Shown: positions 1 to 22,174 of the stretch, piece after piece | How positions within the stretch are numbered: the first letter of the stretch is position 1 | Layout of the letters: every line of letters begins with the position of its first letter | From: a virus | IMG/VR virus record: IMGVR_UViG_3300032267_000877 | Coordinates: 1-22,174 of that record | Length of the DNA: 22,174 nt | Direction: 5' to 3' (one strand) | Translations under genes and position numbers: made by a program | The notes under the pieces: model-generated | What the model was told of the DNA's origin: nothing | Database searches by the model: none | Seen by the model: only the letters and a program-made list of their open reading frames with translations

Positions 1-3000
1 ATAAGCCGTTCGGCAACTTGGTCTGCGCTTGTGACGCCATAGTGGGATGCGAGTTCACTGAGCTTCCCTGGAGCCATTCGTTCAATGTTGTCAAGGATTT
101 CACGAGCAGCAAACTGGTCGGACATAATGTCTCTTGAGAGTTCCTTTGCCGCCTTGACGCTATCAATGGAGAAGACGTTCCTTAACCCTTCCCTGCTGAC
201 AACCCCCTGTGTTGCAGCACGAACGCCACCAGTCTTGAGCAATAGGATTCTGCTGGCGATTCTCTCCTTAAATGATGGAGAACCCTCAACGGCAGCAACC
301 ATGCTCTTCGCTGCTCGTGCGCGCATATTCATTGCGCCGTCGTTGATCTCTCGGTTAACGTTTCGTGGATCAAGGTGAGCCTTGCGAAGGATCGCGCCCT
401 TGACATCGGCAAGCCCCTCAATGGCGACTTCCTTGCGAACGTTGTGGACGATATTCATAATGTTTGTTTCTGTGCGCTCAAGCACAAGGTTGAAGAATGG
501 GTTCAATCGACCGAAGCGTGCTTCTGGGTAGAGTCGGTCTGTGATCACGGTGATCTCTGGGAAGATGGCCTTGACCCTGCCAGTAAAGCCAGAGGTAAGT
601 CCAGCGGCAGAAATGTCTCCAGCAGCGGCGTCAATAATCATCTTGATTGGGTTGCTTCCGCTATCGGCAAGTCTACCATACGCATCGCCCATCTCTTCTC
701 GAAAGATTTTCTCTACCTCAATTTTATCAAGGAAAAGAGCCTTTGGCTGGATGCCTTTCTCGGCAGCCAACGATGTGACGCGAGACATGATCCTTCGGGA
801 AGCGTTCACAGAGATGCCAGTTTTTGACACCATGCCAGTGACAAATCGCTCAACAATGTTGTTTTTGGTAATCTCTGATCCGTACTCCCTAGTAAGGGAA
901 CTCCAGATTCTTCCCAGCTTTGATGGGCGCAGGGTTTCGTTGGCAATGGCTTGGTCAAACGCACCAGTTCCCTTGAGGTTAGTGTCTACATTGTCAATCA
1001 TGTCTGAGAACGGAGTGAGAACTTCTGCCATCTTCTCTCGACCATGGTGGTCGGTTACAAGAGACTTGACGGTAACCAATCCATCCTCTGGGGCAATTCC
1101 AAGACGATACCCCATTGCAAGTAGGCGCTCTTCAACGTTTTTGATTTGAGCAAAGCTCTGGTCTTTGGCTGCTGCCGCAACGATGGCGTTCCGTTCGTTG
1201 GTGCTTACCTCTCGGACCGTTCGGTCCTTGATCTTCTCAAGATACTCAAAGACGCTATCTCGTGTATGCGTTCCGCCTGATCCAGCAAAGACACCAAACT
1301 CGTCGTAGTTGGAAACAAGTGCATCTGAGATTTCGTCCAGTTCCTTCTTGGCAGCAGCAACGCCGCTACCCTTGGATCGCACAATTGCTTTTAGTTCCTT
1401 GATACGAGCAAGGATTCTCTTGGTGTCGGTCTGGGTGATGCTTCGCGTTGATGTAATGGTAATGCGGGAAAGGTCAATCTCCTTGTTGCCAACACGAAGA
1501 ACCTTACCCTTAAGAAGGTTTCGCAGGCTTCCAAGTTCTCGCATCGCTTGTCCAAGGTTGGCGCTTCTGGCAAATGCAAGGACATCCGTAAGGGCCGCAA
1601 CGTCACCCTGATGCTTGGCAAAGAGAGATCGCGCTAGATTAGCAGCGTCCGCTTCCTTCATACCAAATCCAGCGGCAAGGTCCTGCGTCAACTCTTTGAT
1701 GCCAACTTCTGGGTTGCTTGCTGCTGGAACTCGGTCAAGCTTTGCTTCGGAAATAACGCGGATGCCGTCTTCGGTTGCAAGGCGAGCGTCAAGTTCTACC
1801 TTGTATTGGGATACTCTGGTAATGAGATCCTTCTGCCTGCGAACCTGAGCGTTGGCAACGAATGTCTGCACCTGATCTCTCTGGTCAATCAACTTGCGAC
1901 GCAGTTCGTCACCGCGAACCTTTCGCTTTAGATTATCGGCGATATTGGCAAACAGGTCATCCACGACTTTTGTTGGAACATTTAGGTCAATAAGGATCTT
2001 GCCAAGGTTGTCGCCCTCTCGACCAGCAGCGGTGGCTAGGATCTGCGCCTTGGTCTTTCCCTCTGCGGTTAGTCGGATAATGTCACTAATGACGTTATCC
2101 GAAAAGTCACGGGAAACAGATCCAATGATGGCGGTCTTTGCGCGAACTGCACCAGACTTTACTGCATTCATAAAGGTTGCAGCGTGGTTAGTCAGACCCC
2201 TATTTGCCAACTCTCGACCACCAATGGCGGTGATATCATTCAGGAATCCGTCAATGACCCGTGGGCGATACGCCTGAAGCGCACCAGTTGCAACTTCTTT
2301 AACAATGTTTGAGGTTAGCCTTCTTGCAGATCCATTAATCTGCCCAAGAGTTGCCTTGTAGATTCCGCCAGCCCAGTCCCACTTCTGTAGGAATTCAGCC
2401 TGAGCACGGTAGCCAGCGGCGATTTCCTTATTGCCTGCCTTAGCCGCACTTTCCGCAAGTCCAAGCAACTTTGATTCGCCCATCCTGTTGAGAAGCATTG
2501 CCTCCTTACCAATAGAGGCAAACTTTCCGACTCCAGGCAGAATGATGTTTGCTGGGTCAAGGAGCATCTCGTAAATGAAGTTCATCGCCCCGTTTTCAGA
2601 AAAACCCTTGCCGTCCTTAACAAGCTGCCGAGCGGCATCCTCAATGGAACCACCAGCCTTGATTGAATTGATAGCCGCCTGCGGAGCGTCGCCAAAGATT
2701 GTTGTTGCAAAACTTCTTTTGCCGCTTTGGGTCTCTCGGATTCTTGCGCTGGCAACCTGTTCTCCAACGAATCGAACTGGAGCACCAAGGACAGTTAGCC
2801 CACCTTCAAGTGCTGCGCCAACGATGTCCAGGGGAATCCCCGCAACCTCTGCAAGGTTCTTCTTTCCACCAACGTCAATTTGGACACCCTCTAGCGCCCG
2901 AACCCCAGTTCCAATTGTTGCGTCAGCAATGGTGCCAACGGCTCCGATTACTGGCTTGGTGATACCGCCAAGGATTGGTAGATTCTCAACGATAGAGACA

Positions 3001-3203
3001 AGTCCCTTGCCAAGACCGATGATGGCATTGTTGGTATTGCCAATAGAACTTTTGATTGTTCCCGATGGGTCGGCAATGCTTACCGCAATCTTACCAGCGG
3101 AGGTGACGGTCTTCTGGGTGTTCTGCTTAAAGAATGGACTGTTCTGGGCAGGAGCTGATCCACCGCCAGACGAACCATTCTTTGGCCCAAGGACTCCGCC
3201 CAT
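1..3203 (-). CDS. Very large phage protein, 3' end beyond window (>1067 aa)
   Basis: The reading frame opens with ATG at 3203 and has no stop down to base 1, so at least 1067 residues are encoded and the C-terminus is outside the window. The start overlaps the stop of the upstream gene as TAATG. Residues 1-25 are Gly/Ser/Pro-rich and disordered-looking. The rest is mostly helical with amphipathic stretches, for example around residues 80-115, and alternating charged and aliphatic residues. I see no signal peptide, no clear transmembrane helix, and no peptidase or lysozyme motif. It sits two genes downstream of the portal in the late operon, where podovirus-like phages often place internal or ejection proteins. 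That role is inference from position and size; a large structural or polyvalent protein is equally possible. I do not recognise the family. Confidence 0.85.
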   Translation of the reverse strand, partial: MGGVLGPKNGSSGGGSAPAQNSPFFKQNTQKTVTSAGKIAVSIADPSGTIKSSIGNTNNAIIGLGKGLVSIVENLPILGGITKPVIGAVGTIADATIGTGVRALEGVQIDVGGKKNLAEVAGIPLDIVGAALEGGLTVLGAPVRFVGEQVASARIRETQSGKRSFATTIFGDAPQAAINSIKAGGSIEDAARQLVKDGKGFSENGAMNFIYEMLLDPANIILPGVGKFASIGKEAMLLNRMGESKLLGLAESAAKAGNKEIAAGYRAQAEFLQKWDWAGGIYKATLGQINGSARRLTSNIVKEVATGALQAYRPRVIDGFLNDITAIGGRELANRGLTNHAATFMNAVKSGAVRAKTAIIGSVSRDFSDNVISDIIRLTAEGKTKAQILATAAGREGDNLGKILIDLNVPTKVVDDLFANIADNLKRKVRGDELRRKLIDQRDQVQTFVANAQVRRQKDLITRVSQYKVELDARLATEDGIRVISEAKLDRVPAASNPEVGIKELTQDLAAGFGMKEADAANLARSLFAKHQGDVAALTDVLAFARSANLGQAMRELGSLRNLLKGKVLRVGNKEIDLSRITITSTRSITQTDTKRILARIKELKAIVRSKGSGVAAAKKELDEISDALVSNYDEFGVFAGSGGTHTRDSVFEYLEKIKDRTVREVSTNERNAIVAAAAKDQSFAQIKNVEERLLAMGYRLGIAPEDGLVTVKSLVTDHHGREKMAEVLTPFSDMIDNVDTNLKGTGAFDQAIANETLRPSKLGRIWSSLTREYGSEITKNNIVERFVTGMVSKTGISVNASRRIMSRVTSLAAEKGIQPKALFLDKIEVEKIFREEMGDAYGRLADSGSNPIKMIIDAAAGDISAAGLTSGFTGRVKAIFPEITVITDRLYPEARFGRLNPFFNLVLERTETNIMNIVHNVRKEVAIEGLADVKGAILRKAHLDPRNVNREINDGAMNMRARAAKSMVAAVEGSPSFKERIASRILLLKTGGVRAATQGVVSREGLRNVFSIDSVKAAKELSRDIMSDQFAAREILDNIERMAPGKLSELASHYGVTSADQVAERL

Positions 3204-5908
3204 TACCTACCACCCCGTCGTTCAGGTGGCAGAATTGGAGCAGGTGGTAGAGTTGCCTTAAACGCAGCAGACTCATACTTCTGGGTCATCGGGCTAACCG
3301 ACGGAACCACTGGTGCTGGAATTGCTGGCTTTGGAATATCAACTGAAAGATCTGGAATACCTGGTCGAACCCCAGTATTGTCTGAAACTACTGGCTCATT
3401 AAGCTTCCTAAAGAAACGATCACCAATGGCTGGAGTTTGATTACCAGCATTTGGGGTGAGGGAAGGAGTTGTGTAATAGAACTGCAACCGCTGCTGCTCC
3501 ATAGATGGATCTTGGTTGAGGATTGTTCTATTGATATCACTAATCGTGTCTAGTGGGCTTTGCTCCCCATTAATAAGCCCTTGTGCAAATCCTGCAATTC
3601 CAAGACCAACGGCTGCTGGGATTGCGCCGATTCCAGTAAATCCACCGCCAATAAATCCTGCAGCAGCGGCTGCGGCACCTTGACCCAGAGCGTCAGATCG
3701 TGGCTGATTGGCTTCTGCCGTTCCAGCCTTCCATCGGTATCCACCGTTAACGATTTCCAACTTGTCTGCATTGGCAGCAATAAACAGCCACGCCTTCTCT
3801 AGGTCGCTATTTCCAGCAAGCCGAGCAATCTCTGCTCGTCCCTCTGGGGTGGTTGCGGCTGGGCTTTCGCTAATCTGCTGAATCTGAATTGCGTCTGCGT
3901 CAGCAAGAATGTCAGTTGCAATGTTTGCGCCATCAAGAGCATTACCCCCAAGGGCAGGTAGAACATTGGCAATGAGACCAGATGCGGTACGCAGATCGTC
4001 TGGGGAAATAGTTGACTCCGTTTGAGCAATACCAGATCGAATGAGGGCAAGCTCGTTTCTGCTGTTAGCGCCAAACGTTACTGGCGTTTGGGTTGCAAGG
4101 CCAACCGTGCTGTAAAGCGGGATTGAACCGTCTCCCTGATTAAAAGTTGCACCATCTGGCAGAACAAATCCAGAGGTAGTGTTTCCATTTAAGCCAGCCT
4201 CTGGCGTCTCAATAAGTTGCCCCTTAAGATTTGAAATAATTGGAGCAGATCCATTCTGTGGGTCGTAAACCCATCCGATCTGAACACCATCTTTATCCGA
4301 TACTTTGACGCCTTGAACGGAAGTTACGTAGGAAATAATCTGACCGTTAACTCTTGCAAACTCAACAAACTGGTAACTACCAGTCGCCGTTCGCCCAGCA
4401 GGTCGACCAGAAACAAACTCAAACTCCTGGCTCTTTGGGTTCCACTGCTGGAATCCATTTCCAGATGTCATTGCGATAATGTTGTTGGTATTTTCCTGAA
4501 CCGTTGTAAAGTCAAGCGGGATGTTTGCATTGACTGTTCCGCTCAATGTTGGCAATGATCCATCTGACTGTCCAGTCATTGCGTCATACTCGTTCTGCGC
4601 TAGTGAGAGGAAATCCCCAAGCCTTGCGGCATCAAGTTTTCCGTACTTTGAATCCTCGCCAGAAAGATACTTTGTCCACTCACCGTTGAGTGCCTGAATC
4701 GTTGCAACATTACCATTGGCGCCTGCAATATCCTTAAGCCACTGAGTGCTTTGGAAGTCAAACTTAGCAACTTCACTTAGTGCTCCAGCAGCAACGTTTG
4801 AGTTGTACCATGCCTGTGTGTTGTTTACTCCGCCATTTGATGCAAGCAGATATGCGTCCGCATACCCGCTAGTAAGCCTATCGTTAAAGTAAACATTTAG
4901 ACTGGAACTATCGGTAATTCCAAGAGCGGAAAGCGTTGGGAACGCATTTGGGTTTTCATCCAAAGCCTGACCAAGCATAAGGATAAGTGCTGGGTCGTCT
5001 GTGATGGCCCCAAGGCTATCCTTACCACTGTCAAGAATTTCTGAAACTGAGCGTGGCTTTGTAGCTGGGTTAAGCGATAGGGCGACATCAACAACAGCGT
5101 CAATCTCGCTAAGTGTGGTGCTAATTCTTTCACCTACAACTGACCCAGAACCAACGCCACCACCATTGTTCGCCGTTGCCTTAGCAGCAACAACGGTTGT
5201 ATACAGCACGCTGTCCTTCTTGACTCCAGCCGCAAGGAGCGCGTTTTGGAAGCCGCTTGCCCAGTTAGCATATTGGCTAGCGTTAATGGTTCCAGCAAGC
5301 AGTCGGTTGTCCCACTTGGTCTTCTCGGCGTTCCACTCGTAGGTGTAGGCATTAACAATGGTTTCGTAACGCTTTGGATCTGCTGGGTCCATTTGCGCAA
5401 TGATCTCGGCAGCAAGTGTTCGATAATCACTGGCAGTGATCTCGCCTCGACCAAGCGCCTCACCCTGGTATCCAATGTACGACTTATTGATGTCGCTCAT
5501 TGCACTTATATACGTTTCAAGATCTTGTGGGTCGCTTGATTGGCTTGCCCTAGTTTCTAGGAAGTTTACAATCTCGTCGTAGTTTGCTCCGTTACCGTTA
5601 TTGAAGTCGGTAATCAAACTATTGTATTGCTTCTTGATGTCGTAGTTGTTTAGCTCAGACTTCTTTTGAACAATGGCCTGGTACTCTAGAGTTCCAGGGG
5701 AATACCCAGCACTCCTTGCCCACTCGTCATAGAACGCCTGAATGTCATTTGCAGTCGGCACCGCGCCGTTGTAGGCAGTTCCAGTTCGATAGGCATTGAG
5801 CAGCGCCTGCTCCTCTGCGGAGTTCTTCTCACGAAGAAGAGCGGTAATGAGCGCGGTAAGGTTCTGTCCGCCCGAATTCGGGCTGGTAAAGCGTCCCCGT
5901 CGTGCCAT
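3203..5908 (-). CDS. Large phage structural or ejection-type protein of unknown function (901 aa)
   Basis: Starts at ATG 5908 in a TAATG overlap with the portal stop and ends in the same kind of overlap with the next gene. The N-terminal third is helical and polar, with repeated Tyr/Asn/Asp-rich segments. The middle is rich in Ser/Thr/Gly and beta-like. Residues about 740-780 form an Ala/Gly-rich hydrophobic stretch with glycine-zipper spacing (GFIGGGFTGIG, then AVGLGIAGFAQG). The C-terminal 100 residues are Pro-rich and end in a basic tail. No enzymatic motif is visible. Its place directly after the portal and its membrane-active-looking segment suggest a virion component, possibly one that inserts into the membrane during DNA delivery. 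That is inference; a scaffold or tail-associated protein cannot be excluded. Confidence 0.85.
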   Translation of the reverse strand: MARRGRFTSPNSGGQNLTALITALLREKNSAEEQALLNAYRTGTAYNGAVPTANDIQAFYDEWARSAGYSPGTLEYQAIVQKKSELNNYDIKKQYNSLITDFNNGNGANYDEIVNFLETRASQSSDPQDLETYISAMSDINKSYIGYQGEALGRGEITASDYRTLAAEIIAQMDPADPKRYETIVNAYTYEWNAEKTKWDNRLLAGTINASQYANWASGFQNALLAAGVKKDSVLYTTVVAAKATANNGGGVGSGSVVGERISTTLSEIDAVVDVALSLNPATKPRSVSEILDSGKDSLGAITDDPALILMLGQALDENPNAFPTLSALGITDSSSLNVYFNDRLTSGYADAYLLASNGGVNNTQAWYNSNVAAGALSEVAKFDFQSTQWLKDIAGANGNVATIQALNGEWTKYLSGEDSKYGKLDAARLGDFLSLAQNEYDAMTGQSDGSLPTLSGTVNANIPLDFTTVQENTNNIIAMTSGNGFQQWNPKSQEFEFVSGRPAGRTATGSYQFVEFARVNGQIISYVTSVQGVKVSDKDGVQIGWVYDPQNGSAPIISNLKGQLIETPEAGLNGNTTSGFVLPDGATFNQGDGSIPLYSTVGLATQTPVTFGANSRNELALIRSGIAQTESTISPDDLRTASGLIANVLPALGGNALDGANIATDILADADAIQIQQISESPAATTPEGRAEIARLAGNSDLEKAWLFIAANADKLEIVNGGYRWKAGTAEANQPRSDALGQGAAAAAAGFIGGGFTGIGAIPAAVGLGIAGFAQGLINGEQSPLDTISDINRTILNQDPSMEQQRLQFYYTTPSLTPNAGNQTPAIGDRFFRKLNEPVVSDNTGVRPGIPDLSVDIPKPAIPAPVVPSVSPMTQKYESAAFKATLPPAPILPPERRGGR

Positions 5909-8553
5909 TATGCAGGTACCTCATTGGTGCCAGTCGGCGCTGGGAGAAGGTTCTCTTCCCCTGGCGCTGCGGCGTTTGCTGGCAGAGCCTCTGGCGGCAA
6001 CTGCGCCTGATTCTCTGGCTGGTTTAGGGACTGGCTTCCAGGAACACCCTGCTGCATCGTGCGCTGCGCATTGGCAGCCTGCTGCTGGGTAATCATCGCC
6101 TGCTCCTGAACTTGGGCCTGTCCCTGCATCTGCATCTGCTGCATCTGCTGCATGACCTGTGCCATCGTTGCGACGGACGCAGGGTTCAGCGTGGCATCAG
6201 TCTGCTCATCGCGGATGAGGTCCTTCTCACCAATCGGATCTTCCACGCCCACTCGATCCATGGCACGCTCGGCGCTCCACAGTCGGTTCTGGACTAGGTT
6301 GATCGCGGTGCTGGCAAGTTCCAGCGTGTCTCGTGGTGTCAGTTCTGGGGCAACGACATCAATGCGGTATTCGCCGCCAATGATCTCTGCAACGGCTGGG
6401 TTCTTGATTTCCCAGATACGTGCGCACATCTCCCAGACCTGTCGCATCCACTGGTAGAACACCTTGCGCTTCGGGGCAAGGCGTGCTTCGTAGTTGGCAA
6501 TCAACGCGGCGATGGCTCGTGACGAACCAAGCACCTGCGCGGGCGCGAGACCAAGAAGCAGGTCGTTCAAGCCAGTTGCCACAGCAAGTTCTCGGTCGAT
6601 ACGAGCAATGTACTGCTCAATCTGGAACGATGGGATAAACGGCTGGATGGCACGGAGTTCGTTGCCAGGCCCAGGGGTTGCGACGCGACCTGGCTTTGGT
6701 AGCGCGTTTGGCGGTACCTCATCAGGAGCCTCTGGCCCAACGAGCTGCCACATCTGCCCACCAACGATGGACTGAATCATCTGCGCCATAGCGGTGACTC
6801 GCTCGTCCTTTTCGCGGAGCAACTGCTCGGCATCGTAGAGTGCTGGCTTACCGTATGGGCTACCGGGGATTTTTCCGTTAGGTAGGTGGACATACGGGAT
6901 CATTCCCTGATACTCAGGGTGCGAGTCGTTCTTTACCAGCGAGTTGCCAACAAAGATGGCATTGTAGACCAGCGGAGCCTTACCTGGCTTGGTTGGCACC
7001 TTGTACCAGTAGTCGTATACCTCAACCTGCATCTGCTCGTAGGCAGTCTCGCGGCGGAGCGGATTGCGCTCAAAGGTGTTGGACCACACGTTGCCAATTG
7101 GGTCGTCGTGTGTGCCACGGGTGGTGTAGGGGAAATACTTGTCTCCCTGCTTGACAGGGATAACGTCCACGCCGTAGTCCTCCTGGACTGACTGCGGTGA
7201 CATACCGTAGCAGTAGAGCGCCCAGTCTAGGCGATTGAAGTCGCTATCACCGAACCCAAGGTAGAGGTTCTCTGGTCGCTCAATGACGGTGACCTTTGGA
7301 AGTTCCGCGACTGGATCCCAATAGACCTTTGCTGCGGTGTGGCCGTAGAGTTCCTTGAGGAGGGCAGCGTGCTCATGGAGCAGGTCCATCTCATTGGCGT
7401 CCCACCAACGGAAGTAGAGCTGCTCACGCATCTGCGCGGCTGATCGGTCTTCCGATGTTGAGCCAGTTGGAACGTAGTTGATGACTGGTCGAACAGCCTG
7501 GATGGAGGCTGGGATCTGCACATAGGCGTGGTGGATGTTGACCGAGACGTGTGCTCGGCCAGCAAGCCGTGCGCTTGGGTCATCTGCCCAGTGATCGGCA
7601 CCGCCAAGTGTCATCGTCTCTGGATGGTAAAGATTGTCCATGCGTCGGAAGAGCGAGCGGAGTCGGTTCTGCTCTGGCTCAACCAACTGCTTGCGACCAA
7701 GGATTTCCTGAAGCAAGAGATGCGACTCATCCTTGCTTGGGTCAATCCCCTGACCGCTAAGTGAGGTCTCCGACATCTTCAGGGAGGCCTGCTCGCCAAG
7801 AGCAAGCTTTTCAAAGTTTGGCTTGATTGTGCGAACTACTGGAGCCTTGCTTGTTGCGTTTATTGCCTCTGGCGCCGTAGCAATTTGCCCACCAGTGCTT
7901 TCCGCCCTTGGCGTATTAAGCAATTCCTTGATGCGCGCTCGCGTTAGTGGGCTATTTGGGGCTTGGGTAGCAGGTGCTCCAGGACCGCCAGAGACATTGA
8001 CCTTAGACGGCGAAGTGGAAATGGATCCACGGGTGGCTGTCCTATTTGGCGTCTGTCGCGCTGGCTTCCCTGCGCCTCCGCTTACATTGCTGCCATTGAA
8101 GTATTCTGATGCTGCTCGAAGTCGGTTAAGCGCATCAACAACTCGGCTCTTCTTTGGCGCAGCATCTGTTGGAAGAGGATTCTGGTTTGGCTTGCTAAAG
8201 AGTCCTTCGTTCTCGCTACCAGCAGCACCCTTGAGACCAGCATCGAATGCAGCACCAGCGTCAACGCTTGCCTTGCTTGTCGCAGTAAGGCCAGCAGGAG
8301 TTGTGCTAATTGGCGTTCCCTTAGCCTGTGGAAGGTTTGCTTGACCACCAGTAAGGTTTGTTCTAATTGGAGCAGCAGTGGATGCTGGGGCAGTAGCGTT
8401 ATTACCCTTGGCAATATTTCGTGCCTTGGCATTGGCAGTGCCAATGGATGCAATCTGCTCAGGCGTGGCAATATCAGGGTCAGTCGTGTACTGCGCTGGA
8501 ATCGCCCGCGTTCCTTTGAACGCTGCGGGGATCTTTCGTACCTTGTCGGCCAT
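5908..8553 (-). CDS. Portal protein with long N-terminal extension (881 aa)
   Basis: The portal forms the dodecameric ring at the capsid vertex through which DNA is packaged and released. The portal-like core runs from about residue 265 to 790. It includes the region around HVSVNIHHAYVQIPASIQ (335-352), a helical region at 365-405 with many aromatic and acidic residues, and the segment RIDRELAVATGLNDLLLG (651-668), typical of portal helices near the clip and stem. Residues 1-260 are an unusual Ala/Thr/Pro/Asn-rich, low-complexity extension containing two copies of an NVSGG-type repeat. Residues 795-835 are Gln/Met-rich (MQQMQQMQMQGQAQVQ). At 881 aa it is longer than most portals, mainly because of the extension. 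It directly follows the large terminase (ATGA overlap at 8553), the canonical terminase-portal order. The portal call rests on family pattern plus synteny. Confidence 0.85.
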   Translation of the reverse strand: MADKVRKIPAAFKGTRAIPAQYTTDPDIATPEQIASIGTANAKARNIAKGNNATAPASTAAPIRTNLTGGQANLPQAKGTPISTTPAGLTATSKASVDAGAAFDAGLKGAAGSENEGLFSKPNQNPLPTDAAPKKSRVVDALNRLRAASEYFNGSNVSGGAGKPARQTPNRTATRGSISTSPSKVNVSGGPGAPATQAPNSPLTRARIKELLNTPRAESTGGQIATAPEAINATSKAPVVRTIKPNFEKLALGEQASLKMSETSLSGQGIDPSKDESHLLLQEILGRKQLVEPEQNRLRSLFRRMDNLYHPETMTLGGADHWADDPSARLAGRAHVSVNIHHAYVQIPASIQAVRPVINYVPTGSTSEDRSAAQMREQLYFRWWDANEMDLLHEHAALLKELYGHTAAKVYWDPVAELPKVTVIERPENLYLGFGDSDFNRLDWALYCYGMSPQSVQEDYGVDVIPVKQGDKYFPYTTRGTHDDPIGNVWSNTFERNPLRRETAYEQMQVEVYDYWYKVPTKPGKAPLVYNAIFVGNSLVKNDSHPEYQGMIPYVHLPNGKIPGSPYGKPALYDAEQLLREKDERVTAMAQMIQSIVGGQMWQLVGPEAPDEVPPNALPKPGRVATPGPGNELRAIQPFIPSFQIEQYIARIDRELAVATGLNDLLLGLAPAQVLGSSRAIAALIANYEARLAPKRKVFYQWMRQVWEMCARIWEIKNPAVAEIIGGEYRIDVVAPELTPRDTLELASTAINLVQNRLWSAERAMDRVGVEDPIGEKDLIRDEQTDATLNPASVATMAQVMQQMQQMQMQGQAQVQEQAMITQQQAANAQRTMQQGVPGSQSLNQPENQAQLPPEALPANAAAPGEENLLPAPTGTNEVPA
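7954..8088 (-). repeat. Duplicated 15-residue motif in portal N-terminal extension
   Basis: Portal residues 156-170 (NVSGGAGKPARQTPN) and 186-200 (NVSGGPGAPATQAPN) are near-identical copies spaced 30 residues apart. They lie inside a disordered-looking extension and are encoded at 8088-8044 and 7998-7954. Confidence 0.85.
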
Positions 8554-10052
8554 CAGTCACTCACTCCAAAATATGTGAACACTGGATCGTTCACGGGCTT
8601 CTCTGGGTTTCGCAAAGCGTGTCGCACAGCAATGGCCAGTGCCATCACTGCATCTTGCTCCAGCTTCTTATCGTCTAATTTGTAGGTAAGGAGTTGCCTG
8701 CGCATCTCATCCCACGCACCGCCAGTTGGCAGTTCGATTTGTCCTTTGTCTAGAACCGCCTTCAAGTCGTTAAGGAGTTCCACCTTCTTCGCCTTAGTGC
8801 CACCGAAGTCAAACCCTCGGAGCGGACGGATGATGCTGAACTCCTGTTGAAATAGTCGTCCACCAAGTCCTGTGGAATCAACGATTGTGGTGCAGTACGC
8901 ACCGTCCTGTTGGTAGAGGAGATGTCCTTCGCGGACCATGTTCACGACGGCAGAGATGCTCTGCTTGCCGCCACGCTTTCTAATCCGCGTGCCGCGAAGG
9001 AGTTTTCTGTCAGTAATGTCGAGTGTAATCGCCCACGTTGCGTCATGTGAAATCCCTGGGTCTACACCCTGGACATACTTATGGTGACGTGTCGGGCCTA
9101 ACTCTTCGACTCCTGATTTGAATACTGCCTGAATGGATTGAGACCAGAAGAATGCGTCTCGTGCCTCAATGAAGAATCCGTCAATGTTCTGGGGGATGAG
9201 GTACTCAGCCTGCTGGCGAACAACATCATCAAAGTTCTCTTGGGTCAATCCGTAGCCGATGTTAGCCCGTGTGGATAATCGGAACGAGATGAACTTGGAG
9301 TCGCGCTCTGGGTTGTCGGGGTTTCCCTTCTCCCACAGATCAGCGTATTCGTTGAACCCCTCGGTCGGCGTTCCAATGAAGTGGAGTGGTCCGCCAGTGG
9401 AGAGTCGTCGTAGGTTCAGCACCTCTTGGTAGATCATCAGCAAGTGCGGCTCAAACGCCGCTTCGTCAAACGAGATGCCGTTCATATCCTTACCAAGGAG
9501 AGCCTTCGCTCGATCCTGCGTGGTGCGGAAGTGGATGCTTGCCCCACCAACGATGGGGTTGAACTTGATCCACGGATACTCACCGCGATACTTCTTGGTG
9601 GTCTCTACAATCTTACCAAGTTCTGTGACCATTGGGCAACCACGACCTTTTTGGGCGGGGTGCTGGCCAGTGAGGATGGTCTCAATCTCTCGGAAGACTA
9701 GCTCTGCGGTCTCCTGCTGGATACCAATGTGGAACCATTCGTAGGGGGAGTCCAGCCACTCAAGATGGGACTTGGAATCACCATATTTCGGGTTTGGAAG
9801 TCCCAGTTTGTACAAGGCGTGGTGGAAACAGACCACCGCCATTGCCATCGTTTTACCCGCACGGTTGCCAGCGGATACGACGGTTGTGATGTATTTCGGT
9901 CGGTACCCAGATTCGTCACGCTCGGAGCAGGACTTCCACCATGCAACCTGCCCTGGATTCCCTTCAATGCCAAGCCACCTGCGAGCAAAGAACTCGATGT
10001 CAGAGCGACCACGAGCCAGATCGACCGCAACTTCATTGGCTAGTTGCTTCAA
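8553..10052 (-). CDS. terL: Terminase large subunit (packaging ATPase/nuclease, ~499 aa)
   Basis: This is the motor that translocates DNA into the prohead and cuts the concatemer. With the start used here, Walker A is GNRAGKT (62-68) and Walker B is ISFDEA (193-198). The C-terminal RNase H-like nuclease shows the expected acidic positions: D331 in GVDPG, D392 in VDSTGLGG and D467 in LEQDAVMAL. All key residues are present and the length is normal. The frame stays open upstream to a TTG at 10118, which would overlap the previous gene by 70 nt. I prefer the TTG at 10052, because it forms a TTGA overlap with the preceding stop like the other junctions in this operon and has AAGG just upstream. 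The ATG of the portal overlaps its stop. Confidence 0.95.
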   Translation of the reverse strand: MKQLANEVAVDLARGRSDIEFFARRWLGIEGNPGQVAWWKSCSERDESGYRPKYITTVVSAGNRAGKTMAMAVVCFHHALYKLGLPNPKYGDSKSHLEWLDSPYEWFHIGIQQETAELVFREIETILTGQHPAQKGRGCPMVTELGKIVETTKKYRGEYPWIKFNPIVGGASIHFRTTQDRAKALLGKDMNGISFDEAAFEPHLLMIYQEVLNLRRLSTGGPLHFIGTPTEGFNEYADLWEKGNPDNPERDSKFISFRLSTRANIGYGLTQENFDDVVRQQAEYLIPQNIDGFFIEARDAFFWSQSIQAVFKSGVEELGPTRHHKYVQGVDPGISHDATWAITLDITDRKLLRGTRIRKRGGKQSISAVVNMVREGHLLYQQDGAYCTTIVDSTGLGGRLFQQEFSIIRPLRGFDFGGTKAKKVELLNDLKAVLDKGQIELPTGGAWDEMRRQLLTYKLDDKKLEQDAVMALAIAVRHALRNPEKPVNDPVFTYFGVSD

Positions 10053-10348
10053 GCCTTGTTGCGCTTGCTGATCGCGGCTGCCTTTGCACGGGCATCCGTC
10101 TTGCTGCTGGCGCCCCAAGCCTGAAGGCTAAGGAGCAAGCGCGTCGGTCGACCTTTCTCGTCGCGCTCAGGACCAGGCATACCGCCCATACGGGCGAGGA
10201 AAGAGGCTCGTCGCGGATTATCTCCGCTCTTGACTGGAGCCTTAAGTGTGCCGCCAGTTTGCGCCTTATAGGAGGCGCGTCCCTTGGCGTTCAGGCCACC
10301 AGATGCGCTCTTTCCCTCTTTGCGTTGCCATGCGGCACTCTTTGGCAT
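10049..10348 (-). CDS. Small basic phage protein, DUF6321-like (99 aa)
   Basis: Begins at ATG 10348 in a TAATG overlap with the glycosyltransferase and ends in a TTGA overlap with the large terminase. The protein is basic and begins WQRKEGKSASGGLNAKGRAS at residue 7, followed by SGDNPRRASFLARMGG and then LLLSLQAWGASSKTDARAKA. I recognise this pattern from short proteins found next to packaging and structural genes in many phages; the label DUF6321 is from memory and should be checked. No catalytic motif is visible. A role in DNA packaging or as a minor virion or DNA-binding protein would fit the basic charge and position next to terL, but that is speculation. Confidence 0.88.
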   Translation of the reverse strand: MPKSAAWQRKEGKSASGGLNAKGRASYKAQTGGTLKAPVKSGDNPRRASFLARMGGMPGPERDEKGRPTRLLLSLQAWGASSKTDARAKAAAISKRNKA

Positions 10349-10887
10349 TACTTCACCTCATTATGGAAATATAGGACTTTGGGAATAAACTCAATCTTAC
10401 CGCCAAGGTTGGCTAGTCGATTGATGAAGGTTCCATCTGCTTCGTAGTGGCGGTCTTGGTAGCCAGCCTGACGAGCATAGGTTGTCTTGGCAATGTAATT
10501 GCCAGAGGTGGATTGCCCAAGGGCAAAGGATGGAGTGTGATTCCTACTCCAACCGCAGTATATCACATCCGCGCCACCCGATGCAGATTCCATCATCTCT
10601 TGGATGAAGGTCTGGTCGTAGGAGTCGTCGTGGTTGAACCACGCGGTGTATTCAGATGTCGCCAGGTCAAGCCCCTTGGCCCTCTTGTCGTGACCCCAGT
10701 CGTTGAGGTTTGGCTCTTCGTAAAACCTGACCCACGGAAACCGTTGCCAAACGCCCTCAAGATCAATCTCAGAGCAGAGGGCAATGATCTCATCGGGCTT
10801 CTGGATTTGCTTCCCCAGTAGCTCCAGCATACGAACAAGGTTCTCCGAGTCCGCATGAGCAGTTACCACGACGGTGATGCTCGCCAT
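10348..10887 (-). CDS. GT2-family glycosyltransferase (179 aa)
   Basis: A GT-A fold glycosyltransferase that would transfer a sugar from a nucleotide donor. The beta-strand start ITVVVTAHADSENLVRMLE is the standard GT2 entry. A conserved central block, AKGLDLATSEYTAWFNHDD (70-88), supplies the DxD-like metal site (H86-D87-D88), and YEADGTFINRL (148-158) carries the likely catalytic acidic residues. At 179 aa it contains little beyond the catalytic domain. The ATG at 10887 is preceded by GGGAG about 7 nt upstream, so the start is credible even though it lies 98 nt inside the cytidylyltransferase gene. It may build a glycan together with that neighbour. Acceptor and sugar are unknown; virion, cell-surface or DNA-base glycosylation are all open. 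Confidence 0.88.
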   Translation of the reverse strand: MASITVVVTAHADSENLVRMLELLGKQIQKPDEIIALCSEIDLEGVWQRFPWVRFYEEPNLNDWGHDKRAKGLDLATSEYTAWFNHDDSYDQTFIQEMMESASGGADVIYCGWSRNHTPSFALGQSTSGNYIAKTTYARQAGYQDRHYEADGTFINRLANLGGKIEFIPKVLYFHNEVK

Positions 10888-11311
10888 TGATTCTCCCTAT
10901 AATGTCGCTAGTAGAAATACCAGCGGTATATGGAATGTACAGCATTGAGATGTCTTTGATGTCTAGCCAGTGCTGGCTAATGTTGAGTTGGTTAAGAAGG
11001 CTATCGCCAGTCCAATCGTCACCATGCGCAATAAACTTGATCTTGCAATCACGCGGCATTGCGTCAATGGTGACCCAACTGTCTTCGTTGCCGATGTTGA
11101 CAACAACCTTGTCCACAAATCGACACGCATCCAGCGCATCGTAGCGTTCTGCAAGAGAGAGGATTGGTCGCCGCTTATACCGAGCAGCAAACTGGTCTGT
11201 GTTGAGGGCAACGATTACCTTGCCGTACTCAGCGCACTTGCTGAGGAAATTGATGTGTCCAGAGTGGAAGAGATCAAATGTCCCACCAACATAGACCCAC
11301 TTGTCGGACAT
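10790..11311 (-). CDS. TagD-like nucleotidyltransferase (glycerol-3-phosphate cytidylyltransferase family, 173 aa)
   Basis: This family joins CTP and a phosphorylated alcohol or sugar to make a CDP-activated precursor. The nucleotide-binding signature GGTFDLFHSGHINFL (9-23) has the HxGH site (H16, H19). HGDDWTG (96-102) matches the GDDWEG block of TagD, and TAGISTSDII (129-138) matches the RTEGISTT block. The arginine of RTEGISTT is a tyrosine here (PYTAGISTS), so substrate or efficiency may differ from true TagD. The core is complete by residue 141. The last 32 residues, with three Cys (NCSCGLGEPC), are read through the start of the glycosyltransferase gene in another frame. It starts in a TAATG overlap with the endolysin stop. 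Other family members act on ethanolamine, ribitol or heptose, so the exact substrate is unknown. Confidence 0.9.
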   Translation of the reverse strand: MSDKWVYVGGTFDLFHSGHINFLSKCAEYGKVIVALNTDQFAARYKRRPILSLAERYDALDACRFVDKVVVNIGNEDSWVTIDAMPRDCKIKFIAHGDDWTGDSLLNQLNISQHWLDIKDISMLYIPYTAGISTSDIIGRINGEHHRRGNCSCGLGEPCSYAGATGEANPEAR

Positions 11312-12426
11312 TACTTCTTCTTCTGGAAGCCGTAGTCCGTGGAGCTTGGGTCAAGCGCCTTCACGATAACCTGGAGCGCCGAGGCGAGTCCAGCGGATAG
11401 CACCAGACGGAAGTCTCCCCCGTTGATGTCTAGGAGCGGAATGCCCAATCCAAGGGCAACCGAGATGCTGACGGTCAGGAATGTCCGAACCGCGTCAAGA
11501 ATCATCTCGTCAATTTTGCTGTTTGCTGCGATGTACTTAAACCATGCGCCAATCTTACCCACGGTGGTCTCCTCCTTCTTGGCGGCCTCAGCCGCGCTTC
11601 CTGCCAGAGCTAGACCCTTTGCTCCGATTGATGCCCAATTGACGTTCTCTAGGGCTTTTACCGCAACATCCAACTGGGATGGTGTCTTTATACCAGATGT
11701 TACTTTTGGAGCCTCTACGAGCTTCCTAAGTGCCTCTACGTTGATTGCGGGAGCCACCTGCGCGACCGCTGGAGTTGCAACTGGGGCGGCTACCTTACCT
11801 GGGTGCGTCACGATCAGCAGGCACTTATAATCGGCGGCAACCTTGCCAGCCTTGACCTTGCTGTTGGCGATCTGCTTGAGCTGCTCTTCGGTAACTAGCA
11901 CGCCGTACTTTTCGGTGGCGGCCTTTTCGTCGCGGGTAGGGCATGACCACTGCCAACCGTGATCTTCGCACCACGCGGCGCTAGTCATATGCCCGTAGGT
12001 TCGGGTAGGCTGCTTCTGCTTGACCCACCACCACTTCTTCCACGCATCGTGCCACTTGCTGATGTGGATGTCTGGGTAGCCGAGCGGCTGCTGCACCCAT
12101 ACCATCAGCGCGGCTCCGCCCTTTGCGGCGGCTACGGCATCAGCCCACGACTTTGCGTAGCGTGCCTTGCCGCCAAGGACTGCAATGGTCTTGACCGCTT
12201 CGGGTAGTGAACCGCCAGCATCGCTGACGCCCTGCTTATCCTTGCGGCCAGTCGCCTTCTCAAACGCGGCAACGCCTTGGGCAGCAGTGTAGTCCACCGT
12301 GTAGCCAGAAGCCCACGAGACTGCGGCGGCACACGATGACCATGTGCAGTCATCGAGCACCTGCTTGGCGCCCTTCTGCTTTGCCTCAGCGTCTGAGTAG
12401 AGTTGCGACTTGACCCGATACTGCAT
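11311..12426 (-). CDS. Endolysin fused to holin-like C-terminal domain (371 aa)
   Basis: Residues 15-160 look like a papain-like/C39-like cysteine peptidase. DDCTWSSCAAAVSW (25-38) offers Cys27 or Cys32 as nucleophile, and GHMTSAAW (145-152) offers the catalytic His146. In this gene position such a domain would cleave peptidoglycan cross-links. Residues 205-250 are an Ala/Pro/Val-rich linker. Residues 313-358 contain two hydrophobic segments (RTFLTVSISVALGLGIPLL and VLSAGLASALQVIVKAL) separated by DINGGDF, resembling r1t-type holins of Gram-positive phages. A muralytic enzyme and a membrane anchor or pore module therefore share one chain. The ATG at 12426 follows GGAAGGA. It is the last gene of a probable three-gene lysis cassette. 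The peptidase assignment is by pattern; an amidase or a virion-associated lysin is the main alternative. Confidence 0.72.
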   Translation of the reverse strand: MQYRVKSQLYSDAEAKQKGAKQVLDDCTWSSCAAAVSWASGYTVDYTAAQGVAAFEKATGRKDKQGVSDAGGSLPEAVKTIAVLGGKARYAKSWADAVAAAKGGAALMVWVQQPLGYPDIHISKWHDAWKKWWWVKQKQPTRTYGHMTSAAWCEDHGWQWSCPTRDEKAATEKYGVLVTEEQLKQIANSKVKAGKVAADYKCLLIVTHPGKVAAPVATPAVAQVAPAINVEALRKLVEAPKVTSGIKTPSQLDVAVKALENVNWASIGAKGLALAGSAAEAAKKEETTVGKIGAWFKYIAANSKIDEMILDAVRTFLTVSISVALGLGIPLLDINGGDFRLVLSAGLASALQVIVKALDPSSTDYGFQKKK

Positions 12427-12429
12427 TTG

Positions 12430-12600
12430 TTAATCCTTCCAGCGTAGTGGTCCCGTCAGGAACCATACTAGTGTCAACCCCGTGAAGATTGATGCCATTG
12501 TGTCTCGTGTTGCCCCTTCTGGCAGCACCACGACTGCAAAGAGAAGTCCAAGGATCGTCCAAGACCCACCGACTAGATCGTTAATAATTTTTGTAATCAC
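12430..12600 (-). CDS. Small two-helix membrane protein, putative holin (56 aa)
   Basis: Starts at GTG 12600, overlapping the preceding stop as GTGA, and ends three bases before the endolysin ATG. It has two predicted transmembrane helices, roughly residues 13-27 ([13 protein letters not shown]) and 36-50 ([15 protein letters not shown]), joined by a short polar loop PEGATRDT and ending in the basic tail PLRWKD. Size, topology and position immediately upstream of an endolysin fit a small holin or antiholin. No sequence family is recognised. Because the endolysin also has a holin-like tail, this gene could be the pore former or a regulator of it. Confidence 0.75.
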
Positions 12601-13352
12601 TTCTTATTTCTCCCTGTGTTGGAGGCTGCAACCGCAGCCGCTGCTGCTTGGGCTACCTGACTCACGATGATTGCCACCGCAACTGGTTGAGCCTGCTTCT
12701 TCTCCTCGACCGAGAGATCTTTTCCTAGGTTGGTGACTGCTTCGACCGCTTCGCCAATGCTTTCCGAGATCGCCGCAACTGCTTCCGCGACTGCCGCTAC
12801 TGGATCAGGAGGCGGAGCCACGGGCGATGGTGGTGGCTCCGTTGGTGTCGGTGGCGGCTCTGTTGGAGTTGGTGGCGGTTCAGTTGGTGATGGCGGTGGC
12901 TCCGTTGGCGTTGGCGGAGGTGCCGTTGGTGTTGGGGCTACGCTCGGCTTAGGGCTTGGCGTAGGCTGCGGAGTTTCAGTCGGAGTTGGCGTTGGGCTTG
13001 GAGTCGGCTCTTCAGTCGGAGTCGGAGTCGGCTCTGGTGTTGGCTCTGGCGTCGGCTCAGGCGTCGGGCTGGGTGTAGGCTCTGGTGTCGGCTCAAGGCT
13101 AGGCTCCACACTCGCGCTCGGCGTTGGGTTCGGTTCCCACGGAATCGGATCCCACGGTCGATTTGGTAAACAGAGTTCGCTCCATAGGTTTTCCCACGGC
13201 TGGTCCTCCCACCAGAGTGGCCCCCACATCTGAAACTCTCCCGTGTAGGGATTCCAGTCTCCGCACCAGACTTCTTGCTGGTTTGCACGTGCAATTCTTG
13301 GGAGAACAAAGCTTACTGTAAGTAGAAGTCCCAATAAGGCTGCGGAACGCAA
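12597..13352 (-). CDS. Exported Trp-rich protein with Pro/Thr spacer and hydrophobic tail (251 aa)
   Basis: The only start compatible with the upstream in-frame stop is TTG 13352, directly after the TGA of the previous gene, so translation is probably coupled. Residues 1-23 are a signal peptide ending ARA. Residues 24-73 form a compact Trp-rich domain (nine Trp) with two Cys (C30, C61) that could form a disulphide. Residues 74-184 are an extended Pro/Thr/Glu spacer, first PTPEP-type then PTPTEPP heptads. Residues 185-220 are helical, and 222-243 are a hydrophobic Ala/Val-rich helix before a basic end. The arrangement is secreted head, wall-length spacer, possible membrane anchor. It lies just upstream of holin-like and endolysin genes, so a lysis accessory or wall-spanning role is plausible inference. 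It may instead be a virion or surface protein. Confidence 0.8.
12801..13133 (-). repeat. Pro/Thr-encoding tandem repeat tract
   Basis: Two repeat regimes lie side by side. At 12807-12914 there is a 21-bp unit encoding PTPTEPP-type heptads in five imperfect copies. At about 12920-13133 there are 6- and 12-bp units encoding PT/PEPT. The plus strand reads as GGTGTCGGCTCT-like blocks. Such tracts can change copy number by slippage or recombination. Confidence 0.9.
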
Positions 13353-13841
13353 TCATAACTCCGATTCTCCGACCCCTAATGGCTTGATTTCTGTTGCTTC
13401 AATGATCTGGTAAGTAGCACCGCCGCCCAAGATGCCTGCAAGTTGCAGTGCAACCTCTCGATCAGCGCCTTTCTCTTGGCGTCGGTCAATCATTTCCTGT
13501 GCGCGAAGGCCTTCTGCCAGCGTTGGGGTCAAATCCCCGTCCTGCACTGCACTATGTACGTAGTCCCGTACCAGCATTGCTAGGTCGCCCGTTGCCTTAA
13601 TGGTCTTCTTTTGCTTGCGAAGGTGGTTGATGGCAGAGATGCGCTTGTGTTCGTGGTCTTCGGTGAGGTGGTCGCGCTTATGCTTGCCAAGGGTGATGCG
13701 GGAGATGTAGTGTCCAGCGTCCGCAAGCCACTTGGAAAGCTGCACATCGGACATTCCGTCGCGCATCTTCTTGTTGATCGCCTCAACCAAAGGGCTGCGA
13801 CAAACGTGGCAACCAGTTAAGACTGGAGCCAGATCAGTCAC
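13353..13841 (-). CDS. Putative terminase small subunit / zinc-HTH DNA-binding protein (162 aa)
   Basis: Starts at GTG 13841, overlapping the 42-aa gene as GTGA. The N-terminus has CHVC (C11, C14) and, after a helix-turn-helix-like segment (MSDVQLSKWLADAGHYIS, 30-47), HKRDH (H54, H58). This gives a Cys2-His2 arrangement around a DNA-binding helix pair. The rest is helical and charged, with a middle segment TPTLAEGLRAQEMIDRR typical of oligomerising terminase small subunits. Small terminases recognise the packaging site and recruit the large subunit. The assignment is moderate: the fold pattern fits, but the gene lies six genes and about 3.3 kb upstream of terL rather than next to it. A late transcription regulator is the alternative. 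Confidence 0.6.
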   Translation of the reverse strand: MTDLAPVLTGCHVCRSPLVEAINKKMRDGMSDVQLSKWLADAGHYISRITLGKHKRDHLTEDHEHKRISAINHLRKQKKTIKATGDLAMLVRDYVHSAVQDGDLTPTLAEGLRAQEMIDRRQEKGADREVALQLAGILGGGATYQIIEATEIKPLGVGESEL

Positions 13842-13966
13842 TCTGGGACATCCTCAGGCATCCGCTCATTCTTGCCGATGATCTCGCCAGTCTCTGCGTC
13901 TCGGACGATCTCGGTGAGCATACCAGTCTGCTCGTCTAGGTAGGCTGGCTCAGTGATGACTGGCAT
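13838..13966 (-). CDS. 42-aa acidic protein of unknown function
   Basis: Starts at ATG 13966 in a TAATG overlap with the tail fibre stop and ends in a GTGA overlap with the putative small terminase. The peptide is acidic, with sequence features EPAYLDEQTG and EIVRDAETGEIIGKNE, and probably forms a small beta hairpin around ETGEIIG. No family is recognised. It is too short for most gene callers, but the exact overlaps at both ends support it as a real gene. Confidence 0.75.
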   Translation of the reverse strand: MPVITEPAYLDEQTGMLTEIVRDAETGEIIGKNERMPEDVPE

Positions 13967-15360
13967 TAGGAAACCTCCGCATACACGCCGCCGACAGTTG
14001 CGCTTGCTGTGCCAGTTGACGAAGCCACGAGATCTGCTTGGGTATTTTGTGTGTAAAGCTGCGCGCCTGTTGCCGCCAATGATCCAGTCTCGCGTAGCGT
14101 TGCAGCAATCATCGCCGCAGGCGTGGTGGCGACCTGAATGACCGAGATGAAGTATTCAGTACCCCTTGTCATCGTGTAGGTTGCAGGGTAGCCACCTGTT
14201 GTGTCTAGCGCACGAGTGTATTTAGTTGCGGATACGCTGAAGATCGTTGTGTCTGATGCGGTACGAGCAACGAGTGTGAAGGTCGTACCACTGCGCGTGT
14301 AGATGCCAAAGCGGATAAGTGTTGGAGTGCCTGTTCCTGTGCCAGCCGACACAAAGGCAATGTTGCTCACGGTAAAGTCCTTGTGCGGAATGATTTTGCT
14401 GTGATTGATTTGCCCAGTGGTAGGTGCGCGATTTGTTGTAAGCACGAATCGTGGATGCGTTGCGACGATGCCAGCCGTACCAAAGGTGTACGCCTCCCAC
14501 CCTGCCGTGGCAATGTCATAGGTGGTTTTGACGCTGTTTGGTGTAGCCGCTGTTGTTGTGCTAGTGCTGCTAACTGAATCAGTGAGTTGCAACACTCCGA
14601 CTGCCGTGGTTGATCCTTGGTTAATTGCAACAGTAACAGCAGTTGTTCCGCTTGTGGTAATTGGCAAAGTTCCGCTAACGCTTGATACGCCAATACCAGC
14701 ATGGGTGTGCGTTGATAAACTGACTGAGGTTCCACCATTGGTGAGTGCTCCGACAACCTCAAGGGCATCATCGGTCTTTAGGGCATTTGCTCCTGATCGG
14801 TAGAGGTTGACATCATCACCAAACGTGATGCCATTGTCTACAAGCGTTGGAGATGTGGTGCTGGAGTTTACTCCAATAGATTTTGCCCGTAGACTTACTG
14901 GGGTTGGTCCAGTTTGCGATATAACCTCAACTGCATTCTTAGATCGAATGTGGAGATTGTCGCCTGGTGCATTTACTGCAATGGATCCATACGAGGTATT
15001 CTTAGCAAAAATGATTTCGCCAAAGCCAACGGTGCTTGTGGTGGTTGCTGAAGAGACATACAACTGGCCACTCATGGTATCGCCAGTTTTACTTACATAC
15101 GTCCCTGATCCTCCACCAAAGTTTCCAGTCGCAGTTCCAGTGAGGGTGATATCCCCAACAGTAAGGGTAGAGACCTGGATGTTCCCCGTCGTCGGGGTTT
15201 CCGTAATGACAATCGAACCGTCGGAGATCTGCAACGCCCAGTCCACGAGGAACTCCTCATGGAACGAATCTGGAAACGTATGGGTAGAACCAGCTTGGCC
15301 AACGAAATCATTGTTTCTCCAGCGGCTGTTGATGACCCTGGTTGAGGTGAACTTAGACAA
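13966..15360 (-). CDS. Tail fibre / receptor-binding structural protein (464 aa)
   Basis: The frame begins at TTG 15360, since an in-frame TAA lies two codons upstream. Residues 88-100 (YVSKTGDTMSGQL) match the repeat found in many phage tail fibres. Residues 255-282 (GVLQLTDSVSSTSTTTAA followed by TPNSVKTTYD) match the phage fibre repeat that pairs LTD with AATPxAVK. The middle is Thr/Ser/Gly-rich beta structure. From about residue 290 to the end there is a separate beta-sandwich-like domain (FTVSNIAFVSAGTGTGTPTL, then RFGIYTRSGTTFTLV) that may contact the receptor. In the virion it would project from the tail or baseplate. Host range would depend mostly on the C-terminal domain. No chaperone gene is evident beside it. 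Structural assignment is good; fine role is inferred. Confidence 0.85.
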   Translation of the reverse strand: MSKFTSTRVINSRWRNNDFVGQAGSTHTFPDSFHEEFLVDWALQISDGSIVITETPTTGNIQVSTLTVGDITLTGTATGNFGGGSGTYVSKTGDTMSGQLYVSSATTTSTVGFGEIIFAKNTSYGSIAVNAPGDNLHIRSKNAVEVISQTGPTPVSLRAKSIGVNSSTTSPTLVDNGITFGDDVNLYRSGANALKTDDALEVVGALTNGGTSVSLSTHTHAGIGVSSVSGTLPITTSGTTAVTVAINQGSTTAVGVLQLTDSVSSTSTTTAATPNSVKTTYDIATAGWEAYTFGTAGIVATHPRFVLTTNRAPTTGQINHSKIIPHKDFTVSNIAFVSAGTGTGTPTLIRFGIYTRSGTTFTLVARTASDTTIFSVSATKYTRALDTTGGYPATYTMTRGTEYFISVIQVATTPAAMIAATLRETGSLAATGAQLYTQNTQADLVASSTGTASATVGGVYAEVS

Positions 15361-15363
15361 GGG

Positions 15364-15519
15364 TTACTTCTTCTTCTTTGCTGTCTTGGCGGAGTCCCTG
15401 AAGTCCTTGGCGCTAGGGGCGCCTTTGCTGCCTGACTTCCGCATCTTCTCGCCAGAACCAGCGGCGATCCGCTTCTGCTTTGCGTTGATGTTGGCGTAGA
15501 GACCTGGCTTGGCTGGCAT
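15364..15519 (-). CDS. Small basic phage protein KPGLYANI-type (51 aa)
   Basis: Starts at ATG 15519 in a TAATG overlap with the previous gene. The sequence reads PAKPGLYANINAKQKRIAAG, then SGEKMRKSGSKGAPSAKDF, and ends in a Lys-rich tail. This pattern recurs in many unrelated tailed phages as a short protein of unknown function. It is strongly basic and likely unstructured, compatible with nucleic acid or virion interaction, but no role is established. Confidence 0.85.
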   Translation of the reverse strand: MPAKPGLYANINAKQKRIAAGSGEKMRKSGSKGAPSAKDFRDSAKTAKKKK

Positions 15520-15776
15520 TAGGACGCCCCGTATCGCTTGGTCTCCATGACCTTCTTGCGTCGTGGCTCTGCCTTCTCGTGACGCTTCTGGGCAGTCTTG
15601 CTCATACCCTTCTGGTCCTTAGCAACACCACCCTTAACGACGACCTTGCCCTTCTTGGACTTCCCAGCAGCAGAGAGCGCCATCGCAATTGCCTGCTTCT
15701 GCGGATGACCCTTATGCATCTCCATGCGAATGTTCGCGGAGATCGTCTTCTGTGACGAACCCTTCTTCAATGGCAT
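15519..15776 (-). CDS. Small basic phage protein MPLKKGSS-type (85 aa)
   Basis: Starts at ATG 15776, overlapping the metallopeptidase-like stop as TAATG. The N-terminal 40 residues ([20 protein letters not shown], then [18 protein letters not shown]) are a widely conserved phage motif: a short basic start followed by a helix with the [11 protein letters not shown] pattern. The remainder is Lys/Gly-rich and probably disordered. The function is unknown in the phages where it occurs. Its company with the 51-aa and 152-aa basic proteins suggests a cluster of small nucleic-acid-associated or virion proteins at the operon head. Confidence 0.85.
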
Positions 15777-16165
15777 TAGTCTTCTCCTATGCTCGGCATC
15801 GGCAGCAGCCGAGCGAGAGGTACGGAAAGCGAGTCAGCCGCTCGCTCCGTTTCAACATCCCACATATGGCTGAGGATGCTATGGGCCGCCGATCCCAGCG
15901 ACGCCTCCAACGCCTCAACGAGACGCTCCACCCCTGCCTGGTGCAGGTGGATCAGTTCGTGCGCTACCACCCGTCGGATCTCGTCCTTCTTCTGCTTCCA
16001 GAGATCTGGAGAGAAGCGGATGGTAGCGTTATACAGGTTCGTGCTGACTTCTACATCAGCCCAGGAATCGTCAGGCGGAGAACCAGCTCCTACCGTGATG
16101 GTCCAATGCCCCAACCCGAGGATGTCCTTGCAGCGATTGACGTAGTGTGCGATTGCCTTGGACAT
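15776..16165 (-). CDS. SprT-like zinc metallopeptidase homologue (129 aa)
   Basis: HELIH (H69-E70-L71-I72-H73) is a complete HExxH zinc-binding and catalytic motif in a helix, followed by a further His at 75. ETERAADSL (105-113) downstream supplies a probable third zinc ligand, Glu105 or Glu107. The N-terminal half is mixed helix and strand, with LGHWTITV and [10 protein letters not shown], as in small SprT/WLM-type or minigluzincin peptidases. It is shorter than cellular SprT and lacks the C-terminal zinc ribbon. The ATG at 16165 has AGAGGGGG upstream. The substrate is unknown; processing of virion proteins or removal of protein-DNA crosslinks are both conceivable. Confidence 0.75.
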
Positions 16166-16198
16166 TCGACCCCCTCTGAATCGGTGGCGTTGTAACTA

Positions 16199-16657
16199 TT
16201 AGTAGGCCTTCTTCTTTGCGCCCGTCTTGCGGGTTCCTGAGCCACGGTTGAGTTGGGTCTCGCTCACAACAAAGCCAGGGGATTGATTCTGTCCCGACTT
16301 TCGAACAATTGACTCCCTTCGCCCGCCCGCTCCGAAGGTAGTTGTCTTCATTTCGGCGCGAGGGAATCGGTCAATGTACCCACCGCGCGGGTCAACATAC
16401 GGATCGTTAGAATTTAGGCGGGTTTCAATGGTGTTTCCCTTTTTTTGAGAAATGACATAAGCGTTCTGTTCCGCTTTTACAACTGGTTTGCCCTGCTGCG
16501 AGGCGGTGACTAGCCTCTTCGTGCTTCCATTGGCGTACACTACATTTTGGCTAGAATTACGTACTCGATCCTTCTTATTCGTCGTCTTGTCCGTTCCCTT
16601 GTAGATTGAGCCGCGACCTGTCTTTGGCTTCGGCATTGCCTTCTTTGGTGTTGCCAT
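16199..16657 (-). CDS. Basic, low-complexity protein of unknown function (152 aa), first gene of late operon
   Basis: Starts at ATG 16657 with a clear AAGGAG about 7 nt upstream and is the first gene after the late promoter and structured leader. The protein is Lys/Arg/Gly/Asn-rich with a basic N-terminus (TPKKAMPKPKTGRGSIYKG) and a basic C-terminal tail (GSGTRKTGAKKKAY). A middle segment, NDPYVDPRGGYIDRFPRAEM, is more ordered and acidic-aromatic. No domain, signal peptide or membrane helix is recognised. It may be a DNA-associated or minor virion protein, but nothing specific supports this. Confidence 0.8.
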   Translation of the reverse strand: MATPKKAMPKPKTGRGSIYKGTDKTTNKKDRVRNSSQNVVYANGSTKRLVTASQQGKPVVKAEQNAYVISQKKGNTIETRLNSNDPYVDPRGGYIDRFPRAEMKTTTFGAGGRRESIVRKSGQNQSPGFVVSETQLNRGSGTRKTGAKKKAY

Positions 16658-16688
16658 TTCAAAACTCCTTGGGTTTCCCCATTCTTAA

Positions 16689-16706
16689 TCTGGCCTAGCG
16701 GCCAGA
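16689..16706 (-). promoter_or_regulatory. Hairpin in late-operon 5' leader
   Basis: Perfect 7-bp stem TCTGGCC/GGCCAGA with a four-base loop, lying 32 nt upstream of the first late ATG. There is no T-tract after it on either strand, so it is more likely a leader structure than an intrinsic terminator. Confidence 0.6.
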
Positions 16707-16707
16707 G

Positions 16708-16752
16708 CGAACTCTATTGAGTGAGAGACCGTTCTTACGGAGGGTGAGTTCG
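16708..16752 (-). promoter_or_regulatory. Nested stem-loop in late-operon 5' leader
   Basis: An outer 7-bp stem CGAACTC/GAGTTCG (16708-16714 and 16746-16752) encloses a small CCGT/ACGG hairpin with loop TCTT (16729-16740). Together with the adjacent hairpin it makes most of the roughly 110-nt leader structured. Confidence 0.5.
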
Positions 16753-16776
16753 TTGCCCCCTCTGTGTCTCCCCCAT

Positions 16777-16806
16777 ATAACCAGAAAAACGGGGGGTTTA
16801 TGTCAA
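16777..16806 (-). promoter_or_regulatory. Promoter of the leftward late operon
   Basis: On the minus strand TTGACA (16806-16801) is followed after 18 nt by GGTTAT (16782-16777); a shifted TTATAT is also possible with 20-nt spacing. Transcription would start near 16770, giving a leader of about 110 nt before the ATG at 16657. It is the only consensus-like promoter upstream of the gap-free minus-strand gene run. Confidence 0.6.
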
Positions 16807-16817
16807 AAATAACATCA

Positions 16818-16831
16818 TTAAGATGTCTTAA
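16818..16831. promoter_or_regulatory. Palindrome adjacent to late promoter, possible operator
   Basis: TTAAGATGTCTTAA is two perfect 6-bp arms separated by TG. It ends 11 bp upstream of the -35 box of the leftward promoter, a usual place for an activator or repressor dimer. No matching regulator is identified in the window. Confidence 0.45.
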
Positions 16832-16865
16832 CCTTTATGAGGGAGGCTGTTGAGCACAACTTAAC

Positions 16866-16897
16866 AGGGTTTCGTTAACAGATTGGGGTGAAACCCT
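16866..16897. repeat. Inverted repeat AGGGTTTC/GAAACCCT
   Basis: Two perfect 8-bp arms are separated by 16 bp. There is no flanking T-run. It could be a protein-binding site or part of an origin; its role is unknown. Confidence 0.5.
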
Positions 16898-17022
16898 TCT
16901 CAAAAGGGGGGTGGCCTTATCAGAAGGGGTGTTCATTGCGGGGTTGGGTATTCCTACCCCGCACGCCCCGCCCGCCAGACTTGCTACGGGGGGAGGGGGG
17001 CGGCATAAATCGTGCCAACCTA

Positions 17023-17061
17023 CGACAAGCGCCCTTGTCGAGCAGGACAAGCGGCCTTGTC
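17023..17061. repeat. Two tandem palindromes 22 bp apart
   Basis: CGACAAG-CGCC-CTTGTCG (17023-17040) and GACAAG-CGGC-CTTGTC (17046-17061) share the same arms, and their centres are 22 bp apart, about two helical turns. This is the classic geometry of paired operators on one DNA face; iterons are the alternative. Confidence 0.6.
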
Positions 17062-17127
17062 GAGGGGGGAGGGGAGTGGAGAGGGGGCGTTACCCCCTAG
17101 CCCGTAGCCGATACCCGCCGCCCGTTG

Positions 17128-17153
17128 AGGGGCTACCCTGGGCGCTAGCCCCT
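17128..17153. terminator. GC-rich inverted repeat at the end of the small minus-strand ORF
   Basis: AGGGGCTA/TAGCCCCT, 8-bp arms with a 10-base loop, overlaps the stop codon of the minus-strand ORF at 17145-17336. There is no U-tract. It may end that transcript or block read-through between the divergent units. Confidence 0.35.
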
Positions 17154-17336
17154 AGCCCCCCGCCCATCGCCCCCGCCTAGCCGGGTAGCATTCGAATAGA
17201 GCCAGAATACCCATATGGCCGCATATGCCCCTAGGATCCACGGAGCTCGTTTCTCCCACCTTTCGGGTGTGTTGATATTCCCCCCGCCCGGATCGCCTCT
17301 CTCCGTGGCTCCTAGACCCCTATTCGAATAGTACAC
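17145..17336 (-). CDS. Possible small one-helix membrane protein (63 aa)
   Basis: GTG-started frame on the minus strand inside the divergent region. Residues 32-47 (PWILGAYAAIWVFWLY) form a convincing transmembrane helix flanked by RWEKR and a Gly-rich basic tail. Codon choice (TAT-TCG-AAT, CTA, GGG) matches the real genes just to the right. Against it, the ribosome binding site is weak, the orientation is isolated, and GC-rich DNA makes chance ORFs common. No family is recognised. Confidence 0.35.
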   Translation of the reverse strand: MYYSNRGLGATERGDPGGGNINTPERWEKRAPWILGAYAAIWVFWLYSNATRLGGGDGRGARG

Positions 17337-17379
17337 CCGTTCGGTTTGGATGGTTGCGAAATCTTAACCTTCTACCCCA

Positions 17380-17408
17380 TTGCGCATTGCCTAGGAGTAG
17401 GCTAGTCT
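17380..17408 (+). promoter_or_regulatory. Promoter of the first rightward unit
   Basis: TTGCGC (17380-17385), 17-nt spacer, TAGTCT (17403-17408). The -35 is weak but the spacing is ideal, and a hairpin begins seven bases after the -10, as in the other rightward units. Confidence 0.5.
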
Positions 17409-17415
17409 CTGGGTA

Positions 17416-17434
17416 GGCGGGGGCTATCCCCGCC
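17416..17434 (+). promoter_or_regulatory. 5'-terminal leader hairpin, unit 1
   Basis: Perfect 7-bp stem GGCGGGG/CCCCGCC with a five-base loop at the predicted transcript start. It is followed by AGGAGGG and ATG 17460. Confidence 0.65.
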
Positions 17435-17459
17435 ACGAGCTCTAGGAGGGCAATCGATT

Positions 17460-17930
17460 ATGGGAACAGAGAGGGAATTCATCTGCAACCGTTGCGACGG
17501 GGGGTACTACTCCTCTGACCCGGCTACGGATCGCAACGGGCTATGTGGCGAATGCGCGGAGTTGTTCGCCTATTCGAAACTAGCCCGCCAGACTCTCCGC
17601 TCGCATGAGGGGCGGGGGGATAGTGTCAGCGCACAACTAGAGATGGGCTACCCTTCGCACGGCGAAGCGGGAGAGGTTACCTACCTAGTACGGGAGTACG
17701 GGGGGAGCATCCCCAAGCAGACACTCTGCGCCGCTCACAACGCCCTCTATGTATGGGACGCCTTGAGCGCGGATCTTAGCGGCGAGGATCTCGCCGCCCA
17801 TTACGCAACGCAGGATGTGGCGGGAAACTGCGACACCTGCAACGAGTTTGCGAGGGGGGACGTAGAGAGGCGCCCTAGGGGGGACGCCCATTGCGCCACG
17901 TGCCGTTGCAATAAGGGGGGGCGATCATGA
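17460..17930 (+). CDS. Two-zinc-ribbon protein of unknown function (156 aa)
   Basis: First gene of the rightward cluster, with AGGAGGG nine bases before ATG. The N-terminus carries CNRC (C9, C12) and CGEC (C29, C32), a four-Cys zinc ribbon. The C-terminus carries CDTC (C124, C127) and CATCRC (C145, C148, C150), a second one. The middle (residues 35-120) is mixed helix/strand with an isolated Cys90. No DNA-binding helix or enzyme motif is visible. Small zinc-ribbon proteins in phage early regions often bind nucleic acid or host transcription or repair proteins, but no target can be named. It overlaps the next gene as ATGA, so it heads an operon of at least four genes. Confidence 0.85.
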   Translation: MGTEREFICNRCDGGYYSSDPATDRNGLCGECAELFAYSKLARQTLRSHEGRGDSVSAQLEMGYPSHGEAGEVTYLVREYGGSIPKQTLCAAHNALYVWDALSADLSGEDLAAHYATQDVAGNCDTCNEFARGDVERRPRGDAHCATCRCNKGGRS

Positions 17931-18157
17931 ATAACCGGAACAAGGACGCAATAAGGAAAGAGGCAGAGTATCTGGCGCATAGCGCCATCTATGCCGCCCA
18001 GGTTGGCAATCGATTGGAGGCGGCGCGTACCGAACTAGTGGAGGCGTATCTGCTTATGGAGCCATACGCCCGAACTATGGCGAAGGAAACGCGGGCAACC
18101 ATTCGGCGCATTGATATAACCTTAGAGGCGCTGCACGATGCGCGGGGCCAATCATGA
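17927..18157 (+). CDS. Helical protein of unknown function (76 aa)
   Basis: ATGA overlap with the zinc-ribbon gene, and a G-rich ribosome binding site (AAGGGGGG) just upstream. The protein is almost entirely helical with heptad-like Ala/Leu spacing (RKEAEYLAHSAIYAAQVGNR, then EAARTELVEAYLLMEPYART) and could form a helical hairpin or coiled coil. No family is recognised. Confidence 0.78.
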   Translation: MNNRNKDAIRKEAEYLAHSAIYAAQVGNRLEAARTELVEAYLLMEPYARTMAKETRATIRRIDITLEALHDARGQS

Positions 18158-18423
18158 GCCGCCAAGATTCGGCGGCGCTCAAGTCTCTACGCCGTGCCGA
18201 ACGTATCCTCTCGCGGGTTGAGAATCTGCGCGAAGATATGGCGGAGGTTATGGCGGAGGTTATCTCTCTAGAGGTAGCCGCCCCCTGCATTACCGCCCTA
18301 AGCCGGGCGGGAGATATGGCGGCGCAGAGCTGGCGCTATTCGAACGATGGAGGCGAGAGCATAGATGAACTAGCCGCCCGCTTGGGCGCTTGGTGTAGTA
18401 CCCTGGAAGGAGAGAAAGAATGA
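18154..18423 (+). CDS. Helical protein of unknown function (89 aa)
   Basis: ATGA overlap with the previous gene. The first half is a long charged helix (SLRRAERILSRVENLREDM, 11-29) continuing into a duplicated MAEV motif (29-36), suggesting a coiled coil. The second half contains two Cys (C45, C81) and an acidic end. No family is recognised. It is probably co-translated with its neighbours and might pair with the similarly helical 76-aa protein; that is conjecture. Confidence 0.78.
   Translation: MSRQDSAALKSLRRAERILSRVENLREDMAEVMAEVISLEVAAPCITALSRAGDMAAQSWRYSNDGGESIDELAARLGAWCSTLEGEKE
18238..18261 (+). repeat. Perfect 12-bp tandem duplication
   Basis: ATGGCGGAGGTT occurs twice in a row, encoding MAEV-MAEV inside the 89-aa protein. 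Confidence 0.9.
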
Positions 18424-18575
18424 GGCGCTTGGAATCGTTGCGCACAATCGCGGAGCATAGGGCGCGGGAGCGCCGCGCCCGTATGCTCTACCGCCTAGCC
18501 TGGGCGGGGATTATCGGCGGGGCTATTGCCCTGCTGCTCATCCCCTGCAACCGGGCGGCGGGGCTATCGTGCTAG
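18420..18575 (+). CDS. Small one-helix membrane protein (51 aa)
   Basis: ATGA overlap with the preceding gene and a strong GGAAGGAGAG upstream. The N-terminal 22 residues are Arg-rich and cytoplasmic-looking (EHRARERRARMLYR). Residues 26-42 form a transmembrane helix (AWAGIIGGAIALLLIP), followed by a short tail with two Cys. It would sit in the inner membrane with the tail outside. No family is recognised. Its 3' end runs into the -10 element of the next unit. Confidence 0.75.
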   Translation: MRRLESLRTIAEHRARERRARMLYRLAWAGIIGGAIALLLIPCNRAAGLSC

Positions 18576-18578
18576 GGG

Positions 18579-18584
18579 TAGAAT
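18579..18584 (+). promoter_or_regulatory. -10 element of rightward unit 2
   Basis: TAGAAT lies six bases before the leader hairpin. No good -35 is visible at the normal distance, so the call depends on the hairpin context. Confidence 0.4.
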
Positions 18585-18590
18585 CAGAGA

Positions 18591-18609
18591 GGGCGGGACA
18601 ATCCCGCCC
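18591..18609 (+). promoter_or_regulatory. 5'-terminal leader hairpin, unit 2
   Basis: Perfect 8-bp stem GGGCGGGA/TCCCGCCC with a three-base loop, followed by AAAGGGGG and ATG 18635. Confidence 0.65.
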
Positions 18610-18634
18610 CGATAGTATGAAAGGGGGCCAGATT

Positions 18635-18967
18635 ATGGCTAGGAGCTACACAATCGATGCGGAGCAGGTAAAGGCTACCGCCACGGCGGCGGGAGGTACG
18701 CACGCCGTAATCCTTACGAAGTACTACGGGGCGACAAATACACGCGGGGCGCGGATTGTCGCACGCCTAGCCGGGGCGGGGAAGCGCCCCCGCGTTGCGA
18801 TATCGTACCCGTACGAGCTCAACCAGTACGAGGCGCACACGGCGGCGGCGCTTGCCCTGCTCCATAGCATGAGACGAGAGGGCGAGGCCTACGCCCCGGC
18901 TATCGTATCGGCGGGGGCGCTTGGCTACGGCTACGCCTACACGCTCGACACGGCGCCCGCCTATTAG
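18635..18967 (+). CDS. Small phage protein, KYxGxTNTRGxRI-type (110 aa)
   Basis: The frame is open from 18569, but the predicted transcript start and hairpin lie at about 18591 and AAAGGGGG precedes ATG 18635, so that ATG is chosen over the one at 18617. The segment VILTKYYGATNTRGARIVAR followed by ISYPYELNQYEAHTAAALAL matches a short family common in phages and mobile elements, with the pattern KYLGPTNTRGSRIKA...PYdh.l...eNH..Aa. The function of that family is unknown. Here it has an N-terminal extension of about 25 residues and a Gly/Tyr-rich tail. It forms a unit of its own, closed by a strong GC hairpin downstream. Confidence 0.82.
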   Translation: MARSYTIDAEQVKATATAAGGTHAVILTKYYGATNTRGARIVARLAGAGKRPRVAISYPYELNQYEAHTAAALALLHSMRREGEAYAPAIVSAGALGYGYAYTLDTAPAY

Positions 18968-18983
18968 GGGGCGGCACGGCTAC

Positions 18984-19013
18984 GGGGGGCGGGCGCGGGT
19001 TAGCCCGCCCCCC
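18984..19013 (+). terminator. Strong GC hairpin, probable terminator without U-tract
   Basis: Perfect 11-bp stem GGGGGGCGGGC/GCCCGCCCCCC with an eight-base loop, starting 16 nt after the stop of the 110-aa gene and ending just before the next TTGACA box. Only CTATT follows, so it is at best a U-poor terminator of the kind proposed for high-GC bacteria. Confidence 0.55.
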
Positions 19014-19015
19014 TA

Positions 19016-19044
19016 TTGACACCCTGCCCGGTAGGGCGTAGGGT
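19016..19044 (+). promoter_or_regulatory. Promoter of rightward unit 3
   Basis: TTGACA (19016-19021), 17-nt spacer, TAGGGT (19039-19044). This is the best sigma-70-like promoter on the plus strand. Confidence 0.7.
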
Positions 19045-19053
19045 ACGGCGTAG

Positions 19054-19072
19054 GGCGGGGAGAATCCCCGCC
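19054..19072 (+). promoter_or_regulatory. 5'-terminal leader hairpin, unit 3
   Basis: Perfect 7-bp stem GGCGGGG/CCCCGCC with loop AGAAT, identical in stem to unit 1. It starts nine bases after the -10 and is followed by GAAGGAGG and ATG 19093. Confidence 0.7.
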
Positions 19073-19092
19073 ACAATCGAAGGAGGCACACA

Positions 19093-19257
19093 ATGCGAGA
19101 GGCTCTAACACTCACAACATGGCGCGACACCTACGGCGCCTGGCGTATCGCCGCCATCGTTGCCGGATACCGCGTAGAGAGGGCGTATTACGGCCACACT
19201 AAGCGCGAAGCCGTGCGCCTATTTAGGGCGGCGGCACGTGCCAGGGGGCTAGCATGA
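19093..19257 (+). CDS. Small phage protein with YYGHTKREAVRLFR motif (54 aa)
   Basis: Starts at ATG 19093 behind GAAGGAGG and directly follows the unit 3 promoter and hairpin. The N-terminal half is an amphipathic strand-turn-strand (TTWRDTYGAWRIAAIVAGYR). The C-terminal half is a helix with the pattern YYGHTKREAVRLFRAAAR, which I associate with short phage proteins of unknown function having a YGYTKREA..LFR helix. It overlaps the next gene as ATGA. Role unknown. Confidence 0.78.
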   Translation: MREALTLTTWRDTYGAWRIAAIVAGYRVERAYYGHTKREAVRLFRAAARARGLA

Positions 19258-19430
19258 GTCTGGCGGATGATATCGCAACGCTCCGCACGGCGCGGGAGCT
19301 AGCCGCGCCGTATATGGAGGCGATGCACGAGGCGGAGGCCCGGGGGGATCTTGCGCTAGCCGTTGAGCTCTACCAAATCATGCGGCACATTACCGCAGAC
19401 TATGAGCTCGAAGAGCTACGCTTCAGGTAG
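19254..19430 (+). CDS. Acidic helical protein of unknown function (58 aa)
   Basis: ATGA overlap with the 54-aa gene and AGGGGG upstream. A two-helix protein rich in Ala/Glu/Leu (LADDIATLRTARELAAPYME, then GDLALAVELYQIMRHITADY). The helix-turn-helix-like repeat resembles a single TPR-like hairpin, but it is too short to classify. Confidence 0.72.
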   Translation: MSLADDIATLRTARELAAPYMEAMHEAEARGDLALAVELYQIMRHITADYELEELRFR

Positions 19431-19434
19431 TACG

Positions 19435-19449
19435 GCGGGAAAATCCCGC
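19435..19449 (+). promoter_or_regulatory. Leader hairpin, unit 4
   Basis: Perfect 6-bp stem GCGGGA/TCCCGC with loop AAA. It lies four bases after the previous stop and is followed by GAAGGAGGG and ATG 19471. A matching promoter is not clear (TACGCT at 19415 is a weak candidate), so it may instead be an intercistronic hairpin. Confidence 0.5.
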
Positions 19450-19470
19450 TGGGATAGAAGGAGGGAAACC

Positions 19471-19785
19471 ATGCAAGCAAACACTAGGGAAGCAGGGCGC
19501 TCCTACTACGAAACGAGCTACGCCCGGGGATGGGTAGAGTGTGCGCGTTGCGTAGAGGATAAATACGATCCCGCCTGGATGGAGGGGGCTACGCCGCTCC
19601 TTATGGAGGGCGAAGAGGTAGCTGAAGGGCTACGGCGTTGCGGTATGCCGCTTGATGCATGCATGGCGTGCGAGACGTGCGGCACGGCGGCGTGCCATTC
19701 GATTGTGTGCGGGGCGTGCGGCTTCGCTCCCGGATGTCTAGAGCATGAAGAGGGTCATCATAAAGACTGCAAGGAGGGTAAATAA
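19471..19785 (+). CDS. Cys/His-rich zinc-binding protein (104 aa)
   Basis: The frame is open upstream to 19363, but GAAGGAGGG stands seven bases before ATG 19471, so this start is chosen. The C-terminal half is a dense metal-binding array: C57, C64, C67, C70, C75, C80, C83, C89, H92, H96, H97 and C100, plus CARC (C24, C27) near the N-terminus. The spacing CxxCxxC, CxxC, then HxxxHH-C recalls B-box or cross-brace zinc fingers and should hold at least two zinc ions. It may bind protein or nucleic acid; no partner can be named. Confidence 0.82.
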   Translation: MQANTREAGRSYYETSYARGWVECARCVEDKYDPAWMEGATPLLMEGEEVAEGLRRCGMPLDACMACETCGTAACHSIVCGACGFAPGCLEHEEGHHKDCKEGK

Positions 19786-19787
19786 TT

Positions 19788-20048
19788 ATGGCATACCGAT
19801 ACACGGAAAACGACGTGCGAAGCGCCCTCATTGGGTTATGCAGGGCGGCGGGAGCTCCCGTAGCCGGAGGCGTAGGATCGTACCAGTTGAGGGCAATCGA
19901 TAGCACGGGCGCTCAGGCGCTCTTTGTGCAGGTCAATGAGCATGGCGGCGTGCGTCGCCTAATTCCTGGATACACGGCGAAGACTAAGCGCGAGCTTTGT
20001 ACGATGGTGCAAGCGTACCGCCAGGGGTTTGAGGCGGCGCGTGCATAG
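19788..20048 (+). CDS. Small phage protein of unknown function (86 aa)
   Basis: Starts two bases after the previous stop, with AAGGAGGG upstream. An alpha/beta arrangement: an N-terminal helix (ENDVRSALIGLCRAAG), a beta-meander (GSYQLRAIDSTGAQALFVQV), a Gly turn (NEHGGVRRL), and a C-terminal helix (TKRELCTMVQAYRQGFEAA). The layout resembles short actinophage proteins with a C-terminal helix after a GG turn, but I cannot name the family with confidence. It overlaps the next gene by eight bases. Confidence 0.8.
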   Translation: MAYRYTENDVRSALIGLCRAAGAPVAGGVGSYQLRAIDSTGAQALFVQVNEHGGVRRLIPGYTAKTKRELCTMVQAYRQGFEAARA

Positions 20049-20553
20049 CCGGGCGGTGTGGGCGGCATATGGTATGGCCGCCCTCATCGTTGCGTGCATC
20101 ATGTTGGGCTATGTCGACGGCGTGCGGGGGGCTGAGGAGCCGCCCCGTACGCCGCACGGCGTACCTATGTCTGGCGTTGCTACGTGGTACGGCGCACGAT
20201 GCCCGCGAGGGGTGTCGGTGTATGGCCGTACCGATACCTGCACGCCCTACAAGAGCGTTGAGCAGGGCGGGCGCGGCGGCGAGCTTGTGCTCTATGCCGC
20301 CGTCGGTACGTTTACCTACTACGCCAAGCCGTACCGGGTGCGGGTGTGTGTACGCGGTGGCACAACTTGTGTCATCGCCGTCGTGCGCGACTATTGCCAC
20401 GGCGCGTGGAAGGCCTTGCGGAAGCCCTGGAATAGCGCGAGCCGGGTCATAGATTTGAGTCCGCATCTCTGGGTCGCCCTTGGGGTTCCGCTCTCGCGTG
20501 GCATCATGTATGTCGAGATCACAGAGTTAGGAGGTGTACGCAGGGGGTATTGA
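20041..20553 (+). CDS. Secreted RlpA-like double-psi beta-barrel protein (170 aa)
   Basis: Residues 5-30 form a signal or anchor helix (VWAAYGMAALIVACIMLGYV) with a cleavage-like site near GAEEPP. The mature part starts with SGVATWYG (44-51), the hallmark of RlpA-type double-psi barrels. It continues with VVRDYCHG (114-121, D117) and RVIDLSPHLWVALG (135-148, D138), ending LSRGIMYVEI. Five Cys (54, 67, 103, 110, 119) suggest one or two disulphides in the exported form. Related barrels occur in lytic transglycosylase-like RlpA, Rpf proteins and expansins, all acting on cell wall. GTG 20041 has GAGG six bases upstream; TTG 20029 is possible. The enzymatic activity is not certain from sequence. 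Confidence 0.75.
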   Translation: MHSRAVWAAYGMAALIVACIMLGYVDGVRGAEEPPRTPHGVPMSGVATWYGARCPRGVSVYGRTDTCTPYKSVEQGGRGGELVLYAAVGTFTYYAKPYRVRVCVRGGTTCVIAVVRDYCHGAWKALRKPWNSASRVIDLSPHLWVALGVPLSRGIMYVEITELGGVRRGY

Positions 20554-20579
20554 CAAATCTATGGGGGGTATTCTAAGGT
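20550..20579 (+). promoter_or_regulatory. Promoter of rightward unit 5
   Basis: TTGACA (20550-20555), 18-nt spacer, TAAGGT (20574-20579). It lies just after the barrel gene stop and marks the change to lower-GC DNA. Confidence 0.65.
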
Positions 20580-20585
20580 AATGCA

Positions 20586-20601
20586 GTTGGCGCTTGCCAA
20601 C
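20586..20601 (+). promoter_or_regulatory. 5'-terminal leader hairpin, unit 5
   Basis: Perfect 6-bp stem GTTGGC/GCCAAC with loop GCTT, starting six bases after the -10. The sequence differs from units 1-4 but the position and shape are the same. It makes ATG 20581 an unlikely start. Confidence 0.65.
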
Positions 20602-20622
20602 ATAGTAAGAGAGGGGAATATC

Positions 20623-20820
20623 ATGAACAAGGAATCGATTATTGCCTACGGGATCGCCGTAGCAGGGGGTCTGGCGTGGCTCTGGTTTAGCCTCAGCCTA
20701 CAGGAAGCCATCGTTGCCGGGCTAGCAACGCTAGGTTTGGCAGTCATCGTATGGCACGCGATTGACACGATTGACGGCGTAGCCCGTAATCATTACGCGC
20801 CAAAGAAGAAGGGGGAATAA
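20623..20820 (+). CDS. Small two-helix membrane protein (65 aa)
   Basis: ATG 20623 follows GAGAGGGG and the unit 5 leader hairpin; the in-frame ATG 20581 lies before the expected transcript start. It has two transmembrane helices, about residues 6-25 (IIAYGIAVAGGLAWLWFSLS) and 28-46 (EAIVAGLATLGLAVIVWHAI), with a basic tail APKKKGE. The topology is holin-like, but the gene is far from the lysis cassette and in the presumed early region. It could be a superinfection-exclusion or membrane-modifying peptide. No family is recognised. Confidence 0.78.
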   Translation: MNKESIIAYGIAVAGGLAWLWFSLSLQEAIVAGLATLGLAVIVWHAIDTIDGVARNHYAPKKKGE

Positions 20821-20821
20821 C

Positions 20822-20986
20822 ATGACGCAGACAGGCAAGGAGCTCCGTCGGCAGATGATCTACGCGGCAGCTCAGGACTATCAAGCATGGCAGGATCGAC
20901 GGCGATTATGGCGCCGGGTGTCAATCATCTGCGCGGCGCTGGCCGTGTTCTTCGCGGGCGTAGCAGTAGGGGGTGCAATCTCATGA
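20822..20986 (+). CDS. Small one-helix membrane protein (54 aa)
   Basis: Starts one base after the previous stop with GGGGG upstream and ends in an ATGA overlap. Residues 1-32 are charged and helical (GKELRRQMIYAAAQDYQAWQ, then DRRRLWRR). Residues 33-53 form a single transmembrane helix (VSIICAALAVFFAGVAVGGA). The N-terminus is predicted inside. No family is recognised. Confidence 0.75.
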   Translation: MTQTGKELRRQMIYAAAQDYQAWQDRRRLWRRVSIICAALAVFFAGVAVGGAIS

Positions 20987-21336
20987 GCGCATCGGCAGAG
21001 GTATATATCAGCGTCGATGTGGGCTATAGCACACGCGGCGCTATTGAGACAAGCATTGAGGCGGTGCTGCGTGATCTTGGCTATGATCCCGCCAACAAGG
21101 AGCGGTATCAGGTGGGCCGCTTCGGTTCTGGGATCATCGTTGAGGCTCGGAGCTATAGCGTTGCCTGGGAAATCTTTGAGAAAGATTGGGCAATGAAACT
21201 AGTGCGGGATATCGCCGCGTTGGATGAGACTGCTGACGTGGAGCTGTATGTCTATAACGTTGAGCGAGAGGCTGATGTGCAAGTAGGATCCCGGGATCTA
21301 TTCAGCGAGAACCACAAAGAGAAGGCGCACGCATGA
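20983..21336 (+). CDS. Alpha/beta protein of unknown function (117 aa)
   Basis: ATG 20983 overlaps the previous stop as ATGA and has TAGGGGG upstream; the longer frame from 20887 would run through the membrane peptide gene and is rejected. The protein opens with a strand (AEVYISVDVGYS), then helices and strands in a ferredoxin-like order (GAIETSIEAVLRDLGYD, GSGIIVEARSY, DVELYVYNVEREADV). No catalytic or metal-binding motif is visible. Confidence 0.8.
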   Translation: MSASAEVYISVDVGYSTRGAIETSIEAVLRDLGYDPANKERYQVGRFGSGIIVEARSYSVAWEIFEKDWAMKLVRDIAALDETADVELYVYNVEREADVQVGSRDLFSENHKEKAHA

Positions 21337-21515
21337 CTGACCAGCTTACCTGCGATTGGTGCGGTGCTCCGATTGATATTCGAGAGCCGTACTCACCGCT
21401 AGATTGGGGAAACTTCCACGTCGGTAAGTGCGTGGAAGAAGCAGCAGCAGATGCGGCTATCTCGACACACGAGGAGATCGGTGTTGAGGCCGCACGAGAG
21501 GAGGGGAAACTATGA
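21333..21515 (+). CDS. Small Cys-containing protein of unknown function (60 aa)
   Basis: ATGA overlaps at both ends. CDWC (C7, C10) begins a zinc-knuckle-like segment, with H29 and C33 (NFHVGKC) as further ligands, giving a CCHC set in 33 residues. The C-terminal half is an acidic helix (CVEEAAADAAISTHEEIGVE). Probably a single zinc-binding module; partner unknown. Confidence 0.78.
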   Translation: MTDQLTCDWCGAPIDIREPYSPLDWGNFHVGKCVEEAAADAAISTHEEIGVEAAREEGKL

Positions 21516-21901
21516 AGCTCACAACAGAGTACCGATGCCACAACTGCGGCAAGATGTTTGAGGCCGCAGCCTATTACCCAGCCGACGCAACGCCGCGCTG
21601 CCCCGACGAGGATCAGCACGACAACCGCGTCAGCACCGAGGCCTTGCTTGAGAAGATCAAGAAGTCGATGGGGAGATTCTTCACCATCGTTTTCACCAAG
21701 CGCAGCACGGGCGAGAAGCGCACGATGACCTGCCGCTTGGGTGTAAAGAAGCACCTCAAGGGTGGAGCACGGGCGTATGATCCTGAGTCAATGAACCTCA
21801 TGATCGTCTGGGAGCCACGCTCGGCTATGTATAAGTCAATCCCAACAGACGCGATTGTCGAAGCGAAGATCGCGGGAAAGGTCTATCAGGTGGTCAAGTG
21901 A
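21512..21901 (+). CDS. Zinc-ribbon plus WYL_2-like SH3-barrel protein (129 aa)
   Basis: ATGA overlap with the previous gene and GAGGAGGGG upstream. Residues 7-36 form a zinc ribbon (C9, C12, C30, H36). Residues 55-129 match the small Sm/SH3-like barrel known as WYL_2 (DUF2693; name from memory): RFFTIVFTKRSTGEKRTMTC, RLGVKKHLKGGARAYDPES, then LMIVW, YKSIPTDAIVEAKIAG and VYQV. This barrel is frequent in phages and plasmids as a stand-alone protein of unknown function. The fused zinc ribbon is less usual. Nucleic acid binding is a reasonable but unproven idea. Confidence 0.78.
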   Translation: MKLTTEYRCHNCGKMFEAAAYYPADATPRCPDEDQHDNRVSTEALLEKIKKSMGRFFTIVFTKRSTGEKRTMTCRLGVKKHLKGGARAYDPESMNLMIVWEPRSAMYKSIPTDAIVEAKIAGKVYQVVK

Positions 21902-22161
21902 GCAGCGACTTTGATGATCTCTTTGTAGTTATCGGCGGAGATAAGAAGGCAGTTGATGCAGTCAGGGGTGCGCTGAAAAATAAACTCACACCAGAACCAG
22001 TATGGGGCAAGGAGGAAGGGTATTGCGCTTGGTGCGTAGATGGAGATGCTTCTACCCCGATTTGGGAAGAGGAAGAGGATTCACAGGGTGATTACGTAAA
22101 GTATGCGTGCTGCGTCAAGTGCGCCGCTGATCGCGGCGTTGATGGGCAGACACACTCATGA
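21898..22161 (+). CDS. Acidic zinc-ribbon protein of unknown function (87 aa)
   Basis: GTG start at 21898 overlapping the previous stop as GTGA. The first 35 residues are alpha/beta (DLFVVIGGDKKAVDAVRGAL). The second half has CAWC (C43, C46) and ACCVKC (C71, C72, C75) separated by an acidic loop (DASTPIWEEEEDSQGD), a four-Cys zinc-ribbon layout. No family is recognised. Confidence 0.78.
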   Translation: MSSDFDDLFVVIGGDKKAVDAVRGALKNKLTPEPVWGKEEGYCAWCVDGDASTPIWEEEEDSQGDYVKYACCVKCAADRGVDGQTHS

Positions 22162-22171
22162 GGGAGGACTT

Positions 22172-22174
22172 ATG
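22172..22174 (+). CDS. Start codon of next rightward gene (only the ATG is in the window)
   Basis: ATG at the very end follows AGGGAGG at a spacing of four bases. An ATG at 22158 overlapping the previous stop is an alternative start in another frame. Confidence 0.5.

Follow-up and report, generated by a model that had tools for sequence, protein, structure and literature searches.

A putative lysis gene of freshwater viral contigs joins a papain-like peptidase to a holin-like domain and preserves a conserved internal start

The stretch of DNA analysed here, hereafter the window, is a virus record of 22,174 bases. Its minus strand carries at positions 11311-12426 an open reading frame of 371 codons, which starts with ATG at 12426, runs to 11311 and has no internal stop; the plus strand across the same interval is rich in stop codons in the same frame. 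From the N-terminus, the encoded chain consists of a predicted cysteine peptidase domain, a linker rich in alanine and proline, a helical segment and a membrane domain with two hydrophobic helices. The initial annotation had described this gene as an endolysin with a holin-like domain on the same chain, and an intact fusion of this type is indeed present. The identical protein is encoded on a sister contig of 41,052 bases (G001), and a first scan of viral contigs found relatives encoded in 151 stretches, the best 80 of which show 57-100% identity and are nearly all full length. As the same fusion occurs in many independent contigs, a sequencing error or a lost stop codon between two genes is excluded, and the fused gene is intact, genuine and common to many freshwater viral contigs. 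Among known isolates, tblastn with either the whole protein or a free holin as a query gave no match in 50,697 phage records.

On its 3' side, the fused gene is followed by genes for a cytidylyltransferase, a glycosyltransferase and the large terminase. The cytidylyltransferase-like and glycosyltransferase genes (10351-11311, minus strand) stand between the lysis gene and the terminase, an unusual site for sugar-modifying genes. On its 5' side are encoded a 56-residue membrane protein, a Pro/Thr-rich protein, a 162-residue protein and a tail fibre. The 56-residue protein (12430-12600, minus strand, GTG start) has two hydrophobic helices by hydropathy, as had already been noticed for a membrane protein just upstream, and represents a second holin-like gene (TM2), which is kept at this place in the majority of fused cassettes and in many split ones. 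The Pro/Thr-rich protein (251 residues; 12597-13352, minus strand) has, as judged from sequence and hydropathy, hydrophobic segments at both termini and a Pro/Thr-rich middle, and similar proteins are encoded upstream in L121, L134, L143 and L151. In L134 (1170-1358), L143 (2733-2921) and L151 (2863-3048) there is also a 62-residue protein that begins with a coiled-coil-like stretch and has one membrane helix, a layout like that of XhlA. Such a protein is encoded upstream in many relatives, was not found beside the cassette of the window, and is possibly a third lysis membrane protein. Elsewhere in the window, a plus-strand gene (20029-20553) encodes a hydrophobic N-terminal segment followed by an RlpA/DPBB-like region; its product, for which the match to DPBB_1 on the sister contig is below threshold (E 0.0099), could be a second wall-acting protein. 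No clear lysin was seen among the open reading frames scanned in part of the 41-kb sister contig, and a WhiB gene is absent from 20 related contigs. Distant relatives of the capsid protein occur in phages of Bacillus and Streptomyces, which hints weakly at a Gram-positive host. A 6-kb contig with the fused gene (L082) is binned in a Rhodobacteraceae MAG; it is probably a stray phage contig there, and Rhodobacteraceae are not adopted as the host on this account.

The N-terminal domain (residues 1-209; 11800-12426, on the minus strand like all features of the fused gene below) is predicted to be a papain-like, C39-type cysteine peptidase. Searches of Pfam, PHROGs and the PDB gave no sequence match for the window protein, which thus stays below the gathering score of Peptidase_C39_2 (PF13529). 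This family is matched by 7 of 33 relatives, with a best E of 8.8e-5, and the peptidase of L121, which is 53% identical to that of the window, scores 22.2 bits against a cut-off of 24. The AlphaFold2 model of the domain, computed from a 33-sequence alignment (A6), has a pLDDT of 92.1 and a pTM of 0.91. In a Foldseek search, its top match among solved structures is the pseudomurein endoisopeptidase PeiR (E 8.6e-4), and further matches include phytochelatin synthase Alr0975, staphopains and C39-like peptidases. The scores of the relatives, the model and the structural matches together make the assignment well supported, and the C39/papain pattern of Cys27, Cys32 and His146 that had been recognized earlier has held up except for Cys32. 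Cys27 (12346-12348), the candidate nucleophile, is invariant in all peptidase relatives, of both the CTW and CGP types, and His146 (11989-11991), the candidate catalytic histidine, is invariant in 39 non-redundant fused homologues; Cys32 is Ala in L018 and is rejected as a catalytic residue. In A6, His146 is missing solely from L192, where the whole block is gone; this split peptidase (L192, 4001-4531) is a defective gene or an assembly fault. Gln8 (12403-12405), which is invariant in 33/33 sequences of A6, is a candidate oxyanion-hole residue by analogy with C39-like families, and the 39 homologues also keep Gln8, Asp25, Asp26, Trp29 and a CPTR motif at 162-165 unchanged. Cys27 opens helix 27-39 of the model and His146 lies within strand 144-153, an arrangement that conforms to clan CA, with Cys at the N-terminus of a helix, His on a later strand and Gln preceding the Cys. 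Where a third catalytic Asp would usually stand, the CTW type of the window has Cys162 (11941-11943) of the CPTR motif and the split CGP-type relatives have Asp (ADPT). No hydrophobic segment was detected in the domain by hydropathy. The fold and the gene neighbourhood suggest that it acts on peptidoglycan.

The Ala/Pro linker that had been described is present at about residues 210-250 (11677-11799); besides its composition, it is marked by a pLDDT below 50 and by variable length among homologues. It is followed by a helical segment (residues 251-288; 11563-11676) that is seen in the fused forms, with AlphaFold2 helices at 251-260 and 264-282 of low confidence and an invariant A278. The C-terminal domain of about 83 residues is not a soluble one by hydropathy and has the two hydrophobic helices expected of it. 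The first (about residues 312-334; 11425-11493) includes a hydrophobic segment at 316-334 with a mean Kyte-Doolittle value of 1.96 and is modelled as a helix at 305-326, and the second (residues 341-359; 11350-11406) has a mean value of 1.6 and is modelled at 336-358. The term r1t-holin-like, which had been applied to this arrangement, is retained for the layout only, because the domain matches no holin of Pfam or PHROGs and because hhalign comparison with r1t-type holins (n=9) on two alignments was not significant (E 0.11-0.13); membership of the r1t holins is not supported by these results. The layout is that of Class II-like holins, that is, a small protein with two hydrophobic segments, encoded by free genes that adjoin the peptidase gene in split relatives. 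The domain is 79% identical to the free holin of L134, and BFVD gives the name Holin to a standalone homologue with 76% identity. Presumably, the domain has holin activity.

A search with the C-terminal domain alone gave 411 related stretches with three architectures: fusion to a peptidase of the window type, fusion to distant C39-like peptidases of the DDCGP type (L109, L115, L116, L119, L120 and L156), and free genes. A scan with the L109-type peptidase recovered the L109 type alone. The free genes encode holin-like proteins of 79-90 residues and lie directly after a separate peptidase gene, as in L121, L134, L143 and L151; a second search with diverged members added further free genes, on contigs of up to 85 kb. 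The loci examined comprise 150 fused and 103 split ones in redundant counts, or 89 fused and 73 split distinct ones. Peptidase and holin modules are adjacent in the split loci examined, where the two genes overlap or sit within about 30 nt and most holin starts are preceded by a Shine-Dalgarno (SD) sequence. Because related contigs carry both modules as separate neighbouring genes, the gene of the window is regarded as the truly fused form of a split cassette. On the peptidase tree, the fused and split states interchange: parsimony requires at least six changes, and strongly supported branches make two of these unavoidable.

Like these split cassettes, a conserved start inside the fused gene is an addition to the initial annotation. 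The in-frame GTG codon of residue 289 (11560-11562) lies in the sequence GCC AAG AAG GAG GAG ACC ACC GTG GGT AAG, 8 nt after the SD sequence AAGGAGG (11571-11577), and initiation at this codon would produce a free holin of 83 residues (289-371; 11311-11562), which falls in the length class of the standalone holin genes. The predicted short product is similarly about 80-84 residues in most fused genes. In the window, the pairing energy of the internal SD with the anti-SD sequence (-11.7) is the strongest of the starts compared, the value for the gene's own start being -5.5. This site holds ATG or GTG together with an SD-like sequence in 73/76 distinct fused genes, and in 42/44 representatives (fused genes below 90% nucleotide identity) versus 17-29/44 in control windows, although these counts are not independent because the sequences are related. 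The mean SD energy is -7.05 at the site versus -2.86 at 971 other internal ATG/GTG codons. Where valine occupies the start column, it is encoded by GTG in 15/15 cases, while GTG accounts for 30% of the valine codons across these genes. A subgroup with differing amino acids (VKGAPAKM) has its start three codons later and retains both the SD and ATG/GTG. In L153 (1558-2648) a stop codon closes the peptidase and the linker has become an out-of-frame remnant, with the SD, an ATG and an 82-residue holin intact; the break could be an assembly fault, although it involves several linker deletions rather than a single base. No ATG/GTG is present at the site in one small group of fused genes (L048, L063 and L069). 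The holin domain of these three is strongly diverged. The predicted accessibility of the internal start in the window is low (0.21), compared with 0.64 at the main start and 0.19-0.55 at other starts. A synonymous-shuffle test gave z -3.4 (0/400) at the site; as one control window came close to this value (z -3.0), the argument from synonymous constraint is not relied on. The conserved start with its SD, the exclusive use of GTG for valine, and the survival of start and holin in L153 suggest that the internal start is used and that the gene probably yields a free holin besides the tethered endolysin-holin. The fusion had been proposed to tether the enzyme to the membrane. A tether may well be formed, but a free holin is apparently produced alongside it, so that the idea of a holin serving solely as a tether is probably incomplete.

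The fusion, the fold, the homology to split cassettes and the conservation of the internal start are computed results, and the reading preferred here, to which a fair but not a strong likelihood is given, is that of a lysis gene of freshwater tailed phages with nested in-frame products, a tethered peptidase-holin and a free holin, which would co-assemble and deliver the enzyme at the lesion. The full-length product would be a cytoplasmic papain/C39-like cell-wall peptidase connected through the Ala/Pro linker to a two-helix holin, and the 83-residue product from the internal GTG, or from ATG in many relatives, would be the free holin. By hydropathy, the fused chain lacks an N-terminal hydrophobic signal segment, which points to cytoplasmic synthesis of the enzyme. 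A C-terminus facing the cytoplasm is suggested by the Lys-rich tail, and hence an N-terminus on the same side; the topology is thus presumably N-in/C-in. Co-assembly is conceivable because the same helices are present in both products. Free and enzyme-bearing holin would build up in the membrane, the enzyme facing the cytoplasm; after triggering of the holin and opening of the lesion, the enzyme, held at the rim by its flexible tether, would meet the wall at once. Preservation of the original holin start inside the fused gene may be the way in which such a fusion is tolerated. In its boldest form, offered only tentatively, the proposal is a one-gene, two-step lysis device whose co-assembled lesion bears the enzyme on its rim, so that no diffusion of endolysin is needed, and which phages switch between fused and split states.

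Alternatively, only the full-length fusion might be made, its C-terminal helices being a membrane anchor and the upstream 56-residue protein the true holin, as has been proposed for LysAP and a pinholin. The 56-residue gene is a conserved neighbour, the internal start is missing from three fused genes and poorly accessible by prediction in the window, and LysAP of phage AP1 depends on its C-terminal transmembrane domain (TMD) for localization and lysis (PMC8879335). This is nevertheless considered unlikely: the same C-terminal domain is a free gene beside the peptidase in many relatives, where anchoring is impossible, the internal start is conserved, and BFVD names the free form Holin.

Doubtful to a similar degree is a role of the enzyme-bearing product as an antiholin or timer, with both products made. 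In this case, the bulky N-terminal domain would block assembly and titrate the free holin until a certain ratio is passed, and the enzyme would exit via the lesion, perhaps after cleavage of the linker. Holin genes with two starts that give holin and antiholin are established, as in lambda S; the linker is predicted to be disordered; and an excess of free holin is plausible because the internal SD is stronger than the main one. On the other hand, the split relatives manage without a tethered form. Least probable, and by a clear step, is that the gene encodes no endolysin and that the N-terminal domain is a processing or regulatory cysteine peptidase with the holin-like domain merely for membrane location: clan CA peptidases act on many substrates, a wall-binding domain was not seen, the third catalytic residue is unusual and the RlpA-like protein could be a second wall enzyme, but the gene adjoins a second holin-like gene, its nearest fold is a cell-wall endopeptidase and the partial scan of the sister contig offered no other clear lysin.

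To return to the preferred reading of two nested products, precedents are found for its parts, namely holin-endolysin fusions, C-terminally anchored endolysins and internal starts in endolysins; the open-access literature yielded none that combines them all, and no report of a holin as a C-terminal isoform of an endolysin. As had been pointed out, holin and endolysin are usually separate proteins, although natural fusions and endolysins with C-terminal anchors have been described (PMC9527704, PMC8879335). It is debated whether free endolysins pass through large holin holes or holins move associated enzymes across the membrane. The widespread fusion, with its split sister cassettes and built-in start for a free holin, is a directly testable system in this respect, in which single codon changes would alter the ratio of the products or the tethering. 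In six Clostridium sporogenes genomes, a natural fusion of the TpeE family (WP_163247266.1) likewise joins holin and endolysin on one chain, and has served as an argument that the attached enzyme is flipped (PMC9527704). There, the holin is N-terminal with one short transmembrane helix (TpeE) and occurs in bacterial genomes, and the accessible text describes no internal start; in the window type, the holin is C-terminal with two helices, occurs in many phages and has a conserved internal start. Another similar case is LysAP of Acidovorax phage AP1, an endolysin with a C-terminal transmembrane region, required for lysis, and a holin gene nearby. It differs in that its single TMD is an anchor or export signal and not a module found also as a free holin gene, and the accessible part of the report mentions no internal start (PMC8879335). 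With the r1t-type holins of Lactococcus phage r1t and actinophages, the holin domain shares a small two-helix form beside an endolysin gene, a charged segment before helix 1 and a short Asp-containing loop, while sequence and profile matches are not significant. The peptidase resembles Peptidase_C39_2 and PeiR in its fold and its invariant Cys and His, and relatives score near the Pfam cut-off, whereas the window protein has no Pfam match and has Cys162 in place of the triad Asp. Endolysins from phages that infect Gram-positive bacteria often have in-frame internal starts, and the short products are wall-binding or catalytic-plus-binding (PMC9430671). The family of the window shares with this class the conserved start codon and SD, its short product being a predicted one. 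As in Lys170, CTP1L and LysP7951 (PMC9430671, PMC4777826), one gene would give two in-frame products with a common C-terminus; those endolysins yield as their short product a wall-binding domain, or a catalytic domain with a binding domain, whereas in the window it would be a holin.

Follow-up and report, generated by a model that had tools for sequence, protein, structure and literature searches.

What function is served by a pair of near-identical palindromes placed between the divergent operons of an uncultured phage? The window analysed here, one whole linear virus sequence of 22,174 bases, is part of the genome of an uncultured tailed phage. The large terminase (phrog_2, 4.7e-17) and a portal-like protein (phrog_156, 9e-9) are encoded on the minus strand in its left part, and its right part carries small plus-strand ORFs. 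A divergent gap of ~800 bp (16658-17459) separates the ORF starts at 16657 (-) and 17460 (+), and within it lie two copies of GACAAG-N4-CTTGTC. The original prediction, made from the sequence, regarded these as sites for cooperative dimers of a regulator controlling early/late switching and added that repeated palindromes can also mark an origin. Our analysis partly supports this interpretation: the palindromes are probably the iterons of a phage replication origin. An origin of this kind is ordinary, and what is unusual is its intergenic location without a recognisable initiator.

Results

The phage and its control region

In the phage database, neither a megablast of the whole window nor a tblastn with its large terminase returned a match. 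A tblastn with the major head protein of a relative (G005) returned 31 records with titles beginning Bacillus, Streptomyces, "Bacteriophage" and others. Because all of these records are below 60% identity and their first words are mixed, no host was assigned. The first plus-strand ORF had zero relatives in viral_contigs with the peptide patterns used, and a further early gene (20029-20553, +) weakly resembles DPBB/lytic transglycosylase (RlpA-like) proteins, with a score under the Pfam cutoff. Two Rfam lncRNA matches in 16190-17700 were rejected as chance, their scores being far under the gathering thresholds. The features of the control region are collected in Table 1.

Table 1. Features in and around the divergent control region of the window
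Feature	Position	Strand	Basis
First minus-strand ORF flanking the control region	16199-16657	-	no family match
Putative extended -10 of the late operon, TGGTTATAT	16775-16780	-	by eye, conserved position
AT-rich 45 bp (76%), candidate unwinding element or promoter upstream region	16796-16840		composition scan
Dyad TTAAG-N4-CTTAA by the late promoter	16818-16831		also in L072, L076, L082
Conserved block around TTATCAGAAGGGGTGTTCATTGC	16915-16959		comparison of relatives
G-run GGGGGGAGGGGGGC immediately upstream of the iterons	16988-17001	+	also in relatives
Degenerate second dyad GGCAT-AAATC-GTGCC	17002-17016	+	direct read, comparison of contigs
Palindrome / putative iteron 1, GACAAG-CGCC-CTTGTC (GACAAGCGCCCTTGTC)	17024-17039		direct read, pattern search, alignment
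Palindrome / putative iteron 2, GACAAG-CGGC-CTTGTC (GACAAGCGGCCTTGTC)	17046-17061		direct read, pattern search, alignment
Inverted repeat AGGGGG-CGTTA-CCCCCT	17082-17098	+	dyad listing, relatives
Putative early promoter TTGCGC-N17-TAGTCT	17380-17408	+	by eye, homologous position in L003, L072, L082
First plus-strand ORF	17460-17930	+	no family match

The palindrome pair exceeds chance expectation

Direct reading confirmed the predicted pair, whose earlier start at 17023 includes one flanking C, with a start-to-start step of 22 bp. No further copy with up to two mismatches exists in the 22,174-base record, and a backwards control pattern has 0 matches there. At three mismatches the total is 9 matches where shuffles predict 9.26, which puts the 7 weak matches at chance level. 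Dinucleotide shuffling of the window produced a pair of dyads with the same 6-bp arm and the same spacer within 60 bp in 1 of 200 trials, and shuffling of the divergent gap did so in 19 of 2000. The gap contains 12 listed dyads, with a single palindrome sometimes counted in more than one overlapping form; shuffled versions average 2.9, and 8 of 2000 contain at least 12. Within each palindrome the arm centres are ~10 bp apart and successive palindromes are stepped by 22 or 23 bp, which places all half-sites on one face of the helix.

The array is conserved at a single genomic location

Relatives were gathered through a weakly SprT-like gene (15776-16165), which gave 50 loci. The 19 near relatives (L003-L021) encode an SprT-like protein at least 90% identical. 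Conservation in relatives, on which the prediction depended, is complete among the 12 near relatives that extend to the site: all 12 have the palindromes, and the other seven (L011, L014, L015, L018, L019, L020 and L021) stop short of the site or are without it. Ten relatives have two copies and two (L004, L010) have three, with steps of 22 or 23 bp, so that copy number changes by whole 23-bp units. The proposed check for more copies in the full genome was negative, as in 14 contigs searched whole the palindromes were confined to the control-region site (L018 and L020 have none). Three further relatives found through the sequence of the conserved block (L072, L076 and L082) retain the block and are without GACAAG palindromes; L072 has another pair, TGAGG-N4-CTCAGGTCT, 70 bp apart, and L076 has a single copy of the same. 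The palindromes are thereby found in 12 of 15 relatives picked independently of the motif. Among 31 more distant loci (L022-L052), none has GACAAG-N0-8-CTTGTC, many are without an equivalent region, and the conserved block is untraceable except for weak partial matches to one 14-mer.

The relatives' genomes are ~41 kb, and their early operon encodes a DnaB-type helicase (PF03796, 2.4e-93; phrog_19, 3.5e-104); the window stops short of the expected place of this gene. The ends of one 40,620-base relative contig (G005, L007/L059) overlap by 27 bp within the control region, suggesting a circular map for a record that is classed as linear, and the contigs of several other relatives likewise break in the control region. 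In a distant clade (L028, L031-L034, L036, L037, L041-L043 and L046), the SprT-like gene is followed in many contigs by 372-397 bp before the sequence stops, possibly at a physical genome end.

Other elements are held at fixed distances from the palindromes. The downstream distance from TTATCAGA to the start of the first iteron is 106-108 bp in 11 of 12 contigs and 125 bp in L012, the late -10-like sequence and TTATCAGA are 146-147 bp apart in 12 of 12, and GCG(A/T)(T/C)ACCC occurs 24-25 bp past the last iteron in all 11 contigs measured. Of the 20 contigs examined that bear iterons, 13 have a second dyad, TGRCAY-N5-GTGYCA, near them, and the 3 contigs without iterons all lack it. The 45-bp AT maximum of the window adjoins the late promoter and is ~185 bp from the palindromes; it also falls in the gap in relatives G003 and G001 and is tied with two other places in G005. 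The sequence within 100 bp of the palindromes is GC-rich, and in 8 of 10 relatives the nearest 40-mer of at least 65% AT begins 210-216 bp upstream of them. The late-operon leader (16658-16776, -) is conserved in 21 contigs, with stems that appear by eye to be exchanged in L072, L076 and L082 (for example UGGCC-GCUA-GGCCA versus CCAGCC-GCUA-GGCUGG). Its single-sequence fold has a z of -1.9, with 11 of 200 shuffles folding equally well, and it is possibly a structured regulatory leader RNA.

The palindrome is probably recognised as sequence

In an alignment of 28 copies from 13 contigs (the window and 12 relatives), collected with a pattern that itself fixes most arm letters but at a fixed position that makes a missed copy unlikely, 10 of 12 arm columns are invariant compared with 0 of 10 loop or flank columns (Fisher p 1e-4). 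In near relatives the outer arms GACA/TGTC never vary, whereas spacers and linkers do. A one-sided A-to-G change (GACAGG, left arm only) is present in 6 of the 28 copies, the inner pair is broken in 3, a loop G is nearly fixed, and no copy has a compensatory, both-sided base-pair change. The invariant arms and the lack of compensatory changes point to probable recognition of the sequence itself, of the kind that protein dimers would provide. The predicted same-face dimers are therefore upheld as regards the two-turn phasing, and for the dimers themselves the invariant sequence suggests such binding.

Similar pairs occur in replication-initiation genes of unrelated phages

A relaxed scan of viral_contigs (GACA-N8-TGTC-N6/7-GACA-N8-TGTC) returned 48 stretches, of which 12 belong to the known relatives and 28 to unrelated contigs; the other 8 (L086, L088, L090, L092, L094, L100, L107 and L119) are more distant members of the group, as judged by protein similarity. 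In these distant members the array occupies the same block with altered inner arms, the outer arms being fixed by the search itself; L090 and L100 have the same array. In the unrelated contigs 20 ORFs lying over the pair were scanned, and 13 of these (L084, L085, L087, L096, L098, L099, L102, L108, L111, L113, L115, L117 and L118) match PHROGs replication-initiation, O-like, DnaD-like or "replication protein/primosomal" families. One of the others is primase/helicase-like (L095), one is Hoc-like (L091), and five (L093, L097, L101, L103 and L109) have no PHROG match. For 11 of the 13, the first dyad falls 0.38-0.55 of the way along the ORF, and in four unrelated contigs (L087, L089, L110 and L118) a DnaB-like gene is 0.3-0.75 kb from the pair. 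None of the initiation families drew matches from two or more of 85 further ORFs at these 20 loci, with families of a single member possible beyond those listed. Two contigs (L109, 2338-2571; L116, 366-599) contain seven GACA-N8-TGTC dyads, grouped into two clusters and stepped by 22 bp.

A reversed-arm pair, CTGT-N8-ACAG, gave 46 stretches, 30 of them with an overlapping ORF, and served as the control. Given that this pattern resembles the enterobacterial SOS box and has origin matches of its own, it was used as a control for architecture and not for chance. Initiator families were found in 7 of its 30 ORFs and UmuD-like families in 4. The GACA arms are enriched over it whether counted by ORF (13/20 versus 7/30, p 0.007) or by contig (13/28 versus 7/46, p 0.006), with contigs that are not fully independent. 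Of the 28 unrelated contigs, 11 have at least three dyads within 150 bp, compared with 5 of the 46 control contigs. Since the reversed arms are also found at initiator genes, the architecture carries much of the signal: paired 16-bp dyads at a 22/23-bp period mark phage origins whatever their arms, and also some operators. Bacterial and archaeal genomes, when scanned with the GACARG pair, gave a single match in a Spirochaetia MAG (L083, ~710-830), a 19-bp minisatellite of GACAAG-TAAT-CTTGTC that is unrelated to the phage.

Discussion

Our analysis favours the suggestion that the palindromes mark an origin, by way of the motif scan, which led to initiator genes, and of the mid-gene position of the pair within them. 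What the analysis establishes is the palindrome sequence and its phasing, a conservation in which the outer arms stay invariant, the confinement of the array to one genomic place, and the DnaB-type helicase of the relatives. Each palindrome would be occupied by an initiator dimer, all on one face of the helix, and adjacent dimers would cooperate. The resulting complex would then open the DNA, perhaps at the AT-rich stretch ~185 bp away or at an unrecognised site, and the phage's own DnaB-type helicase would be loaded. Because the array is intergenic and outside any recognisable initiator gene, the initiator would presumably be an early protein that has escaped recognition. No initiation family was matched among those listed (25 of 44 families) for 80 early-strand ORFs of four genomes, and 10 longer initiator candidates matched none at E<=1. 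The structure model of the protein upstream of DnaB (pLDDT 53.3) is too poor for a fold search.

Several observations count against an origin. No initiator was recognised among the early ORFs scanned, the reversed-arm control also reached initiator genes, no AT-rich tract adjoins the palindromes, most genomes have just two copies, and L072, L076 and L082 share the block without GACAAG palindromes. In addition, the one-sided drift (GACAGG on the left only, and the loop G) is unexpected for a perfectly symmetric site. GC skew, proposed as a check for an origin, does change sign at the region, but this tracks gene direction and neither GC nor AT skew has an origin signature beyond transcription polarity. 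As skew follows the direction of transcription, this check is uninformative.

The location of the palindromes between divergent genes would also suit tandem operators, at which two repressor or activator dimers, cooperating through looping or bending, would govern the divergent early and late promoters. Invariant arms and half-sites on a single helix face would be expected of such sites as well, and dyad pairs of the control motif are also found at UmuD-like genes. However, the late -10 and the early -35, both putative, are ~244 bp and ~318 bp, respectively, from the palindromes, and these distances, from promoters that were placed by eye, argue against a simple operator. A consensus promoter scan missed both promoters, its sole match being inside a gene; equivalents of the early promoter are TTGTCG-17-TAGGAT in L003 and TTGACA-type sites in L072 and L082. 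No repressor or HTH regulator was matched among the window-side proteins scanned, although the early proteins mostly lack any match. Extra operator copies are absent from the 14 contigs searched whole, and a repressor family was matched by 0 of the 20 ORFs scanned over the pair in unrelated contigs. Control of early/late switching is thus not supported for this pair, ~245-320 bp from both promoter-like sites and with no regulator family found among the proteins scanned near it, and we consider tandem operators unlikely.

Two further explanations have even lower probability. The one-sided changes would be accounted for if the palindromes acted as plus-strand RNA hairpins, for example in an early leader, read as GACARG-NGNN-CTTGTC: arm position 5 changes from A to G, giving plus-strand G.U pairs (6/28) and never the reverse, and loop position 2 is almost always G. 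Against this, the 28 copies have 0 compensatory changes even though the late leader nearby swaps its stems (by eye), no promoter was found to transcribe the palindrome site, the right arm is CCTGTC in L088 and L107, and the A-to-G changes may be few events on a strand that is G-rich. RNA hairpins are therefore improbable. A nucleoprotein site unrelated to initiation, such as a centromere-like parS or a packaging pac site, would explain an isolated array of two or three copies at one genomic place, and a conserved small-terminase-like protein is present. This is also improbable, as the only partition candidate is an unconvincing phrog_164 match (best E 0.001, 2 of 80 ORFs) and the terminase-like gene is ~3.2 kb away, with a structure model that is too poor for a fold search (pLDDT 46.8).

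The part of these results most worth following is the GACA-N8-TGTC iteron sequence shared among unrelated phages. Tentatively, and with the balance of probability against it, GACA-N8-TGTC at a 22/23-bp period could be an iteron "dialect" common to the initiators of many unrelated phages, with the present group having an intergenic origin and a new, unrecognised initiator family. Our literature search found no published description of a GACA-type paired motif. If true, the motif would provide a sequence handle on the origins of uncultured phages, for which a short pattern scan finds candidates without annotation, and would mark a ~41-kb phage group whose origin is apart from any recognisable initiator. 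Such an initiator would be findable directly through its binding to the 40-bp target.

The palindromes work, we propose, like an iteron origin, and the comparison with known systems clarifies in which sense. CI/Cro-type tandem operators share phased palindromes between divergent operons, but lie at or adjoin the promoters they control; the palindromes here are away from the promoters, themselves putative, and no repressor was found. Of the attributes of a lambda-type origin, at least two phased repeats with dyad symmetry are present in the window and in 12 of 12 relatives, and a phage-encoded helicase or loader is found in the relatives, the window ending earlier. The array is not inside an initiator gene and has no adjoining AT-rich tract, and we therefore do not file it as a lambda-type origin. 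For iteron origins in the wider sense, the motif and its period do occur at replication-initiation genes of unrelated phages (13/20; control 7/30).

In lambda, the origin lies in the middle of gene O, and the minimal unwinding unit is stated to be two iterons and an AT-rich tract (PMC7466680). The likeness is that of short repeats bound by initiator dimers, of which few suffice, followed by helicase recruitment (PMC7466680), with binding being a prediction for the present phage; the GACA-N8-TGTC pair of unrelated contigs is also lambda-like in lying mid-gene in O-like genes. Unlike the lambda origin, the present array is intergenic, has two or three copies of another sequence, and has neither an adjoining AT-rich tract nor a recognised O-like gene. 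The origin of PLE, a satellite in Vibrio cholerae, is intergenic and noncoding and has three semi-palindromic iterons to which RepA binds (PMC8263062). Its repeats are ~30 bp and its RepA is known (PMC8263062), whereas here the dyads are 16 bp with no known initiator. The PLE origin is nonetheless the closest published layout, and its origin module varies between lineages (PMC8263062), as does the palindrome slot here in L072, L076 and L082.
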